This document shows, piece by piece, positions 1 through 64,000 of a stretch of DNA of 64,000 bases. Source of the stretch: Modestobacter sp. VKM Ac-2977 (lineage in GTDB: Bacteria > Actinomycetota > Actinomycetes > Mycobacteriales > Geodermatophilaceae); the NCBI RefSeq assembly GCF_026968045.1, contig NZ_JAPVBQ010000003.1, positions 652,060-716,059 on the forward strand, in the 5' to 3' direction. The position numbers were made by a program, and so were the translations under genes. The notes under the pieces are model-generated. The model searched no databases. It saw nothing but the letters and a program-made list of their open reading frames with translations, and was not told the origin of the DNA. Position 1 is the first letter of the stretch. Every line of letters begins with the position of its first letter.

Positions 1-2
1 GC

Positions 3-554
3 CGCGGCGGCTCCTCGGCGATGCCGCACAAGAACAACCCGGTGGCCGCGGTCTCCGCCCGGGCCTGCGCCCGCCGCGCCCCCGGACTGGTCGCCACCCT
101 CTTCGCCGCGATGGAGCAGGAGCACGAGCGCGGCGCGGGCACCTGGCACGCGGAGTGGCCGACGCTCACCGACCTGCTGGGCACGGTCGGCTCGGCGGCC
201 TCCTGGCTGGCCGAGTGCCTGGCCTCGCTGCAGCTGGACCCGGAGCGGATGGCGCGGACGGTGGCTGCGGCCGGCGACCCCCAGCTGGCCGGTGCGCTGG
301 CCGAGGCGCTCACCCCGGCCCTGGGCGCGGGCCCCGCGCACGACGCCGCGGCCGCCGCGGTCCGCGAGGCGGCCGCGGCCGGTCGCCCGCTGGCCGACCT
401 CGTGGCCGGGCGCACCGACGTCGACGGCGCCGCGCTGGTCGCCGACGGCAGCCCGGACGTCGGTGAGGCCGGGGCCCAGGTGGACGCCGCCCTCGCCGCC
501 CACACGATCGCACTCCAGTCCGACCCCACCGCAGGAGAAGGAGGACCGGCATGA
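3..554 (+). CDS. pcaB: 3-carboxy-cis,cis-muconate cycloisomerase, C-terminal part (5' end outside window)
   Basis: Fumarate-lyase superfamily enzyme of the protocatechuate branch of the beta-ketoadipate pathway; it lactonises 3-carboxymuconate. The visible part opens with the superfamily signature GGSSAMPHKNNP, which carries the mobile catalytic serine loop, followed by the C-terminal helical region. The reading frame continues upstream of base 1, so only the last ~183 residues are present. Its stop overlaps the next start by 4 bp (ATGA), which indicates translational coupling with pcaD. The pcaD and pcaC neighbours decide the choice of this family member over adenylosuccinate lyase. Confidence 0.9.
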   Translation, partial: RGGSSAMPHKNNPVAAVSARACARRAPGLVATLFAAMEQEHERGAGTWHAEWPTLTDLLGTVGSAASWLAECLASLQLDPERMARTVAAAGDPQLAGALAEALTPALGAGPAHDAAAAAVREAAAAGRPLADLVAGRTDVDGAALVADGSPDVGEAGAQVDAALAAHTIALQSDPTAGEGGPA

Positions 555-1327
555 CCGCCGTCGAGGTGCACGCCGTCGTCGAGGGCCCGGCCGATGCGCC
601 GGTGCTGCTGCTGTCCAACTCCCTGGGCTCGGACCTGTCCATGTGGGACCTGCAGGTGCCGGCGCTCACCGAGCACTTCCGGGTGGTCCGGTACGACACC
701 CGCGGGCACGGCCGCTCGCCATCGGTGTCCGGGGAGGCCACGATCGACGACCTCGCCGACGACGTCGTCGCGCTGCTGGACCGGCTCGGGGTGGACCGGG
801 CGCACGTCGCCGGCGTCTCCATCGGCGGGATGACCGGCCTGCGGCTGGCGGTGCGCGACCCGCAGCGGGTGCTCACCCTGGCGGTGCTGTGCAGCTCGGC
901 GCACACCGGCAACCCGGACAGCTGGGCCGACCGGGCGCGCACCGTGCGCGCCGAGGGCACCGGGGCGATCGCCGAGCCGGTGGTCAGCCGGTGGCTCACC
1001 CCGCCGTACGCCGCCGCCCACCCCGAGCTGGTCGCCCGGCTGCAGGCGATGGTCACGGCTGCCGACGACGAGGGCTACGCCGGCTGCTGCGCCGCGATCG
1101 CGGCGATGGACCAGCGCCCCGACCTGCACCGGATCACCGCGCCGACGCTGGTGGTCTCCGGAGCCGACGACCAGGCGGTGCCGCCGGAGCACCAGCAGCT
1201 GATCGCCGACGGCGTCCCCGGCGCCCGGCTGCTCAGCCTCAGCCCGGCCGCGCACCTGGCCAACCTGGAACGGCCCGAGCAGGTCAGCCGGGCCCTCATC
1301 GAACACGCCACCGGAGGCACGCCGTGA
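551..1327 (+). CDS. pcaD: 3-oxoadipate enol-lactonase
   Basis: Alpha/beta-hydrolase of 258 residues that hydrolyses 3-oxoadipate enol-lactone to 3-oxoadipate in the cytoplasm. The nucleophile elbow reads GVSIGG. The acid is in SGADDQAVPP and the catalytic histidine in AAHLANLE near the C-terminus, in the expected order. The ATG at 551 overlaps the pcaB stop and follows a purine-rich AGGAGAAGGAGG stretch. It ends in a GTGA overlap with pcaC. The order pcaB-pcaD-pcaC makes the specific assignment strong; sequence alone would give only a generic hydrolase. Confidence 0.9.
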   Translation: MTAVEVHAVVEGPADAPVLLLSNSLGSDLSMWDLQVPALTEHFRVVRYDTRGHGRSPSVSGEATIDDLADDVVALLDRLGVDRAHVAGVSIGGMTGLRLAVRDPQRVLTLAVLCSSAHTGNPDSWADRARTVRAEGTGAIAEPVVSRWLTPPYAAAHPELVARLQAMVTAADDEGYAGCCAAIAAMDQRPDLHRITAPTLVVSGADDQAVPPEHQQLIADGVPGARLLSLSPAAHLANLERPEQVSRALIEHATGGTP

Positions 1328-1734
1328 CCGAACCGACCGGACCGCTGGAGACCGACGAGCAGCGGCGGGCCGCCGGCATGCGGGTCCGCCGGGAGGTGCT
1401 CGGCGACGCCCACGTCGACCGGGCGGTCGCGGCGGTGACCCCGTTCACCGCCGACTTCCAGGACTTCATCACCCGCGTCGCCTGGGGCGACCTGTGGCAG
1501 CGACCGGGTCTGGAGCGCCGCGAGCGCAGCATGCTGACCCTGGCGATCACCGCGGCGCTGCGGCACTGGGACGAGTTCGCGCTGCACGTCAAGGCCGCGG
1601 TGCACAACGGGCTGACCGACGAGGAGATCGCCGAGGTGTGCCTGCACACCGCGGTCTACGCCGGGGTGCCGGCGGCCAACCACGCGCTGGCCGTCGCCAA
1701 GCCGATCCTGGCCGAGCTCCGCGCCCAGGGCTGA
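1324..1734 (+). CDS. pcaC: 4-carboxymuconolactone decarboxylase
   Basis: Protein of 136 residues of the carboxymuconolactone decarboxylase (AhpD-like) fold. It converts 4-carboxymuconolactone to the enol-lactone that PcaD uses. RRERSMLTLAITAALRHWDEF and the HTAVYAGVPAANHA segment are typical of PcaC, as is the length. The start is taken as the GTG at 1324, inside the pcaD stop (GTGA), rather than any upstream start that would run through pcaD. It is a stand-alone gene, not the PcaL fusion found in some actinomycetes, and it closes the visible operon. Confidence 0.9.
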   Translation: MTEPTGPLETDEQRRAAGMRVRREVLGDAHVDRAVAAVTPFTADFQDFITRVAWGDLWQRPGLERRERSMLTLAITAALRHWDEFALHVKAAVHNGLTDEEIAEVCLHTAVYAGVPAANHALAVAKPILAELRAQG

Positions 1735-1762
1735 AGCACCTCGGGAGGGGCCCGGGCGGCCG

Positions 1763-3214
1763 TCAGCCCGCGGGGACCGTGACCGGCACGGTCGCGCGGC
1801 CGTCGCCGAGGTCGACGGTGGCGCCGTCGGGGAAGGTCGCGGAGCCCGCGACGACGACGGTCCCCTCGGTGAAGTCGGCGGGCACGTCGAACGCGGTGAT
1901 GACCCGGGTCGGGGAGTCGTCCAGGTCCAGTGCCGGGAGCGTCGTCCCGTCCGGCAGGCGCAGCGACAGCAGCCCCGGTGGCACCGCACCGGGCGCGGAG
2001 TCCGGCAGGGCCATGGTGACGTCGAGCAGCAGCAGCGCGCGGCTCGGGTCGGCCGGTCGCTCGTCGCGGACGAACCACTCGAGCCGGCCGCCGCGCACCG
2101 CGATCGTGACCGGCAGGGACGCCGAGACCCGGCCGGGTGCGCTCAGCGTCGCCGGCAGCTGCCGGGAGGCGTCCACGTCGGCCTCCCGGGAGGTGCGGGC
2201 CAGCACCTGCAGGTTGTCCGGGCCGGGTGCGCCGGTGAGCAGCGACAGTCGCTGCTCGACCCCGGCGTCGGTGACCACCAGGTCGGCGACGGGGGTGTCG
2301 GCGGGCACCGACAGCAGCGCCTCGACCGTGGTGCCCGGTGCGGTCAGCGCCGGGGGGACGGGAACCGGCTGCCGGTCGCCGACCTGGTAGGTGATCGAGG
2401 GCGGGGTGGGGGAGCGGCCCTCGCCCTGCTCGACCACGTACCGCACGGCGAGGAACTGCTCGCCGTCGGCCGGCCGCAGGGCGGCGTCCCCGGTGCCCAC
2501 CCGGTCGGGCTGCGCCAGCCCGGTGACGGTGACCGCCGCGGCCGGGCCGGAGAGCCGGGCCGGGCCCGCCGGCTCGCGGTAGGTGACGTCGGGGAACGGC
2601 CCCACCGTGGTGTGGCCGGGCGCCGCCTGGGGCACGGCCGGCGCAGTCAGGCCGCCGGTGCCCCGCGGGGGCTCCCCGCCATCGGGCCGGCGGAGCAGCT
2701 CGCGACCGGTCAGCGGCTGCGGGTCGGGGTCGGCGGGCAGCGCGGCCACCGACAGCCGCACGTCGCCCCCGGTCGGGGTGCCGGACAACGGGAACCGGAG
2801 CCAGCTGGCGGCGTCCTGACCGTCGACGAAGAGCGCCGGGCCGCAGAGCAGGTCCGGGCGGACCTCGGAGCCGGCGGCGTCGGTCAGCTGGAACCAGCAG
2901 CGGCTGTCCTCGCTGCGGACCCCCTGCCGCGCCGCCACGTGGTCGGTGAAGACGCGGTCGGCCTCGGCGAGGACCGCCCCGGGATCGGTGACGTAGCGGC
3001 CGCCGTAGGTGAGCGGGTCCTCGCGCAGCAGCGCGAACAGGCCGGCGCCGGCCAGCAGCACGACCAGCAGGGCAGCGCTGAGGATCGACCCGACCGGCCG
3101 GGGACGGCGGCGTCCGGTCACCGGCGGCTCGGGGGCGGCCGGGTCGGGCGTGGGGGCACCGGGGCGCTCCTCGCCGTCTCCGCCCACTCGCCCTCCGGCC
3201 TCTCGGTGTCCCAC
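1763..3214 (-). CDS. Membrane-anchored extracytoplasmic protein of unknown function
   Basis: Protein of 483 residues that I do not recognise as a named family. A Pro/Arg-rich cytoplasmic N-terminus (about 1-40) precedes one transmembrane segment at about residues 42-64 (ILSAALLVVLLAGAGLFALL). The rest is a long extracytoplasmic region rich in Val, Thr, Pro and Asp that resembles beta-sandwich repeats. Cysteines are few. The predicted topology is a single-pass cell-surface protein. The start is GTG. It is convergent with the pca operon and divergent from the glycosyltransferase gene, so it is probably monocistronic. Confidence 0.6.
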   Translation of the reverse strand: MGHREAGGRVGGDGEERPGAPTPDPAAPEPPVTGRRRPRPVGSILSAALLVVLLAGAGLFALLREDPLTYGGRYVTDPGAVLAEADRVFTDHVAARQGVRSEDSRCWFQLTDAAGSEVRPDLLCGPALFVDGQDAASWLRFPLSGTPTGGDVRLSVAALPADPDPQPLTGRELLRRPDGGEPPRGTGGLTAPAVPQAAPGHTTVGPFPDVTYREPAGPARLSGPAAAVTVTGLAQPDRVGTGDAALRPADGEQFLAVRYVVEQGEGRSPTPPSITYQVGDRQPVPVPPALTAPGTTVEALLSVPADTPVADLVVTDAGVEQRLSLLTGAPGPDNLQVLARTSREADVDASRQLPATLSAPGRVSASLPVTIAVRGGRLEWFVRDERPADPSRALLLLDVTMALPDSAPGAVPPGLLSLRLPDGTTLPALDLDDSPTRVITAFDVPADFTEGTVVVAGSATFPDGATVDLGDGRATVPVTVPAG

Positions 3215-3347
3215 GGCGGCCCCGGGGAGCGGCCGACCGGGAACGCTAACCGACCGGGTGGGGCGACCGCACGCACCGCCACCGGAACGGGGAACGGGTC
3301 GGGTGGCCGTCGGTCACCCGGACGGAGGAGCGACGCCTTGCCTCTCG

Positions 3348-3372
3348 GTTCGGGGGCGGCTACACCGGGTAG
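3348..3372 (+). promoter_or_regulatory. Candidate SigB/SigF-type promoter
   Basis: GTTC, a 15-bp spacer and GGGTAG match the GTTN-N14-16-GGGTA consensus of actinobacterial general-stress sigma factors. It lies 87 bp upstream of the glycosyltransferase start and on the same strand. The assignment rests on motif match alone. Two more sites of the same form occur at 9063 and 22061. Confidence 0.4.
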
Positions 3373-3458
3373 GGACGATCCGCTGACACACCCCCACCCG
3401 TCGAGGAGCACCGCACCTGCCGCGTCGGAGTGCCCGACCGCAGGAGGCGTACGACCGC

Positions 3459-4511
3459 GTGACCGCAGTGCCCGAGGAGACGGCCCGCCCGCTGCGGGTG
3501 GCGACCGTGCCGTACGCCGGCGCCTACCTGGACGCCGTGCTGCCGGACACCACCGTCCGGGTGGGCCCGGCCACCACACCCAGCCCGTGGTTGGACGTCC
3601 GTCACCTCACTGCGCACGCCCGCGAGGTCGACGTCCTGCACCTGCACGGCGGGTACGACCACCTGACCGTGGCCGAGATGGAGGCCTGGACGGCGGCGGT
3701 CCGGCGCACCGGTGTGCCGCTGGTCGTCACCGTGCACCACCTGGACGCCCTCGAGGGAGCCGACACCGGGACCCACCCCGAGGCCGCCCGCGCCCGGCAC
3801 CGCGCGCACCTGCGGGCGCTGCTCGGCACCGCCGAGGTCGTGCTCACCCTGACCCGCGGCGCCGCCGACGAGATCGCCGACCGCTTCGGCCGGACGGCGA
3901 TCGTCGTCGCCCACCCCTCCCTGGCAGGCCCCACCCCGGACGTCGGGCGGGAGACGCGGCTGGTCGGGCTGCACCTGGGGCGGCTGCGCGCCGACGTGCC
4001 CGAGGCCGAGGAGCTGGTCCGGGCCGCGCTGTCCGGCGCGGTGTCCGGTGGCGGCCGGCTGCGGGTCGACGTGCACCCCGACGTCGACCTCGCCGCGCGG
4101 CTGCCCGGGCTGCTGGCGCTCGCCGACGCCGGAGAGCTGGAACTGGCCCGCAGCTGGCCCGACGACCCGGCCGCCTGGGTCCGCCACCTGCAGGAGCTGC
4201 ACGTGTCGGTGCTGCCCCGCCGTACGGGCACCCATTCGGGCTGGGTGGAGCTGTGCCGCGACGCCGGCACCCGGGTCGTCGTGCCCGGTGGTGGCCAGCA
4301 CGCCCAGCAGTGGTCCGACGTCGTCGTGTACGGCAACGACCCGCGCCGGGGCCTGGACGCCGCGTCGCTCAACTCGGCCGTGGTGGCGGCGCTCACCCGG
4401 CCGGCGCCGGCCCGGGTGGACCGGGCCTGGCGGGCCGAGCAGCGCGTCGCCGTGCAGCGGGTGCACGCCCAGGTGTACGAGCAGGTCGCCGCCGACGTCG
4501 CGGTGGGCTGA
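3459..4511 (+). CDS. GT-B type glycosyltransferase-like protein
   Basis: Protein of 350 residues with two Rossmann-like halves. The N-terminal half has DVLHLHGGYDHL and VVTVHHLDALEG, typical of the GT4/GT-B family. The C-terminal half includes LPRRTGTHSGWVELCRDAGTRVVVP, equivalent to the donor-nucleotide binding region. A likely role is sugar transfer to a surface or small-molecule acceptor in the cytoplasm; the substrate is unknown. GTG 3459 is chosen because CAGGAGG at 3441-3447 sits 11 bp upstream. No polysaccharide genes are adjacent, so context does not narrow the role. A stress-type promoter candidate lies upstream. Confidence 0.65.
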   Translation: MTAVPEETARPLRVATVPYAGAYLDAVLPDTTVRVGPATTPSPWLDVRHLTAHAREVDVLHLHGGYDHLTVAEMEAWTAAVRRTGVPLVVTVHHLDALEGADTGTHPEAARARHRAHLRALLGTAEVVLTLTRGAADEIADRFGRTAIVVAHPSLAGPTPDVGRETRLVGLHLGRLRADVPEAEELVRAALSGAVSGGGRLRVDVHPDVDLAARLPGLLALADAGELELARSWPDDPAAWVRHLQELHVSVLPRRTGTHSGWVELCRDAGTRVVVPGGGQHAQQWSDVVVYGNDPRRGLDAASLNSAVVAALTRPAPARVDRAWRAEQRVAVQRVHAQVYEQVAADVAVG

Positions 4512-4520
4512 GGCGGCGGG

Positions 4521-5987
4521 TCAGTCGGCCTGGGTGGCGTGCGGCAACCGCACGGTGAACGCGGTGTGCCCCGGGGTGCTGGCCAGCTCCACGCTGCCGC
4601 CGTGCGCGGCGACGACGGCGTGCACGATCGCCAGCCCCAGCCCGGTGCTCCCGGCCGAGCGGGACCGGGAGGCGTCGCCGCGGGCGAACCGCTCGAAGAC
4701 GTGTGCCTGGAGTCCGGCGGGCACCCCCGGGCCGTCGTCGAGGACCTGCAGCACCGACTCGCCGCCCATCACCCGCAGTCGAGTGGTGACGGTCGTTCCG
4801 TCGGGGGTGTGCGTGCGGGCATTGCCCAGCAGGTTGACCAGCACCTGGTGCAGCCGGGCGGCGTCGCCGCTCACCAGCACCGGGGTGTCGGGCAGGTCGA
4901 GCTGCCAGCGGTGGTCGCGCCCGGCGACGTGGGCGTCGCTGACCGCGTCCACGACCAGGGCGGTGAGGTCGACCTCCTCGGAAGCGAGCTCCCGGCCGGC
5001 GTCGAGCCGGGCCAGCAGCAGCAGCTCCTCGACCAGGGCCGACATGCGCAGCGCTTCGGATTCCACCCGCCGCATCGCGTGGCCGACGTCCCCGGCGACC
5101 TCGGTGTGCTGCCGTCGGACCAGCTCGGCGTAGCCGCGGATGGAGGCCAGTGGGGTGCGCAGCTCGTGGCTGGCGTCGGCGACGAACTGGCGCACCCGGG
5201 TCTCGGACTCCTGGCGGGCGGCCAGCGAGCCCTCGACGTGGTCGAGCATCCGGTTCAGCGCCGCGCCGACCTGGCCGACCTCGGTGGCCGGGTCGGTGTC
5301 CTGCGGGGCCACCCGCTCGGCCAGCTGCACCTCGCCGCTGGCCAGCGGCAGCTCGGAGACCCGGGTCGCGGTGGCCGCCACCCGGTCCAGCGGCGCCAGG
5401 GTGCGGCGGATGACCAGCACGGCGGTGCCCGCGGCGGCGAGCAGGGCGGCCAGCCCGGCCAGCAGCTCGACGGTGACCAGGTTCCGGACGGCGTCGGAGG
5501 CGCCGCTCAGCGGCAGGCCGTTGACCAGCACCTCGCCGTCCGGGGCGGTGACGGCCACCAGCCGGTAGTCGTCGAGGTCGCCACCGAGGTCACGGGTGAC
5601 CGGCCCGCCGTCGACGGGGAGGTCCGCCAGTACGTCGTCCTGGGCGTCGGTCAACGGCTGCGGAGCGCCGCTCCGGCCCACCACCCCGGAGCCGGTGACG
5701 GCCCCGTCGGTCAACTCGGCGACCAGGGTGCCCTCGCCCTGGCCGCGGGCGTCCAGGCCCTCCGGCCCGCGCCGGCCGTCGTCGTCGGGTCCCCGCCCAC
5801 GGTCGGGGTCCAGTGAGCGTTCGATGACCGCCGCCAACCGTGCGTCGACCTGACCGACCAGCTCCGAGCGCAGCGCGGTCACCGAGACGACGCCGACCAG
5901 GGTCAGCACCAGCACGAGCGGGACGACGAAGGCGATCAGCAGCCGGGTGCGCAGCGAGCGGCGGGACCGGGGAGGACTGCCGGTCAC
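4521..5987 (-). CDS. Two-component sensor histidine kinase
   Basis: Protein of 488 residues. TM1 is at about 15-37, followed by an extracytoplasmic sensor region (about 40-165) rich in Asp and Gly. TM2 is at about 172-193, with HAMP at about 194-253. The HisKA domain has FVADASHELRTPL with phospho-acceptor His274. The HATPase has an N-box (NLLGNARTHTPDG), DDGPGVP and the G2 segment GSTGLGLAIV. It is the second gene of an operon, 16 bp downstream of its cognate response regulator. The signal sensed is not evident. The architecture is like MprB/TcrY-type OmpR-class kinases. Confidence 0.88.
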   Translation of the reverse strand: MTGSPPRSRRSLRTRLLIAFVVPLVLVLTLVGVVSVTALRSELVGQVDARLAAVIERSLDPDRGRGPDDDGRRGPEGLDARGQGEGTLVAELTDGAVTGSGVVGRSGAPQPLTDAQDDVLADLPVDGGPVTRDLGGDLDDYRLVAVTAPDGEVLVNGLPLSGASDAVRNLVTVELLAGLAALLAAAGTAVLVIRRTLAPLDRVAATATRVSELPLASGEVQLAERVAPQDTDPATEVGQVGAALNRMLDHVEGSLAARQESETRVRQFVADASHELRTPLASIRGYAELVRRQHTEVAGDVGHAMRRVESEALRMSALVEELLLLARLDAGRELASEEVDLTALVVDAVSDAHVAGRDHRWQLDLPDTPVLVSGDAARLHQVLVNLLGNARTHTPDGTTVTTRLRVMGGESVLQVLDDGPGVPAGLQAHVFERFARGDASRSRSAGSTGLGLAIVHAVVAAHGGSVELASTPGHTAFTVRLPHATQAD

Positions 5988-6003
5988 CGGGAGGGGACAG
6001 ACG

Positions 6004-6744
6004 TCATGCGGCGGGCTTGATCACGTACCCGGCGCCCCGGAGGGTGTGGATCATCGGCGGGCGACCCGCGTCGATCTTGCGCCGCAGGTAGGAGATGTAG
6101 AGCTCGACGATGTTGCCCTGGCCGCCGAAGTCGTACTGCCAGACCCGGTCGAGGATCTGCGCCTTGGACAGCACCCGCTTGGGGTTGCGCATCAGGTAGC
6201 GCAGCAGCTCGAACTCGGTGGCGGTCAGCCGGACGTCCTCCCCGGCCCGGGTCACCTCGTGGCTCTCCTCGTCCAGGGTCAGGTCGCCGACGACCAGCAG
6301 GCCGTCGTCGGCCACGACCCGGCTGGTGCGGCGCAGCAGGCCGCGCAGCCGGGCGGCGACCTCCTCCAGGCTGAAGGGCTTGGTGACGTAGTCGTCGCCG
6401 CCGGCGGTGAGCCCGGCGATCCGGTCCTCCAGCGCGTCCTTGGCGGTCAGGAAGACCACCGGGACCAGGGGGGTGTCCGCGCGCAGCCGGCGCAGCACCT
6501 CCAGACCGTCCATGTCGGGGAGCATGACGTCCAGGACGACGGCGTCCGGGCGGAACTCGCGGGCTTCGCGGACCGCAGCGGTGCCGTCGGGGGCGGTGCG
6601 GACGTCCCAGCCCTCGTAGCGCAGCGCCATGGACAGCAGTTCACAGATCGAGGGCTCGTCGTCGACGACCAGCACCCGCAGGGCGCTACCGTCCGGCCGG
6701 GTGAGCTGGGCGCGGGAGCTGGACGCGGGGGAGGTGGTCGTCAT
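6004..6744 (-). CDS. OmpR-family response regulator
   Basis: Protein of 246 residues. The receiver domain has VDDE acidic residues and phospho-acceptor Asp72 in LDVMLPDMDG, with the KPF lysine in YVTKPFSLEE. A C-terminal winged helix (TEFELLRYLM ... YISYLRRKID ... TLRGAGYVIK) follows. The frame stays open much further upstream, across the tRNA genes; ATG 6744 is used because the product then begins just before the receiver domain, as in the family. It is cotranscribed with the kinase downstream (16-bp gap). It probably controls its own operon and membrane or stress genes; targets are unknown. Confidence 0.9.
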   Translation of the reverse strand: MTTTSPASSSRAQLTRPDGSALRVLVVDDEPSICELLSMALRYEGWDVRTAPDGTAAVREAREFRPDAVVLDVMLPDMDGLEVLRRLRADTPLVPVVFLTAKDALEDRIAGLTAGGDDYVTKPFSLEEVAARLRGLLRRTSRVVADDGLLVVGDLTLDEESHEVTRAGEDVRLTATEFELLRYLMRNPKRVLSKAQILDRVWQYDFGGQGNIVELYISYLRRKIDAGRPPMIHTLRGAGYVIKPAA

Positions 6745-6855
6745 GAGACGACTGTGCGTCCTGGACCTGAGAGCTCCCTGTGCGCTGGGCAGGAACTCGC
6801 TGGGCGTCTGCCCAGCGGCGAGGAGCGCGGCTGGGCAGACGGGGATGAGGTGAGG

Positions 6856-6929
6856 TGGGCAGGGGCGGGGTCGAACCGCCGACCTCTCACTTTTCAGGCG
6901 AGCGCTCGTACCAACTGAGCTACCTGCCC
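6856..6929 (-). tRNA. tRNA-Phe (GAA)
   Basis: The reverse strand folds as a cloverleaf. The acceptor arms are GGGCAGG and CCTGCCC, the D-arm is GCTCAGTTGGTACGAGC, and the anticodon stem CTCGC/GTGAG encloses the loop CTGAAAA (anticodon GAA). The T-arm carries GGTTCGACC. The discriminator is A at 6856 and the 3' CCA is not encoded. It is the last of three tRNAs transcribed leftward. Confidence 0.95.
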
Positions 6930-6931
6930 CT

Positions 6932-6952
6932 CCCGGTGTGCTGGACACCGGG
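6932..6952. terminator. Hairpin between tRNA-Asp and tRNA-Phe
   Basis: A perfect 8-bp inverted repeat, CCCGGTGT/ACACCGGG, encloses a 5-nt loop and fills nearly the whole gap between the two tRNAs. There is no T-tract. It could be a processing signal or a partial terminator. Confidence 0.45.
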
Positions 6953-7029
6953 TGGCGACCCTGACGGGACTCGAACCCGCGACCTCCGCCGTGACAGGGC
7001 GGCGCGCTAACCAACTGCGCTACAGGGCC
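6953..7029 (-). tRNA. tRNA-Asp (GTC)
   Basis: Reverse-strand cloverleaf with acceptor GGCCCTG pairing CAGGGTC with one G-T pair, D-arm GCGCAGTTGGTTAGCGC, anticodon loop CTGTCAC (GTC) and T-arm GGGTTCGAGTCCC. The discriminator G at 6956 is followed by an encoded CCA (6953-6955), unlike the Phe and Glu genes beside it. Confidence 0.95.
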
Positions 7030-7066
7030 TTGCTGTGGTGCATGGAGCGTTGTGGTGCATGGTGCG

Positions 7067-7139
7067 TGCCCCCAACGGGGTTCGAACCCGTGCTACCGCC
7101 TTGAAAGGGCGGCGTCCTGGACCGCTAGACGATGGGGGC
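7067..7139 (-). tRNA. tRNA-Glu (TTC)
   Basis: Reverse-strand cloverleaf with acceptor GCCCCCA/TGGGGGC, anticodon loop CTTTCAA (TTC) in a GC-rich stem, and T-arm GGGTTCGAACCC. The discriminator is A and no CCA is encoded. It is the first gene of the Glu-Asp-Phe tRNA cluster, and the spacer to tRNA-Asp carries two copies of GTGGTGCATGG. Confidence 0.95.
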
Positions 7140-7256
7140 TCGTGGTCGCTGGAGGCAGGGAGAACCATACATGGCCCGGGGCGAGTCCTCGCACCGGGGG
7201 GCACCGGTGCGCGTGGCGCCCGTACCGGAGGCGCCCGCCGTGCCAGCATCCACCCC

Positions 7257-7907
7257 GTGCCGATCCGCCATTCCGCTCGGGTGACCCGCTCTGCCGGGCT
7301 CGCCGTCGCCCTCCTGCTGGCGGCCGGCTGTGCCGCGCAGCCCGGCACCGACAGCGCGGCGTCGACCGACGAGGCGACGTCCAGCGCTGCACCGGAGCCC
7401 GAGGAGACGCCCGAGGAGGCGCCCGAGGCGACCACCGCGGCAGGGTCGGAGAGCCCGGCGCCGGAGTTCCCGGCGGACACCTCCGTCGACACGGCCGAGC
7501 CGGTCGACCCGGAGGGCCTCACGGTGACGGACGTCCGGGCCGCCCCGCACGAGGGGTTCGAGCGGGTGGTGTTCGAGCTCGCCGGCAGCGGCACCCCCGG
7601 GTGGCGGGTCGAGTACGTCGATGCGCCGTCGTCCCAGGGGTCCGGGGACGCCGTCGACGTCCCGGGGTCGGCGTTCCTCCAGGTGACCCTGCAGGGCACG
7701 AGCTACCCGTACGAGACCGGCGCCGAGGAGGTCGCCCGGGGACCGGTGTCGGTCTCCGGCACCGACACCGTGCAAGGCGTCGTCTACGACGCCACCTTCG
7801 AGGGCACCTCGGTCGCCTGGATCGGCACCAGCGCCCAGGTCCCGTTCCGGGTGTCCGCGCTGTCCGACCCCACCCGGCTGGTGGTCGAGGTCGCCGACGC
7901 CGGCTGA
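7257..7907 (+). CDS. Secreted lipoprotein with AMIN-like domain
   Basis: Protein of 216 residues. The N-terminal signal peptide ends in the lipobox LLLAAGC, and a low-complexity Glu/Thr/Pro/Ala linker follows to about residue 85. The C-terminal domain (FERVVFELAGSGTPGWRVEY ... PTRLVVEVADAG) resembles the AMIN-like beta-sandwich of actinobacterial lipoproteins, which is linked to cell-envelope binding. GTG 7257 is preferred because signal peptide and lipobox follow directly; upstream extension would run into the tRNA-Glu gene. The predicted location is the outer face of the cytoplasmic membrane. Confidence 0.65.
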   Translation: MPIRHSARVTRSAGLAVALLLAAGCAAQPGTDSAASTDEATSSAAPEPEETPEEAPEATTAAGSESPAPEFPADTSVDTAEPVDPEGLTVTDVRAAPHEGFERVVFELAGSGTPGWRVEYVDAPSSQGSGDAVDVPGSAFLQVTLQGTSYPYETGAEEVARGPVSVSGTDTVQGVVYDATFEGTSVAWIGTSAQVPFRVSALSDPTRLVVEVADAG

Positions 7908-7928
7908 GTCCGGGGAGGCGGCTCAGCC
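7902..7928. terminator. Stem-loop spanning both convergent stop codons
   Basis: GGCTGAG (7902-7908) and CTCAGCC (7922-7928) form a perfect 7-bp inverted repeat with a 13-nt loop. The arms contain the stop codons of the two convergent lipoprotein genes. A compact shared terminator is likely. Confidence 0.45.
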
Positions 7929-8249
7929 CAGGGAGGCGCTGAGCTCCACCGAACCGGATTCCACCGTCGTGCAGGTCAGCGACAGCGGCCCGGCGGAGAC
8001 GCTCTCGCCCTCGGCGCAGGTGACGCTGGTGCTGCCGACGGTGACGGTCGCCCGGCCGTCCTCCGTGCCGCCGTAGGAGAGCTCGGTGCCCAGGATCGTC
8101 GCCTCGGCGCCGTCGCCGCTGAGCGTCGCGCTGCACTCGTTGCCCGAGCACTCGACGCTGTACGAGCTGCAGGCCGTGAGCGGGGCGATCAGCAGCATCC
8201 CGGCGGCCGCGCCGGCCGCCAGGCGGGCGGATCGGTCCATGATCGACAT
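7923..8249 (-). CDS. Small secreted lipoprotein, function unknown
   Basis: Protein of 108 residues. The signal peptide ends in a lipobox-like LTACSS. The mature part is short, rich in Ser, Thr, Gly and Val, and carries four cysteines (VECSGNEC and SVTC...LTC) that could form two disulphides. No known family is recognised. The predicted location is the membrane surface. It is convergent with the AMIN-like lipoprotein, and the genes are only 15 bp apart. Confidence 0.6.
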   Translation of the reverse strand: MSIMDRSARLAAGAAAGMLLIAPLTACSSYSVECSGNECSATLSGDGAEATILGTELSYGGTEDGRATVTVGSTSVTCAEGESVSAGPLSLTCTTVESGSVELSASLG

Positions 8250-8310
8250 GCGGGCAGCCTAGGGGCGGCACGCCGAGGCCCCGGTCAGCCGGAGCGGCGA
8301 GCCGCGGTGC

Positions 8311-8370
8311 TCGGTCGCGGGGAGGTCGGTCGCGGGGAGGTCGGTCGCGGGGAGCTCAGTCGCGGGGAGC
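8311..8370. repeat. Four tandem 15-bp repeats at the gtrA stop codon
   Basis: Four consecutive 15-bp units of the form TCGGTCGCGGGGAGG occur, two identical and two with one or two changes. The last unit contains the gtrA stop: TCA in that copy (TGA on the coding strand) where the others have TCG (CGA, Arg). Before that change the protein tail could have continued as APRDR-type repeats. Confidence 0.85.
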
Positions 8371-8880
8371 GGGGGAGAACACCCAGCTGCGCAGGGCGAC
8401 GAACCGGATCAGGCCGATCGCGCCGGTGACCGCGGCGATCAGGCAGAGCTGGGCGATGGTGCCCACGTCGCCGGTCAGGGTGTGCAGGCCGGCCAGCGCG
8501 AGCGAGGTGGCGACCAGCCCGATGCCGGCCAGGCCGCCGCCCTCCCACTGGGCGGTGAACCAGGAGACCCGGCCGCCGGCGTGGAAGGTGAGCCGCCGGT
8601 GCATCTCGTTGGCCAGCAGGGTGGAGGCGATCGCGCCGGCGAGGTTGGCGGGCTGGGCGCCGAGGCCCTGCAGGCCGATGAACACCAGGGCGTAGAGCGC
8701 GCTGGAGACCCCGCCGACGACGACGAAGCGGGCGAACTGTGCGCCGGCGTCGTCCTGCTGCAGCCGCTCGCGCACCGCGCCTGACCGCTCACGCACCCAC
8801 GTCGGCGCGACCGCGACGTCGCACCCACCCACGCGCACGCCGCCGACGGAGGTGCGGCGGAGCAGGGACGGGCAGGTCAC
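8356..8880 (-). CDS. GtrA-family membrane protein
   Basis: Protein of 174 residues with the GtrA-like fold of four transmembrane helices: FARFVVVGGVSSALYALVF, PANLAGAIASTLLANE, GLAGIGLVATSLALAGL and AQLCLIAAVTGAIGLIRF. The terminal FVALRSWVF matches the family end. GtrA proteins are linked to flipping or transfer of polyprenyl-linked sugars for surface polysaccharides. The ~40-residue N-terminus before the domain is unusual, so an internal start is possible. The stop lies within a 15-bp tandem repeat. Confidence 0.75.
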   Translation of the reverse strand: MTCPSLLRRTSVGGVRVGGCDVAVAPTWVRERSGAVRERLQQDDAGAQFARFVVVGGVSSALYALVFIGLQGLGAQPANLAGAIASTLLANEMHRRLTFHAGGRVSWFTAQWEGGGLAGIGLVATSLALAGLHTLTGDVGTIAQLCLIAAVTGAIGLIRFVALRSWVFSPAPRD

Positions 8881-9062
8881 GGGTCCTCCTCAGGACGTGA
8901 GCACGGGTCCATGCTCGGTCAGCAGGGTCATCCTGCGGCAGCAACCAGTGGGCTGCATGTGCATTCCCGGTGCGTTCCCGCAACACTCCGTGACGTCGCT
9001 CACGCAGAGTGTCGGTACGCGCGTCGGCGTCCTGCTCGCGGTGGTGAGCCGGTCAACGGCGG

Positions 9063-9086
9063 GTTCCGGTCGGCTGCGCCGGGTAT
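9063..9086 (+). promoter_or_regulatory. Candidate SigB/SigF-type promoter
   Basis: GTTC, a 14-bp spacer and GGGTAT lie just upstream of the DUF2231-Rieske gene. The -10 element ends 10 bp before ATG 9097, so transcription from it would give a leaderless or nearly leaderless mRNA. Motif match only. Confidence 0.45.
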
Positions 9087-9096
9087 GGGCCGGTGC

Positions 9097-9984
9097 ATGA
9101 GCCTGTTCGGTGTGCTGGACCGCCTGTCCGAGGTGTCGTCGTTCGACGCGAAGCTGGAGTCCGCCCGGACGGCGGTGAACAAGGTGCTGCAGCCACAGGC
9201 GTTCCGCGACCTGCTGCACGGCACCTGGCTGGGCCATCCGCTGCACCCGATCCTGGCGATGGTGCCGGTGGGCACCTGGCTGTCGGCCGGGATCCTGGAC
9301 CTCATGCCCCCGGCCCGGCCGGCCGCCACCGCGCTGATCGGCACCGGGGTGGCGGCCAGCCTGCCCGCGGCGATGGCCGGCGCGGCCGACTGGTCCGAGC
9401 AGGACGACGCCGTCCGGCGGCTGGGGGCCATCCACGCCGCCGCCAACGTCGCCGCTCTGGGGCTGTACGTCGGCTCGCTGGTCGCCCGCGGCAAGGGCAA
9501 CGGCACGCTCGGGCGGGTGCTGGCCTACAGCGGCCTCGGCCTGGCCAGCGGCTCGGCGGCCATCGGCGGCCACATGTCCTACGCGCAGTCCTCGGGTGCG
9601 AACCACGCCGTCACCGACGCCCGGCAGCTGACCACCGACTGGATCGACCTCGGCCCGCTCGACGACCTGCCGGAGGGGCGGCCCGCGCTGCGCACGGGCG
9701 AGGGCCGGGGCACGCCCGTGGCGCTGGCCGTGGTGCGCCGGGGCGCCCGGGTGGACGCCTTCATCAACTCCTGCGCGCACGTGGGCGGGCCGCTGGCCGA
9801 GGGCACCGTGGAGCAGGTGCGCGGGTCGGACTGCATCGTGTGCCCGTGGCACGGCTCGGCCTTCGACCTGGAGAGCGGCGAGCCGCGCCGGGGCCCGACG
9901 GCGTCGGCGCAGGAGCGGCTCGAGGTCAAGTACGAGGCCGGCCGGGTGCTCGGCAAGCTGCCCAACCGGCACGTCTCGAAGTGA
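9097..9984 (+). CDS. DUF2231 membrane domain fused to Rieske [2Fe-2S] protein
   Basis: Protein of 295 residues. The N-terminal half is a DUF2231-type four-helix membrane domain (LHGTWLGHPLHPILAMVPVG and three further hydrophobic segments to about residue 165). The C-terminal half is a Rieske ferredoxin domain with the cluster ligands in CAHVGGPLAEG and CPWHGSAFDL (C-x-H ... C-x2-H), about residues 222-255. It probably transfers electrons at the membrane to an unknown partner. ATG 9097 is chosen; ATG 9085 is an in-frame alternative. The gene stands alone behind a stress-type promoter candidate. Confidence 0.85.
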   Translation: MSLFGVLDRLSEVSSFDAKLESARTAVNKVLQPQAFRDLLHGTWLGHPLHPILAMVPVGTWLSAGILDLMPPARPAATALIGTGVAASLPAAMAGAADWSEQDDAVRRLGAIHAAANVAALGLYVGSLVARGKGNGTLGRVLAYSGLGLASGSAAIGGHMSYAQSSGANHAVTDARQLTTDWIDLGPLDDLPEGRPALRTGEGRGTPVALAVVRRGARVDAFINSCAHVGGPLAEGTVEQVRGSDCIVCPWHGSAFDLESGEPRRGPTASAQERLEVKYEAGRVLGKLPNRHVSK

Positions 9985-10094
9985 CCGCCGGCGGCTGAGG
10001 CCGCTCCGGGTTGGGCAACGTGCGGTCGGTGCCCGGCCGGGTCTCCACGGGGTGACCGGGGTTGGCCGGCAGGGAGGGCGGGCATCGGAGTCAG

Positions 10095-10193
10095 GTGTTC
10101 CTCTTCTTCAACAACCGTCTCGGTTGCATGGGTTCCCTGCTGATCAGCCTCGTGCTCACCGGACTGCTCGTCCTGCTGTTCACCCTGCTCTGA
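10095..10193 (+). CDS. Small single-pass membrane protein (32 aa)
   Basis: GTG start with GGAG at 10086-10089 upstream. The product is 32 residues: a short polar N-terminus with FFNNRLGCMGS, then one hydrophobic helix (LLISLVLTGLLVLLFTLL) that ends at the stop. To my knowledge, small proteins with an FFxNRLGC start occur in many actinobacteria with no assigned function. It lies between the Rieske gene and tRNA-Lys. It is shorter than usual gene-calling cutoffs. Confidence 0.6.
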   Translation: MFLFFNNRLGCMGSLLISLVLTGLLVLLFTLL

Positions 10194-10230
10194 CCGGCCC
10201 CGGCCGACGTTCTGGGAGACTCGCCCCGCC

Positions 10231-10303
10231 GGGCCTCTAGCTCAACTGGCAGAGCAGCGGACTTTTAATCCGCGGGTTGTGGGTTCGATCCCCACGGGGC
10301 CCA
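10231..10303 (+). tRNA. tRNA-Lys (TTT)
   Basis: Cloverleaf with acceptor GGGCCTC pairing GGGGCCC with one T-G pair, D-arm GCTCAACTGGCAGAGC, anticodon loop CTTTTAA (TTT) and T-arm GTGGGTTCGATCCCCAC. The discriminator is A at 10303 and CCA is not encoded. Confidence 0.95.
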
Positions 10304-10422
10304 CTCGTGCTGGCCTGCGCGTTCGCGCCCTGGGCGACGCTCTCCGGCCGTGCTCGCTCGGTTCAGGTGCTGGCCACCTCGTCGGGTGGTCCCAGCGACC
10401 GTTCAACGGCCATGCTGGCGTC

Positions 10423-11718
10423 GTGGACACCCGCAAGCGTCTTCCGCTGGTCGTCGGCGGGCTGGTCCTGCTGCCCGCCCTGGTCGTGGCCCTGCTGCCC
10501 GGTGGCGGTGCGGCTGCTGCGGAGCAGGGCGCTGCGGCCGGGCTCCCGGACCGGATGGCCGGGTACTCCTACCTGACCGGGGACGTGTCCTCCGCTCCCC
10601 CCGGGCGTGCGGTGGCCCTCTTCCAGCACGGGTGGGGAGTGGAGTTCATGGACTTCCCGCAGGCGGTCGCGGTCGGTGCCGACGACGACGTCTACCGGCG
10701 GGTCGACCTCGCCGAGGACCGGGCCGGCCCGGAGAGCCAGGGCGACCCGGCGCCGATGCTGCTGTCCCCGGAGGGCACCCGGGTCGTCGTGGGCGACCAC
10801 GACAGCGACCGACTCGACCTGGCGGTGCAGGACCTGGCGACCGGCGAGGTCACCTCGTACCCCCTGCCAGAGGGGAGCAGCGCCGTCCCCGTGGCCTGGT
10901 CGCCGGACGGACGGCTGGTCGCCTACCTGACCGGCGACGCGGCCACGAACCCGTACAGCGGGACGCCGGTCGAGGGGGACATCAGCGTGCTCGACGTGTC
11001 GAGCGGCGAGGTCCGTGCCCTGGCGGGGGCCACGCAGGCGTCGGCGGCAGCGTTCTCGCCGGACGGCAGCGAGCTCGCAGTGCAGCACTCCGCCGCCGTG
11101 GGCGGGACCCTGGCGGTCGTCGACCTCGAGGGCGGGGGGCGGCGCGGTCTCGCCCTGCCCGCCGGGCACCAGCTCGGCGGCGCGGAGGCGTGGTCCCCGG
11201 ACGGCGCACTGCTGGCCACCTCCCGCGCGCCGTTCCCGTGCCTGGACGTGACCGACGAGGCCGAGTGGGCGGCGTGTCAGGAGCAGTGGGGCGCGATCCC
11301 CGACGTCATCGACTTCGTCGCCGCGACCGGCGAGCCCACGGAGGTCCCTCGCCCGGTGGACGGGGTGGTCGCGGAGGCGGGCAGGGTGCTGGGCTGGGCC
11401 TCGGCGCGGGAGGTGGTCGTCCTCGCCGGGCGCGACCGGGTGGAGGGCAGCGACCCGGACGAGTACTGGGTGACCCGGGTGTCCCTCGACGACGGTGCCA
11501 CCGAGCGGCTGAGCGCCGTCCCCACCGGCGGCGGCAACTACGGGGTCGGGCGCTTCCAGCTGGCCGCAGGGCTCGTGCCCGAGCTGGACGTGCGGGCCGC
11601 CGAGGAGCCCGACCGGGGACGGTGGCCGGTGACGCTGCGGGTGACCACGGCGCTGCTCGCTGCCGCAGCCGCGGGTCTCCTGGCGTCCATGCTGGTGCGG
11701 CGGGCGCGCCGCCGCTGA
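10423..11718 (+). CDS. Membrane protein with TolB/WD40-like beta-propeller repeats
   Basis: Protein of 431 residues. It has an N-terminal signal or anchor helix (LPLVVGGLVLLPALVVALL), an extracytoplasmic propeller with repeated SPDG motifs (WSPDGRLVAYL, FSPDGSELAVQ, WSPDGALLATS) and a C-terminal transmembrane helix with a basic end (LLASMLVRRARRR). GTG 10423 is used because it places the hydrophobic helix at the N-terminus; an earlier start would overlap tRNA-Lys. Function is unknown; propellers of this kind often bind proteins or wall components. It is monocistronic. Confidence 0.65.
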   Translation: MDTRKRLPLVVGGLVLLPALVVALLPGGGAAAAEQGAAAGLPDRMAGYSYLTGDVSSAPPGRAVALFQHGWGVEFMDFPQAVAVGADDDVYRRVDLAEDRAGPESQGDPAPMLLSPEGTRVVVGDHDSDRLDLAVQDLATGEVTSYPLPEGSSAVPVAWSPDGRLVAYLTGDAATNPYSGTPVEGDISVLDVSSGEVRALAGATQASAAAFSPDGSELAVQHSAAVGGTLAVVDLEGGGRRGLALPAGHQLGGAEAWSPDGALLATSRAPFPCLDVTDEAEWAACQEQWGAIPDVIDFVAATGEPTEVPRPVDGVVAEAGRVLGWASAREVVVLAGRDRVEGSDPDEYWVTRVSLDDGATERLSAVPTGGGNYGVGRFQLAAGLVPELDVRAAEEPDRGRWPVTLRVTTALLAAAAAGLLASMLVRRARRR

Positions 11719-12084
11719 CCCTGCTCCAGGACCGCGAAAGTGACTGGCACGTGCCGTGCAGAAGCGTCATCGACCGTTCCGCGGTCGTGCGCGAGAAACG
11801 ACACGGAAGGGGCCGGGGAATGGCGGGCGCAACATGCCCGATTCCTCGCGCGATCAGGGTGACCGTGCCCGAGAACGGGAAAAGTCCAGCTCAGCGCCGC
11901 GCACATGTCGACAAGACGGCTGCTGGGAGGCCGGTCATCGACCGTTCGGGTGCCCCGCACAACGATTCGGTGACGGGACCGTGATGACGGTGTGAAAGCG
12001 CGTCGTCCGGGGCGTCGGGAGCCCTAGCTTTTGGCATGTCCGCGGCGCTTCCCCAGCCGCGACGGACTGCACCGAGGAGCCCTT
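11719..12084. other. 366-bp intergenic region with repeats, probable control region
   Basis: No credible coding frame is present. It holds a 14-bp direct repeat, GTCATCGACCGTTC, at 11766-11779 and 11934-11947, and an imperfect palindrome at 11818-11844 (GAATGGCGGGC ... GCCCGATTC). Its base composition is visibly less GC-rich than the flanking genes. It precedes the small gene at 12085, the membrane protein at 12342 and then flagellin, so it may control that group. No FliA/WhiG-type promoter was recognised. Confidence 0.5.
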
Positions 12085-12342
12085 GTGACCACCCTGCTCG
12101 ACCTGGCACCCCGCCCGTCGTCCCGTTCCGTGATCCCCGCGGAGGAGGAGCTGGACCTGGCCGCCCTGCTCCAGCTCTTCGAGGCCGGCGTGGACGGCGG
12201 GGACGCCGAGGAGGACGGCGTGGACGGGACGACGCCGGTGCACACCTCCCTGTGGTCGTCGGCTGTCGCACTCCTCCGGTGGGCCCAGGGCTCCTCGCGT
12301 CGGGCCGCGAGCTGGGGCGCCGTCTCCGGTGGGTGGCAGTGA
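12085..12342 (+). CDS. Small acidic protein, function unknown
   Basis: Protein of 85 residues starting at GTG 12085 behind GAGGAG (12074-12079). The middle is very acidic (VIPAEEELDLAALLQLFEAGVDGGDAEEDG) and the end is Trp/Ser/Ala-rich. No family is recognised. Its stop TGA (12340-12342) overlaps the ATG of the next gene by one base, which indicates translational coupling to the membrane protein downstream. Confidence 0.5.
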   Translation: MTTLLDLAPRPSSRSVIPAEEELDLAALLQLFEAGVDGGDAEEDGVDGTTPVHTSLWSSAVALLRWAQGSSRRAASWGAVSGGWQ

Positions 12343-13214
12343 TGCTGATCTGGCCGGTGGTCGCAGTGGTCGGTTTCGTGGTGCTGGCCGCGCTCGTCGT
12401 GGCCCTCGCGCAGCGCTCGACCGCGCAGTACGAGTTCGAGCGGAACCAGGTGCAGGGCCAGCGTCAGCAGGCGTCGGCCGAGGCGGCGGTCCCGGTGGCG
12501 GTGGGCGTGGTGGCGGTCGCCGGCGGTGCGGCAGCCCAGGCCCAGATCGCTGAGCCGGCCAACGCAGTGGCGCGGCAGCCGGCCCCGGCCAGCGGCATGG
12601 CGGCACACCCGGCGGGCCGGCAGGGCGGCGCGCAGGGCACACCGCCGGCCTGGTGGCTGGTCGAGGAGCAGGAGGACGGCGCCCGCGAACAGGTGCTGGC
12701 GGGCCCGTTCGCCGACCCGATCGAGGCCGACTGGCTGGCGATGTCGGCACCGGCGGGTGCTGGCCGGGCCGTCTACGGTGTGCTGCGCTCCGACGGCCGG
12801 CTGATCCGCCGGCAGCTGCCGGCCGAGCGGGAGTGGCTCAGCGACCTCGGGGACCAGCTCGACCGGCTGCCCGAGGAGTGGGACGGGCCGCTGGCGGACG
12901 AGGACGAGCTCGTCTCGCTGGGGGTCGAGGTGACCGCGGCGCTGGTCGAGGCGGGGCTGCAGCTGCACGACTGCGCGGGGGAGGGCCCGGCCGGCGGCGT
13001 GTGCCTCACGCCCGAGCCCGGGCACCCGGGTGTGCTGGTCAGCTGGCACCAGCACGACCGGATGAGCCGAGACCACGTCCGCGGCGTCGCGGCGCAGGAG
13101 GCAGTGCAGCACACGATGAACGCCGCGATCGCCGAGTGCCTGCTGCAGCTGGGCTTCGACGTCCAGCCGTTCGGTGCAGCCGGGTGCTTCCTCGTGGCGG
13201 TCGACCCGCACTGA
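12342..13214 (+). CDS. Single-pass membrane protein of unknown function
   Basis: Protein of 290 residues. The N-terminal transmembrane helix (MLIWPVVAVVGFVVLAALVVAL) is followed by RSTAQYEFERNQ, an Ala/Pro-rich linker and a soluble domain from about residue 100 (PPAWWLVEEQED ... FGAAGCFLVAVDPH). The N-terminal 36 residues closely match the small protein encoded at 19874, so the two are paralogous at that end. No catalytic motif is seen. It is translationally coupled to the small gene upstream, and a strong terminator follows. Confidence 0.55.
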   Translation: MLIWPVVAVVGFVVLAALVVALAQRSTAQYEFERNQVQGQRQQASAEAAVPVAVGVVAVAGGAAAQAQIAEPANAVARQPAPASGMAAHPAGRQGGAQGTPPAWWLVEEQEDGAREQVLAGPFADPIEADWLAMSAPAGAGRAVYGVLRSDGRLIRRQLPAEREWLSDLGDQLDRLPEEWDGPLADEDELVSLGVEVTAALVEAGLQLHDCAGEGPAGGVCLTPEPGHPGVLVSWHQHDRMSRDHVRGVAAQEAVQHTMNAAIAECLLQLGFDVQPFGAAGCFLVAVDPH

Positions 13215-13221
13215 GCGGACG

Positions 13222-13251
13222 GTGGCCCGGGGCGACCACGCCCCGGGCCAC
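13222..13251. terminator. Intrinsic terminator before flagellin
   Basis: A perfect 13-bp stem, GTGGCCCGGGGCG/CGCCCCGGGCCAC, has a 4-nt loop (ACCA) and lies 8 bp after the stop of the upstream gene. It separates that transcript from flagellin. Confidence 0.75.
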
Positions 13252-13305
13252 TGTCACCATCCCGCCGCACGGCTGCGGCGGTCCACCCGGCCATGAAGGA
13301 ACAGC

Positions 13306-14865
13306 GTGGGTCTCACCGTCACCACCGGCATCGCGGCGAGGAACGCCTCCCGAGTGCTGGCGACGAACGACCAGGCGCTGCGCACGTCGCTGGAGCGGCT
13401 CTCCTCGGGCTTCCGGGTCAACCGGGCCGCCGACGACGCCGCCGGGCTGACCCTCTCCGAGGGCCTGCGTTCCCGGATCGGGGGGACGACCCAGGCACTC
13501 CGCAACGCCCGGGACGGCATCAGCGTCCTGCAGACGGCGGAGGGCGCGCTGCACGAGAGCGCCGCGATCCTGCAGCGCATGCGCGACCTCGCCGTCCGGG
13601 CGGCCAACGACGGGGCGGTGGACGTCGCCGGCAGGTCGGCCGTCCAGGCCGAGCTGAGCCAGCTCCGGGACGAGCTGGACCGGATCGCCGTCACCACCAC
13701 CTCGCACGGCAACACCCTGCTGGACGGCACCTGGGACCGGGTCTTCCAGGTGGGCGCCCAGGTCGGCGAGACGATCGGGCTGCGCCTGGGCACCGGCACG
13801 AACGCCGTCGCACTCGGGCTCGCGGACGTCGACGTCACCCGGGGCGAGCCGGTGGTGCGGACGACCGCGGCGGTGGGCCCGGACGGCACCGACAGTCCCA
13901 GCGGCGCCGCGCTGGTGTTCGAGGGCGTGACCCTGGTGGCCGGCGGCGTCGCCGCGCTCGCCGGCACCATCTCGCTCGATGGCCTGACCCTCGACCTGGG
14001 AGCGGTGAGCCATCCCGATCCCGAGGGCGACGGCGTGACCGACGCCGAGGCCGTGGCCAACCTGAACGCGGCCGCGCGGGCCGCCGGCTTCAGCTGGCCG
14101 CACGACCCGTTCCTGGACGACGGCGACGACCTGCTCGTCCGCGGCCCGCTGCCCGCCGACGACGCGACGGCGGCGGACCTGGCCGCGGCCACCCCGGTGT
14201 ACACGCCGCTGACCGGCGCGCCGCCGGTCACCGTGTGGACGGTCCCCGCCCTGCCCCCGGACAGCCCGGCGGCCGGTTCGCTCGCCTTCCTCGATGCCGC
14301 CGCGGGCGGCCACGTCCCGCGGCTCACCGGCACGGTCTCCGTCGGCGGGCGGACCCTCGACCTGGGACGGGTGTCCCTCGTCGACACCACCGGCGACCAG
14401 GTCGTCTCGCTCGCGGAGGCGCTGGAGCAGCTGGGCGCCGCGGCCCAGGCGGCCGGCCTCACCAGCGGGGACGGCGCCTTCACGGCCGTCGGCGACGACC
14501 TCGTGTTCCGCGGCCCCGTGCCCGCCGACGACGCGACCGCGGACGAGGTGCTGGCGGCCGGCCCGGTGTACCGCCCCGTCGTCGGCGCCCCGGCCGCGAT
14601 CCGCGCCATCGACCAGGCGATCGGGCTGGTCTCCGCGCAGCGGGCGGAGCTGGGGGCCGTGCAGAACCGGCTCGAGCACACGATCAGCAGCCTGGGGGTG
14701 GCCCTGGAGAACGCCACGGCCGCGGAGTCGCGGATCCGGGACACCGACATGGCCCAGGAGATGACCCTCTTCACTCGCGGTCAGGTGCTGACCCAGGCCG
14801 GCACCGCCATGCTCGCCCAGGCGAACCAGTCGGCGCAGCGTGTCCTGTCGCTGCTGCAGGTCTGA
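13306..14865 (+). CDS. Flagellin
   Basis: Protein of 519 residues that polymerises into the flagellar filament. The N-terminal D0/D1 region (about 1-160: LSSGFRVNRAADDAAGL, NARDGISVLQTAEGAL) and the C-terminal D1/D0 region (about 430-519: TAAESRIRDTDMAQEM, MLAQANQSAQRVLSLL) are canonical. The surface-exposed middle (about 175-429) holds two copies of an ~87-residue module (220-306 and 342-429). The start is GTG 13306 with AAGGAA upstream. No other flagellar gene adjoins it, and no FliA/WhiG-type promoter is evident. Longer than minimal flagellins because of the duplicated module. Confidence 0.92.
   Translation: MGLTVTTGIAARNASRVLATNDQALRTSLERLSSGFRVNRAADDAAGLTLSEGLRSRIGGTTQALRNARDGISVLQTAEGALHESAAILQRMRDLAVRAANDGAVDVAGRSAVQAELSQLRDELDRIAVTTTSHGNTLLDGTWDRVFQVGAQVGETIGLRLGTGTNAVALGLADVDVTRGEPVVRTTAAVGPDGTDSPSGAALVFEGVTLVAGGVAALAGTISLDGLTLDLGAVSHPDPEGDGVTDAEAVANLNAAARAAGFSWPHDPFLDDGDDLLVRGPLPADDATAADLAAATPVYTPLTGAPPVTVWTVPALPPDSPAAGSLAFLDAAAGGHVPRLTGTVSVGGRTLDLGRVSLVDTTGDQVVSLAEALEQLGAAAQAAGLTSGDGAFTAVGDDLVFRGPVPADDATADEVLAAGPVYRPVVGAPAAIRAIDQAIGLVSAQRAELGAVQNRLEHTISSLGVALENATAAESRIRDTDMAQEMTLFTRGQVLTQAGTAMLAQANQSAQRVLSLLQV
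13963..14592 (+). repeat. Duplicated ~87-residue module in flagellin variable region
   Basis: Copy 1 is 13963-14223 and copy 2 is 14329-14592. Both share the pattern GT[IV]S[LV]xGxTLDLGxVS, an alanine-rich helix, then GDDL[LV]xRGP[LV]PADDATAx[DE] and PVYxPxxGAP. The copies have diverged to roughly half identity by eye, so the duplication is not recent. Confidence 0.8.
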
Positions 14866-14872
14866 CCGGGCG

Positions 14873-16546
14873 TCAGTCCGCGTCGGCCCAGGACTCGACG
14901 ACCGAGACGTCGAGCGGGAAGTCGACCGGGAACGAGCCGAACAGCAGCCGGCCGGCCTCCGCCGCTGCCCGGTGCACTGCCGCGGTCACCTCGTCGGCGA
15001 GGTCGGCGGGGGTGTGCACCACGACCTCGTCGTGCAGGAAGAACACCAGGTGCGGGCGGTCGGCGAGCTCCCCGGCGTCCCCGAGCTGCCAGAGCCGGTT
15101 GCGCAGGTCGGCCAGCCAGCACAGCGCCCACTCCGCCCCCGTGCCCTGGACGACGAAGTTGCGGGTGAACCGGCCCCACGCGCGGCGGTCGCGGGCCCGG
15201 TCCTCCGGAGCCACATCGTCATCTGACGGTTCCAGGGCGCGCTCGGCCCAGGCGCCGGTCGGCGGGGGAGAGCCGCGACCGAGCAGCGTGTGCACGACCT
15301 CGCCCCGCTCGCCGGCCCGGGCGGCCTCCTCGACCAGGCCGATCGCCCGCGGGTAACGGCGGGCCAGCCGGGGGAGCATCCGCCCGCTCTCGCCCCGGGT
15401 GCCGCCGTACATCGCGCCGAGCATGCCCAGCTTCGCGTCGCTGCGGCTCGGCACGGCGCCGCTGTCGACCATCGCCTGGTACAGGTCCGCCGCACGGGCG
15501 GCCTCGGCCATCGCCGTGTCGCCGCTCATCCCGGCGAGCACCCGTGGTTCCAGCTGGGAGACGTCGGCGACGACGAACCGCCAGCCGGCGTCGGCGACGG
15601 CCGCCGGCCGGATCTGCACCGGCACCGACAGCGCGCCTCCGCCGGAGGACGCCCACCGGCCGGTCACGACCCCACCGGGCAGGTAGGTGGGGCGGAACCG
15701 GCCGTCGCGCACCCAGCTGTCCAGCCACGCCCAGCCGTACGCCGTGAGCAGCCGGGCCAGCTTCTTGTACTCCAGCAGCGGCGGGATGCCGGGGTGGTCC
15801 AGCTGCTCCAGCGTCCAGGACCGGGTGTCGGCCACCGGCAGCCCCGCGGTCTGCAGCGCCCGCAGCAGCTCGCCGGGGGAGTCCGGGTTCAGCTGCGGCG
15901 CCCCCAGGGCGGTGCGGATCTCCGGCACCAGCCGTTCCAGCTCCGCCGGCCGCTGCCCCCGCAGTGGTCGTGGGCCCATCAGCTCGGTCAGCAGCCGGTC
16001 GTGGACGTCGGCGCGCCAGGGCAGCCCGGCGTGCGTCAGCTCCGCGGCCACCAGCGCACCGGAGGACTCCGCGGCGAGCAGCAGCGCCAGCCGGCCGTGG
16101 TGCGGCGAGGCGGCCAGGGCCGCCTGCTGCCGGCCGTGCTCGGCGCCCGCGTCGAGCCGGGCGGCCAGGTCGTCGAGGGCGAAGAGGGCGTGGTCCTCGG
16201 CGGCGACCGGCGCGAGCGCGTCCCAGGCCGCGGCGTCGTCCCCGGTGAGGAACGCCTGGTCGACGAAGGGGGAGTGGCGCAGCAGTGCCCGGCTCAACCG
16301 CAGGTCGGAGCAGCGCTCGACCCGTACCCCGGCCGCGAGCAGCCCCGGGTACCAGCGGGTGGTGTCGTCCCAGACCCAGCGGGTGCGTGCGCGCTGTCGG
16401 ACGAAACCAGGCAGCTCCTCCTCCACGAGCCGCACCGGCGCACCGGCGCCGGCGAGCGGGTGCGCCTCCACCTGACCGGGCGCCGGGCGGACCAGCAGCA
16501 CCCGCTCCGGGACGCCGCCGTCCTGCACCGGACTGCCCGAGGTCAC
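14873..16546 (-). CDS. Bifunctional 3'-5' exonuclease/DNA polymerase (Pol I family, no 5' nuclease)
   Basis: Protein of 557 residues in the actinobacterial family of stand-alone Pol I-like enzymes. An N-terminal exonuclease-like region (about 1-190) is followed by the polymerase domain. Motif A reads VADVSQLEPR (near 327), motif B reads RSDAKLGMLGAMYGG (near 369) and motif C reads FFLHDEVVVH (near 504). Motif A departs from DYSQIELR and motif B lacks the usual Phe, but the catalytic Asp, Lys and HDE remain. GTG 16546 is preferred for length; GTG 16528 is possible. Probably repair synthesis. It lies 35 bp downstream of a small zinc-ribbon-like gene. Confidence 0.85.
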   Translation of the reverse strand: MTSGSPVQDGGVPERVLLVRPAPGQVEAHPLAGAGAPVRLVEEELPGFVRQRARTRWVWDDTTRWYPGLLAAGVRVERCSDLRLSRALLRHSPFVDQAFLTGDDAAAWDALAPVAAEDHALFALDDLAARLDAGAEHGRQQAALAASPHHGRLALLLAAESSGALVAAELTHAGLPWRADVHDRLLTELMGPRPLRGQRPAELERLVPEIRTALGAPQLNPDSPGELLRALQTAGLPVADTRSWTLEQLDHPGIPPLLEYKKLARLLTAYGWAWLDSWVRDGRFRPTYLPGGVVTGRWASSGGGALSVPVQIRPAAVADAGWRFVVADVSQLEPRVLAGMSGDTAMAEAARAADLYQAMVDSGAVPSRSDAKLGMLGAMYGGTRGESGRMLPRLARRYPRAIGLVEEAARAGERGEVVHTLLGRGSPPPTGAWAERALEPSDDDVAPEDRARDRRAWGRFTRNFVVQGTGAEWALCWLADLRNRLWQLGDAGELADRPHLVFFLHDEVVVHTPADLADEVTAAVHRAAAEAGRLLFGSFPVDFPLDVSVVESWADAD

Positions 16547-16581
16547 CGCGGCAGTGTCCTGGACGGGTACGACGCGACCGC

Positions 16582-16809
16582 TCAGCTGCCGTGCTGGCAG
16601 GCCGGGCAGAGCCCGGTGTCGTCCGGCACGTCCTCCACCGGCACCACCTGGACGTACGCGCCGCACAGTGCCGGCACGTCCTCGTGCGACTCCAGCGCCG
16701 GACGTCCGACGGTCGCGTCGACCGCGTGCAGCGGCCCGGCCAGCTTCTCGCCCACCGGGTCCTCTGCCGTGCGCCGGGCCCGCCCGATCACGTTCGCCAT
16801 GTCCTCCAC
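16582..16809 (-). CDS. Small zinc-ribbon-like protein
   Basis: Protein of 75 residues. The C-terminal half has one Cys in ALCGAYVQVVPVED and a CPAC motif at the end (TGLCPACQHGS), which could form a partial zinc site. The start is GTG 16809 or ATG 16800; the GTG has the better spaced GAGG upstream. It lies 35 bp upstream of the exonuclease/polymerase gene on the same strand, so the two may be cotranscribed. Function unknown. Confidence 0.5.
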   Translation of the reverse strand: MEDMANVIGRARRTAEDPVGEKLAGPLHAVDATVGRPALESHEDVPALCGAYVQVVPVEDVPDDTGLCPACQHGS

Positions 16810-16932
16810 TCTCCCTCACCTCCGACGGGCGGGCTCGCCCGGCGCATGGGACGGACCGGTCCCGGGCAGGGACCGGGAGCGTCCCAGTCCCGGACGCCGC
16901 ACCGCCGCACCGCCGCACGCCAGGAGAACCGG

Positions 16933-17643
16933 ATGTCCCGATCGATCGCCGACCAGACCGTCGAGGAGCTCGGCGGGCCGGGTAGCGTGTTCTCCCGCCA
17001 GCGGGACGACCACGCGCAGCTGGACCGGCTGCTGCACGAGCTCGACGGCGCCACCGGCACCGACCAGGAGCGGGTGCTGCGCCGGATAGACCGGCTGGTG
17101 TTCAGCCACGCCTTCGCCGAGGAGACCGTGCTCTGGCCGGTGATCCGGCGGGTGCTGCCCGATGGCGACGCGCTGACCCGCCAGGTAGAGGAGGAGCACC
17201 AGGAGGTCAACGAGCTGGTCAGCGAGCTGGAGACCCTCCCGCGCGACGACCCGCGCCGGGCCGCGGCGCTCTCCCGCCTCGTGGAGGTGCTGCGCGAGGA
17301 CGTCCGGGACGAGGAGGACGTGCTGTTCCCCCGCCTGCAGGAGGCCCTGGACGCCGACGCGCTGCGCCGGCTGGGCCGCCAGTGGCAGCTGGCCCGGCTC
17401 GTCTCACCGACCCGGCCGCACCCGACGGTGTCCCGTCGTCCGCCGGGCAACGCCCTGTCCGGGCTGCCGCTGACCGTGCTCGACCGCACCCGCGACCTGG
17501 TCGACGCGGGCGTGCAGCACGCCCCGACCCGGATCGCCCCCGCCGGCCAGGCGCTCAGCCGCGGGCTGGCCACGGTCGCCGGCTGGGTGGAGCGGGTGCC
17601 GCCGGCCCGCCGCGGCGACGACGGGCAGTCGACCAGCCGATGA
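16933..17643 (+). CDS. Hemerythrin HHE domain protein
   Basis: Protein of 236 residues. The four-helix HHE cation-binding domain (about 15-150) shows the expected metal ligands: DDHAQL, FSHAFAEETVLWP, EEHQEV and EDVRDEEDVLFP. The C-terminal ~80 residues are Pro/Arg-rich and non-conserved. Such proteins bind a di-iron centre and are linked to oxygen, nitric oxide or redox responses. ATG 16933 follows CAGGAGA at the right distance. It is divergent from the zinc-ribbon gene and monocistronic. Confidence 0.8.
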   Translation: MSRSIADQTVEELGGPGSVFSRQRDDHAQLDRLLHELDGATGTDQERVLRRIDRLVFSHAFAEETVLWPVIRRVLPDGDALTRQVEEEHQEVNELVSELETLPRDDPRRAAALSRLVEVLREDVRDEEDVLFPRLQEALDADALRRLGRQWQLARLVSPTRPHPTVSRRPPGNALSGLPLTVLDRTRDLVDAGVQHAPTRIAPAGQALSRGLATVAGWVERVPPARRGDDGQSTSR

Positions 17644-17720
17644 GAGACGTCGCCGGCCACGTGGTCTGATCGCAGGGACACGGCCGGCACCGCCGCCGGC
17701 CGACGACGCGAGGGAGTCGC

Positions 17721-18470
17721 ATGTCCGGCAGCTCAGGCGAGGTCCAGCTCGAGGTCACCGACGGCGTCGCCGTCGTCACGCTCAACGCCCCGGAACGCCG
17801 CAACGCGCTCACCCCCGCGATGGCGGCCGAGTTGATCGCGACCTTCGACGAGGTCGACGGCCGGGACGACGTGGGCGCGCTCGTGGTGCAGGCGGTCGGG
17901 AAGTCGTTCTGCGCCGGCGGGGACGTGCAGACCCTGACCGACGCCGGCCGCGACCCGGCGGCGCCCGAGGCCTACGCCGGGATGGGGGCCATCTACGACT
18001 CCTTCTACCGGCTCGGCCAGGTCCGGGTGCCGACGATCGCCGCCGTCCGCGGCTCGGCGGTGGGCGCCGGGATGAACATGCTGCTCGCCGCCGACCTGCG
18101 GATCGTCGCCCGGGACGCCCGGCTGATCTGCGGCTTCCTCAAGCGCGGCATCCACCCCGGCGGCGGGCACTTCGTGCTGCTCTCCCGGCTGATCGGGCGC
18201 GAGGCGGCTGCCGCGATGGCACTGTTCGGCGAGGAGCTCGACGGCGAGGCCGCGGTGCGGCTCGGGCTGGCCTGGGAGACCCACGACGACGACGCCGTCG
18301 AGGGCCGTGCCCGGGAGCTCGCCGCCCGGGTGGCCCGGGACCCGGCCCTGGCCCGGCTGGCGGTCGGCAACTTCCGCAAGGAGACCGGCCCGCCCGGGGT
18401 CAGCTGGGAGATCGCCACCCAGTTCGAGCGGCCCGCCCAGATGTGGTCGATGCGCCGGCCGACCGACTGA
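17721..18470 (+). CDS. Enoyl-CoA hydratase/isomerase family protein
   Basis: Crotonase-fold enzyme of 249 residues. It has the N-terminal VAVVTLNAPERRNALTP, the first oxyanion-hole segment VQAVGKSFCAGGDV and the second, AAVRGSAVGAGMNMLLAADLRI. The usual catalytic Glu of hydratases is not clear in GFLKRGIHPGGGHFVL, which fits an isomerase or other crotonase better than a housekeeping hydratase. The substrate is unknown. It follows AGGGAG at 17710 and ends against a 40-bp palindrome. Confidence 0.8.
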   Translation: MSGSSGEVQLEVTDGVAVVTLNAPERRNALTPAMAAELIATFDEVDGRDDVGALVVQAVGKSFCAGGDVQTLTDAGRDPAAPEAYAGMGAIYDSFYRLGQVRVPTIAAVRGSAVGAGMNMLLAADLRIVARDARLICGFLKRGIHPGGGHFVLLSRLIGREAAAAMALFGEELDGEAAVRLGLAWETHDDDAVEGRARELAARVARDPALARLAVGNFRKETGPPGVSWEIATQFERPAQMWSMRRPTD

Positions 18471-18476
18471 ACACAA

Positions 18477-18516
18477 CACGACGGCCCCCGGTCCAGCTGG
18501 ACCGGGGGCCGTCGTG
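18477..18516. terminator. Perfect 40-bp palindrome, bidirectional terminator
   Basis: CACGACGGCCCCCGGTCCAG is followed directly by its exact reverse complement, ending at 18516. It lies between the convergent enoyl-CoA hydratase and YihY genes and can form a stem of about 18 bp with a small loop on either strand. Confidence 0.8.
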
Positions 18517-18533
18517 GGTGTGCAGGGGGTCGA

Positions 18534-19574
18534 TCAGGTGGTCTGCTGACGCTTCGGCTCGTCCCGGGCGTCCAGCTGGATCTCCTTCTCCGCGCGCGGC
18601 ACGCCGGCCTTCAGCTCCTTGCTCCGCTCCATCTCGGCGTCGAACTCGATGCCGAACAGCAGGGCGAGGTTGATCAGCCAGAACCAGATCAGGAAGATCA
18701 CCACGCCGGCCAGCGCCCCGTAGGTGGCGTTGTAGCTGCCGAAGTTCGCCACGTAGAAGGCGAACAGCGCGGAGGCGACGACCGCCACCAGGATGGCCAC
18801 GCCGGCACCGGGGCTGATGAACTTGAAGCCGCGGAGCTCGGCGTTCGGGGTGGCGTAGTAGAGGACGGCGATCATCAGTGCCAGCAGCACCAGGATGACC
18901 GGCCACTTCACCCAGGTCCACACGGTCAGCACCGTCTCGCCGAGGCCCAGGGCCTGACCGATGGCGTCGACGACCGGGCCGCTGAGCACCAGCATCGCCA
19001 GGATGAGTGCGGCGAACAGGATGCCGATCAGCGTGACCAGCAGCTGCAGCGGCTTGAGCTTCCAGATCTTGCGGCCCTCGCGGGTCTCGTAGACCACGTT
19101 GGCCGCCCGGGTGAAGGCGCCGACGTAGCCCGACGCCGTCCAGATGGCGCCCAGGAGACCGAGGACCAGGCCGAAGCCGGCTGCAGTGGGGCTGCCGGCG
19201 ATCTGGTCGATGACCGGGTTCAGTGTGGTCGCCGCCTGCTCGGGCACGACCTCGGTGAGCGCGTCGGTGAGCTGCTGCGGGTCGGTCAGCAGGCCGATGA
19301 TCGACGCCAGTGCGGTCAGCGCGGGGAAGAGGGCCAGCACGCCGTAGTAGGTCAGCGTGGCCGCCCAGTCGGTCAGCCCGTCCTCGCTGAACTCCTTGGC
19401 CGTGCGCTTCAGCGTCCCGCCGGCGCTCGCGTCGGTGTCTGCGCCGGTGGGCGCGAAGTCCGCCCGCTCGTGCGTGATGTTGTCGTCGCCGGGAGCGATG
19501 TCTCGCTCCCGGCTGTCCTGCGCAGTGTCACTGCGCGCCCCCTCACGGGGGTCGCGCGCACTGGCTCCGGCCAT
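18534..19574 (-). CDS. YihY/BrkB-family inner membrane protein
   Basis: Protein of 346 residues with about six transmembrane helices. The family core is present: TDWAATLTYYGVLALFPALTALASI, then LGLLGAIWTASGYVGAFTRAANVVYE and the final helix pair ending GVVIFLIWFWLINLALLFGIEFDAE. The soluble N-terminus (1-60) is charged and the C-terminus is basic. ATG 19574 is chosen because GGAGG lies 7 bp upstream. Once annotated as ribonuclease BN; no nuclease role is supported. Function unknown. Confidence 0.82.
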   Translation of the reverse strand: MAGASARDPREGARSDTAQDSRERDIAPGDDNITHERADFAPTGADTDASAGGTLKRTAKEFSEDGLTDWAATLTYYGVLALFPALTALASIIGLLTDPQQLTDALTEVVPEQAATTLNPVIDQIAGSPTAAGFGLVLGLLGAIWTASGYVGAFTRAANVVYETREGRKIWKLKPLQLLVTLIGILFAALILAMLVLSGPVVDAIGQALGLGETVLTVWTWVKWPVILVLLALMIAVLYYATPNAELRGFKFISPGAGVAILVAVVASALFAFYVANFGSYNATYGALAGVVIFLIWFWLINLALLFGIEFDAEMERSKELKAGVPRAEKEIQLDARDEPKRQQTT

Positions 19575-19873
19575 TCGTGGCCTCCGGGGGTGTGGCGCCG
19601 TCATTGTCGAGCGGTGGGTGCCCCGCCCCGGCCCCCGGCACTCCTCGTGCGGGAGAGAATCCGACACCGGGCGGTCCCGGGTGGTGCGAGGGTCGGGGCG
19701 ACCCCGACGTGCCTGGTCGCCCGCCCAGGACGGGTGCGAGGAGCGTCACAACTCGTTTGGGTGAATTCCGGGTGACCAGGGGTTCGCCGCGCCCCGGGCC
19801 GGGCAGTGGACGCCGGACGGAAGTCGCCGGGCGCGTCCCGGCGAGCCCCGAAGAGAAGCATGGAGAGCGACAG

Positions 19874-20053
19874 ATGGTGTTCTGGCCGGCGCTGACCCTG
19901 ATCGGGTTCCTGGTCCTGACGGCCCTGGTCATCGCGATGGGCACGCAGTCCACCGCGCGGTACGAGGCGGAGAAGCGCGCAACATCAGGTCCGCGCGCGC
20001 GGCACACGGCGGCGGACAACCGCTCGACGGTCCCCGCGAACGCCGTCTCCTGA
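19874..20053 (+). CDS. Small membrane protein paralogous to the N-terminus of the 12342 gene
   Basis: Protein of 59 residues. The single helix (MVFWPALTLIGFLVLTALVIAM) is followed by TQSTARYEAEKRA and a short basic tail. The pattern WPxxxxxGFxVLxALVxAxxxxSTAxYExE is shared with the protein starting at 12342, which carries an extra 250-residue domain. ATG 19874 follows GGAGAGCG. Function is unknown; the shared segment may be a membrane-targeting module. Confidence 0.6.
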   Translation: MVFWPALTLIGFLVLTALVIAMGTQSTARYEAEKRATSGPRARHTAADNRSTVPANAVS

Positions 20054-20090
20054 CCTCCCCGGCGCCCACCGGCGCCGCTGCACTGCCCCA

Positions 20091-20123
20091 CGACGGCGGT
20101 CCTCCTCCGGAGGGCCGCCGTCG
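20091..20123. terminator. Strong convergent terminator
   Basis: Stem CGACGGCGG/CCGCCGTCG extended by a T-G pair and CCTCC/GGAGG gives about 15 paired positions with a 3-nt loop. It lies between the small membrane protein gene and the acyl-CoA dehydrogenase gene, which converge. Confidence 0.75.
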
Positions 20124-20129
20124 CCGCGT

Positions 20130-21923
20130 TCAGAACCAGTCGCTGCGCATCTCCAGCACCGTGGTGTCCAGCGAGGCCAGCAGGGCCAGCTGCGGGCCCA
20201 CCTTGGGCAGCTCCCAGTGCTGGAAGTAGCGCGCGGCCTGGCGCTTGCCGGTGTAGAAGTCGCCGTCGCGGCCCTCGGTGGCCAGTGCCTGCTCCAGCCA
20301 CAGCCAGCCGACGACGACGTGGCCGGCCGCCTCCAGGTAGACGCTGGCGTTGGCCAGCGCCACCTGCGGGTCGCCCTGGCCCCACAGGGTCGCGGTGACC
20401 GCCCCGAGCTGCTGCACCAGGCCGTCGAGCTGCTCGCCCAGGTCGGCCCACTGCGTGCCGGCCGCCCGGGCGGTGGTCGCCGCGATCGTCTCGCCCAGCA
20501 GGCTCAGGCCCGCCCCGCCGGACATGACGACCTTGCGCCCCAACAGGTCCAGCGCCTGCACGCCGTGGGTGCCCTCGTGGATGGGGTTGAGCCGGTTGTC
20601 CCGGTAGAACTGCTCGACCGGGTAGTCGCGGGTGTACCCGTAACCGCCGTGCACCTGGATGGCCAGGTCGTCGGCGGCCAGGCACCACTGCGAGGGCCAG
20701 CTCTTGGCGATCGGGGTCAGCATCTCCAGCAACAGGTGCGCCCGCTGCCGTTCGGCCTCGTCCTCGGCGGTGCGCTCCTCGTCTACCAGCCGCGCGCAGT
20801 ACAGGCCCAGGGCGAGCCCGCCCTCGACGTAGGACTTGCCGGCCAGCAACATCCGCCGCACGTCCGGGTGCTCGATGATCGGGACCGGCGGCGTCGCGGG
20901 GTCCTTGCCGGTCAGCGGCCGGCCCTGGGTGCGGTCTCGGGCGTAGTCGAGGGCGTGCAGGTACCCGGTGTAGCCCAGGCCGGTGGCGCCCATCCCGACG
21001 CCGATCCGCGCCTCGTTCATCATGTGGAACATGTAGGTCAGCCCACGGTGCTGCTCGCCGACCAGGAAGCCGACGGCGCCGGGCTGCCCGCCGGGGGTGT
21101 GCACGCCCTCCCCGAAGTTCAGCAGGGTGTTCGTCGTGCCGCGGTAGCCCATCTTGTGGTTCAGGCCGGCCAGCACGACGTCGTTCCGCTCGCCGAGCGA
21201 CCCGTCCTCGCGGACCAGGAACTTGGGCACGATGAACAGCGAGATGCCCTTCACCCCGGCCGGGCCCCCGGGCGCCTTGGCCAGCACCAGGTGGACGATG
21301 TTCTCGGTCAACTCGTGGTCGCCGGCCGAGATCCACATCTTGTTGCCGGTCAGCCGGTAGCTGCCGTCGTCCTGCGGCACGGCGCGGGTGGTGATGTCGG
21401 CCAGCGACGACCCGGCCTGCGGCTCCGACAGCGCCATCGTGCCGAACCAGCGACCCTCGGCCATCGGCGGGACGTAGGTCTGCACCTGCTCCGGGGTGGC
21501 GTGGGCGACCAGCAGGTTCGCGTTGGCCATCGTCAGGAACGGGTAGGCCGAGGTGCCGATGTTGGCCGCCTGGAACCACACGTGCACCGCCTGGTTCACC
21601 ACCGCCGGCAACTGCAGCCCGCCGAGCTCCTCGGGCAGTGCCGCGGCGGTCATCCCCGCCTCGGCGAAGACCCGCAGCGCCGCCGCCACCTCCGGGATCA
21701 GCACCACCTTGCCGTCGACGACGTGCGGCTCGTTCTCGTCGGCCTTGCGGTTGTGCGGGGCGAACTGCTCGGTGGCGATCTGCTCGGCCAGCTCCAGGAC
21801 GGCGTCGAACGTCTCCCGCGAGTGCTCCGCGTACCGCTCCCGCTTGGTCAGGGTCTCGACCTGCAGCCACTCGTGCAGCAGGAACTCGAGGTCACGGGGG
21901 GACAGGACGAGCGACGAGCGCAC
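20130..21923 (-). CDS. Acyl-CoA dehydrogenase (long ~600-aa type)
   Basis: FAD-dependent flavoprotein of 597 residues. It has an N-terminal alpha domain with an extra ~70 residues, a middle beta domain (FGTMALSEPQAGSSLADI; GNKMWISAGDHEL) and a C-terminal helical domain with VHGGYGYTRDYPVEQFYRD and IHEGTHGVQALDLLGRK, where the catalytic base lies. The C-terminal extension (about 470-597) matches the DmdC/AidB-like long class. Role: alpha,beta-dehydrogenation of an acyl-CoA, possibly in catabolism of a branched or sulfur-containing acid. It is divergent from the gene at 22096. Confidence 0.85.
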   Translation of the reverse strand: MRSSLVLSPRDLEFLLHEWLQVETLTKRERYAEHSRETFDAVLELAEQIATEQFAPHNRKADENEPHVVDGKVVLIPEVAAALRVFAEAGMTAAALPEELGGLQLPAVVNQAVHVWFQAANIGTSAYPFLTMANANLLVAHATPEQVQTYVPPMAEGRWFGTMALSEPQAGSSLADITTRAVPQDDGSYRLTGNKMWISAGDHELTENIVHLVLAKAPGGPAGVKGISLFIVPKFLVREDGSLGERNDVVLAGLNHKMGYRGTTNTLLNFGEGVHTPGGQPGAVGFLVGEQHRGLTYMFHMMNEARIGVGMGATGLGYTGYLHALDYARDRTQGRPLTGKDPATPPVPIIEHPDVRRMLLAGKSYVEGGLALGLYCARLVDEERTAEDEAERQRAHLLLEMLTPIAKSWPSQWCLAADDLAIQVHGGYGYTRDYPVEQFYRDNRLNPIHEGTHGVQALDLLGRKVVMSGGAGLSLLGETIAATTARAAGTQWADLGEQLDGLVQQLGAVTATLWGQGDPQVALANASVYLEAAGHVVVGWLWLEQALATEGRDGDFYTGKRQAARYFQHWELPKVGPQLALLASLDTTVLEMRSDWF

Positions 21924-22060
21924 GGGAGCTCCTTGACGACGGCGGTGTCGGCGGGGCGGACGGCCGGCCCCCTGTCAGGTTAAGCGCCCGGTGGTGGTCA
22001 TCGGCGGTGCTCGGCGACCAGCGTCAGACGGTCGGCGTGCAGCGTGTCGCACTGTCCGGG

Positions 22061-22086
22061 GTTGGTCGCCCGGCCGGCCCGGGTAG
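22061..22086 (+). promoter_or_regulatory. Candidate SigB/SigF-type promoter
   Basis: GTTG, a 16-bp spacer and GGGTAG end 9 bp before the ATG at 22096. The near-leaderless geometry is the same as at 9063. It would drive the hypothetical gene and the coupled dehydrogenase. Motif match only. Confidence 0.45.
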
Positions 22087-22095
22087 GGGCGCGGC

Positions 22096-22566
22096 ATGCC
22101 CCTACCGAAGATCCTGGCTCGTGCCGCCGGGCTGGCCACCGAGGCCGGCAGCGGTGCACTCCAGCAGCTCCAGCACCTCCGGCTCCCCGGCGTCGGTCAG
22201 TCGTCGGTCACCGACGACCCGGACACCGCCGCCCGGCGCTGGCGGGCCGTCACCGTGCTCGCCGACCTCGAGCAGCTGCGCGCGGAGACGCCGGAACCGC
22301 TGGCGCGGTTCGGCGACCGGCTCGAGGTCCGGGTGACCCCGGCCCCGGGTGGTCGTGGCGCCGAGCTGGCCGCTCGATTCCGCTCGCCGGTCACCGAGGA
22401 GGAGCTGGGCGAACTGCGCTCGGCGCTGCGGGAGGCCAAGCAGCGGATCGAGACCGGCGAGGTGCTCCGGAACGAGCCGCAGCCGCACGGTCACCGCAAG
22501 CAGACCCCGCAGGGCGAGGCCCTCGACGGGATGGTCGAGCGAGCACCGAAGGAGGGCGTGCTGTGA
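22096..22566 (+). CDS. Hypothetical protein coupled to dehydrogenase
   Basis: Protein of 156 residues, soluble and charged, rich in Glu, Arg and Ala with likely helices (RWRAVTVLADLEQLRAE; EEELGELRSALREAKQRIE). No membrane segment or known motif is seen. It starts at ATG 22096, nearly leaderless behind a stress-type promoter candidate. Its stop overlaps the GTG of the dehydrogenase (GTGCTGTGA region), so the two are translationally coupled. It may be a stress-induced protein; function unknown. Confidence 0.6.
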   Translation: MPLPKILARAAGLATEAGSGALQQLQHLRLPGVGQSSVTDDPDTAARRWRAVTVLADLEQLRAETPEPLARFGDRLEVRVTPAPGGRGAELAARFRSPVTEEELGELRSALREAKQRIETGEVLRNEPQPHGHRKQTPQGEALDGMVERAPKEGVL

Positions 22567-23738
22567 AGGCCGCGACCTGGACCGGCGTGAACGAGGTCTC
22601 CGTCGAGGAGGTCCCCGAGCCGCAGCTGCTCAACGACCACGACGTGATCCTGAAGGTGAAGCAGTCGGTCACCTGCGGGTCGGACCTGCACCTGCTGGGC
22701 GGCTACATCCCCTTCATGCGGGCCGGCGACGTGCTGGGCCACGAGTTCATCGGCGAGATCGTCGAGGCGGGGCCCGCCGTGCGGCACCGCAAGGTCGGCG
22801 ACCGCGTCGTCGGCGCCCCGTTCGCCGCGTGCGGGAACTGCTGGTACTGCAAGCAGGAGCAGTACTCGCTCTGCGACAACGGCAACGCGAACCCCGGGAT
22901 CACCGAGGGCCTGTGGGGGCAGAGCCCCGGCGGCTGCCTCGGCTACTCCCACGCCATGGGCGGCTACGCCGGCAGTCACGCGGAGTACATCCGCGTGCCC
23001 TACGCCGACGTCGGCACCTTCGTCGTCCCCGAGGGCATCTCCGACACCCGGGCGCTGTTCGCCTCCGACGCGGCCTCGACCGGCTGGATGGGCGCCGACC
23101 TGGCCGGCACGAAGCCCGGCGACGTCGTGGCCGTGTGGGGCGCCGGCGGCGTCGGCCAGATGGCGGCCCGGGCCGCGATGCTGCTCGGCGCGGAGCAGGT
23201 GGTCGTCGTCGACCGCCTCCCCGAGCGGCTCCAGCAGGTGCGGGAGCACGTGGGCGCCGAGACGATCGACTACTCGAGCACCGACGTCCTCGCCGAGCTG
23301 CGCGAGCGGACCGGTGGCCGCGGGCCCGACGTCTGCATCGAGGCGGTCGGCATGGAGGCGCACAGCTCCGGCGCCGCAGGGGTCTACGACCAGGTCAAGC
23401 AGCAGCTGCGGCTGCAGACCGACCGGCCCACCGCCCTCCGGGAGGCGGTCATGGCCTGCCGCAAGGGCGGGAGCATCTTCACCCTCGGGGTCTTCGCCGC
23501 GATGGTGGACAAGTTCCCGCTGGGTGCGTTGATGAACAAGGGCATCACCCTGCGCGGGGCACAGGTGCACGCCCAGCGCTACATCCCCGAGCTGCTCGAG
23601 CGGATGGAGCGGGGCGAGCTGACCACCGAGCACCTGGCCACCCACGTGCTGCCGCTGAGCGAGGCGCCCCGCGGCTACCGGATGTTCAAGGAGAAGGAGG
23701 ACGGCTGCGTGCGCGCCGTCTTCACCCCCGGCAGCTGA
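22563..23738 (+). CDS. Zinc-dependent alcohol dehydrogenase, glutathione-independent formaldehyde dehydrogenase-like
   Basis: MDR-family enzyme of 391 residues. It has catalytic zinc ligands in CGSDLHLLGG and GHEFIGEI, structural zinc site CGNCWYCKQEQYSLC and NAD-binding GAGGVGQMA. The insert GCLGYSHAMGGYAGSHAEYIRVP and the long DQVKQQLRLQTDRPTALREAV segment are like formaldehyde-dismutase/PFDH-type members. It oxidises an aldehyde or alcohol with NAD. GTG 22563 overlaps the upstream stop. Substrate cannot be fixed from sequence; mycothiol-dependent MscR is a different subfamily. Confidence 0.8.
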   Translation: MKAATWTGVNEVSVEEVPEPQLLNDHDVILKVKQSVTCGSDLHLLGGYIPFMRAGDVLGHEFIGEIVEAGPAVRHRKVGDRVVGAPFAACGNCWYCKQEQYSLCDNGNANPGITEGLWGQSPGGCLGYSHAMGGYAGSHAEYIRVPYADVGTFVVPEGISDTRALFASDAASTGWMGADLAGTKPGDVVAVWGAGGVGQMAARAAMLLGAEQVVVVDRLPERLQQVREHVGAETIDYSSTDVLAELRERTGGRGPDVCIEAVGMEAHSSGAAGVYDQVKQQLRLQTDRPTALREAVMACRKGGSIFTLGVFAAMVDKFPLGALMNKGITLRGAQVHAQRYIPELLERMERGELTTEHLATHVLPLSEAPRGYRMFKEKEDGCVRAVFTPGS

Positions 23739-23771
23739 CGCGGCCGTCCCCGGCCGTGTCAGGCTGGGGAC

Positions 23772-23789
23772 GAGCCCGGCACCGGGCTC
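23772..23789. repeat. 18-bp palindrome between dehydrogenase and SMR genes
   Basis: GAGCCCGG-CA-CCGGGCTC is a palindrome with perfect 8-bp arms and a 2-nt centre, flanked on both sides by ACGAG. It is 33 bp after the dehydrogenase stop and 55 bp before the SMR start. It could be an operator or a terminator; there is no T-tract. Confidence 0.5.
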
Positions 23790-23844
23790 CCGGACGAGCG
23801 CGCCGTACCCGGACAGCGACAAGACGGTGCACCAGGAGGCCCCG

Positions 23845-24159
23845 GTGTACTGGCTCGTCCTCGTCCTCTCCGGCGTGCTCGAGGCCGTCTGGGCCACCGC
23901 CCTCGGCCGGTCGGAGGGGTTCAGCCGGCTGGCGCCGACCGTGGTCTTCGCGGTCGGCCTCGCCGGGAGCATGGCCGGACTGGCCTACGCGATGCGCGGC
24001 CTGCCCATCGGCACGGCCTACGCCGTGTGGGTCGGCATCGGCGCGGCGCTGACCGCCGGCTGGGCGATGTGGTCGGGTGACGAGCAGTTCTCCGTCGTCC
24101 GGGTGCTGCTGCTGGCCGGCATCGTCGGCTGCGTCGTGGGGTTGAAGCTCACCCACTGA
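23845..24159 (+). CDS. SMR-family transporter, SugE/Gdx-like (guanidinium exporter class)
   Basis: Protein of 104 residues with four transmembrane helices. The conserved glutamate is in SGVLEAVWATALG. The segments GFSRLAPTVVFAVGL and LPIGTAYAVWVGIGA match SugE/Gdx more than EmrE. Known Gdx proteins exchange guanidinium for protons. GTG 23845 is chosen because AGGAGG (23834-23839) lies 5 bp upstream; a longer start at 23827 would bury that site. It is a single gene, whereas many SMR genes come in pairs. It ends at a strong terminator. Confidence 0.8.
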   Translation: MYWLVLVLSGVLEAVWATALGRSEGFSRLAPTVVFAVGLAGSMAGLAYAMRGLPIGTAYAVWVGIGAALTAGWAMWSGDEQFSVVRVLLLAGIVGCVVGLKLTH

Positions 24160-24180
24160 CCGCGCCCGCTCTGCACGCGT

Positions 24181-24224
24181 TCCGGGCGCTCTGCACGCGC
24201 CGCAGCACGTGCAGAGCGCCCGGA
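24181..24224. terminator. Strong bidirectional terminator
   Basis: A perfect 17-bp inverted repeat, TCCGGGCGCTCTGCACG and its complement, has a 10-nt loop between the convergent SMR and MFS genes. A partial direct copy, GCTCTGCACGCG, also lies just upstream at 24168-24179, as in repeated intergenic elements. Confidence 0.8.
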
Positions 24225-24243
24225 GAGCGCGCAATGCGAGCTG

Positions 24244-26121
24244 TCAGCGCCCGTCGCGGGCCCCGTCGGGCAGGTGGGCGGCCGGGACGCTGTCCAGCCC
24301 GGTCGGCTGGTCCGGCGCCGCCTCGTGCCGGCCCCCGCCGGAGGACGGTGCGCCGACCCGGTCGTCCAGGCGCCGGTCGGTGCGGTCGGCGTCGTCGACC
24401 GGCGGCTCCACCGACGTCGGCGCCGCGACACCGGCCGCGTGCGCCGCGGCCGTGTTCGGGTCGTCGGTGACCTCGCGGGCGCCGGCCTGCTGGGCCTGGA
24501 TGCCGGACTGGGTCCGCAGCTCCAGCTGGGGCAGGAAGAGCAGCACGAAGAAGCCCAGGGCGACCACGCCGGCGGCGATCAGGAACACCAGGTCGATCGA
24601 GTCGGCGAAACCGGCCTTGAACGGCAGGGCGACGGCGCTGGGCAGCTCCTGGATGAAGGAGGTGTCCGACAGGTCGGCCGCGTTGCCGGCTGCCGCCTGC
24701 AGCTGCGGGGCCAGGGCCGGGTCGGCCGCAGCGGCGGCGGACACCTCGTTGCCGATGTCGGTGGGCAGCCGGGTGAACAGCACGGAGAGGAAGACCGCCG
24801 TCCCCAGGGTGCCGCCCATCTGACGGAAGAACGTCACCGAGGACGTGGCGACGCCGATCTCCCGCGGGCTGACCGCGTTCTGCACCGCCAGGATGACCGG
24901 CTGGAAGTTGAAGCCCAGGCCCAGCCCCATCAGCGTCATGAAGGGGAACAGCGCCCACACCGACGTGTCCGCGCCGACGATGACCGACAGGGACACCAGC
25001 GCGGTGACGATGAAGACCACGCCGACCAGCGGGAACGGCTTGTACACGCTGGTCCGGGCGATGACCTGGCCGGCGATGATCGAGCCGGCCATGATCCCCA
25101 TGACCAGCGGGATCATCTGCAGCCCGGCCTCGGTGGGGCTGGAGCCGAGCACGATCTGCAGGTACTGGGGCAGCAGCAGGATGCCGCCGAACATGCCGGC
25201 GCCCAGCACGATGCTGCTGAGGCTGGTCACCGCGAACGTCCGGTTGGCGAACATCCGCAGCGGCAGCAGCGCGTCGTCCTTGTAGACCCGTTCGGCGAGC
25301 ACGAAGAGGACGAAGCCGACGGCGGAGAGGGCGTAGCAGACCAGCGCGCCGGTGCTGTCCCAGCCCCAGGTGCGGCCTTGCTCGGCGACGATCAGCAGCG
25401 GCACCAGGAAGGTGATCAGCGCCAGGGCACCGGGGAAGTCGATGCGGTGCTCGCGCTTGGTGTGCGGCAGGTGCAGCACCTTGAAGACGACGGCGAACGC
25501 GAGGATGCCCAGCGGCACGTTGACGTAGAAGATCCACCGCCAGCCGGTGATGCCCAGGATCGCGGACTGGCCGGCGAAGAAGCCGCCGATGACCGGGCCG
25601 AGCACGCTGGAGGTGCCGAAGACGGCCATGAAGTACCCCTGGTACTTCGAGCGCTCCCGCGGCGGCACGATGTCGGCGATGATCGCCAGCGCCAGGGACA
25701 TCAGCCCACCGGCACCGATGCCCTGGATCGCCCGGTAGACGGCCAGCTGGTACATCGTGTCGGCCAGACCACAGAGCATCGAGCCGATGACGAACACGGC
25801 GATCGCGAACAGGTAGAACGGCCGGCGGCCGTACATGTCGCTCAACTTGCCGTAGAGCGGCGTGGTGATCGTCGAGGTGATGAGGAACGCCGTGGTCGCC
25901 CACGCCTGCAGGTCGTAGCCGTCCAGGTCGTCGGCGATCGTGCGGATCGCCGTGGACACCACGGTCTGGTCCAGCGCAGCGAGGAACATGCCGAGCAGGA
26001 GGCCGCCCAGGATCGTCATGATCTGGCGGTGGGTGAACACCCCGGAGGCGTCGGGCGCCGCCGCGGCGGCGCGGGCGTCCCGGCGGGTGGCCCCGGTCGC
26101 GCGGTCGCTGGTCTGGGTCAT
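24244..26121 (-). CDS. DHA2-family MFS drug efflux transporter
   Basis: Protein of 625 residues with 14 predicted transmembrane helices. DHA2 signatures are LAALDQTVVSTAIRTIADDL (helix 1), PLYGKLSDMYGRRPFYL (loop 2-3) and YQLAVYRAIQGIGAGGLMSL. A hydrophilic C-terminal tail of ~110 residues (QSGIQAQQAGAREVTDD to the end) is longer than usual. Proton-driven export of toxic compounds is likely. ATG 26121 overlaps the marR stop by 4 bp, so it is translationally coupled to and probably regulated by the MarR protein upstream. Confidence 0.88.
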   Translation of the reverse strand: MTQTSDRATGATRRDARAAAAAPDASGVFTHRQIMTILGGLLLGMFLAALDQTVVSTAIRTIADDLDGYDLQAWATTAFLITSTITTPLYGKLSDMYGRRPFYLFAIAVFVIGSMLCGLADTMYQLAVYRAIQGIGAGGLMSLALAIIADIVPPRERSKYQGYFMAVFGTSSVLGPVIGGFFAGQSAILGITGWRWIFYVNVPLGILAFAVVFKVLHLPHTKREHRIDFPGALALITFLVPLLIVAEQGRTWGWDSTGALVCYALSAVGFVLFVLAERVYKDDALLPLRMFANRTFAVTSLSSIVLGAGMFGGILLLPQYLQIVLGSSPTEAGLQMIPLVMGIMAGSIIAGQVIARTSVYKPFPLVGVVFIVTALVSLSVIVGADTSVWALFPFMTLMGLGLGFNFQPVILAVQNAVSPREIGVATSSVTFFRQMGGTLGTAVFLSVLFTRLPTDIGNEVSAAAAADPALAPQLQAAAGNAADLSDTSFIQELPSAVALPFKAGFADSIDLVFLIAAGVVALGFFVLLFLPQLELRTQSGIQAQQAGAREVTDDPNTAAAHAAGVAAPTSVEPPVDDADRTDRRLDDRVGAPSSGGGRHEAAPDQPTGLDSVPAAHLPDGARDGR

Positions 26122-26636
26122 CGGTCCTTCTTCTCCTCGCGGTCGTCTCCGGCGCTGCCAGCAGGGGCGCCGGGGGTCGGGAGGTGGTCGGTGAGGTCCT
26201 GGACGAACCGCTGCAGCGCGGTGGTGAAGGAGTCGAGCTCGGCCGGGGTCCAGCCGGCGGTGGCCTGCGCCAGGTGGGCGTTGCGCTCCTCGCGCAGCCG
26301 CTCCAGGGCGGCCTCGCCGGCGGGGGTCACGATGAGCCGGCTGGCCCGGCCGTCCCGCTCGTCGGCGACCCGGCGGACCAGCCCCTGGTCGACGAGCAGG
26401 GTGACGTGCCGGCTGACCGTCGAGGGGTCGGCGTGCACCATCTCGGCGAGCGCGCCCTGCCGGAGCGGGCCCAGCCGGGTCAGTGGGAACAGCAGCACGT
26501 GCGCCGCCCGCTCGCGGGCGTCGGGGCCGGAGTCGTCGGTGGCCAGGGTCTTGAGCGCGTGCATCACCCGCATCAGGCGGCCGAGCTCGTCGCCGAGGGC
26601 CACCCTCTGGTCCGGGTGGCGGGCGAGGTCGGTCAT
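26118..26636 (-). CDS. MarR-family transcriptional regulator
   Basis: Protein of 172 residues. The winged helix is at about 58-120: GALAEMVHADPSTVSRHVTLLVDQGLVRRVADERDGRASRL gives recognition helix and wing. ATG 26636 starts directly before MTDLARHPDQRVALGDEL. It is the first gene of a marR-MFS operon and probably represses it, being released by a drug-like ligand. A repeat-rich promoter region lies upstream. The C-terminus is charged (DDREEKKDR). Confidence 0.85.
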   Translation of the reverse strand: MTDLARHPDQRVALGDELGRLMRVMHALKTLATDDSGPDARERAAHVLLFPLTRLGPLRQGALAEMVHADPSTVSRHVTLLVDQGLVRRVADERDGRASRLIVTPAGEAALERLREERNAHLAQATAGWTPAELDSFTTALQRFVQDLTDHLPTPGAPAGSAGDDREEKKDR

Positions 26637-26693
26637 CACTGCTCCGGGGGTTCGCGGCGGGTCTGCGCAGCGCGACGGTGCGCCGGAGGAACC

Positions 26694-26738
26694 GTTGCAC
26701 CATACAATCCGTTGCGCGGTGCACGCAACCAGTTGCAC
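26694..26738 (-). promoter_or_regulatory. marR-MFS promoter with repeated GTTGC half-sites (candidate MarR operator)
   Basis: Three direct GTTGCRC half-sites (26694, 26711, 26732) and one inverted GCAAC (26725-26729) lie 58-102 bp upstream of marR. GTTGCG-N7-CGCAAC is a perfect 6-bp inverted repeat. A leftward promoter, TTGCGT-N18-TATGGT (26728 to 26699), overlaps them. MarR regulators typically bind such sites to autoregulate. Confidence 0.5.
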
Positions 26739-26827
26739 GCTGCACGGAGTGTGACGCCTGCGACCGTGGCCGGGGAGGTGAGACCCTGGGTGGTCGTCCC
26801 CTCTCTCCAAGGAACTGCGAGCACCCC

Positions 26828-29800
26828 GTGACCACCCCGCACGACGACCTCCGGTCCCGGCTGTCCGCACTCACCCTCGCCGACGAGCACCGGCTCCGCC
26901 GACGGCTCGACGGCACCCGGCGCACCAAGGACGCGGCCGCCCGCGCCCGCCAGCACGAGCAGATCGCCGCGGACGTCGCCGCCGCCGAGGAGCGCATCGC
27001 CCGCCGTCGCGCCGCCGTCCCGGTGGTCAGCTACCCGGAGGAGCTGCCGGTCAGCCAGCGCCGCGAGGACATCGCCGCCGCGCTGCGCGATTCCCAGGTG
27101 GTCGTGGTGGCCGGCGAGACCGGCTCGGGCAAGACCACCCAGCTGCCGAAGATCCTGCTCGAGCTGGGCCGCGGGGTGCGCGGCCGGATCGGGCACACCC
27201 AGCCGCGGCGGCTGGCCGCCCGCACGGTGGCCGAGCGGATCGCCGAGGAGATCGGCTCCCCGCTGGGCGAGACCGTCGGCTGGAAGGTCCGGTTCACCGA
27301 CGAGGTCGGCGACAAGACGCTGGTCAAGCTGATGACCGACGGCGTCCTGCTGGCCGAGGTGCAGCGCGACCGGATGCTGCGCCAGTACGACACGATCATC
27401 ATCGACGAGGCCCACGAGCGGAGCCTCAACATCGACTTCCTGCTGGGCTACCTGGCCCGGCTGCTCCCTCGCCGTCCGGACCTGAAGCTGGTCATCACCT
27501 CGGCGACCATCGACGTCGACCGGATCGCCAAGCACTTCTCCGGCCACTCCCACCAAGATGGCCATTCTGGTGGTGGGGAGGGGGACGGCGCACAGGTGCC
27601 GGTGGTCGAGGTCAGCGGGCGCACCTACCCGGTCGAGGTCCGCTACCGGCCGGTGATCGACCCCGACGAGCCCGAGGCCGACCCGGACCGGGACCAGGTC
27701 TCGGCGATCGTCGACGCCTGCGCCGAGCTGGTCGCCGAGGGGCCGGGCGACGTGCTGGTCTTCCTGGCCGGCGAGCGGGAGATCCGGGACACCGCCGAGG
27801 CCCTGGGCGGGACGACGGAGCGCAACGGCACGCCCATCGACGTCCTGCCGCTCTACTCCCGGCTGTCGGCCGCCGACCAGCACAAGGTCTTCCAGGCGCA
27901 CACCGGCCGCCGGATCGTGCTGGCCACCAACGTCGCCGAGACGTCACTGACGGTGCCCGGCATCAAGTACGTCGTCGACCCGGGCACCGCGCGCATCTCC
28001 CGGTACAGCCATCGCACGAAGGTGCAGCGGCTGCCGATCGAGCCGGTCAGCCAGGCCTCGGCCCGGCAGCGCTCCGGCCGGTGCGGGCGCACCAGCGAGG
28101 GCATCGCGATCCGGCTCTACACCGAGGACGACTTCGACGCCCGGCCGGAGTACACCGACCCGGAGATCCTGCGCACCAACCTGGCCTCGGTGCTGCTGCA
28201 GATGGCCTCGCTCGACCTGGGCGACGTCGCCGACTTCCCGTTCATCGACCCGCCGGACCGCCGGGCGGTCGCCGACGGCCTCGCCCTGCTGACGGAGCTC
28301 GCCGCGCTGGACGGCGACGGCAAGCTCACCGAGACCGGGCGGGCGCTGGCTGCCCTGCCGCTGGACCCCCGGATCGCCCGGATGGTCGTGGAGGCCGACC
28401 GGCGCGGCGTGCTGGAGGAGGTGCTGGTCATCGCCGCCGGCCTCACCGTGCAGGACGTGCGGGAGCGCCCGGCCGAGCACCAGCAGGCCGCCGACGAGCT
28501 GCACAAGCGGTTCGCCGACGAGAACTCCGACTTCCTCGCCCTGCTGAACCTGTGGAGCTACCTGGCGGAGCGGGCCGAGGAGCTGTCGGGCAACCAGTTC
28601 CGGCGGACCGTGAAGAAGGAGTTCCTGCACTACCTGCGGATCCGGGAGTGGCAGGACCTGCACGGTCAGCTGCGCAGCACCGCCCGCCGGCTGGGCATGA
28701 CCACCGGCTCGCTGGCCCCGGCGCCGGACGAGCGGGGCGTCACCGCGTCACTGCTGGCCGGGCTGCTCTCCCAGGTCGGCATGCAGGCCGAGCCGGTCAA
28801 GGACCGCAGCGGCAAGCCCGGCCGGCCCGGCCGGGAGTACCTGGGCACCCGCAACACCCGGTTCGTGATCGCCCCGGGCACCCCGCTGGCCAAGAAGCCG
28901 CCGCGCTGGGTGGTCGCCGCGGAGCTGGTCGAGACCAGCCGGCTCTTCGCCCGCACCGTGGCCCGGGTGGAGCCCGAGGTGGTCGAGCGGCTGGCCGACC
29001 ACCTGGTGAACCGGCAGTACAGCGAGCCGCGGTGGGACGCCAAGCGCGGCTCGGTCGTGGCCACCGAGCGGGTCACCCTCTACGGCCTGCCGCTGGTGGT
29101 GGGCCGGCGGGTGCAGTACGGCTCGATCGACCCGGTCGTCTCCCGCGAGCTGTTCATCCGGCACGCCCTGGTCGACGGCGAGTGGACGACGCACCACACG
29201 TTCTGGGCGGCGAACCAGGCCGCGATCGAGCGGGTCGCCGAGCTGGAGGAGCGGGCCCGTCGCCGCGACATCCGGGTGGACGACGAGACGGTGTTCGAGC
29301 TCTACGACGCCCGGGTGCCCGCCGACGTCGTCTCCACCCGGCACTTCGACCGCTGGTGGAAGGAGGCCCGGCGGGCCCAGCCGGACCTGCTGAGCTTCAC
29401 CCCGGAGATGCTCACCAACGCCGCGGCTGCCGGGCAGGTGCAGGCCGAGGACTACCCGGACGAGGTGCGGCTGACCCAGGGGCTGACGCTGCCGCTGTCC
29501 TACGCGTTCGCCCCGGGAGCGGCCGAGGACGGCGTCACCGTCGACGTCCCGCTGGGCGTGCTGGACACGCTGGCTGCGACCTCCGGGGAGTCGTTGGCGT
29601 TCACCGTGCCCGGGCAGCGGGCCGAGCTGGTCACCGAGCTGCTGCGCTCCCTGCCCAAGCAGCTGCGCCGCGGCCTCGTGCCGATCCCCGACCGGGTGCG
29701 CGAGGTGCTGCCGGCCATCGACCCCACCGAGCCGCTGCTGCCGGCGCTGGAGCGCGAGCTGCGCCGGGCCACCTCGGTCGTCATCCCGCCCGACGCCTGG

Positions 29801-30823
29801 CAGCCGGCCGAGGTGCCCGCCCACCTGCGGGCGACCTTCCGGGTGCTCGACGACCAACAGCGTCCGCTTGCCCAGGGCAAGGACCTGACCGCGCTGCGCG
29901 CCGAGGTGGCACCGCACGCCCGGGCCAGCCTGGCGCGGGCGGCGTCCACCTACGAGCGCACCGGTCAGACCAGCTGGACCTTCGGGGACCTGCCGGCGAC
30001 CGTGGAGGTGCAGCGCGGCGGCCACGTGGTCACCGCGTACCCGGCACTGGTCGACGAGGGCGCGACGGTCGGCGTCCGGGTGGTGGCCACCCAGGCGGAG
30101 GCGACCCGGCTGGGCTGGCGCGGCGCGCGGCGGCTGTTGGTGCTGGTCGCCGGGGCACCGGTCAAGCAGGTGGTCAAGGGGCTGGGCCCGCGCAGCCGGC
30201 TCGCGCTGCAGTTCAACCCGGACGGCGAGATCCCTGACCTGGTGGCCGACTGTGTGGACGCGGCGGCCGACGAACTCATCGCCGCGGGCGGCGGTCCGCC
30301 GCGCACCGAGGCGGCGTTCACCGCGCTGGTCGCCTCGGCGCGGGAGCAGCTGCTGCCGCTGACCTCCGACGCCGTCCGCCGGGTGGAGGCGGTGCTGACC
30401 CAGGCCCGCGAGGTCGCCATCGCCGTCGGTGCCGCGCCCGGACGCCGGGTGCCGGAGGCGGCGATCGCCGACCTGCGCGCCCAGATGGGCGGGCTGCTGC
30501 ACCGCGGGTTCGTCGCCACCGCCGGCCGACGCCGGCTGCCGGACCTCGTGCGGTACCTGACGGCCATGGCCCACCGGCTGGAGAAGCTGCCGGCGAACGC
30601 CGCCCGCGACGAGCTGTGGACCGCCCAGGTCGCCGCGGTGACGGCCGAGTACGCGCAGCTGCGTGCGGCGGCGCCGCCGACCGGGGCGCCGGACGACCCG
30701 GTCACCCGGGTGCGCTGGATGATCGAGGAGCTGCGGGTCGGCCTGTTCGCCCAGACCGTCGGCACCCCTCGGCCGATCTCCGAGCAGCGGGTCTACAAGG
30801 CGATCGACGCGATCAGCGCCTGA
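26828..30823 (+). CDS. hrpA: ATP-dependent RNA helicase HrpA (DEAH box)
   Basis: Protein of 1331 residues of the HrpA family. Motif I is GETGSGKTTQLPK (from 96), DEAH box at 193-196, motif III SATIDVDRIAKHF and motif VI QRSGRCGRTSEG. Helicase-associated and OB-like regions follow, then the long C-terminal DUF3418 typical of bacterial HrpA. It unwinds RNA and is linked to rescue of stalled or collided ribosomes. The insertion HSHQDGHSGGGEGDG (240-254) between motif III and VVEVSGRTYPVEVRY is encoded by a palindromic element and is absent from the usual family alignment. Start GTG 26828; RBS weak. Confidence 0.92.
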   Translation: MTTPHDDLRSRLSALTLADEHRLRRRLDGTRRTKDAAARARQHEQIAADVAAAEERIARRRAAVPVVSYPEELPVSQRREDIAAALRDSQVVVVAGETGSGKTTQLPKILLELGRGVRGRIGHTQPRRLAARTVAERIAEEIGSPLGETVGWKVRFTDEVGDKTLVKLMTDGVLLAEVQRDRMLRQYDTIIIDEAHERSLNIDFLLGYLARLLPRRPDLKLVITSATIDVDRIAKHFSGHSHQDGHSGGGEGDGAQVPVVEVSGRTYPVEVRYRPVIDPDEPEADPDRDQVSAIVDACAELVAEGPGDVLVFLAGEREIRDTAEALGGTTERNGTPIDVLPLYSRLSAADQHKVFQAHTGRRIVLATNVAETSLTVPGIKYVVDPGTARISRYSHRTKVQRLPIEPVSQASARQRSGRCGRTSEGIAIRLYTEDDFDARPEYTDPEILRTNLASVLLQMASLDLGDVADFPFIDPPDRRAVADGLALLTELAALDGDGKLTETGRALAALPLDPRIARMVVEADRRGVLEEVLVIAAGLTVQDVRERPAEHQQAADELHKRFADENSDFLALLNLWSYLAERAEELSGNQFRRTVKKEFLHYLRIREWQDLHGQLRSTARRLGMTTGSLAPAPDERGVTASLLAGLLSQVGMQAEPVKDRSGKPGRPGREYLGTRNTRFVIAPGTPLAKKPPRWVVAAELVETSRLFARTVARVEPEVVERLADHLVNRQYSEPRWDAKRGSVVATERVTLYGLPLVVGRRVQYGSIDPVVSRELFIRHALVDGEWTTHHTFWAANQAAIERVAELEERARRRDIRVDDETVFELYDARVPADVVSTRHFDRWWKEARRAQPDLLSFTPEMLTNAAAAGQVQAEDYPDEVRLTQGLTLPLSYAFAPGAAEDGVTVDVPLGVLDTLAATSGESLAFTVPGQRAELVTELLRSLPKQLRRGLVPIPDRVREVLPAIDPTEPLLPALERELRRATSVVIPPDAWQPAEVPAHLRATFRVLDDQQRPLAQGKDLTALRAEVAPHARASLARAASTYERTGQTSWTFGDLPATVEVQRGGHVVTAYPALVDEGATVGVRVVATQAEATRLGWRGARRLLVLVAGAPVKQVVKGLGPRSRLALQFNPDGEIPDLVADCVDAAADELIAAGGGPPRTEAAFTALVASAREQLLPLTSDAVRRVEAVLTQAREVAIAVGAAPGRRVPEAAIADLRAQMGGLLHRGFVATAGRRRLPDLVRYLTAMAHRLEKLPANAARDELWTAQVAAVTAEYAQLRAAAPPTGAPDDPVTRVRWMIEELRVGLFAQTVGTPRPISEQRVYKAIDAISA
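27550..27573. repeat. REP-like palindrome inserted in frame in hrpA
   Basis: The 24-bp sequence has arms CCACCA and TGGTGG around ATGGCCAT. An almost identical 24-mer (one difference) sits in the intergenic region at 57245-57268. Here it is read as Gly/His-rich residues and interrupts a conserved part of HrpA. Confidence 0.75.
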
Positions 30824-30828
30824 CGAAG

Positions 30829-30892
30829 GACCCCGCTGCCCCCCACGCCTCGCAGGCTCGGCGCGGGACCCTGCAGCGGGGCCGAACGGCCC
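30829..30892. terminator. Inverted repeats between convergent hrpA and HTH genes
   Basis: CCCCGCTGC (30831-30839) pairs with GCAGCGGGG (30873-30881), and a second hairpin GGGCCG-AA-CGGCCC lies at 30879-30892. The two structures are mutually exclusive. A probable shared terminator. Confidence 0.5.
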
Positions 30893-30907
30893 GTGGGGCC
30901 GTGAGGG

Positions 30908-31270
30908 TCAGGCGGGGTCGTTGGCCTCGCGGAGCAGGGCGGAGATCCGTTGGCGGGTCACTCCGAACATCGCGGCGATCCGGTTGATGCTCACGTCCTC
31001 GGCCTGCAGGGCGGCGGCCTGCTCCCGCCGCCAGGCGTGCCCGGCGGTGGAGAGGGCGCCGAGCACGGTGCTGATCCGCTCCACGATCAGCGGGCGCGCC
31101 TCAGAGCCGACGACGTCCTGCCAGGGCAGGCCGGACGCCCGGGCAGCGAGCAGGGCCTCGGCCCGCGCCTTCGCCTGCTCCAGCTGGGCGGTGCAGGCGT
31201 CCAGCTCGGTGAGAAGGGTGCGCAGGGCGCGGGTGGCGTCGTCCTCGAGCGGTCCGCCGGTGTCGGTCAC
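30908..31270 (-). CDS. Small helix-turn-helix DNA-binding protein
   Basis: Protein of 120 residues from GTG 31270 (GTG 31279 is also possible). The N-terminal part is a helical Glu/Ala/Leu-rich segment (LRTLLTELDACTAQLEQAKARAEALLAARA). The C-terminus is a helix-turn-helix (INRIAAMFGVTRQRISALLREA, about 95-117) like those of resolvase or sigma-4-type domains. It is probably a transcription factor. It is divergent from an RsbW-like kinase gene across a palindrome-rich region that either could control. Confidence 0.65.
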   Translation of the reverse strand: MTDTGGPLEDDATRALRTLLTELDACTAQLEQAKARAEALLAARASGLPWQDVVGSEARPLIVERISTVLGALSTAGHAWRREQAAALQAEDVSINRIAAMFGVTRQRISALLREANDPA

Positions 31271-31316
31271 GCCCCTCACCCCTCTGGCACTTGGTCCGAG
31301 CCGTTTCGGTCCGTCG

Positions 31317-31384
31317 GTTCAGTTGCACACTACTGGACTGAACAGTTCTTTCATGCAATGACCATGACATGCAATGGGCATTGC
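31317..31384. promoter_or_regulatory. Palindrome-rich divergent control region
   Basis: This region is locally AT-richer than the rest. It holds GTTCAG-N15-CTGAAC (31317-31343), GAAC-A-GTTC (31340-31348), two copies of ATGCAATG, and GCAATG-GG-CATTGC (31371-31384). It lies between the HTH gene (leftward) and the RsbW-like gene (rightward). It is the likely operator region for one or both. Confidence 0.5.
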
Positions 31385-31463
31385 GCTTCGACGTGGTCGA
31401 TGGAATGGTGGTGCACCTGCCGGTTGCGGACAACCGGAAGCTCTGCCTGCCGAGAGGAGACCC

Positions 31464-31868
31464 GTGTCCTCCTTCACCGCGAGCATCGACCTGCCGCCCC
31501 GGGCGAGCAGCGTCCCGCTGGCCCGGCGTCTCGTCCGTGACGTGTTGCGCACCTGGCGCGCACCGCAGGACCCGGAGGACGCGGAGCTGCTGGTCACCGA
31601 GCTGGTGGCCAACGTCGTGGACCACGCCGGTGGTGACGTGCTGACGCTGGAGCTCAACCTGGCCGGGGCCTGGCTGCGGGTCGGGGTGCTGGACGGCTCC
31701 GCGGTGCTGCCGGTGGTCCGGGAGATGTCGCACACCGCCGAGCGGGGCCGGGGGATGCAGCTGGTCGCTGCCATCGCGGACCGCTGGGGGTGCGAGGAGC
31801 ACCGCGGCGGCAAGCGCGTGTGGTTCGAGCTGTCGCCCGCCGGCGTGGGGGAGCCCACCGAGCCCTGA
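31464..31868 (+). CDS. RsbW-like ATP-binding protein (putative anti-sigma serine kinase)
   Basis: Protein of 134 residues with a GHKL ATPase fold. It has N-box ELVTELVANVVDHAGGD, LRVGVLDGSAVLPVVR as the G1 box and GRGMQLVAAIADRWGCEE as the G2 box. It resembles the single-domain anti-sigma/regulatory kinases abundant in actinobacteria. GTG 31464 follows GAGAGGAGA; longer in-frame extensions lack domain support. The partner sigma factor or antagonist is not in the window. Control by the adjacent HTH protein is plausible. Confidence 0.75.
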   Translation: MSSFTASIDLPPRASSVPLARRLVRDVLRTWRAPQDPEDAELLVTELVANVVDHAGGDVLTLELNLAGAWLRVGVLDGSAVLPVVREMSHTAERGRGMQLVAAIADRWGCEEHRGGKRVWFELSPAGVGEPTEP

Positions 31869-31943
31869 CCGGCGCTGGTTTGCCGCCCCGGCGGGACGGG
31901 GACGGTCCGGGGGACCGCGACCGTCAGACGAAGGAGTCGTCGC

Positions 31944-32126
31944 ATGAGTGAGCCGACCAGCCACACCGAGCCCGCCGGACAGGGCCTGTCCGACGAGGAG
32001 ATGGTGGAGACCGTCGCCGGGCAGACCGACAGCGCCTCCGAGAACGCCGACGAGGCCGGCAGGGACTGGAACGGCGAGGCCTCGGACGCCCCGCAGCCGG
32101 ACGCCGCGACCGACCCGACGGCCTAG
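31944..32126 (+). CDS. Small acidic disordered protein
   Basis: Protein of 60 residues, highly acidic and probably disordered (GLSDEEMVETVAGQTDSASENADEAGRDW). A good AAGGAG lies upstream of ATG 31944. No family is recognised; small hydrophilic proteins like this are common in stress regulons. Its stop shares the tetranucleotide CTAG (32123-32126) with the stop of the convergent MFS gene. Confidence 0.55.
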   Translation: MSEPTSHTEPAGQGLSDEEMVETVAGQTDSASENADEAGRDWNGEASDAPQPDAATDPTA

Positions 32127-33343
32127 TCCGGCCGTGACGCCGTCCTCGCCCCTCCGGGGTCCAGGACGGCGTCACGCGCGGCACCCCAGCCGGCCCAGAC
32201 CATCGGGGCCAGCAACGCGATCAGCAGCAACAGGGGCCAGGTCCACCCGGTCGTGGCGTCGTGCAGTGCCCCCAGCGCCACCGGCCCGGTCGAGGCGACC
32301 AGGTACCCCAGGCACTGGGCCACGCCGCCCAGCCGGGCGGCCACCAGCGGGCTCGGGCTGCGCAGCACGATGAGCGTCAGCGCCAGGGCGAACCCGCCGC
32401 CCTGGGCCACGCCGAACACGGCCACCCACACCAACGTGCCGCTGGCCGGGGCGAGCAGCAGCCCGCCCAGCCCGACGGCGTACGCGGCCAGCACGCCGGC
32501 CACCAGCGGCCGCTGGGTCGGCATCCGACCGGCCGCGGCCGGCACCAGCAGTGCCCCCAGGGCGCCGGTGACGTTGGTCGCCGCCAGCAGCAGCCCGGCT
32601 TCCCGCACCGGCACCCCGGCGTCGGCCAGCAGGGTGGGCAGCCAGGCGGCGAAGGAGTAGAACTGCACGCTCTGCAGGCCGAGGTAGGCGGTCACCTGCC
32701 GGGCCAGCGGCTGCCGCAGCAGCGACCACGAGCCGGCCTCCGGCGGCGCCGTCCGGGTGCCGCGCACCCCCGCCACTGGCAGCCACAGCGCCAGAGCGGC
32801 GAGGGCCAGCACCAGCCAGGAGGCGAGCGCCACCCGCCACTCCACCCCGAGCGCCGCGCCGATCGGCACGGTGAGCCCCGCGGCCGCCGCCGCGCCGACG
32901 TTCAGCGACGCCGAGTAGGCGCCCATCACCGCGCCGGGCCGGGTGAACTCCCGTTTGACGTAGGCCGGCATCAGCACGTTCGCGATGGCGATCGCCGCGC
33001 CGGCCACCAGGCTGCCGGCGTACAGGAGCGCGACCGGGGACAGCAGCCGCAGCGCGATCCCACCGGCCAGCAGGACCAGCGAGGCGGCCACCGCCGTCTC
33101 CAGCCCGATCCGGCGGGCCAGCCGTGGGGCGAGCGGGGCGAAGGCGCCGAAGCAGAGCACTGGGAGCGCGGTCAGCAGGCCGGCCAGCGCGCTGCTCAGG
33201 CCGGTGTCCGCACGCAGGGCGCCCAGCAGTGGCGCCACCGCGACGACGGCCGGTCGCTGGTTCAGCGCCACGGCGACGATCGCCGCGACCAGCAGCAGCA
33301 CGGCGCCCCGCGAGCGGACCGCCGGAGCGGCGACGTCGGTCAT
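32123..33343 (-). CDS. MFS transporter, CynX/NimT-like
   Basis: Protein of 406 residues with 12 predicted transmembrane helices. It starts LLLVAAIVAVALNQRPAVVAVAPLL, a pattern of the cyanate/2-nitroimidazole transporter CynX family (NxRP motif in helix 1). Export or uptake of a small anion is possible; the substrate is unknown. ATG 33343 lies inside the 3' arm of a long hairpin that starts at the cysN stop, 43 bp upstream, so expression may be limited by RNA structure. RBS weak. Confidence 0.75.
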   Translation of the reverse strand: MTDVAAPAVRSRGAVLLLVAAIVAVALNQRPAVVAVAPLLGALRADTGLSSALAGLLTALPVLCFGAFAPLAPRLARRIGLETAVAASLVLLAGGIALRLLSPVALLYAGSLVAGAAIAIANVLMPAYVKREFTRPGAVMGAYSASLNVGAAAAAGLTVPIGAALGVEWRVALASWLVLALAALALWLPVAGVRGTRTAPPEAGSWSLLRQPLARQVTAYLGLQSVQFYSFAAWLPTLLADAGVPVREAGLLLAATNVTGALGALLVPAAAGRMPTQRPLVAGVLAAYAVGLGGLLLAPASGTLVWVAVFGVAQGGGFALALTLIVLRSPSPLVAARLGGVAQCLGYLVASTGPVALGALHDATTGWTWPLLLLIALLAPMVWAGWGAARDAVLDPGGARTASRPD

Positions 33344-33387
33344 GGCCGCAGGACCCCGCCCCGGTGAGGACGGGGTCCTGCGGCCAT
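33342..33387 (-). terminator. 17-bp hairpin from cysN stop to MFS start codon
   Basis: ATGGCCGCAGGACCCCG and its exact complement form a 17-bp stem with a 12-nt loop. On the leftward transcript the 5' arm begins at the cysN stop and the 3' arm holds the start codon and leader of the MFS gene. It can act as a cysN terminator and block initiation of the next gene. Confidence 0.7.
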
Positions 33388-34703
33388 CAGCCTGCGGGGG
33401 TGAGCATCCCGGCACCGACGGTGGCGTTGGTCGCCTCGTCGATCAGGATGAAGCGGCCGGTCACCCGGTTGCGGTGGTAGTCGTCGACGAACAGCGGCTG
33501 GGTGGTGCGCAGCCGCACCCGGCCGATGTCGTTGAGGCCCAGCCCGGTCGCGTCGGTCTCCCGGTGCAGCGTGTTGACGTCCAGCCGGTACTGCAGCTCC
33601 TTGACCATCGCGCGCACCGTGCGGGTGGTGTGCTTGACGGCCAGCCGCATCCGCGGGGTCAACGGGGCATCGGCCATCCAGCAGACCAGCGCGTCGAGGT
33701 CCTGGGTGACCTGCGGGGCGTTGTGCGGGCGGCAGATCATGTCGCCGCGGGAGACGTCGAGGTCGTCGGCCAGCCGCACGGTCACCGACATGGGCGGGAA
33801 GGCCGCCTCCACCGGGCCGTTCGGTCCGTCGATCGCGGTGATCGTGGTGGTCAGCCCGCTGGGCAGCACCTGCACCTCGTCGCCGGGGCGCAGCACGCCG
33901 GCGCCCACCCGGCCGGCGTAGCCGCGGTAGTCGTGGAAGGCGTCGGACTGCGGCCGGACCACGTACTGGACCGGGAACCGGGTGTCGACGAGGTTCCGGT
34001 CGCTGGCCACGTGCACGTGCTCCAGGTGGTGCAGCAGCGAGGTGCCCTCGTACCAGGGCATGTTCGTGGACCGGGTCACCACGTTGTCGCCCTGCAGCGC
34101 GGAGATCGGGACGACCGTCAGGTCGGGGACCTCGAGCTTGGTGGCGAAGGCGGTGAACTCGTCGCGGATGCCCTCGAAGACGTCCTCCGACCAGTCGACC
34201 AGGTCCATCTTGTTCACCGCGACCACCAGGTGCGGCACCCGCAGCAGGGAGGCCAGGAAGGCGTGCCGGCGGCTCTGCTCGACCATGCCCTTGCGGGCGT
34301 CGACCAGCACGATCGCCAGGTCGGCGGTCGAGGCGCCGGTGACCATGTTGCGGGTGTACTGCACGTGCCCGGGGGTGTCGGCGAGGATGAACGTGCGCCG
34401 CGGGGTGCTGAAGTAGCGGTAGGCGACGTCGATCGTGATGCCCTGCTCGCGCTCGGCGCGCAGCCCGTCGGTGAGCAGCGCCAGGTCGACGTAGTCGCCC
34501 CGGCTGGCCCGCTCGATCGCGGCGTACTGGTCCTCGAACACGGCCTTGCTGTCGTACAGCAGGCGGCCGATCAGCGTGCTCTTGCCGTCGTCGACGGAGC
34601 CGGCGGTGGCGATGCGCAGGATGTCCTTGCGGGCGTGCGCGATCTCCGCGGCCGCCTCGGCGGCGGCGGAGTGGACGTCGATGGGTGCCTCGGCGGAGGT
34701 CAT
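33387..34703 (-). CDS. cysN: Sulfate adenylyltransferase subunit 1 (GTPase)
   Basis: Elongation-factor-like GTPase of 438 residues that drives APS synthesis together with CysD. Its G1 motif is GSVDDGKSTLIGRLL, G3 is DTPGH in ILADTPGHVQYTRNM and G4 is NKMD. The C-terminal beta-barrel domains follow. The length is that of CysN without a fused CysC kinase. The gene pair is split: cysD ends 406 bp upstream and an opposite-strand gene lies between. It ends in a strong hairpin. Confidence 0.93.
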   Translation of the reverse strand: MTSAEAPIDVHSAAAEAAAEIAHARKDILRIATAGSVDDGKSTLIGRLLYDSKAVFEDQYAAIERASRGDYVDLALLTDGLRAEREQGITIDVAYRYFSTPRRTFILADTPGHVQYTRNMVTGASTADLAIVLVDARKGMVEQSRRHAFLASLLRVPHLVVAVNKMDLVDWSEDVFEGIRDEFTAFATKLEVPDLTVVPISALQGDNVVTRSTNMPWYEGTSLLHHLEHVHVASDRNLVDTRFPVQYVVRPQSDAFHDYRGYAGRVGAGVLRPGDEVQVLPSGLTTTITAIDGPNGPVEAAFPPMSVTVRLADDLDVSRGDMICRPHNAPQVTQDLDALVCWMADAPLTPRMRLAVKHTTRTVRAMVKELQYRLDVNTLHRETDATGLGLNDIGRVRLRTTQPLFVDDYHRNRVTGRFILIDEATNATVGAGMLTPAG

Positions 34704-34795
34704 CGGGCGGCCTCTTCCCTGTCTCGTCGGAGGTCTCGCTGGCGGACGGCTCCGCGGAGGCGGACGCTGGGCCCCACGTCCACGGAGAGGTGACG

Positions 34796-35119
34796 GTGTT
34801 CGTCTTCGCTGCCGCAGTGCCCGCGCTGATGGTCGTGCTGCTCGGTTACGTCGTCGGCTACGTGGTCACCGAGTGGGCCAGCGGTCTGATCGGCGCGGCG
34901 TTCGGGGCACCGCTGGGCCCGGGCGTGCCCGAGGTGGTGGGGTGGCTGACCGGGCTGGTGCTGCTGGGCGTCGTCGTCCGGGTGCTGGTCGACCGCCGTC
35001 GGCGCATGCGGCGCTCGCTGCGCCGGGCCCGCGCCCAGGGGCAACAGGCCGAGGTCGAGCGGCTGGAGGCCGCGTTGGCCGCGCGTGCCCGCCGCCATCA
35101 GGACCGTCATCAGAAGTAG
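34796..35119 (+). CDS. Small membrane protein lying between cysD and cysN on the opposite strand
   Basis: Protein of 107 residues. There are two hydrophobic helices (VFAAAVPALMVVLLGYVVGYVV; VVGWLTGLVLLGVVVRVLV), then an Arg-rich helical tail (RRRRMRRSLRRARAQG ... ARARRHQDRHQK). GTG 34796 is chosen because GGAGAGG (34784-34790) lies 5 bp upstream. Its end overlaps the cysD end by 10 bp, tail to tail. No family is recognised. Helix content and codon use favour a real gene over a chance antisense frame. Confidence 0.55.
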   Translation: MFVFAAAVPALMVVLLGYVVGYVVTEWASGLIGAAFGAPLGPGVPEVVGWLTGLVLLGVVVRVLVDRRRRMRRSLRRARAQGQQAEVERLEAALAARARRHQDRHQK

Positions 35120-36018
35120 CCCTCCTTCTTGCGGTCCTCCATGGCGGCGTCGCTGACCTTGTCGTCACCGCGGGTGGCGCCGCGCTCAGTCAGCCGGGTC
35201 ACCGCGATCTCGGCGATGACCTCCTCGATGCTGGTGGCCGTCGAGCGGACGGCCGCGGTCAGGTTCGCATCGCCGACGGTGCGGTACCGGACGCTCTCGC
35301 GCAGCACCTGCTCGCCGTCCCGGGGCGTGATGAACTCGTTGACCGCGTAGAGCATCCCCTGGCGGTCGACGACGTCCCGCTCCCGCGCCAGGTACAGCTG
35401 CGGGATCGCGATCTCCTCCTGCAGGACGTACCCCCAGATGTCCAGCTCGGTCCAGTTCGACAGCGGGAACACCCGGATCGACTCACCGAGGTGGGTGCGG
35501 CCGTTGTAGAGGTCCCAGAGCTCGGGGCGCTGGTTCTTCGGGTCCCACTGGCCGAACTCGTCGCGGAAGGAGAACATCCGCTCCTTGGCCCGGGCCTTGT
35601 CCTCGTCGCGTCGTGCGCCGCCGAAGAGGGCGGTGAAGCCGTGCTGCTCCACGGCGTCCAGCAGCACCGGGGTCTGGATCCGGTTGCGCGACCCGTTGGG
35701 CTCCTGGCGCACCGTGCCGGCGGCGATGGCGTCGGGCACCGAGGCGACCACCAGCTCCACGCCCAGCTCGGCGACCCGCTTGTCCCGGAACTCCAGGACC
35801 TCGGGGAAGTTCAGCCCGGTGTCGACGTGCATCACCGGGAAGGGGATGCGGGCAGGCGCGAACGCCTTGCGGGCGAGCTCGAGCATGACGATCGAGTCCT
35901 TGCCGCCGGAGAACAGCAGCACCGGCCGCTCGGACTCGGCTGCCACCTCGCGGATCACGTGGACGGACTCGGCCTCCAGCGTCTGCAGCTGGGTGAGCCG
36001 GTGGTCGGCGATGGACAC
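35110..36018 (-). CDS. cysD: Sulfate adenylyltransferase subunit 2
   Basis: PP-loop ATP pyrophosphatase of 302 residues that adenylylates sulfate to APS. It has the PP-loop SGGKDS in RPVLLFSGGKDSIVMLELA, FPVMHVDTGLNFPEVLEFRD and FGGARRDEDKARAKERMFSFRD. GTG 36018 gives the usual family length, begins in the conserved LTQLQTLEAESVHVIREVAAE region and follows GGGAG. A longer start at ATG 36123 would add 35 non-conserved residues. It is transcribed toward cysN but separated from it by an inverted gene. Confidence 0.92.
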   Translation of the reverse strand: MSIADHRLTQLQTLEAESVHVIREVAAESERPVLLFSGGKDSIVMLELARKAFAPARIPFPVMHVDTGLNFPEVLEFRDKRVAELGVELVVASVPDAIAAGTVRQEPNGSRNRIQTPVLLDAVEQHGFTALFGGARRDEDKARAKERMFSFRDEFGQWDPKNQRPELWDLYNGRTHLGESIRVFPLSNWTELDIWGYVLQEEIAIPQLYLARERDVVDRQGMLYAVNEFITPRDGEQVLRESVRYRTVGDANLTAAVRSTATSIEEVIAEIAVTRLTERGATRGDDKVSDAAMEDRKKEGYF

Positions 36019-36152
36019 GCTGTCGAGCTCCCGGGGACGACGGCAGACGTCGCCGGCCGGCGACGCGATCAGTGGGGCAACCGCATCGACGTGATGGGGA
36101 TTCCCGACACCAGTGTCCGGCATGGCGCCCCCGGGCCCGGCGGCCGGTCGGC

Positions 36153-36872
36153 TCAGCCGGTGGCGCCGGGCTGCTCGACGACCGCGGCCGCGTCCCCGGG
36201 GCGGCCGGGTGGGGTCGACCGGCCGGAGGCATCGGTGATGGCGGAGAAGTAGGCAGCGGCCTGCTCCGGCCGGGGCGTCACGAACACCCCGCGCGCCTCC
36301 ACCAGCGGCTGGTCCGGGGCCGCGGCCAGCGCGATCGTCCCGGAGACCGTGGTCCGGCGGCCGGCGCTCTCCCGGACCGCCGCCCGCAGCACCAGCGCCG
36401 TCTCCAGGGGCACCGGACGGCGGTAGTCCAGCTCCAGCCGCGCCGTCATGCCCCAGAGCCCGGCCGCGATCGCCGCGGAGCCGAGCAGCTGGTCCATCAT
36501 CAGCGCGCTGATCCCGCCGTGCACGTAGCTCGGCGGGCCCTCGTAGGCCAGCCCCAGTGCCACCTCGGTGACGACGCCGTCGTCCTCGCGCCGGATGACC
36601 AGGGGCGGGGCCAGCGGGTTCCCGACGCCGCTGACCGGGTTGAAGACCCGGCGCGCCTGCCCCGGGTCGTCGAGCGCCGGCAGCTGGTCGCGGCTGCGTC
36701 GGGTGGCCGACAGCCGGGCGGTGACCTGCCGGACGGCGACGGCCGCCGACCGCAGCTCGGCAGCCGGGACCGTCGTCGTCACCGCGGTGCCGACCAGCTC
36801 GCGCAGGGCGCTGCCCAGGTCGGTGACGGCCGCCAGCAGTTCGGCCTCGGTCGCAGTCCCCTCGATCGTCAC
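36153..36872 (-). CDS. Hotdog-fold thioesterase (PaaI/4HBT family)
   Basis: Protein of 239 residues. The C-terminal hotdog domain carries GLAYEGPPSYVHGGISALMMDQLLG, with the HGG motif that marks PaaI-type acyl-CoA thioesterases. The N-terminal ~75 residues form an extra helical segment. Substrate acyl-CoA is unknown. The GTG start overlaps the stop of the upstream histidine kinase (GTGA), so it is the third gene of a two-component operon, an unusual partner. Confidence 0.8.
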   Translation of the reverse strand: MTIEGTATEAELLAAVTDLGSALRELVGTAVTTTVPAAELRSAAVAVRQVTARLSATRRSRDQLPALDDPGQARRVFNPVSGVGNPLAPPLVIRREDDGVVTEVALGLAYEGPPSYVHGGISALMMDQLLGSAAIAAGLWGMTARLELDYRRPVPLETALVLRAAVRESAGRRTTVSGTIALAAAPDQPLVEARGVFVTPRPEQAAAYFSAITDASGRSTPPGRPGDAAAVVEQPGATG

Positions 36873-38482
36873 CCGTGGATTGGACCAGGCGGTCCGGCGG
36901 CCGGGTCAGGAGGGCCGGGCGCCTGGTCCGCCGGCGGGGCGGGCGGGCCGGACCGGGGCAGGTGGACGGCGAACGTGGCGCCCTCGCCGGGGGCGGTGCG
37001 CAGTTCGACCCGCCCGCCGTGCGCCTCGACCAGCGCGGCGACGATGGACAGCCCGAGACCGGTGCCCCCGGCGGCCCGGGTGCGGGAGGAGTCGGCCCGG
37101 TAGAACCGCTCGAACACCCGGTCGGCATCGGCCTGGGCCAGGCCGGGGCCCTCGTCGCCGACCTCGAGCACCAGCCAGCCGGGCTCGGCCCGGTCCTCGG
37201 CCACCCGGATGGTCACCCGGGTCTCGGCGGGGGTGTGGGTCAGCGCGTTGGTGACCAGGTTCCCGATCACCTGGTGCAACCGCGCCTCGTCGCCCCGTAC
37301 GACCGGGACGTCGGTGAGCGAGGGGTCCAGCTGCAGGCTGACCGGCCGGTCCGGGGCGACGGCGCGGGCGTCGTGCACGGCGTCCCCGGCCAGCTCGGCC
37401 AGGTCGACGGGCGTCAGTGCCAGCGGCCGCTGCTGGTCCAGCCGGGCCAGCTGCAGCAGGTCCTCGACGAGCAACCCCATCCGGGTCGCCTCGGACTCGA
37501 TCCGCTGCATGAGCCGGCCGGTGTCCTCCGGGCCGTGGACCGCGCCCTGGCGGTGCAGCTCGGCGAAGCCGCGGATGGAGGTCAGCGGGGTGCGCAGCTC
37601 GTGGCTGGCGTCGGCGACGAACCGGCGCATCCGGGCCTCGGAGGCGACGGCGTGCTCCTCCGAGGCCTGCTGAGCGCGGAAGGAGCTCTCGATCCGGCCG
37701 AGCATGCCGTTGAGTGCCTGCGACAGCCGGCCGACCTCGGTCCGGTCGTCGCCGTCGGGCACGCGCCGGGACAGGTCGCCGGCGGCGATCGCCTGGGCCG
37801 TGTGCTCGACCTCGACGAGGGGCCGCAGGCTGTTGCGCACCACCAGGTAGCCGGCGACCCCGAGCACCGCGAGGACCAGCAGGCCGACGATGAGCTCGAT
37901 CCGCACCAGCCGGCCGAGGGTCTCCTCGTCCTCGGCGAGGTCCAGCCCCACCAGGAGGACGGCCTCTTCGCTGAACGGGGTGGCGGGCACCCGGGTCGCG
38001 CCCACCCGCCAACTGGTCCGCCCGTCCGCCGAGCGGGCGGTGAAGACCTGGGTCCCGTCGACCGACGCCGGGTCCAGGCCGCTGACGTCGGGGAGGCCGC
38101 CGTCGTCCCGGGGGCCCGTCGCGACCCACACGGTGTCGTCCTCGGCGCCGAGGTCGGCGCAGGCGGTGTACTGGTTGCTCGGGAACCGCATCTCCCCGGG
38201 GGAGCAGAGCCGGGGGACCACGTACGGCTGCGAAGCCAGCTGGTCCAGCGTCCGGGCCAACTCGGTGTCCTGCTGCTCGACCAGGTAGTCGCGCAGCAGG
38301 GAGGTCGCGGCGAAGCCGGTGGCGGCCAGGGCCGCCGCGACCAGGGCCACCATCAGCGCCACGAGGGTGACCCGCAGCGGGATCCGGGGCGCGGAGCCGC
38401 GGACCGGGTGCTCCGCCTGCGCACCTGCGGATGACGGGGTCGTCGCCGGCTCCACCGGCGTTCTCGGGGCGGTGGCGGTCAC
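36869..38482 (-). CDS. Two-component sensor histidine kinase
   Basis: Protein of 537 residues. TM1 is at about 37-62, the extracytoplasmic sensor at about 65-195 (three cysteines or fewer) and TM2 at about 197-216. HAMP follows, then HisKA with FVADASHELRTPL (His294) and a HATPase with DEGPGLAQAD and GGTGLGLSIV. The C-terminal tail is Pro-rich. GTG 38482 overlaps the regulator stop (GTGA), and its own stop overlaps the thioesterase start. It is closely related in architecture to the kinase at 4521. The signal is unknown. Confidence 0.88.
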   Translation of the reverse strand: MTATAPRTPVEPATTPSSAGAQAEHPVRGSAPRIPLRVTLVALMVALVAAALAATGFAATSLLRDYLVEQQDTELARTLDQLASQPYVVPRLCSPGEMRFPSNQYTACADLGAEDDTVWVATGPRDDGGLPDVSGLDPASVDGTQVFTARSADGRTSWRVGATRVPATPFSEEAVLLVGLDLAEDEETLGRLVRIELIVGLLVLAVLGVAGYLVVRNSLRPLVEVEHTAQAIAAGDLSRRVPDGDDRTEVGRLSQALNGMLGRIESSFRAQQASEEHAVASEARMRRFVADASHELRTPLTSIRGFAELHRQGAVHGPEDTGRLMQRIESEATRMGLLVEDLLQLARLDQQRPLALTPVDLAELAGDAVHDARAVAPDRPVSLQLDPSLTDVPVVRGDEARLHQVIGNLVTNALTHTPAETRVTIRVAEDRAEPGWLVLEVGDEGPGLAQADADRVFERFYRADSSRTRAAGGTGLGLSIVAALVEAHGGRVELRTAPGEGATFAVHLPRSGPPAPPADQAPGPPDPAAGPPGPIHG

Positions 38483-39255
38483 GAGCCGCGGGGCAGGCGC
38501 AGCGAATAGCCCACGCCGCGCAGCGTGTGCAGCAGCCGTGGTTCGGTGGTGTCGATCTTGCGACGCAGGTAGGAGATGTAGGACTCGACCACGTTGGCCT
38601 CGCCGTTGAAGTCGTAGTTCCACACGTGGTCGAGGATCTGCGCCTTCGACAGCACCCGGCCGGCGTTGGTCATCAGGTAGCGGAGCAACTTGAACTCCGT
38701 CGGCGACAGGCTGACCAGCTTGCCGGCCTTGAGGACCTCGTGTGACTCCTCGTCGAGCTCGATGTCGGCGAAGGTCAGCCGCGGTGCCTCGGTGGGCTGC
38801 TGCACGCTCTGGGTGCGGCGCAGCACCGCCCGGATGCGGGCCAGCACCTCGTCGAGGCTGAACGGCTTGGTGACGTAGTCGTCCCCGCCGAGGGTCAGCC
38901 CGGTCACCTTGTCCTCGCCGGCGTCCCGGGCGGTCAGGAAGAGCACGGGGGTGTGCGAGCCGTTCTGACGCAGCCGGCGGACGACGCCGAAGCCGTCCAG
39001 CCCGGGCATCATCACGTCCAGCACGAGCAGGTCGGGGCGGAACTGCTCCACGACTGACAGGGCCTGCTGCCCGTCCGGCGCCGTCGCCACCTCGAACCCG
39101 GCGTACCGGAGGCTCGCCGACAGCAGTTCACGGATGTTCGGCTCGTCGTCGACGACCAGGAGCCGGGCCTCGGGCCGCTGGGCGCCGGGAGTCGGTGAGC
39201 TGGAGCTGGTGGTGGACACGTCCCTCCCCGATGGACCCTGCGGCGGCGTCGTCAT
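38479..39255 (-). CDS. OmpR-family response regulator
   Basis: Protein of 258 residues. The receiver has VVDDE at 34-38, phospho-acceptor Asp80 in LVLDVMMPGLDG and YVTKPFSLDE. The C-terminal winged helix (SPTEFKLLRYLM ... YISYLRRKIDTTEPRLLHTLRGVGYSLRL) is complete. ATG 39255 begins a ~28-residue Ser/Thr-rich lead before the receiver. First gene of an operon with kinase and thioesterase. It is a clear paralogue of the regulator at 6004. Confidence 0.9.
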   Translation of the reverse strand: MTTPPQGPSGRDVSTTSSSSPTPGAQRPEARLLVVDDEPNIRELLSASLRYAGFEVATAPDGQQALSVVEQFRPDLLVLDVMMPGLDGFGVVRRLRQNGSHTPVLFLTARDAGEDKVTGLTLGGDDYVTKPFSLDEVLARIRAVLRRTQSVQQPTEAPRLTFADIELDEESHEVLKAGKLVSLSPTEFKLLRYLMTNAGRVLSKAQILDHVWNYDFNGEANVVESYISYLRRKIDTTEPRLLHTLRGVGYSLRLPRGS

Positions 39256-39334
39256 CGCACCAGCATGCCGCTGGCGACTGCGGCTGTCCTGGATGCGACC
39301 TGTGAGGAGCCTGGGTGTCCCGACTGCGCGGGGG

Positions 39335-40174
39335 TCACCCGGCCGGCGACATCGCCCGGCCGGCGCGCCAGTAGCCGATGGCGTGGTGCTGGCTCCGGCG
39401 CAGCCCCCAGCGGCCCCGCAGGTCGGCGCGCACGGCGCGGACGACGGCCGACTCGGCGCCCACCCAGGCGAAGAGGTCCTCACCCAGCGGGCGGGGCAGC
39501 GCGGCCACCGCCTCGACCAGCAGGGTGCTCGCCTCCGGCGCCGTCCCGGTCCGGTGCAGCCAGCGCAGCTCGACGCCGGTCGGGGCGGTCAGCGGTTGTT
39601 CCTCCTGCGGACCGGCCACCTCGAGCAGGGCCACGCCGCGGGTGTCCGGAGCGGCCGCGGCCAGGATCCGGCTGATCGCCGGGAGCGCGGTCTCGTCGCC
39701 GGCCAGCAGCAGCCAGCCGGCGGGGGAGACGCCCAAGGGGGCGGCGCTGGCCAGGCCCAGCACGGCGCCGGGCGTGGCGGCCGCCGCCCACGAGGCGGCC
39801 GGGCCGTCGCCGTGCAGCACGAAGTCGACGTCGACCTCACCGGCGTCCGGGTCCTGCCGGCGCGCGGTGTAGCTGCGCAGGGCGACGCCGTGGCTGCCCT
39901 GCGGCCAGACGATGCGGCCGTCGCGGGCCACCTGCGGCCAGCGCGGAGATCGGTCGTCGGCGCGGGGGACCAGCAGGGACATCGTGGGTCCGCAGGCGGC
40001 GACCACGGCGGCGGACGCGGTGAGGGTGACCCGGCGGACCGCGGGCGTCACGTCGTGCACGGCGGTCACGCTCAGCACGTCGACCGGGCGGACGGCGGGG
40101 TCGGCCGCCCCGGCGCCGGGCGCGGCTGTCGTGGGGGCGGGTTCCTCGATCGGTGCCACGTCCTCGGTCGCCAC
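39335..40174 (-). CDS. Siderophore-interacting protein (NAD(P)H/FAD ferric-siderophore reductase)
   Basis: Protein of 279 residues of the SIP/ViuB family. The N-terminal FAD-binding barrel has the RxYT motif (ALRSYTARRQD) and HGDGPAASWAAAATPG. The C-terminal NAD(P)H part ends with the typical HHAIGYWRAGRA. It reduces ferric siderophores in the cytoplasm to release iron. GTG 40174 is the likely start. A 21-bp GC palindrome lies just upstream. No siderophore biosynthesis or uptake gene adjoins it. Confidence 0.85.
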   Translation of the reverse strand: MATEDVAPIEEPAPTTAAPGAGAADPAVRPVDVLSVTAVHDVTPAVRRVTLTASAAVVAACGPTMSLLVPRADDRSPRWPQVARDGRIVWPQGSHGVALRSYTARRQDPDAGEVDVDFVLHGDGPAASWAAAATPGAVLGLASAAPLGVSPAGWLLLAGDETALPAISRILAAAAPDTRGVALLEVAGPQEEQPLTAPTGVELRWLHRTGTAPEASTLLVEAVAALPRPLGEDLFAWVGAESAVVRAVRADLRGRWGLRRSQHHAIGYWRAGRAMSPAG

Positions 40175-40489
40175 GAGGACCGACCCTAACGGGGCCGGCC
40201 CGGCCGGCCCCGGGGGAATGGGGCCAGCCGGGCCGGCGATCGTGGACGAGAACCTCACCCAACGTGACCAGTTGATCGCACTGATCAGGGAAGACGCTGT
40301 GTGCGTCCCGTCGAGTGAGCACGCTACGTGACGATCCCGCCGCCGGCACCACTGCCCGCCCGGAGACCCCCCGAACGGGTGACCGCCGTCGGGTGGGGAG
40401 ATCCGGTCGACGCGCGTCGGCGCCCGATGTGTGCGCCCGTGCCGCCCCGGGCAGGCACACCGGACCGACGGTGTGAGAGGGGGCCTGCC
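40175..40489. other. 315-bp divergent intergenic region
   Basis: It lies between the siderophore-interacting gene (leftward) and the DUF2945 gene (rightward). It holds a palindrome GGGGCCGGCC-C-GGCCGGCCCC at 40191-40211, in the leader of the leftward gene, and TGATC-N5-GATCA near 40273. No credible coding frame and no clear iron-regulator box were found. Confidence 0.5.
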
Positions 40490-40699
40490 ATGGCGGAGGA
40501 GTTCTCGAAGGGCGACCACGTGAGCTGGAAGAGCCACGGCGGAACGGCCGAGGGCACGGTGAAGCGCGAGATCACCGAGGACACCGAGGCTGCCGGGCGA
40601 ACGGTGCGCGCCAGCCCCGACGACCCGCAGTACGAGGTCGAGAGCGAGAAGAGCGGGGGCACCGCCGTGCACAAGCCCAGCGCACTGGAGAAGGATTGA
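40490..40699 (+). CDS. DUF2945 (HVA1-like TUDOR) small protein
   Basis: Protein of 69 residues. KGDHVSWKSHGGTAEGTVKREITEDT and PQYEVESEKSGGTAVHKPSAL are the signature of the DUF2945/hypervirulence-associated TUDOR family. Biochemical role unknown; the genes are often stress-linked. ATG 40490 fits the family start. It lies 34 bp upstream of a DUF2795 gene and is probably cotranscribed with it. Confidence 0.85.
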   Translation: MAEEFSKGDHVSWKSHGGTAEGTVKREITEDTEAAGRTVRASPDDPQYEVESEKSGGTAVHKPSALEKD

Positions 40700-40733
40700 G
40701 CGGCGCGGCGACGCCCGCACGGAGGAGGAGAAC

Positions 40734-41159
40734 GTGAGCGAGACCGACGGCGGCTTCACCGGGAGCCGGAGCACCAAGCACAACCCGCGCCTGGACGAGG
40801 AGCTCGAGCACGAGGTCCAGGGGATGATGAAGGCCGAGCGAGCCACCCGCTCCGAGGAGTGGCGTGAGGTGGAGCCGGTCGGGGAGGACCAGCCCGACAT
40901 CGACTCCGACCCGGCCGGCACCTTGGTCGGCGGGGTCCCGCAGGGCATGGACGCCGACGCGGTCGTGGCCCGGGCGGAGCTGTCCCGCTGGCTGGACCGC
41001 GCGGACTTCCCCAGCACCGGCCCGGAGCTGGTCGAGGCCGCCCGGGATCACCGGGCGCCGGACGTCGTGGCCAGCGAGCTGTCCCGGCTGCCGGAGGGCC
41101 AGGTCTTCGAGCGCATCGGGGACGTCGTCCGGGCGCTGGGCTACCCGACCGAGACCTGA
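40734..41159 (+). CDS. DUF2795 domain protein
   Basis: Protein of 141 residues. An acidic, charged N-terminus (HNPRLDEELEHEVQGMMKAERATRSEEWREVEP) precedes the DUF2795 domain (about 82-138: LSRWLDRADFPSTGPELVEAARDHRAPDVVASEL...). GTG 40734 follows GAGGAGGAGAAC. The family is common in actinobacteria and has no known function. It is partner to the DUF2945 gene upstream, and a terminator follows. Confidence 0.8.
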   Translation: MSETDGGFTGSRSTKHNPRLDEELEHEVQGMMKAERATRSEEWREVEPVGEDQPDIDSDPAGTLVGGVPQGMDADAVVARAELSRWLDRADFPSTGPELVEAARDHRAPDVVASELSRLPEGQVFERIGDVVRALGYPTET

Positions 41160-41180
41160 GCCCCGACCCGACCGACCAGC

Positions 41181-41213
41181 GACCGGCGTCGCCCCCTGGG
41201 GGTGGCGCCGGTC
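41181..41213. terminator. Convergent terminator
   Basis: GACCGGCG (41181-41188) pairs with CGCCGGTC (41206-41213) around CCCCC/GGGGG. It lies between the DUF2795 gene and the coiled-coil repeat gene, which converge. Confidence 0.65.
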
Positions 41214-41220
41214 GGTGCGT

Positions 41221-42273
41221 TCAGGACGAGCTGTCCGCGTCGGCCGCCTCCTCCTCGGCGATCTCCTCCGCGCCACGGCGACGGAGCAGCCGCGACCCCG
41301 GGAACCCCTTCACCACCTGGCGCATGTCCTGCACGGTCTCCACCAGGGTGTGCACGTCCGGTGCGACGTCGCTCAGCGTCAGCAGCACCGGGAGCAGGTC
41401 CTCGTCGAGGTGCACCACCAGGTCGGGGAGCCGGTCGACCAGGGTGATGATCGCGGTGACCTCGTCGGTGTGCAGCTCCTCGGCGAAGCGGGTCAGGACC
41501 GGGGCCAGCGTGGTCAACGCGGGGCGGTAGTCGTCGAGCAGCGGGGAGATCGCCGCGAGCAGCGCCTCCGCGCGGGCCAGCGTGCCGTCGGCATCGCCGG
41601 CCGTGCCCGTGACTGCGGTGAGGAGCGCATCGGCGGCATCGGTGGACCGGCTGATCCGGGCGACGGACTCGTCGGCGGCGTCGTTGGTGACGCCGATCCG
41701 GGCGACCGACCGGTCGGCGGCGTCGTTGGTCACGCCGATCCTGGCCACCGAGGCGTCCGCGGCGTCGTTCGTGACCCCGATCCGGGCGACGGCGGCGTCC
41801 GCGGCGTCGTTGGTCACCCCGATCCGTGCGACGGACTCGTCGGCGGCGTCGTTGGTGACGCCGATCCGTGCGACGGACCGGTCGGCTGCGTCGTTCGTGA
41901 CGCCGATCCGGGTCACCGCGGCGTCTGCGGCGTCGTTGGTGACGCCGATCCGTGCGACGGACTCGTCGGCGGCGTCGTTGGTGACGCCGATCCGGGCGAC
42001 GGCGGCGTCGGCGGCGTCGTTGGTCACCCCGATCCTCGCGACGGCCTCGTCGGCGTGGGCGCGGGTGACGTCGATGCCGGCGACCGCCACCTCGGCCCGG
42101 TCGGCGATGCGTTCCATCCGGTCGACCAGCACCCCGACGCGCTTCAGCAGCTGTTCACCCTCGCTGAGGGCCCCCACCACCCGGGGCAGCAGGGCGAGGG
42201 CCTCGGCGACGCCGTCGCGGAGGCCCTCGGCGGCGTTCAGCACGTCCGACGGTCCGGGAAAGGGCAACTTCAC
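41221..42273 (-). CDS. Coiled-coil protein with nine 14-residue repeats
   Basis: Protein of 350 residues. The N-terminal region (1-78) is VKLPFPGPSDVLNAAEGLRD-like. It is followed by nine near-identical ARIGVTNDAADxSV repeats (79-204), one degenerate repeat, and a C-terminal domain (LDDYRPALTTLAPVLTRFAEEL ... DLVVHLDEDLLPVLLTL). Fourteen residues equal two heptads, so a long coiled coil is likely. The ends resemble a widespread actinobacterial family, sometimes mislabelled as a RuBisCO large subunit, that has no known function. GTG 42273. It is divergent from the LCP gene. Confidence 0.75.
   Translation of the reverse strand: MKLPFPGPSDVLNAAEGLRDGVAEALALLPRVVGALSEGEQLLKRVGVLVDRMERIADRAEVAVAGIDVTRAHADEAVARIGVTNDAADAAVARIGVTNDAADESVARIGVTNDAADAAVTRIGVTNDAADRSVARIGVTNDAADESVARIGVTNDAADAAVARIGVTNDAADASVARIGVTNDAADRSVARIGVTNDAADESVARISRSTDAADALLTAVTGTAGDADGTLARAEALLAAISPLLDDYRPALTTLAPVLTRFAEELHTDEVTAIITLVDRLPDLVVHLDEDLLPVLLTLSDVAPDVHTLVETVQDMRQVVKGFPGSRLLRRRGAEEIAEEEAADADSSS
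41662..42039. repeat. Nine tandem 42-bp coding repeats
   Basis: Nine contiguous 42-bp units encode ARIGVTNDAAD plus three variable residues (AAV, ESV, RSV or ASV). Variation is mostly synonymous or at those positions, which suggests recent expansion or gene-conversion between units. Copy number probably varies between strains. Confidence 0.92.
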
Positions 42274-42474
42274 GGGCCCGACGCTACGGTCCGCCGGGTC
42301 AGCCTGCCGGTCGAGAGCCCTCTCCGCACGACGGGATCCGTCCGTCGCCCGCGCGTCCGGCCGGCCCGGGAGCCCACCGCCCGTATCGTGGAGCGGTCGC
42401 GCTCGCGACGGTCTCCGGCCGTCCCGGGGCGCAGGACGACCACGCAGCGAGCGGCTGCGGACAACGACGATGGG

Positions 42475-44823
42475 ATGTCGACGCCGGTGGCGGATCAGCC
42501 GACGCGGGACGGGGCCGACGACGGTCCCCGGCGCGGCGACCGACCGACCGGCGCCGTCCCCTCTGTCCCAGGGGGCGAGCCAGGTGGTCCCGGTACGGGC
42601 GGCCCGGCCGCGCCGCTGACCGTCGCCGAGCTGCTCGCCCGCTCGGGCACGGGGGTCCGCCGGCGACGGGCGGAGCGACGGGAGGCCGGTGAGGCCACCG
42701 GCCGTCAGCAGCCGGTCGACGACGCCGGCACCCCGCTGTGGCAGCCGGGGCCGGCCCGGGGTGACGGTCCCGCCCGGCCCGGTCGGCCGGTGACCTCCGA
42801 TGAGCTCGGTCCCCGGAGTGCGTGGCGGGACGGTCCGCAGCCGTCCGCCGTGCCCTCGCCGCCGGTGCTGCCGACCGGCTGGCAGCCGGCGATGCCCGGA
42901 CCGGCCTCGGACCCGGAGCCCGCCACGCCGGCCCAGGAGCCGGCTGTCCGGCCCGCCCGCCCGCCGGTCGCCCCACCTGGCTCCCGCGCTCCTGCGCCTC
43001 CTGCCGTGCCGCGGGCCACGCCGTCGGCAGACCGTCGTCCCCCGTTCCCCGCCTCGGCGCCGGTCGGGTCGTCGTCGCGTCCCCCCGGCGTCCCGCAGGG
43101 CTCGGCGCCACCGGCCGACCGCAGCCAGACCGCGACGCCCTCGGCAGCGCCACCTCTCGCGCCGGTGCCCCCACGGCCGGTCCCCCAGGCGTCGCCCGGA
43201 TCCGCTCCGTCCCTGTCCCCGTCCCCGGCATCGGCACAGCCATCCCGGGCAGTGGCGCCGCCACCCCCGCGACCGGTGCACCCGCCGTCGGTCACCCCCT
43301 CCGCGCCACCGCAGTACTCGGTGCCGGTGCCCGGCGTACGCCGCAGCCTGCCGGTGCCGCCGATCCCCGGTCGGGACGTGCCCGTCGTCCCCGGGGGTGC
43401 CACGGTCGCCGACCTGCCGGCGCCGCGTCCACCGGCCGGCCCGGTCCGTCGTCGGGTGACCCGGGCCGCCCTCGCGCTGGTGGCCCTGCTCGGCCTGGTG
43501 ACCGCCTACTACGTCGGCCTCTACTTCTACGTCGACCGTGGGATCGACCGGGTCGACGCGCTGGTCACCGACGGCCCGGAGGTGCTGGCCCCGCAGCTCC
43601 AGGAGACCTCGTCGACCTACCTGGTGGTCGGCACCGGCGTGCCCGGGGGCAGCGGGCTGTCTGCGGTCAGCCCCGTGGTCGCACACGTCTCCGGCGACGG
43701 TGAGCAGGCGGTCCTGGTCAGCCTGCCGCCCACGGCGCTGACCGACACCCCCGTCTGCCGGACGGCGGACGGCGAGCTGCGCCAGCCCGTGACCGAGCCC
43801 TTCGCCGCCGCACTGCTCGACGGCGGGCCCTCCTGCCTGGTCCGGTCGGTGCAGCAGCTGACCGGCCTGCGGGTCGACCACTACGTGTCCGTCGACCTCG
43901 CCCGGCTGCCCGGCATGGTCGAGGCGCTCGGCGGGGTCCCGGTCTGCCCGGGGACGGGTGAACTCCAGCTGGCCGGCGCAGAGGTGACCGGGTACCTGCA
44001 GCCCGCCGCCACCGGGACCGACGTCACCGGTGCCGCGGTGGCCGAGCGCGAGCAGCGGGTGCTGGTCTCGGCACTCGACTCCGCCCTGGCGGACAGCACG
44101 CTGGCCGACCCGCTGACCCTGACCCGCTTCCTCTCCCGGGCCGGCGATGCGTTCACCGTGGACGCCGGGACGACGCTCGGGGACCTGCGGTCCTTCGGGG
44201 CCACCCTGGGTGAGCTGTCCGGGAGCGCGATCGAGCGCACCGGCCTCCCGGTCACCGAGGTGGGGCACGTGCCCAGCGGCAGCGACCAGGCGGTGGTGGT
44301 CGTCGACGCGACCGCGACCCGGCAGCTGTTCGACTCCGTCATCGACGCAGGCAGGCTGCCCGCCCCGGCCGTGGAGGACGTCGCCGACGCGGCGCCGACC
44401 GACCCCGCCCTCACCGAGCCGGCGGCCAGCGACCCGGTGCCCGAGGGGACGACGGTCTCCGTGGCGCCGGCCGGGGTGACCGTGGACGTGCTGGACGGTT
44501 CCGGTGCCGGGCGCACGGGCGAGGTGGCCGACGGCCTGGCCGCCGCGGGGTTCCGGGTCGGTGCCCGGGGCATCGAGCCGGCCGCCGTGCAGCGCACCGT
44601 GGTCCGGTACGGCCCGGCGGCGCTGGAGCCGGCACGCACCGTGGCGGCGGCCGTGCCCGGCGCCGTGCTGGTGGAGACCGCCCTGGTCGGCTCGGCGGTG
44701 CAACTGGTCGTCGGGCCGGAGTTCACCGGGCTGGCTCCCGTCGACATCGGCACCCCGGTGCCCACGACAGCGGCCCCGGACCCCGCTGTCGCAGGGGCCG
44801 AGGCCGCATCATCCTGCAGCTGA
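42475..44823 (+). CDS. Divergent LCP-family (LytR-CpsA-Psr) protein with LytR_C domain
   Basis: Protein of 782 residues. A long Pro/Ser-rich disordered cytoplasmic region (1 to ~325) is followed by a transmembrane helix at about 330-353. An LCP-like domain (STYLVVGTGV ... LVSLPPTAL ... VDLARLPGMVEALGGVPVC ... AEREQRVLVSAL) and a LytR_C domain (VTVDVLDGSGAGRTGEVADGLAAAGF) follow. LCP enzymes attach polymers to peptidoglycan. Here the usual DSR and PRD segments are replaced (GTGVPGG, SLPPT), so catalysis is doubtful. ATG 42475 is chosen; starts are ambiguous. Confidence 0.7.
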   Translation: MSTPVADQPTRDGADDGPRRGDRPTGAVPSVPGGEPGGPGTGGPAAPLTVAELLARSGTGVRRRRAERREAGEATGRQQPVDDAGTPLWQPGPARGDGPARPGRPVTSDELGPRSAWRDGPQPSAVPSPPVLPTGWQPAMPGPASDPEPATPAQEPAVRPARPPVAPPGSRAPAPPAVPRATPSADRRPPFPASAPVGSSSRPPGVPQGSAPPADRSQTATPSAAPPLAPVPPRPVPQASPGSAPSLSPSPASAQPSRAVAPPPPRPVHPPSVTPSAPPQYSVPVPGVRRSLPVPPIPGRDVPVVPGGATVADLPAPRPPAGPVRRRVTRAALALVALLGLVTAYYVGLYFYVDRGIDRVDALVTDGPEVLAPQLQETSSTYLVVGTGVPGGSGLSAVSPVVAHVSGDGEQAVLVSLPPTALTDTPVCRTADGELRQPVTEPFAAALLDGGPSCLVRSVQQLTGLRVDHYVSVDLARLPGMVEALGGVPVCPGTGELQLAGAEVTGYLQPAATGTDVTGAAVAEREQRVLVSALDSALADSTLADPLTLTRFLSRAGDAFTVDAGTTLGDLRSFGATLGELSGSAIERTGLPVTEVGHVPSGSDQAVVVVDATATRQLFDSVIDAGRLPAPAVEDVADAAPTDPALTEPAASDPVPEGTTVSVAPAGVTVDVLDGSGAGRTGEVADGLAAAGFRVGARGIEPAAVQRTVVRYGPAALEPARTVAAAVPGAVLVETALVGSAVQLVVGPEFTGLAPVDIGTPVPTTAAPDPAVAGAEAASSCS

Positions 44824-44843
44824 GCGGCGGTACCACCGCTCAG
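44820..44843. terminator. Palindrome between LCP gene and pstB
   Basis: CTGAGCGG(C)GGTACC(A)CCGCTCAG is palindromic except at one pair and includes the LCP stop codon. It lies between convergent genes. Confidence 0.6.
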
Positions 44844-44850
44844 CGGAGCA

Positions 44851-45630
44851 TCACCCGAACCGGCCGGAGATGTAGTCCTCCGTGGCCTTCTCGTCGGGGT
44901 TGCTGAAGATCTTCTCGGTGGGGTTGTACTCGATCAGCCGGCCGGGCTGGCCCACCCCGTTGAGGTTGAAGAAGCCGGTGGTCTCGCTGACCCGCGCGGC
45001 CTGCTGCATGTTGTGCGTGACGATGACGATGGTGAACTGCTCCTTGAGCTCCATCATCAGGTCCTCCACGGCCAGCGTGGAGATCGGGTCGAGGGCCGAG
45101 CAGGGCTCGTCCATCAGCAGCACCTCGGGCTGGATGGCGATGGCCCGGGCGATGCACAGCCGCTGCTGCTGACCACCGGAGAGCCCCGAGCCCGGGCGGT
45201 TCAGCCGGTCCTTGACCTCGTTCCAGAGGTTCGCGCCCTTGAGCGAGCGCTCGACCAGGTCGTCCATGTCGCTCTTGCTGGTCTTCTTGGCGTTCAGCCG
45301 CAGGCCCGCCGCGACGTTGTCGTAGATCGACATCGTCGGGAACGGGTTCGGCCGCTGGAAGACCATGCCGATCTGCCGGCGGACGTCGACCGGGTCGACG
45401 TCGGAGCCGTAGAGGTCCTGCCCCTCGATGACGACCTTCCCCTCGACGCGCGCGCCGGGGATCACCTCGTGCATCCGGTTGAGGGCGCGGAGGAACGTCG
45501 ACTTGCCGCAGCCCGAGGGGCCGATCAGGGCGGTGATGCTGCGCGGCTCGATGGAGAGGTTGACACCTTCCACGGCCTTGAAGTTGCCGTAGTAGATGTC
45601 CAGGTCCGAGACGTCGATGCGCTTGGCCAC
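44851..45630 (-). CDS. pstB: Phosphate ABC transporter ATP-binding protein
   Basis: ATPase of 259 residues that powers high-affinity phosphate uptake. It has Walker [11 protein letters not shown]-loop [16 protein letters not shown], signature LSGGQQQR, Walker [14 protein letters not shown] and H-loop [10 protein letters not shown], all typical of PstB. GTG 45630 follows GGAGG. It is the last gene of the pstS-pstC-pstA-pstB operon, 23 bp after pstA. Confidence 0.96.
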
Positions 45631-45653
45631 GTGGTGTTCCTCCGGGTTTCGGG

Positions 45654-46742
45654 TCAGCGACTTGTCTTGGGGGCGAAGAGGCGGCTGATCAGGCGGGCGA
45701 CCACGTTGAGGCCCATGACCAGGATGATGAGCACCAGGGCGGCTGTCCAGGCCCGGTCGATCCCTTCCTGCGGTGGCACGCCCGGTTGGGTCAGCTGGTA
45801 GTAGGCGTAGACCGGGAGGGTCGCCATCCGCCCGTCGAACGGGTTGAAGTTGGTGGCGTTGGTGATGCCCACCGTGATCAGCAGCGGCGCGGTCTCGCCG
45901 ATCACCCGGGCGATGGCCAGGGTGACGCCCGTGGCGAGACCGGCGATGGCGGTCGGGATGACCACCTTGAGGATCGTGCGCCACTTGGGCACGCCGAGGG
46001 CGTAGGCGGCCTCGCGGAGCTCGTTCGGGACGAGCTTGAGCACCTCCTCCGCGGAACGCACGACCACCGGGATCATCAGCACCGACAGCGCCACCGCGCC
46101 CATGATCCCCAGCCGGATGCCCGGGCCGAAGATGAGCACGAACAGCGCGTAGGCGAAGAGGCCGGCGACGATGGAGGGGATGCCGGTCATCACGTCGATG
46201 AAGAAGGTGATCGACCGCTTGAGCCGGCCGGTGCCGTACTCGACCAGGTAGATCGCGGTCATCAGACCGATCGGCACCGAGATCAGCGTGGTGAGCGCCG
46301 TGATGATCAGCGTGCCCATGATCGCGTGGTACGCGCCACCGCCCGGGCCGATGACGCCCTGCAGGGACGCGGTGAAGAACTCGGCGTCGAAGCGCTCGGC
46401 CCCGCGGCGGACGACCTCGTAGACCAGCGAGACCAGCGGCACCATCGCGATCCCGAAGGCGCTGACCACCAGGCAGGTGATCAGCCGGTCGGTTGCCTTG
46501 CGCGAGCCCTCGGTCACCCGGGAGAGCAGGTAGGTGCCCAGCGTGCCCAGCACCACCGTGTAGATGACGAAGAGGACGATGTTCCAGCCGGTCAGCAGCG
46601 AGATCGCCAGCGCGACCGCGGCGGCGGCACCGAACACCGCCCACGGCACCCACGGCGCCTGCTTCTCGTGGCCGCCCAGAGCGCCCTGGGACGGCGCCGA
46701 GGTGGCCGGTCCGGCGCTGGACTGCTGGGTGGAGGTGCTCAT
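45654..46742 (-). CDS. pstA: Phosphate ABC transporter permease PstA
   Basis: Protein of 362 residues with a ~45-residue soluble N-terminus and about eight hydrophobic helices, more than minimal PstA; two extra N-terminal helices ([37 protein letters not shown]) are seen in actinobacterial members. The permease EAA loop is [26 protein letters not shown] 46742 shares its A with the pstC stop (TGATG), so translation is coupled. Confidence 0.94.
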
Positions 46743-47689
46743 CAGTTCGCTCCGGAGAAGTCGGCCCGGCGGCTGACGACCCACCGGGCGAGCATGTTGA
46801 CCAGGAGGGTGATCACGAACAGCGCCAGGCCACTGGCGATCAGGGTGTTGACACCCAGACCGGTCTCCTCCGGGAACTGCAGCGCGATGTTGGCCGCGAT
46901 GGTCTGCGGGTTGGCGCTGGTGATGAGCGCCCAGGTGATCCCGGCGGCCGAGCCGGAGAGGATGATCGCCACGGCCATGGTCTCGCCGAGCGCGCGGCCC
47001 AGGCCGAGCATCGAACCGCCGATGATGCCGGACTTGCCGTAGGGGATGACCGCCATCTTGATCATCTCCCAGCGGGTGGCGCCCAGGGCGAGGGCGGCCT
47101 CGGTGTGCAGCGTCGGCACCTGGCTGAACACCTCGCGGGAGATGGCGCTGACGATCGGCAGGATCATCACCGCGAGCACCAGGCCGATGGTCAGCATGGT
47201 GCGGCCGCTCGAGGAGACCGGTCCGGTGAAGAACGGGATGAAGCCGAGGTTCTCCTCGAGCCAGCGGTAGAAGGGCACCAGCCGGGGAGCGAGCCAGGCG
47301 ATGCCCCAGAAGCCGTAGACGATGCTCGGGATGGCGGCGAGCAGGTCGACCACGTAGCCCAGCCCGGCGGCCAGCTTGCGCGGCGCGTAGAAGGTGATGA
47401 ACAGCGCGATCGCCACCGCCAGCGGCGTGGCGACCAGCAGAGCGATCATCGCGGAGAGCAGGGTGCCGAAGATCAGCGGCCCGATGTAGGAGGCGAGGCC
47501 ACCGTCACCGGGGATCTCGTCCGGGGAGGCCGTCAGCGCCGGGACCGACTCGCTGATCAGGAAGAGGGCCACCCCGGCGAGGATGACCAGGATGAGGATG
47601 CCCGCGCCCTTGGCGGTGCCGGCGAAGATGCGGTCACCGGGCCGGCTCTTGGGCTGCTGGGCGGGTGGTGCGCTGGTGGTGGAGGTCAC
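46742..47689 (-). CDS. pstC: Phosphate ABC transporter permease PstC
   Basis: Protein of 315 residues with six main transmembrane helices. Family markers are [17 protein letters not shown] and the EAA loop [25 protein letters not shown] 47689 is preferred because CGGAG lies 7 bp upstream. It follows pstS across a 125-bp gap that contains a long hairpin. Confidence 0.94.
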
Positions 47690-47750
47690 CGATCGCTCCG
47701 GGGGGCTCGTACCGCTGGATGCTGGGAGGCGTGCAGTGGGGCATGCACCA

Positions 47751-47790
47751 CGGCGGCCCGGGGTGTCCGGGTGGACACTCCGGGCCGCCG
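47751..47790 (-). terminator. Long hairpin between pstS and pstC
   Basis: An 18-bp stem (GGCGGCCCGGGGTGTCC with its complement, one G-T pair) has a 4-nt loop and lies 23 bp after the pstS stop. Such an intercistronic stem-loop can stabilise pstS mRNA or partly terminate it, giving more PstS than permease. Confidence 0.75.
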
Positions 47791-47813
47791 CAGCGCGCTG
47801 CTGACCGGCTCGA

Positions 47814-48929
47814 TCAGCCGGCAGCCGTGATGGCGTCGATCGCACCCTGCGCCTGCTCGCGCAGGTTGTCCGAGATGGGCGCGCTGCCCGCGGCCTCGGC
47901 CGCGGCCTGCTGGCCCTCCTCGCTGACCACGTAGCTCATGAAGTCCGCGACCAGGTCGGCGGTCTCCTGGTCCTCGTACTCGACACAGCCGACGTGGTAG
48001 CTGATCAGCACGATCGGGTAGTTGCCCGACTCGGTGGTGTCGCGGGCGAGCTCGATGGCGAAGTCGTACTCGCCGCGGCCCTCCAGCGTCTCCGAGTTCT
48101 CCACCACGGCGGCGGCGGCCTCGGCGGTGGGCTCGACGAACTCCTCGCCCACGCCGATGTTCGCCACGCCGAGGTCGCCGGCCTGGCTCAGGTCGGCGTA
48201 GCCGATGCTGCCGTTGCCGGCCCCGACGGCGCTGACCACGCCCGAGGTGCCCTGGGCGGCCTCGCCACCGGAGACCGGCCAGTCACCACTGGCCTCGTGC
48301 GGCCAGGCGTCGCCGGCCGCAGCGACCAGGTACTCGGTGAAGTTCTCCGTGGTGCCGGACTCGTCACTCCGGTTGACCGGGGTGATGGGGAGGTCCGGCA
48401 GGGTGGCGTCCGGGTTGTCCGCCGCGATCGCCGGGTCGTTCCAGTTGGTGATCTGCTGGTTGAAGATGCCGGCGAGGACCTCGGGGGAGAGGTTCAGCTC
48501 GTCGACGCCCTCGAGGTTGTAGACCACGGCGATCGGCGCGATGTAGTTGGCCAGCTCGAAGATGCCGGACTCGCCGCAGCGCTCCTCGGCCTGCGCGAGC
48601 TCCTCCTCGTCGAGCGAGGCGTCCGAGCCGGCGAAGTCGGTGCCGCCGGCCAGGAACTGCTCACGGCCACCGCCGGAGCCGATCGGGTCGTAGTTGACCG
48701 TCACATCGGGCTGGACGCTGGAGTAGCCGGCGGTCCAGCCCTGCATGGCCGCCTGCTGGCTGCTGGCGCCGGCGCCGACGAGGGTGCCGCTGAGCTCCTC
48801 GCCGCTGTCGCCCCCGGAAGCGGTGCCCGAACCGGTCTCCTCGTTCGAGGCGCCGCACGCGGCGAGAGCGAGGGTGGCGGCGAGCGCTGCGGACACGGCC
48901 GCGGTGCGCGTCGTGGTGCTGAGCTTCAA
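47814..48929 (-). CDS. pstS: Phosphate-binding lipoprotein PstS
   Basis: Protein of 371 residues. The signal peptide ends in lipobox LALAACG. Phosphate-binding segments are LVGAGASSQQAAMQGW, GSGGGREQFLAGGTDFAGSD and VNRSDESGTTENFTEYL. It captures phosphate outside the membrane and delivers it to PstCA. The start is TTG 48929 with AAAGG upstream; no ATG or GTG gives an acceptable signal peptide. First gene of the pst operon, with a PHO box upstream. Confidence 0.95.
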   Translation of the reverse strand: MKLSTTTRTAAVSAALAATLALAACGASNEETGSGTASGGDSGEELSGTLVGAGASSQQAAMQGWTAGYSSVQPDVTVNYDPIGSGGGREQFLAGGTDFAGSDASLDEEELAQAEERCGESGIFELANYIAPIAVVYNLEGVDELNLSPEVLAGIFNQQITNWNDPAIAADNPDATLPDLPITPVNRSDESGTTENFTEYLVAAAGDAWPHEASGDWPVSGGEAAQGTSGVVSAVGAGNGSIGYADLSQAGDLGVANIGVGEEFVEPTAEAAAAVVENSETLEGRGEYDFAIELARDTTESGNYPIVLISYHVGCVEYEDQETADLVADFMSYVVSEEGQQAAAEAAGSAPISDNLREQAQGAIDAITAAG

Positions 48930-49029
48930 CTCAGTGGCCTTTCGACTGGTGTGTGCCCGGACGTCGGAGCCGGGCAGGGAAGATCGAACGACGAGGACGC
49001 TAAGCAGCCCAGATGGACGGATCCAGGTG

Positions 49030-49051
49030 CGTCGATGAACGCGGGGTGAAC
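49030..49051 (-). promoter_or_regulatory. PHO box (PhoP-binding direct repeats)
   Basis: On the leftward strand two adjacent 11-bp units, GTTCACCCCGC and GTTCATCGACG, match the streptomycete PHO-box unit G-G/T-TCA-YYYRGG. They lie about 100 bp upstream of the pstS start. A weaker third unit (TCTCAGTCCGC) precedes them. Phosphate-starvation control by PhoP is expected. Confidence 0.75.
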
Positions 49052-49168
49052 GCGGACTGAGACTTGGCCCACGAAACGAGAGACGCTGTACGTCCAACGG
49101 GTGAACCGCCGCGTGGCGGGGCGCCGACGGGCGGATCGGGCCGCTCAGCGGCACGGCCACGAGGGCGC

Positions 49169-50101
49169 TCAGCGACGGGGTGCGCGCCGCCAGGAGACGT
49201 CGACGGCGTGCCGGGTGAACCCGCTCCGCTCGTAGAGCGCGACGGCGGTGGTGTTCTCCTCCTCGACGTAGAGGAGCACGGCGGACAGCCCACGGGCACG
49301 CAGGTGCGCCAGCCCCACGTCGGTCAGGGCCCTCCCCAGCCGCATCCCCTGCGCGTCCGGGTCGATGCCCAGCACGTAGATCTCGCCGATCGGCTCGTCG
49401 CCGGCGTCGCCGGCCGGGTGCACCTTGGTCCAGTGGAAGCCCAGCAGCTCCTGCCCGCCCGGCGTCTCCCGCCAGGCGAGGAAGAACCCGGCCGGGTCGA
49501 ACCAGGCCTCGGCCTCGCGCAGGGTCAGGTCGCCGCGGGTCCACCGGCCCTGCTCCGGGTGGGAGGCGAAGGCGCGGGCGTTCACCCGCAGCCAGGCGTC
49601 CTCGTCGGTGGCCGGCCGGAACGTCGCGACGGACACCCCGTCGGGCAGCGCCGGCCGGGGTGTGGGGTCGACCCCGTCCAGTGGCCGGCGCATCTGCAGC
49701 AGCACGCGCGCCCGGTCGTAGCCGCGGCGGCGGGCGAGCTCTGCCGAACCGGGCAGCTCACCGTGGGCCCACACGCGCAGCGGACGATCGGCGGCGAGCT
49801 CCTCGACCCGGGTGACCAGGGCGGTGCCCACGCCGCGACGGCGACTGGCCGGGGCCACGACGAGCTCCGCCTCGGCCTCCGGGTCGCCGGGCGGGAGCTC
49901 GAGTCGGGCGTAGCCGAGCAGCGTGCCGGCGTCGTCCCGCACGGTGAGGTCGACGCCACCGACCGGGCCGCCGTGCTGCAGTCGCAGCTCGGACTCCTCG
50001 GAGACCGGCCGGACACCGTCGGCTGCCAGCGCGGCCTCGAGCAGGGCCCGCACCTCGCCCACGGCGGCGGCGGGGAGCCGCTCGGCGACCTCGACCTGCA
50101 C
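49169..50101 (-). CDS. mshD: Mycothiol synthase
   Basis: Protein of 310 residues with two GNAT domains in tandem. It acetylates Cys-GlcN-Ins with acetyl-CoA in the last step of mycothiol synthesis. The C-terminal domain carries GFHWTKVHP, IGEIYVLGIDPDAQGMRLGRALTDVGLAHLR and LYVEEENTTAVALYERSGF, all MshD hallmarks. The N-terminal domain keeps RRRGVGTALV. GTG 50101. It lies 19 bp downstream of the glnR-type gene on the same strand. Confidence 0.93.
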   Translation of the reverse strand: MQVEVAERLPAAAVGEVRALLEAALAADGVRPVSEESELRLQHGGPVGGVDLTVRDDAGTLLGYARLELPPGDPEAEAELVVAPASRRRGVGTALVTRVEELAADRPLRVWAHGELPGSAELARRRGYDRARVLLQMRRPLDGVDPTPRPALPDGVSVATFRPATDEDAWLRVNARAFASHPEQGRWTRGDLTLREAEAWFDPAGFFLAWRETPGGQELLGFHWTKVHPAGDAGDEPIGEIYVLGIDPDAQGMRLGRALTDVGLAHLRARGLSAVLLYVEEENTTAVALYERSGFTRHAVDVSWRRAPRR

Positions 50102-50120
50102 CGGGTTCAGCGGACCGGGC

Positions 50121-50858
50121 TCAGGAGAGCGGGACGGTGGTGTCGATCGCCGCCACGTTGGCCGCGGCGGTCGCGTCGGCGACCTGCTGGTCGAGCTTGT
50201 AGCCGACGTTGCGCACGGTGCCGATCAGCGCCTCGTGCTCGGCGCCGAGCTTGGCGCGCAGCCGGCGGACGTGGACGTCGACGGTGCGGGTGCCGCCGAA
50301 GTAGTCGTAGCCCCAGATCTCCTGCAGCAGCTGGGCGCGGGAGAAGACCCGGCCCGGATGCTGGGCGAGGTACTTGAGGAGCTCGAACTCCTTGTACGTG
50401 AGGTCGAGTGGGCGGCCGCGGAGCTTTGCCGAGTAGCTGTGCTCGTCGATGACCAGCTCGCCGGCCTTCGTCACGCCACCCTCCGCGCCGTCGGCGGGGG
50501 CCGCGGCGGCCAGCCGGCGGGCGGCGGCCCACTTGAGCCGGGCGTCGACCTCGGCCGGGCCGGCGGTGTCGAGCACGACGTCGTCGACGCCCCAGTCGGC
50601 CGACAGCGCGACGAGGCCCCCCTCGGCCAGCACTGCGACCAGCGAGGCGGCGACGCCCGTCGAGGCCAGCAGTGAGCACAGGGTCCGGGCGGAGACGAGG
50701 TCGTGCCGGGCGTCTACCAGGACGACGTCCCCGGCGTCACCGTCGAGCAGACTGGACAGCTCGGGGGGCACGACGCGCACCTGGTGGGCCAACAGCCCGA
50801 GCGCGGGGAGGACCTCCGTGGTGGCCTGACGGGCCGAGGTCATGAGCACGAGTCGCAT
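50121..50858 (-). CDS. GlnR-type orphan winged-helix regulator
   Basis: Protein of 245 residues. The N-terminal receiver-like domain has [17 protein letters not shown] and [24 protein letters not shown]. The C-terminal winged helix has [59 protein letters not shown]. These match GlnR, the global nitrogen regulator of actinomycetes, which works without a cognate kinase. ATG 50858 follows AAGGAG. The gene pair with mshD is a common actinobacterial arrangement. Confidence 0.85.
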
Positions 50859-51041
50859 GTCGTCTCCTTCACTGGGCGGACCCAGGCCGTCGACCGCGCT
50901 GTCGAGGTGAGGCTGCAGGATAGCGGACGTGCCCTGCCGTCCCGGCGAAGTCGTGACCCGCGGCACGGTCCGGTCGCGCGCCGGCGACACGACGACGCCG
51001 GCACGCTCGGCGGTCCGGCCACTCTCTGCGAGGATCGCGGG

Positions 51042-51863
51042 GTGACGCAGGCCGCCCCGGACACGCAGCTGTCCCCGCGCGCCCACCACCTGCCGGCGGC
51101 CGGCCTGGTCGTCGTGGTGGCCGCGGTGGCCGTCGGGTTGCCCGCTGCGCTCGGTGACACGGGATGGGTCGCCTCGGTGGCGCTGCTCCAGCTGGGCCTG
51201 GTCGCCGGCTGGGTGGTCGCCACCGGCATCCGTGGCTTCGTGGGCTCCCTCGCCCTGGGCGGCGCCGCGGCGGTCGCGGCCGACGCGGCGATGCTCCTCC
51301 CGGCCCGCCCGCAGCTGGACTGGCTGCTGGCGGTGCTCGGCCTGGGGTTCCTGGCCGCCGTCGTCCACCAGATGACCCGCCCGGCACCCCGCCGCTACCT
51401 CGTCGCCTCCCTGGCCGGCGTCGTCCTGCTGGTGTGCTCGGTCTGTGCGCTTGCGGTGCTGCTGGGGGTCTCCCGGCTGGAAGGCGGGACGCAGGCGCTG
51501 GAGACGGCGGTGCTGGTGGTCGGTGCCGCACTGCTGGTCGGTCACCTCGTCGACCTCGTGCTGCCCCGCCCGGAGATCACCCCGGACGTGCCCCGGGGCC
51601 TGCTCGGGGTCGTCCTCGCCGTGCTGGCCGCCACGGGGGTGGCCCTGCTGGACCGCGAGGGCGACGCGCTCGTCGACGCCCTGTCGGCGGCCATCTACGG
51701 CGCGGCACTGGGCGGGGCAGCCGCGCTGACGGCGCTGGGCGCCTCCTACGTCGTGGCCGAGCGCGGCGGGTGGAGCTGGGCGCTGCCGGTGGTGCAGGCG
51801 GTGCTCCCGCTGGCCGCCGTCGCCCCGGTGGCCTACGCGCTCGCCTCCTATGGCACCGGCTGA
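51042..51863 (+). CDS. Multi-pass membrane protein of unknown function
   Basis: Protein of 273 residues with about eight hydrophobic helices and very little soluble sequence; short charged loops such as MTRPAPRRY and [13 protein letters not shown] separate them. No transporter motif is visible. GTG 51042. It is divergent from glnR and lies 21 bp upstream of the LmeA-like gene, so the two may form an operon with an envelope role. Confidence 0.6.
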
Positions 51864-51884
51864 GCGGCAGGGGAGACTCGACGC

Positions 51885-52574
51885 GTGAAGGCACTGCTGA
51901 TCGTCCTGCTGCTCGCCCTCGGCCTGCTCTTCCTGGTCGACCGGGTCGGCGTCGCCGTCGCCGAGGGGCAGGTCGCCGACCAGCTCGCTGAGCGCGGTGG
52001 GCTGGCCGGTACGCCGGAGGTCGAGATCACCGGGTTCCCGTTCCTCACCCAGGCGGTGGCCGGTCGCTACGACGAGGTGCGGATCAGCCTGACCGCCGAG
52101 CAGCTCGGCGAGCCGGCCGGCACCCGCGCCGACGTGCAGCTGTACGGGGTGCAGGTGCCGTTGTCCGACGTGATCTCCGGGTCGGTCCAGGAGATCCCGG
52201 TTGAGCAGGTCGACGGGACGGCGACGCTCTCCTACGAGCTGCTCGCCCAGCAGCTCGGCGGCGACACCCGGCTGGCCCCGGAGGGCGACCGGCTGCGGAT
52301 CGACCGCACGGTCGACCTGGCCGGGATCGAGGTCCCGGTCATCGCCCGGGGCACCGTCACCCTCGACGGACAGGACCTGGTGGTCGACGTCGAGGACGCA
52401 TCGGCGGCGGGCGTCGACGTCCCCGGTTTCGTGATGGACCGGGCCGCCGACCTGCTGGACTTCCGGTACCCGGTGCCGGAGCTGCCCTTCGGGCTGGAGC
52501 TGACCAGCGTCGACCCCGGGGACGACGGCGTCCTGGTGGTGGTGGCGGCGACCGACACGGTGCTGCAGGGCTGA
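51885..52574 (+). CDS. DUF2993 (LmeA-like) exported protein
   Basis: Protein of 229 residues. A single N-terminal helix ([19 protein letters not shown]) acts as signal or anchor. The rest is the DUF2993 domain ([24 protein letters not shown] ... [14 protein letters not shown]). The mycobacterial homologue LmeA binds lipids and is needed for lipomannan elongation. GTG 51885. The 3' end, including the stop codon, is part of an 18-bp tandem duplication. Confidence 0.75.
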
Positions 52575-52594
52575 CCGGTGCTGCAGGGCTGACC
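52559..52594. repeat. 18-bp perfect tandem duplication over a stop codon
   Basis: GGTGCTGCAGGGCTGACC occurs twice back to back. The first copy includes the stop of the DUF2993 gene (52572-52574); the second is untranslated. It looks like a recent slippage duplication. Confidence 0.9.
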
Positions 52595-52620
52595 GGTGCC
52601 GCGCGGCTGCTCGGCGGAAT

Positions 52621-52998
52621 GTGCCCGGCGGGGCGCCCGTTGCCCCTCAGGTGGACACGACGACCAGCACCACCGACGCCACGGCCGCCCTCGCCGGGCT
52701 GGGCGTGCGTCCGGCGGAGGCGGAGCTGACCGTCGTCCAGTTCTCCACGGCCTTCTGTGGGCCGTGCCGGGCCACCCGTGCCCGGCTGCAGCGCCTGGAG
52801 TCGACCCATCCCGGGTTGTCCTACGTGCACGTGGACGCCGAGAGCCACCTGGACGAGGTCCGGGCGCTGGACGTGCGGGTCACGCCGACGCTGATCTGGC
52901 TGGACGGCGCCGGGACGGTGGTGGCCCGCAACACCGGCGCGCCGGGGCCGGCTGAGCTGGCCGCTCTGGTGACCGCTCACGTGAGGTCGGGGCGATGA
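52621..52998 (+). CDS. thiX: Thioredoxin-like protein (ThiX-type)
   Basis: Protein of 125 residues with a thioredoxin fold. The active site is FCGPCR (Cys46, Cys49), the cis-Pro is in [11 protein letters not shown], and [19 protein letters not shown] is the core helix. It lacks a signal peptide, so it is cytoplasmic. Mycobacterial thiX-cysA2-sseC has the same gene order, so it probably reduces the sulfurtransferase partner. GTG 52621 is used; GTG 52651 is an alternative. Confidence 0.75.
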
Positions 52999-53015
52999 TC
53001 CGCTACCCTCGCGCC

Positions 53016-53090
53016 GTGGGCCCCCTGCTGACCTCGCGCCGCACAGTCGACCTGTGCCGCGTCGGCAGCTCCCGCTGTCCGGCCTGCTGA
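53016..53090 (+). CDS. Cysteine-rich leader peptide upstream of sulfurtransferase
   Basis: An ORF of 24 residues from GTG 53016 encodes LTSRRTVDLCRVGSSRC followed by PAC and a stop, with three Cys codons close to the end. Short leaders with (R)xVDLCRV-type sequences occur upstream of actinobacterial sulfur genes, and a Cys-codon-rich uORF in mycobacteria controls downstream genes by attenuation. It lies 183 bp before cysA2, in a region with a small CCGGTG-GA-CACCGG hairpin. Translation rests on similarity to these leaders. Confidence 0.65.
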   Translation: MGPLLTSRRTVDLCRVGSSRCPAC

Positions 53091-53273
53091 GGCCGCACCC
53101 CCGCGCCGGAGACCCCGTCCCGCGCCGCTCTCCGCACGCCCTGGCCGACCCCCGCCGGATGTGCGTTCCGGTGGACACCGGCTCGGTGGTCCCGCACGGG
53201 ATCGGCACCCGTTCCAGATCTGCACCGCACGACGTCCGCACCATCCGCCCCACCTGATGGAGGAACCACACTC

Positions 53274-54101
53274 ATGAGCCGTAGCGACGTGCTCGTCACC
53301 GCCGACTGGGCCCAGGAGCACCTGGGTGACCCCGGCATCGTCTTCGTCGAGGTCGACGAGGACACCAGCGCCTACGACGGCGGCCACCTCGAAGGTGCCG
53401 TAAAGCTGGACTGGAAGACCGACCTGCAGGACCCGCTGCGCCGCGACTTCGTCGGCCGTGAGGCGTTCGAGGCGCTGCTCTCCTCGCGCGGCATCGGCAA
53501 CGACGACACCGTGGTGCTGTACGGCGGCAACAACAACTGGTTCGCCGCCTACGCGTACTGGTACTTCAAGCTATACGGGCACCGCGACGTGAAGCTGATC
53601 GACGGTGGCCGCAAGAAGTGGGAGCTCGACGGCCGCCCGCTGTCCAAGGACACCGTGGAGCGCCCGGCCACCACCTACCGCGCCAGCGAGCCCGACCTCT
53701 CGATCCGCGCCTTCCGCGACGAGGTCGTGTCCTCGATCGGCAGCAAGAACATCATCGACGTCCGCTCGCCCGACGAGTTCTCCGGCAAGATCCTCGCCCC
53801 GGCGCACCTGCCGCAGGAGCAGGCGCAGAAGGGCGGGCACGTCCCCACGGCGATGAACATCCCGTGGAGCAAGGCGGCCAACGAGGACGGCACGTTCAAG
53901 AGCGACGACGACCTGGCCAAGCTCTACGCCGAGCAGGGCTACGACGAGAGCAAGCCGACCATCGCCTACTGCCGCATCGGCGAGCGCTCCAGCCACACCT
54001 GGTTCGTGCTGCGCGAGCTGCTCGGCAAGTCCGACGTCAAGAACTACGACGGCTCCTGGGTCGAGTACGGCTCGCTGGTCGGCGTCCCGATCGAGAAGTG
54101 A
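53274..54101 (+). CDS. cysA2: Thiosulfate sulfurtransferase (two-domain rhodanese, CysA2/SseA type)
   Basis: Protein of 275 residues with two rhodanese domains. The N-terminal domain is inactive and the C-terminal domain carries catalytic Cys233 in AYCRIGERSSHTW, with the CRxGxR loop of thiosulfate sulfurtransferases. It moves sulfane sulfur from thiosulfate to an acceptor. ATG 53274 follows GGAGGAAC. It sits between thiX and sseC and behind a Cys-rich leader, so expression is probably tied to cysteine supply. Confidence 0.9.
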   Translation: MSRSDVLVTADWAQEHLGDPGIVFVEVDEDTSAYDGGHLEGAVKLDWKTDLQDPLRRDFVGREAFEALLSSRGIGNDDTVVLYGGNNNWFAAYAYWYFKLYGHRDVKLIDGGRKKWELDGRPLSKDTVERPATTYRASEPDLSIRAFRDEVVSSIGSKNIIDVRSPDEFSGKILAPAHLPQEQAQKGGHVPTAMNIPWSKAANEDGTFKSDDDLAKLYAEQGYDESKPTIAYCRIGERSSHTWFVLRELLGKSDVKNYDGSWVEYGSLVGVPIEK

Positions 54102-54107
54102 GCTGAC

Positions 54108-54401
54108 ATGTGCGGAGCCCCGAAGCAGGGCGGCAGCCTGGCCGGTGTCGACCTGAGCACCCAGACCGTCATCCAGGGATCGGTGTGGCACGACGGCACC
54201 CCGGTGGCCGGCGCGTACGTGCGGCTGCTGGACGCCACCGACGAGTTCACCGCCGAGGTGGTGACCAGTCCGGAGGGTGAGTTCCGGTTCTTCGCCGCGC
54301 CGGGGCACTGGACGCTGCGCACCCTGGCGCCGGTCGGCCGCGCCGAGCGCGCGATCGACGCCGAGGTCGGGCTGAACGAGACCACGCTCGCCATCGACTG
54401 A
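54108..54401 (+). CDS. sseC: DUF1416 protein (SseC)
   Basis: Protein of 97 residues. It begins MCGAPKQGGSLAGVDLSTQTVIQG-like and has a carboxypeptidase-regulatory-type beta-sandwich (VAGAYVRLLDATDEFTAEVVTSPEGEFRFFAAPGHWTLR). It is the conserved partner of CysA2 in actinobacteria, linked to sulfur metabolism; its biochemical role is unknown. It starts 6 bp after the cysA2 stop, so the two are cotranscribed. A terminator follows. Confidence 0.88.
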   Translation: MCGAPKQGGSLAGVDLSTQTVIQGSVWHDGTPVAGAYVRLLDATDEFTAEVVTSPEGEFRFFAAPGHWTLRTLAPVGRAERAIDAEVGLNETTLAID

Positions 54402-54417
54402 CGTCGGCCGCGTCCCC

Positions 54418-54453
54418 CAGCGCCCGCTCCGGCTCCGGCCGGGGCGGGCGCTG
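54418..54453. terminator. Terminator after sseC
   Basis: A perfect 10-bp stem, CAGCGCCCGC/GCGGGCGCTG, begins 17 bp after the sseC stop; some inner pairing is possible. Confidence 0.65.
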
Positions 54454-54550
54454 TCGTCTGCGAGGCGGCGGACCACCACGCGACGGCCAGGTCGGCGCAC
54501 GCGCGTGAACGGCCCTGGTCAGAAGCCGAGCAGGGGTGCCACCGGCCCAG

Positions 54551-54810
54551 TCGCACCTGCTGCGCCAGCTGGCGACCCTGCGTCGGGGCAGGCGGGCCTG
54601 GGTGAGCGGCGTGCCGTGGCCGGTGCTCCGGGCGGTCGGGCTCGCCGCGCCGGTGATGCGGGAGGTCGTGGAGATCCGGCACCAGTGGACGCCCCGTTCG
54701 TCCTCGACGCGACCGAGACGACCGAGACGTTCGGCCTGCGGCCCACACCCTGGGACGACGTCGTCCGGGCGACCACCGCGACAGGTGTGCCGGTCCGACC
54801 CGGGGCACCG
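54551..54810 (+). pseudogene. Fragment of NAD-dependent epimerase/dehydratase, frameshifted
   Basis: One frame reads VPWPVLRAVGLAAPVMREVVEIRHQW, then shifts; the next frame continues DAPFVLDATETTETFGLRPTPWDDVV. Joined, these give the C-terminal end of an extended SDR epimerase (REVVExRxQWxAPFVxDxxxT...FGLxPTPWDD). The join needs a one-base deletion near 54690. No N-terminal Rossmann part or start is present, so it is a decayed remnant. Assignment rests on the family pattern as I know it. Confidence 0.5.
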
Positions 54811-54845
54811 CAGTCCGGGACGGGCGGCGCGGATACCGTGGCGGC

Positions 54846-54959
54846 ATGGGTCTGTTCTCCGCCTGGGTGCTCATCACCCTCGTCGCACTGGTCGCGCTGG
54901 GCTTCGCCGCCTCGGCGTGGCGGGTCGCCCGCGCCGAGCGTCCGGGGCGCGCACGATGA
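54846..54959 (+). CDS. Small single-pass membrane protein (37 aa)
   Basis: The ORF from ATG 54846 encodes one hydrophobic helix (GLFSAWVLITLVALVALGFA) and a basic tail (WRVARAERPGRAR). Its stop overlaps the ATG of the heme-binding protein (ATGA), a typical coupling. No strong RBS is seen. Small, so support is moderate. Confidence 0.45.
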   Translation: MGLFSAWVLITLVALVALGFAASAWRVARAERPGRAR

Positions 54960-55528
54960 GCGCCCCCGTCCCGCCCGGCCTGCCGACCGGGCCGGTCGCC
55001 GGTCCGACCGAGCTGCCGGTCCCGGACACCGTCGACGTCCGCGAGGGGCCCGAGGTGGCCCACGAGCTGCTGTCGGTGCTGCCACTGCTGGGCGAGTGGC
55101 ACGGGGAGGGTCAGGCCGCCGGCACCGGCGGCGACCACCGCTTCGGGCAGTGGGTCCGGTTCGCCCACGACGGGCGCGACTTCCTCAGCTACGAGTCGCG
55201 CACCTGGCGGCTGTCCGACGACGGCCAGGTGGCCGGCCCGGAGCAGCGGGAGTCCGGCTTCTGGCGGCCCCGCGGCGAGGAGGAGGTCGAGCTGCTGGTG
55301 AGCTCCCCGGCCGGCCTGGTCGAGATCTACGTCGGCACGGCCCGGACGACGACCAGCTGGGAGCTCGACAGCGACGTGCTGGCCCGTACCCCCGACCACC
55401 CCGACACCAGCCGGGCCAAGCGGCTCTACGGCATCGTCGACGGCGCCCTGCTCTACGCCGTCGACCGGGCGGCAGGCGACCAGCCGCTGCGCCCCACCAT
55501 GTCCGCCCGCCTGGAGAGGATCCGCTGA
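54956..55528 (+). CDS. FABP/nitrobindin-like heme-binding protein
   Basis: Protein of 190 residues. The C-terminal beta-barrel is like nitrobindin/THAP4: LPLLGEWHGEGQAAGTG, FGQWVRFAHDGRDFLSYESRTWRL, ESGFWRPRGEEEVELLVSSPAGLVEIYVG. The conserved GxWxGxG start motif is present. It likely binds heme b in the cytoplasm, perhaps sensing NO or peroxynitrite. ATG 54956 overlaps the small gene upstream. It is close to the DUF885 gene downstream. Confidence 0.78.
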   Translation: MSAPVPPGLPTGPVAGPTELPVPDTVDVREGPEVAHELLSVLPLLGEWHGEGQAAGTGGDHRFGQWVRFAHDGRDFLSYESRTWRLSDDGQVAGPEQRESGFWRPRGEEEVELLVSSPAGLVEIYVGTARTTTSWELDSDVLARTPDHPDTSRAKRLYGIVDGALLYAVDRAAGDQPLRPTMSARLERIR

Positions 55529-55533
55529 ACCCC

Positions 55534-57234
55534 GTGACGCAGCCCGCCACCACCCCCCGTCAGGTCGCCGACCGCTACGTCGACGCGGTCTGCGACCTGG
55601 ACCCGATCGTCGCCACCCAGCTGGGCACCCGCCCCGGTGACGACCGGCTGCCCGACACCAGCCCGACCGGGCTGGCCGCCGAGGCCGAGCTGATCCGGGC
55701 CACGCTCGCCGAGCTGGACCGCGTGCTGGCCGCGGACCCGTCCCTGGACGACGACCCGGTGGAGCGCCGCTGCGCGCGGCTGCTGCGGGAGCGGCTCACG
55801 GCTGCGCTGGACCTGCACGAGGCCGGCGAGGACCTGCGGGCGGTGTCCAACCTCTTCTCCCCGGTGCACTCCATCCGGCAGGTCTTCTCGATGATGCCGA
55901 CCCGGACCCCGGAGGACTGGGCGGTGCTGGCCCGTCGGCTCGCCCGGGTGCCGGCGGCCTACCGCGGTTACCGCGAGTCGCTGAGCGCCGGGGCCGCGCA
56001 GGGCCTGTTCGCCGCGCCCCGCCAGGTGCACACCGTCGTCGGGCAGCTCGACGAGTGGCTGGCCGGCCCGTACTTCGCCGGGCTGGTCGCGGCCGGCCCC
56101 GACGAGGTGCGCGCCGAGCTGGACGCCGCAGCTGCTGCGGCCGACGCCGCGGTCGCCGCCGTCCGCGACTTCCTCCGGGACACCTACGCTCCGCAGGCCG
56201 AGGGCACCCCCGACGCGGTCGGCCGGGAGCGGTACGCCCGGTTCGCCCGCTCGTGGAACGGCTCGGACCTCGGCACCGGCACCGGCCTGGAGGAGGCCTA
56301 CGCCTGGGGCTGGGCCGAGCACCAGCGGATCCTGGCCGAGCAGCGCCTCGAGGCCGAGAAGGTGCTCCCGGGGGCCACCCCGATGGAGGCGATGCGCTGG
56401 CTCGCCGAGCACGGCGAGGCCGTCGAGGGCGTGGAGCCGGTCCGGCAGCGGCTGCAGGCGATGATGGACTCCGCGATCGAGGTCCTTGACGGGGTGCACT
56501 TCGACATCGCCGGCCCGGTGCGCCGGGTGGAGGCGATGATCGCCCCGCCGGGGAGCGCCGCGGCGCCGTACTACACCCGGCCGACCCAGGACTTCTCCCG
56601 TCCCGGCCGCACCTGGCTGCCGACGCTGGGTCGGGAGCGCTTCCCGCTGTGGGACCTGGTCTCGACCTGGTACCACGAGGGCGTCCCCGGTCATCACCTG
56701 CAGCTCGCGCAGTGGGCCTACGTCTCCGGCGACCTGTCGTCCTACCAGACCTCGCTGGGGTCGGTCGGGGCCAACGTCGAGGGCTGGGCGCTCTACGCCG
56801 AGCGGCTGATGGACGAGCTCGGCTTCCTGACCGACCCCGGGGCCCGGCTGGGCTACCTGGACGCGCAGCAGATGCGCGCCGTCCGGGTCGTGGTCGACAT
56901 CGGCATGCACCTGGAGCTGCCGATCCCCGACGACGCCGAGGGCGCCGTCGCCGCGCACCGGGGGGAGCCGTGGACGCCGGAGCTGGCGCGGGCCTTCTTC
57001 GGGGAGAACTGCGGCCGGGACGCCGACTTCCTGGACAGCGAGCTGGTCCGCTACCTCGGCATGCCCGGGCAGGCGATCAGCTACAAGCTGGGGGAGCGGG
57101 CCTGGCTGGCCGGCCGGGAGGCGGCCCAGCAGGCGCGGGGCGCCGACTTCGACCTGAAGGCCTGGCACATGGCCGCGCTCTCCCAGGGCAGCCTCGGCCT
57201 CGACGACCTGGCCGCCGAACTCGCCCAGCTCTGA
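55534..57234 (+). CDS. DUF885 metallohydrolase
   Basis: Protein of 566 residues in the DUF885 family (M32-like metallopeptidase fold). The zinc-binding HExxGHH-type motif is YHEGVPGHHLQ (about 380-388), followed by WALYAERLMDELGF with the third ligand. Substrate is unknown, probably a small peptide or ester. GTG 55534 follows the FABP gene by 5 bp; AGGAGA is rather far (15 bp). It ends before a pair of palindromes. Confidence 0.85.
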   Translation: MTQPATTPRQVADRYVDAVCDLDPIVATQLGTRPGDDRLPDTSPTGLAAEAELIRATLAELDRVLAADPSLDDDPVERRCARLLRERLTAALDLHEAGEDLRAVSNLFSPVHSIRQVFSMMPTRTPEDWAVLARRLARVPAAYRGYRESLSAGAAQGLFAAPRQVHTVVGQLDEWLAGPYFAGLVAAGPDEVRAELDAAAAAADAAVAAVRDFLRDTYAPQAEGTPDAVGRERYARFARSWNGSDLGTGTGLEEAYAWGWAEHQRILAEQRLEAEKVLPGATPMEAMRWLAEHGEAVEGVEPVRQRLQAMMDSAIEVLDGVHFDIAGPVRRVEAMIAPPGSAAAPYYTRPTQDFSRPGRTWLPTLGRERFPLWDLVSTWYHEGVPGHHLQLAQWAYVSGDLSSYQTSLGSVGANVEGWALYAERLMDELGFLTDPGARLGYLDAQQMRAVRVVVDIGMHLELPIPDDAEGAVAAHRGEPWTPELARAFFGENCGRDADFLDSELVRYLGMPGQAISYKLGERAWLAGREAAQQARGADFDLKAWHMAALSQGSLGLDDLAAELAQL

Positions 57235-57242
57235 CGCCCTGC

Positions 57243-57314
57243 CGCCACCAAGATGGCCATTGTGGTGGCGACTGGAGCCGGTAGGGCCAAGATCGCGACT
57301 TTGGCCCTACCGGC
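57243..57314. repeat. Two adjacent palindromic elements, convergent terminators
   Basis: Element A (57243-57270) is CGCCACCA-AG-ATGGCCAT-TG-TGGTGGCG; its central 24-mer also lies inside hrpA (27550). Element B (57277-57314) has perfect 14-bp arms, GCCGGTAGGGCCAA and its complement, with TCGCGA in the loop. They fill the space between the convergent DUF885 gene and the next gene. They look like REP-type mobile palindromes used as terminators. Confidence 0.7.
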
Positions 57315-57332
57315 GGTCGGGGGCCTGGGGCG

Positions 57333-58061
57333 TCAGCTGTCGGGGGCGTCGGGTGGGGTCGGGTTGACCTGGTCGGCGTCCCAGGTGGTGCGTTGGCCGG
57401 GCGCCGCGGGGACGACCTCCAGGCCGTCGACGGCGAACAGCTCGGCGATGCAGGCGGCGCTGCCCCCCACGTAGGTGCTGACCAGGTCGATGTCGGTCAC
57501 CACGCACCAGGCGCGGTCGGCCGGCCACCACAGGTTGGCGCTCTGCTCGAACGGCTCGGCGGCCATGTTCTGTGCGGCCAGCTCGATCGGCCCGTTGATC
57601 AGCCAGTACTCGCGGTCGGGCAGGCTCAGCGTCGGGTGGTCGGTGATGACGGCGCCGCCCTGGGCCACGGCGAACCAGCAGACGTCGGGGGTGGTCGTCC
57701 AGCGGGAGAGCACCGCGACCAGGCGTTCGGCGACCGGGGCGGGGAGGTGACCGCGGGCGGGGGCACCGTGCCACAGCGGCGACTGGTCGTCGTTCTCGAA
57801 GTACTCCATCGCGCCGGTGACCGAGCCCCACTGCATCAGCGGGTGCACGGTGGTGCCGTTGGCGGCTGCGACGGAGGCCCAGGGGACCTCGACGTCGTCG
57901 TCCCCCACGTACCGCACGGCCGGGTGGAAGACCCGGGCCACGGCCTCGAAGGAAGAGGGGACCAGCGCGGCCACGGTCGCCGGCGTGGCGGACGCGGCGG
58001 ACTCGGCGAGCCAGATGCCGGCCGAGGTGTCCAGGGCGACGGAGCGACCGGTGAACTGCAC
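57333..58061 (-). CDS. Hypothetical actinobacterial protein
   Basis: Protein of 242 residues from GTG 58061, chosen because GGGAGGAG lies 6 bp upstream. It is soluble with no signal peptide. It is rich in Val and aromatic residues and holds WFAVAQGGAVITDHPTLSLPDREYWLINGP and WWPADRAWCVVTDIDLVSTYVGGSAACI. No family is recognised. An 83-bp inverted-repeat element lies in its leader. The nearest genes are DUF885 (convergent) and nhaA. Confidence 0.55.
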   Translation of the reverse strand: MQFTGRSVALDTSAGIWLAESAASATPATVAALVPSSFEAVARVFHPAVRYVGDDDVEVPWASVAAANGTTVHPLMQWGSVTGAMEYFENDDQSPLWHGAPARGHLPAPVAERLVAVLSRWTTTPDVCWFAVAQGGAVITDHPTLSLPDREYWLINGPIELAAQNMAAEPFEQSANLWWPADRAWCVVTDIDLVSTYVGGSAACIAELFAVDGLEVVPAAPGQRTTWDADQVNPTPPDAPDS

Positions 58062-58091
58062 GCCCGACTCCTCCCCCCAGACAACGGACAA

Positions 58092-58174
58092 CCCCCGGGC
58101 TGCTCCGTGGCGCTGTACCCACCGTGGTGGGGAGCGGCTCACGGGCCGACTGGACAACGTCGGCAGCCCGGGGG
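58092..58174 (-). other. Structured leader element, candidate cis-regulatory RNA
   Basis: CCCCCGGGCTGC (58092-58103) and its exact complement (58163-58174) form a 12-bp stem that encloses 59 nt, with an inner hairpin CCCACC-GT-GGTGGG. It lies 31 bp upstream of the start of the gene at 57333. The inner CTCCCC on the transcript could pair instead with the GGGGAG of the ribosome-binding site. No known riboswitch class is recognised. Confidence 0.4.
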
Positions 58175-58398
58175 TCGGGTGACTGTCCGGTTCTCGCCTG
58201 CCGCCATCGACGGACGGGCGGGAGTGCCGTCGCTCAGGTGCTGTGGGTCTTCCACAGGCTCTGAACGGGCGGCCCATCTGGACGGCGGCTAGCGGACAGC
58301 CACCTCACGTGTCCTGTAAGTCATCAACTTCGGGACCACCTCCTCTCTCGTGTGCCACGACGGTACGACGCGGAGGAGGGCTCGGCAACGACCTTTTC
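58175..58398. other. Intergenic stretch after nhaA
   Basis: Nothing coding is visible. CCTCCTC (58339-58345) and GAGGAGG (58373-58379) form an inverted repeat around a small TCGTG-TGC-CACGA hairpin. It lies 20 bp after the nhaA stop and is a possible terminator. The rest is likely promoter DNA for the gene at 57333. Confidence 0.4.
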
Positions 58399-59796
58399 TC
58401 AGGTGTCGGACGACGGGCCGGCCGTCCGCCCGGGCGGGGGCGTGCCCTCCCAGTCCGGGTCGTGGGTCGCCTTGTCGTCCACGGTGCGGATCTGCTGGCC
58501 GTCCTCGGTCTGGTAGACGTCGGGCACGCCGTCCCGGTCGCGGTCCTCCGTCTCGACCGCGGCGATCCGGCGGTAGCGGCGGTCGCGCGTCTTGAGCAGG
58601 ATCGAGGCCAGCACGGCCGCCGTCACGGTGCCGACCAGGACGCCGACCTTCACGTGCTCGTCGCGCAGCGAGCCCTCGCCGTAGGCGAGTGCGCCGATGA
58701 GCAGGGAGACCGTGAACCCGATGCCGGCGAGCATGGACAGGCCGATGACGTCGGGCCAGCCCAGCGACTCGTCCAGCTCGGCGCGGGTGAAGCGGGACAC
58801 CAGCCAGGTGGCGCCGGTGATGCCGAGCGTCTTGCCGGCCACCAGGCCCACCACGATGCCGATGGCGACCGGGTCCGACAGCGACTCGACCAGGCCGGAG
58901 AAGCCGCCGATGGTGACGCCGGCGGCGAAGAAGGCGAACACCGGGACGGCGAACCCGGCGGAGATCGGGCGGATCCGGTGCTCGAGGTGCTCGGCCAGGC
59001 CGGGGCCCGCGTCCGGGCCGCCGGCGGCCTGGCTGCGGACGACCGGCACGGTGAAGGCGAGCAGCACCCCGGCGACGGTGGCGTGCACCCCGGACTCGTG
59101 CATCAGCACCCAGGTGATGACCGCGAGGGGGATGAGCAGCCACCAGGAGCGGATCCGCTTCTGCACCAGGAACCCGAAGACGGCGAGCGGGAGCAGCGAC
59201 AGCAGCAGTGGCGTGACCGCCAGCTCGGAGGTGTAGAAGATCGCGATCACCGTGATGGCCAGCAGGTCGTCGACCACGGCCAGGGTCAGCAGGAACGTGC
59301 GCAGCGCGGTGGGCAGGTGGGTGCTGATCACCGCGAGGACGGCGAGGGCGAAGGCGATGTCGGTGGCCGTCGGGATGGCCCAGCCGCGCAGTGCGCCGTC
59401 GCCGGTGCCCAGGTTCACCAGCACGAACAGGACGGCGGGGACCACCATGCCGCCGACGGCTGCGGCGACCGGCAGGGCTGCCCGCCGAGGGTCACGGAGG
59501 TCGCCGGCGACGAACTCCCGCTTGAGCTCGAGCCCGACCACGAAGAAGAAGATCGCCAGCAGCCCGTCGGCCGCCCAGGTGCCGAGGGTGAGGTCCAGGT
59601 GCAGCGACTCGGGGCCCACCCGGGTGTCGCGCAGCGCCTCGTAGGACTCCGCCCAGGGCGAGTTCGCCCAGACCAGGGCGATCACCGTGCCCACCAGCAG
59701 GAGCGCCCCGCCGATGGTCTCCTTGCGGAGGATCGCGGCGATCCGCGTGGCCTCCGGGTAGGACCCCCGGCTGAACAGGCGGGTGGGTGTGGTCAC
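58399..59796 (-). CDS. nhaA: Na+/H+ antiporter NhaA
   Basis: Protein of 465 residues with about twelve helices. NhaA features are [18 protein letters not shown], the ion-binding aspartate pair in [19 protein letters not shown] and the [14 protein letters not shown] segment. It exchanges sodium for protons and controls pH and salt balance. The C-terminal ~60-residue tail contains [16 protein letters not shown], a DxDxDG calcium-loop-like motif not typical of NhaA. GTG 59796. Confidence 0.92.
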
Positions 59797-59866
59797 GTGG
59801 CGGCTCCGTTGTGCAGGGTCGGGAAGAGAGTTGCCGACCAGACTTCCCGGCGCACCTCGATCGAGG

Positions 59867-60712
59867 TTACCGGGCCAGCAGCTCGCGCACCCGTCGGGAC
59901 AACCCGGCGTCCCCATGGGGCACGTCGTCCAGCCGGGTGACCGTCGCGGCGCCGCGGATCCCGGACAGCAGCCAGACGGCGTCGGCCGACCGCATGTCCT
60001 CGACCGACCCCGGGGTGACGGTGGTCGGCCACCCGGCGGCCCCGGCCCGGTCGAACAGCCGGGCCTGGGTCGTCCCGGCCAGGATCCCGGTGTCCACCGG
60101 CGGGGTGTGCAGCCGGCCACCGGCGGCCCAGACGACGGTGGAGGTCGGGCCCTCCAGCAGCCGGCCCTCCACCGAGGTGAACACGACGTCGTCGGCGCCG
60201 ACGGCGTGCGCGTGCCGCAGGGCCGCCATGTTCACCGCGTAGGAGAGCGTCTTCGCCCCGCCCAGCAGCCACGGGGCGGTGGCGCGCACGTCGGCGGGCA
60301 CGCCGAGGGGGAGGCTGACCACGGCGATGCCCTGTTCCCGCTGCCGCAGGGTCTCGGCCGGCACCGGGGCCAGCAGGGCGAGCAGCGTCGGCGGCCCGTC
60401 GTCGCCGAGGCCGCGGGTGAGCAGCACCCGGCAGGCCCCCTCGACCTCGGCCGGCCAGTCGGCGACCCCGGCCGCCACCACGGCCCGGACGGCGTCGTCC
60501 CCGGGGTGGGCGAGCTCCATGATCGACGCCGAGCGGCGCAACCGGGTCAGGTGGGCGTCCAGGTGCGGGGTCGTCCCGCCGGTGACCAGCACCGACTCGA
60601 AGACGCCGTCACCCCGGCCGAGCCCCAGGTCGAACCCGGTCACCACCGGCTCGTCCGGCGCCACCGCCGTCGCCGTCCCGTTCCGCCAGACCACGACCCG
60701 CGCGCTCGTCAC
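59867..60712 (-). CDS. pabC: Aminodeoxychorismate lyase (PLP class IV)
   Basis: Fold-type IV PLP enzyme of 281 residues. The catalytic Lys154 is in [18 protein letters not shown], and [21 protein letters not shown] is the cofactor phosphate loop. It would release pyruvate from aminodeoxychorismate to give p-aminobenzoate for folate. The branched-chain or D-amino-acid transaminase cousins are the alternative, but length and motifs fit PabC. GTG 60712; divergent from fur with a 40-bp gap. Confidence 0.75.
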
Positions 60713-60752
60713 GACGTCCACCCTGCCGCATCGGCGAACTAGGCTCGGCACC

Positions 60753-61202
60753 GTGTCCGGACCGGAGAGCGCGCCCCCGTTGGCCGCCGAGCTGCGGGCC
60801 CGCGGCCTGCGGCTGACCAGCCAGCGACAGCGGGTGCTGGCGGCCGTCGCGGCGCTGGAGCACGGCACCCCGGAGGAGATCGGCGCCCGGCTGCGGGCCG
60901 AGGCCGGCCCGGACGGCGCGGCCCCGGACACCTCGACGGTCTACCGCACCCTGGAGCTGCTCGAACGGCTCGGCCTGGTCTGGCACACCCACCTGGGCAA
61001 GGGCGCACCGATCTACCACGCCGCCCAGCACCCGCACCTGCACGTCGTCTGCCAGTCGTGCGGCGAGATCCACTCGGTCGAGCCGGAGCTGCTCGACACT
61101 GCTGCGGAACGTCTGAGCGCCCAGCTGGGTTTCACCCTGGACGTGGGCCACGTGGCGCTGTCCGGCACCTGTCGAGCCTGCGCGGAGAAGGAGAACGCAT
61201 GA
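60753..61202 (+). CDS. Fur-family metalloregulator
   Basis: Protein of 149 residues. The winged helix is at about 15-75 (LTSQRQRVLAAVAAL ... PDTSTVYRTLELLERLGLV). The dimerisation domain has HLHVVC and two CxxC pairs (Cys100/103 and Cys140/143) that hold structural zinc. It may be Fur or Zur; sequence alone cannot separate them. GTG 60753. It is the first gene of an overlapping five-gene operon and overlaps ygfZ by 4 bp. Confidence 0.88.
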   Translation: MSGPESAPPLAAELRARGLRLTSQRQRVLAAVAALEHGTPEEIGARLRAEAGPDGAAPDTSTVYRTLELLERLGLVWHTHLGKGAPIYHAAQHPHLHVVCQSCGEIHSVEPELLDTAAERLSAQLGFTLDVGHVALSGTCRACAEKENA

Positions 61203-62311
61203 ACTCCCCCCTGTTGCAGCGCCCCGGTGCCGTCGCCCTCGACGTCGAGGGGGGTGGCTCGGTCGCGGCCCACTACGGCGAGCCCCTGCCCGAGCAGCGC
61301 CGGCTCGCCGAGGGGGCCGGCCTGGTCGACCGCAGCGACCGGGACGTCGTCGCCGTCCCCGGCCCCGACCGGCTGAGCTGGCTGCACGACCTCACCTCGC
61401 AGCACCTGCGCGCGATGCCCGACGGCACCGGCACCGAGGCGCTGTTCCTGGACCCGAACGGCCGGGTGGAGCACCACGCCGTGCTGGCCGAGCTGGCCGG
61501 CACCACCTGGGTCGACGTCGAACCGGGCACCGGTGCGGCGCTGACCGCCTGGCTGCAGAAGATGCGGTTCATGCTGCGGGTCGAGCCGGAGCTGCGCACC
61601 GCGGGCTGGGCCCTGCTCAGCCTGGTCGGGCCGCAGGGCGACGCGGTGCTCACCGCAGCCGGCTGGCCGGTGCCGTCCGAGGTGCACGAAGTGGCGCCGT
61701 TGGCGGACGGCGGCTGGGTGCGCCGGATGCCGGCGATCGGCGACGGGACGGCGGCGGTCGTCGACCTGCTGCTGCCGCGGGCCGAGGTGGCCGCGCGGGC
61801 CGACGCCCTGCTGTCCGCCGGTGCGGTGCTCGCCGGCCTGGACGCCTACGAGGCGCTGCGGGTCGAGGCCCGCCGCCCGCGCGCCGGGATCGACTCCGAC
61901 CACCGCACCATCCCCAATGAGCTGGTCTGGCTGGACAGCGCCGTCCACCTGGAGAAGGGCTGCTACCGCGGGCAGGAGACGGTCGCCCGGGTGCACAACC
62001 TCGGCCGCCCGCCGCGCCGTCAGGTGCTGCTGCACCTGGACGGGATGAGCGAGGTGCTCCCCGCGCCGGGCACCCCGGTCACCGCAGGCACGCGTGAGGT
62101 CGGCCGGGTGGGCAGCGTGGTGCGCCATCACGAGCTGGGCGTGATCGGGCTGGCGCTGGTCAAGCAGTCCGTGGCACCCGACGCCGACCTGCGGGTCGGG
62201 GAGGCGGTCGCCGTCATCGACCCCGACGACGCCCCGGCGGCGCTGGACGACACCCGGGCGGCGGCCCGCGACCGCGTGCGCGCCGTCCGGTCTGCGACGA
62301 TCGGCCGGTGA
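61199..62311 (+). CDS. ygfZ: Folate-binding iron-sulfur maturation protein YgfZ
   Basis: Protein of 370 residues of the GcvT-like family. It carries the signature KGCYRGQETVAR (about 251-262), with a GcvT-type fold and tetrahydrofolate pocket. YgfZ helps the assembly or repair of some [4Fe-4S] enzymes. ATG 61199 overlaps the fur stop (ATGA), and its own end overlaps the BKACE start. Coupling to a metalloregulator fits a role in iron-sulfur metabolism. Confidence 0.88.
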   Translation: MNSPLLQRPGAVALDVEGGGSVAAHYGEPLPEQRRLAEGAGLVDRSDRDVVAVPGPDRLSWLHDLTSQHLRAMPDGTGTEALFLDPNGRVEHHAVLAELAGTTWVDVEPGTGAALTAWLQKMRFMLRVEPELRTAGWALLSLVGPQGDAVLTAAGWPVPSEVHEVAPLADGGWVRRMPAIGDGTAAVVDLLLPRAEVAARADALLSAGAVLAGLDAYEALRVEARRPRAGIDSDHRTIPNELVWLDSAVHLEKGCYRGQETVARVHNLGRPPRRQVLLHLDGMSEVLPAPGTPVTAGTREVGRVGSVVRHHELGVIGLALVKQSVAPDADLRVGEAVAVIDPDDAPAALDDTRAAARDRVRAVRSATIGR

Positions 62312-63174
62312 GCACTCCGGTCGGCGTCCAGGGCACCCTGCTGACCCTGGCACCGACCGGCGCCGAGTCGGTCAAGGCCGACGTCCCGGCGCTGCCGGTC
62401 ACCGTCGACGAGGTGGTCGCCACCGCCCGCGACTGCCGGGCCGTCGGCGCCGCCGTGCTGCACCTGCACGTGCGCGGCACCGACACCCGGCCGACGCTGG
62501 ACCTGCCCCGGGTCCGCGAGGTCGTCGCCGCGGTCCGGGAGGCCACCGACCTGGTCGTGCAGCTCTCGACCGGCGGCGCGGTCACCGACCCGGCCGAGGC
62601 GCGGCTGGCGGTGCTGGACGCCGAGCCGGACGCCGCCTCGCTCTCCCTGGGCACGGTCAACTTCGGCCGGGACGTCTTCTACAACCCCTGGGACCTCATC
62701 GTCGAGCTGCACACCCGGATGCAGCAGCGCGGGATCGTGCCCGAGTACGAGGTGTTCGACCTGGGCCAGCTGGCGACCCTCTCCCGGTTGCTCGACCGGC
62801 ACGGGCCGCCCGCCGGCGGGCACGTGCACGTCGACCTGGTGATGGGGGTGCCCGGCGGGATGCCCGGGACGACGGCGGCGCTGGCCGCCTGCCTGCCGTT
62901 CCTCCCGCCCGGGGCCACCTTCGCCGCCACCGGCGTCGGCCGCACCTCGCTGCCGGTGATGCTGGCCGCGCTGTCGGCCGGCGGCCACCTGCGGGTCGGC
63001 ATGGAGGACACGCTGACCTATGCCCCCGGCGAGTCGGTGCGCGACAACGCCCAGCTGGTCGCCCGCGCGGCCGGGCTCGCCCGGATCGCCCAGCGCCCGC
63101 CGCTCACCCCGACCGAGGCCCGGCAGCTGCTGGGCATCACGCGCGTCCCCACCACTGCGGAGGTCTCCCGATGA
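62308..63174 (+). CDS. BKACE (DUF849) family beta-keto acid cleavage enzyme
   Basis: Protein of 288 residues with a TIM-barrel fold. VLHLHVRGTDTRPTLD carries the zinc-binding H-x-H, and VHVDLVMGVPGGMPG and GVGRTSLPVM complete the barrel. BKACE enzymes cleave a beta-keto acid with acetyl-CoA to give acetoacetate and a CoA ester; the amino-acid-derived substrate is unknown. GTG 62308 overlaps ygfZ, and the end overlaps rsiG. Confidence 0.82.
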   Translation: MSTPVGVQGTLLTLAPTGAESVKADVPALPVTVDEVVATARDCRAVGAAVLHLHVRGTDTRPTLDLPRVREVVAAVREATDLVVQLSTGGAVTDPAEARLAVLDAEPDAASLSLGTVNFGRDVFYNPWDLIVELHTRMQQRGIVPEYEVFDLGQLATLSRLLDRHGPPAGGHVHVDLVMGVPGGMPGTTAALAACLPFLPPGATFAATGVGRTSLPVMLAALSAGGHLRVGMEDTLTYAPGESVRDNAQLVARAAGLARIAQRPPLTPTEARQLLGITRVPTTAEVSR

Positions 63175-63734
63175 CTGTCCCCTCTCCCGCCGGCGGCGCC
63201 GGCGTCGACGAGCTGCTCGACCCGTCCTTCCTGGACGGGGTCGAGGAGCTGCCGATGACCGAGGTCCGCGCGCTGCGGCACCGCGCCGAGCAGGAGGAGG
63301 TCAACCTCTCCTACACCCGGCGGCTGCTCCAGGGCCGGCTGGACATCGTCCGTCGTGAGCTGCAGCGCCGGGCCGAGCACGACGGGCGCTCCCTGGTCGA
63401 CCTGCTGCCGGAGATCCTCGCGGAGAAGGGCCGTGGCCCCGCGCACGGGCTCGGGCGGCACCAGACCGTCCAGCCGACGTCCCCGGAGCAGTTCGAGACC
63501 TGGGTGAACGGGTTGGCGCCGGGGGTCGACCTGTCCGACGTCCCGTCCCTGCCCGACGACCAGCTGGAGCAGGCCGCCCGGGCGCTGGGTGAGGGGGAGC
63601 GGACGCTGTCCGAGCGGCGCCGCGGCGTGCAGCAGGTGATGGACACCGTCGCCGGTGAGCTGGCCCGCCGCTACCGCGAGGGCCTGGCCGACGTGGCGCA
63701 GCTGCTGGCCGACGAGTCCCGGCACCGCGCCTGA
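63171..63734 (+). CDS. rsiG: c-di-GMP-binding anti-sigma factor RsiG
   Basis: Protein of 187 residues with two helical segments. Each holds the complete E-x3-S-x2-R-x3-Q-x3-D motif: E43, S47, R50, Q54, D58, and E143, S147, R150, Q154, D158. In Streptomyces this twin motif binds a partially intercalated c-di-GMP dimer and lets RsiG sequester the flagellar/sporulation sigma factor WhiG. No sigma factor is in the window. ATG 63171 overlaps the BKACE stop, and its stop overlaps the asparaginase start. Confidence 0.88.
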   Translation: MTVPSPAGGAGVDELLDPSFLDGVEELPMTEVRALRHRAEQEEVNLSYTRRLLQGRLDIVRRELQRRAEHDGRSLVDLLPEILAEKGRGPAHGLGRHQTVQPTSPEQFETWVNGLAPGVDLSDVPSLPDDQLEQAARALGEGERTLSERRRGVQQVMDTVAGELARRYREGLADVAQLLADESRHRA

Positions 63735-64000
63735 TGGGTGACCACCTGAGCCAGTGGGCCGACGAGCCCGTCCTGGTCGAGGTGTGGCGCGCCGGCCTCG
63801 GGGTCGACGTGCTCGAGTCGGTGCACCGGGGGGCGCTGGTCGTGCTCGGTGCCGACGGCGCACCGCTGCTGGAGGTCGGCGATGTCACCCGGCCGGTGCT
63901 GCCGCGCTCGTCGAACAAGCCGGTGCAGGCCACCACGTACCTGCAGGCGGGCTGGCAGCCGCGGGACGACCGGGAACTGGCCCTCGCGGCCGCCTCGCAC
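63734..64000 (+). CDS. L-asparaginase II family protein, N-terminal part (3' end outside window)
   Basis: The first 89 residues are visible. ADEPVLVEVWRAGLGVDVLESVHRGALVVLGADG and RPVLPRSSNKPVQATTYLQAG match the start of the bacterial asparaginase-II (DUF/Asparaginase_II) family. It would hydrolyse asparagine in the cytoplasm. The ATG shares its A with the rsiG stop (TGATG). The last gene of the operon within the window. Confidence 0.82.
   Translation, partial: MGDHLSQWADEPVLVEVWRAGLGVDVLESVHRGALVVLGADGAPLLEVGDVTRPVLPRSSNKPVQATTYLQAGWQPRDDRELALAAASH

Follow-up and report, generated by a model that had tools for sequence, protein, structure and literature searches.

The DEAH-box RNA helicase gene hrpA of the window, by which the whole stretch of 64,000 nt that was analysed is meant, carries an in-frame insert. 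The insert is probably one member of a family of palindromic repeats, REP-like and non-autonomous, that is found in Modestobacter and its relatives. Members of such a family normally lie directly behind stop codons, where they can form hairpins in DNA or at the 3' end of the transcript, and an occasional copy would land in a gene. Such a copy would be expected to persist only at protein ends or in linkers that can accommodate additional residues, in most cases read in the phase that encodes a hydrophilic peptide of the Gly/His/Asn or Gly/Gln/Arg/Asp type. This case would extend in-frame palindromic insertion, known for REPs and for Rickettsia elements, to a genus of high-GC actinobacteria whose genomes gave no hit for the usual transposase.

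The hrpA gene was identified at 26828..30823 on the + strand by its open reading frame, its coding score and its alignment to E. coli HrpA. It contains the 24-mer CCACCAAGATGGCCATTCTGGTGG at 27550-27573, a copy of the palindrome designated family A, CCACCAAAATGGCCATTTTGGTGG, which was assigned by a repeat scan and a genome-wide pattern count. A further copy with one change was located by the repeat scan and the gene calls at 57245-57268, between convergent genes, with its 18-bp core 13 nt past a stop codon. Both places, one in hrpA and one intergenic, had been reported in a first-pass annotation and were recovered by the scan of the window. No third place matches the 24-mer in the window with up to three mismatches, and the expected number of matches in shuffles of the window is 0.00. 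The element had been described as palindromic, which is correct for the family A consensus, a perfect palindrome, but only approximately for the 24-mer itself, in which 10 of 12 pairs are Watson-Crick and the mismatches are A/C and G/T. A pattern search and RNA folding identified a copy of a second palindrome, family B (GGGGCCAAAGTCGCGACTTTGGCCCC), at 57277..57314, with the core CCAAGATCGCGACTTTGG at 57287-57304 and ten paired bases per side; this core begins 39 bp past the core of the neighbouring A copy.

In the genome from which the window was taken (G000, 4.31 Mb), the exact pattern CCAAGATGGCCATTNTGG is present five times in forward and three times in reverse orientation. With up to three mismatches, the degenerate A 18-mer gave 40 forward and 43 reverse matches, compared to 3 and 0 for the reversed control, and the family B pattern CCAAAGTCGCGACTTTGG gave 33 and 33, compared to 0 and 0. 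A chance repeat was ruled out by the shuffles and by these counts, so that the 24-mer does not represent merely two accidental occurrences, an outcome which the first-pass annotation had itself considered. For further analysis, 74 sites (38 A, 36 B) were scored, defined as matches within four mismatches whose centre reads GGCC or CGCG, taken from the sequence retrieved around each listed place; two of these, C1:713906 and C10:107738, lack a pairing arm and are possibly chance matches, and a window match at 9443 with four mismatches was excluded. Four A-B pairs were identified with spacings of 30-39 bp. The exact 18-bp A core was found in 97 stretches from named genomes; among the 80 listed, which were tallied by hand from the record titles, 55 are from Modestobacter, 10 from Blastococcus, 3 from other Geodermatophilaceae or Frankiales and 12 from scattered bacteria. 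No match was obtained in phages for the A pattern, in plasmids for the B pattern or in viral contigs for either, and Rfam gave nothing at gathering scores at the palindromes. A literature search, in which coverage of subscription journals was limited, returned no report of either repeat, and in the accessible part of a paper on Geodermatophilaceae genomics (PMC9686282) both passages containing 'palindrom' concern CRISPR.

The layout is CCACCA AAATGGCCATTT TGGTGG for A and GGGGCC AAAGTCGCGACTTT GGCCCC for B, with consensus lengths of 24 bp and 26-28 bp, respectively, and the motif CCAAA...TTTGG is common to families A, B and E. In A, base pairing of the arms extends to about 16 bases on either side of the centre. 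Beyond the shared core, the flanks of A are locus-specific yet complementary on both sides, and at 11-16 bases from the centre the pairing exceeds that of reshuffled arms (z 2.0 to 5.3). For B, a clear excess was identified in the outer arms at position 14 only (z 2.9), and also at core position 7 (z 4.0). The hairpin is not uniformly conserved, since variation at the inner AT positions of A is not accompanied by compensating changes and the B arms pair above reshuffling at few positions. The variation in A looks as if AT-rich young copies were decaying towards GC.

The positions of the copies relative to genes were determined with a home-made gene caller based on codon usage, for which the window served as training set. 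Coding sequence makes up 87% of the window, yet only 12 of the 74 sites overlap called genes. Among the 62 intergenic copies, 49 lie within 30 nt past a stop codon, compared to 11.9% of control placements, with a median distance of 12 nt; the stop is nearer than the start for 48, compared to 24% in the control. The surrounding genes are convergent in 19 cases, tandem in 36 and divergent in 6, with one case unassigned. The genome-wide count of genic and intergenic copies proposed in the first-pass annotation thus revealed dozens of copies, strongly extragenic. This location, with its convergent and tandem neighbours, also fits an explanation which we regard as unlikely, namely that selection maintains the palindromes as mRNA 3' ends or as terminators of transcription in both directions, where the hairpin is kept at gene ends while its sequence is renewed, and replacement of one family by another is terminator turnover. 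In agreement with this, the intergenic copies have mean RNA hairpin energies of about -24 (A) and -28 kcal/mol (B) in 50 nt, and other post-stop hairpins of unique sequence are present in the window. However, the A hairpins exceed the remaining post-stop sequence of the window (-21.0 kcal/mol, sd 8.5) only slightly in stability, and the T-tract that follows the hairpin of an intrinsic terminator is absent, the T fraction outside the hairpin (0.13) being that of the window, which is still compatible with termination that uses no T-tract. Moreover, selection for a hairpin would not yield the same 18-mer dozens of times, and it leaves the copies between tightly packed tandem genes and those inside genes, with RNA hairpins of -21 kcal/mol, unexplained. 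Elsewhere in the window, at 24164-24241, a near-perfect hairpin of CTCTGCACGC-like repeats lies between convergent genes and is possibly a member of another palindrome family.

Inside genes, 9 of the 12 copies are read in one phase (p=0.004), which gives a hydrophilic peptide, HQNGHFGG-like for A and GQSRDFGP-like for B; neither consensus contains a stop codon in any phase. By best NCBIfam match, the host genes other than hrpA code for NuoN, CobG, a putative cobaltochelatase, a protein like a caprolactamase subunit, MeaB, the small subunit of methylmalonyl-CoA mutase (MutA), the beta subunit of lysine 5,6-aminomutase, EutC and KdpA, where the matches of NuoN, CobG (just), MutA and the caprolactamase-like protein are under the curated cut-off. 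One further host gene has no NCBIfam match, and for the twelfth copy, C1:280989, the called start codon falls within the element. Several of the N-terminal copies, as read by eye, start a few nucleotides past an out-of-frame TGA, possibly the stop codon at which an overlapping upstream gene ends. For proteins of this kind, short Gly/His or Gly/Gln/Arg stretches can be repeat DNA and not the product of ordinary protein evolution.

As a separate observation, six of the 12 in-gene copies in the genome of the window (C1:144054, C1:173248, C11:432554, C11:434817, C9:112846 and C9:805487) are located in genes for cobalamin synthesis or cobalamin-linked enzymes, which we take cobaltochelatase, CobG, MeaB, MutA, lysine aminomutase beta and EutC to be. 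The corresponding number for genes ending at intergenic copies is 2 of 60, from a scan of 60 of the 64 listed genes (Fisher p=1.4e-4); the excess was noticed after the fact.

In hrpA, the inserted stretch GHSHQDGHSGGGEG occupies 27542..27583 on the + strand and was delimited by comparison with 19 empty and three other filled alleles of the genus; its 14 codons stand in place of one residue in empty alleles such as that of the sister species G002. Of the 891 residues translated from hrpA, residues 8-878 align to E. coli HrpA chains with 1079 bits. The insert faces a gap in E. coli HrpA, for which the first-pass annotation had stated only a short join, with 17 residues of the window protein opposite this gap. 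The gain of roughly 20 residues given there was too high, since the net gain is 13 relative to G002 (14 inserted, 1 replaced) and 17 relative to E. coli. By its alignment, the insert appears to sit between motif III and the VVEVSGRTYPVEV strand, in a linker. The AlphaFold model of this region, with a mean pLDDT of 49, was too poor to be used, so that the placement rests on the alignment and on the general anatomy of DEAH helicases. The insert is most likely neutral.

The distribution of the insert was analysed in a panel of 23 genomes of the genus, all of which contain hrpA. Only four, G000, G005, G006 and G017, carry the insert, and the remaining 19 have empty alleles with a short junction such as HFSTDGAQVP. 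On a tree built from hrpA without the insert, the carriers are scattered and four gains or losses are required, the starred branches forcing four; all of 500 shuffled labellings match this number of changes, so that the carriers cluster no better than shuffled labels. The sisters of three carriers, namely G002, G013 and G018, are devoid of the insert. Bases just past the core are common to G000, G005 and G017, so that four independent insertions are no more likely than a transfer of alleles from one species to another, and the patchy carriage suggests either such exchange or repeated gain and loss. In the wider family, hrpA was found in 75 of 76 genomes. Among the 62 matched genes from other genera, 37 were read (17 best-scoring loci returned and 20 picked by hand, some for long match spans); of these, 33 show neither a palindrome nor an expansion at the junction, three (G030, G034 and G052) have other short expansions, and in one, L329 of G041, this junction is occupied by another palindromic stretch, GCAATTCCGCGGAATTGC, which is partly repeated and whose palindrome is centred on CCGCGG. 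Comparing filled and empty alleles by eye revealed no clear target-site duplication at hrpA or at C1:172122. The presence of the insert in 4 of 23 genomes, the scattered carriers and the other palindrome at the same junction in another genus argue for the insertion reading of the first-pass annotation. The alignment of related HrpA proteins proposed there showed that the insert is not conserved in the family, and of the mobile palindrome which had kept the frame, the part that stands is a dispersed repeat gained, or lost, in frame, while its mobility is deduced from the distribution. It is extremely improbable that the insert modifies the function of HrpA and is kept by selection. The intact frame and the similarity just past the core in three of the four carriers would agree with a function, but most members of the genus, sister species included, do without the insert, and the junction is variable across the family.

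Orthologous places were also compared for other copies, with loci fetched by flanking DNA or protein independently of repeat content; both flanks had to match one locus, and identical segments were counted once. At C1:172122, behind cbiC, the 20 distinct segments from other genomes contain B in 4, A in 3, C in 4, D in 2 and none of the families in 7. For C1:173248, inside cobG, 19 segments gave B 5, A 4, C 3, D 1, another stem 1 and none 5. The neighbouring places C10:407202 and C10:407237 were each represented by 11 segments, with C 3, B 2, B together with A 1, D 1, E 1, another stem 1 and none 2 at the former, and A 3, C 3, D 1, E 1, another stem 1 and none 2 at the latter. At C10:408718, 2 of 7 segments have B and 5 none, at C10:408752, 1 of 7 has A and 6 none, and at the hrpA place, 3 of 20 have A and 17 none. 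Turnover of families is thus clear at three or four of the seven tabulated places, and the others show only presence or absence. At 44 places orthologous to B sites of the window's genome, A was identified in 28, B in 7, none in 6, and C, another stem and both A and B in one each, although these loci had been pre-selected for an A-like match and serve as an illustration from a biased set. Some orthologous positions are common to species beyond the expectation for random insertion.

Replacement of one family by the other was also identified inside genes. In the genes for cobaltochelatase, MutA, KdpA and the caprolactamase-like protein, A and B occupy the same protein position in different genomes and keep their phase relative to CCAAA...TTTGG, and the same was found for CobG between G019 and the window's genome; in KdpA, both versions have the same unusual phase. 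This opens a possible, though less probable, explanation, in which one palindrome is converted to another at its site, through recombination or template switching between palindromes, so that the sites are inherited and the cores are replaced. It would account for several families at one orthologous place, as at C1:172122 and C1:173248, for the retained phase at five in-gene places, including that in KdpA, and for the motif shared by A, B and E. The same picture would, however, result from selection for frame and hydrophilicity or from interspecies transfer of entire alleles; the in-gene sites number only five, the spacers next to the palindromes have in many cases been replaced completely, and C10:408718, C10:408752 and hrpA show only presence or absence. 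The same-phase swaps, above all the one in KdpA, lean towards conversion, but five cases under selection for frame do not decide. In a more specific form, to which we give rather little credence, Modestobacter would possess fixed palindrome addresses, both within proteins and downstream of genes, whose cores are overwritten in place by lineage-specific families, in the same phase and without a Y1 transposase; if so, the process would be hairpin-templated conversion and not insertion of new copies. Two readings are to be considered possible for the turnover, either repeated insertion and loss at a few tolerant addresses combined with interspecies exchange, or conversion of palindromes in place.

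Lineage specificity was seen for family C, GCCATGTTGGCCAACATGGC. With up to two mismatches, 5-74 copies of it were found in eight genomes and one copy each in G014 and G015, and none in 13 of the 23 genomes, including seven of the eight richest in A; the eighth is G015. Families A and C co-occur in G001, G009, G015 and G021, so that their exclusivity is not strict. Palindromes like GGTTTCGGCGCCGAAACC (pattern GGTTTN8AAACC) occur 7 to 22 times per genome in G004, G008, G009 and G001 and are absent from the genome of the window; an initial suspicion that they form a sister family was dropped, and they often occur in 24-bp tandem arrays of two or three.

In Neisseriaceae, DNA uptake sequences are short repeats that differ between lineages and can fold into hairpins downstream of genes. 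Families A, B and C may be compared to these, being lineage-specific repeats that would form hairpins in such a position, whereas A and B have far fewer copies and several families are present per genome. It is in our judgement very unlikely that the cores serve a DNA-binding protein as recognition sites or act as uptake-type sequences with dialects of the kind which PMC3630211 treats for Neisseriaceae. The conservation of part of the core in sequence without covariation and the lineage-specific occurrence of C, which is found in eight genomes and is absent from seven that are rich in A, would be in line with it, but only 74 copies were scored in 4.3 Mb, one genome contains several families, and G015, which is also rich in A, has a copy of C.

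The reading of the hrpA insert as a copy of a REP-like repeat was compared to known systems. REPs of the GTAG and CGTC super-families are described, in the part of PMC3733652 that was available, as palindromes of 20-40 bp, often in tens of copies, located mostly 3' of convergent or tandem genes with a minority in genes; different REPs were found at about the same recB site in two Xanthomonas species, and REPs of the CGTC kind had no link to a transposase. On this description, A and B resemble REPs in size, copy number, location after genes, the minority inside genes and different repeats at the same site. They differ in their perfect palindromic consensus without a separate loop, their high-GC actinobacterial host and the several families held at some orthologous places, and also with respect to the unpaired GTAG or CGTC tag at one end of a REP and to the Y1/RAYT gene that accompanies GTAG REPs. 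For GTAG, the share of flanks was 13% in A and 6% in B, compared to 7% in the control; for CGTC it was 53% in both, compared to 56%, so that neither tag is enriched. The Y1/RAYT (IS200-type) transposase family PF01797 gave no hit in any of the 23 genus genomes, compared to hits in 5 of 14 control genomes; a search for a RAYT transposase had been suggested in the first-pass annotation. Formal membership in the REPs therefore fails, and a RAYT-driven REP was rejected in this sense. The term REP-like is retained for a short palindrome with many copies, mainly after stop codons; its association with the tags and with RAYT did not hold. Judged from the genome sequences, the copying enzyme is not a detectable Y1/RAYT transposase, and we infer from the distribution that copies move or are copied. 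Because filled, swapped and empty alleles of the same sites are all represented among the 23 genomes, the spread and replacement of REP-like repeats without RAYT are directly testable.

Rickettsia palindromic elements, according to the accessible part of PMC10969869, are inserted in frame in unrelated protein genes and form several families per genome, with a length of about 150 bp. The A and B repeats resemble them, as far as described there, in that they lie in frame within protein genes and give rise to a recurring peptide, as seen for 12 in-gene copies of which 9 share a phase, and differ from them in a consensus of 24-28 bp in place of about 150 bp and in the extragenic location of most copies.

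Further repeats were noticed in the window. A coding tandem repeat extends over 41546-42168, where ten 245-nt windows, which are in register at 42-nt steps, are 67-86% identical to the reference. Two long similar blocks, 4570-6678 and 36987-39165, lie about 32.4 kb apart, with listed pieces 71-91% identical, and are perhaps duplicated two-component systems, although this assignment is a guess. In addition, a Guanidine-III riboswitch was identified at 23769-23833 with 65.6 bits.
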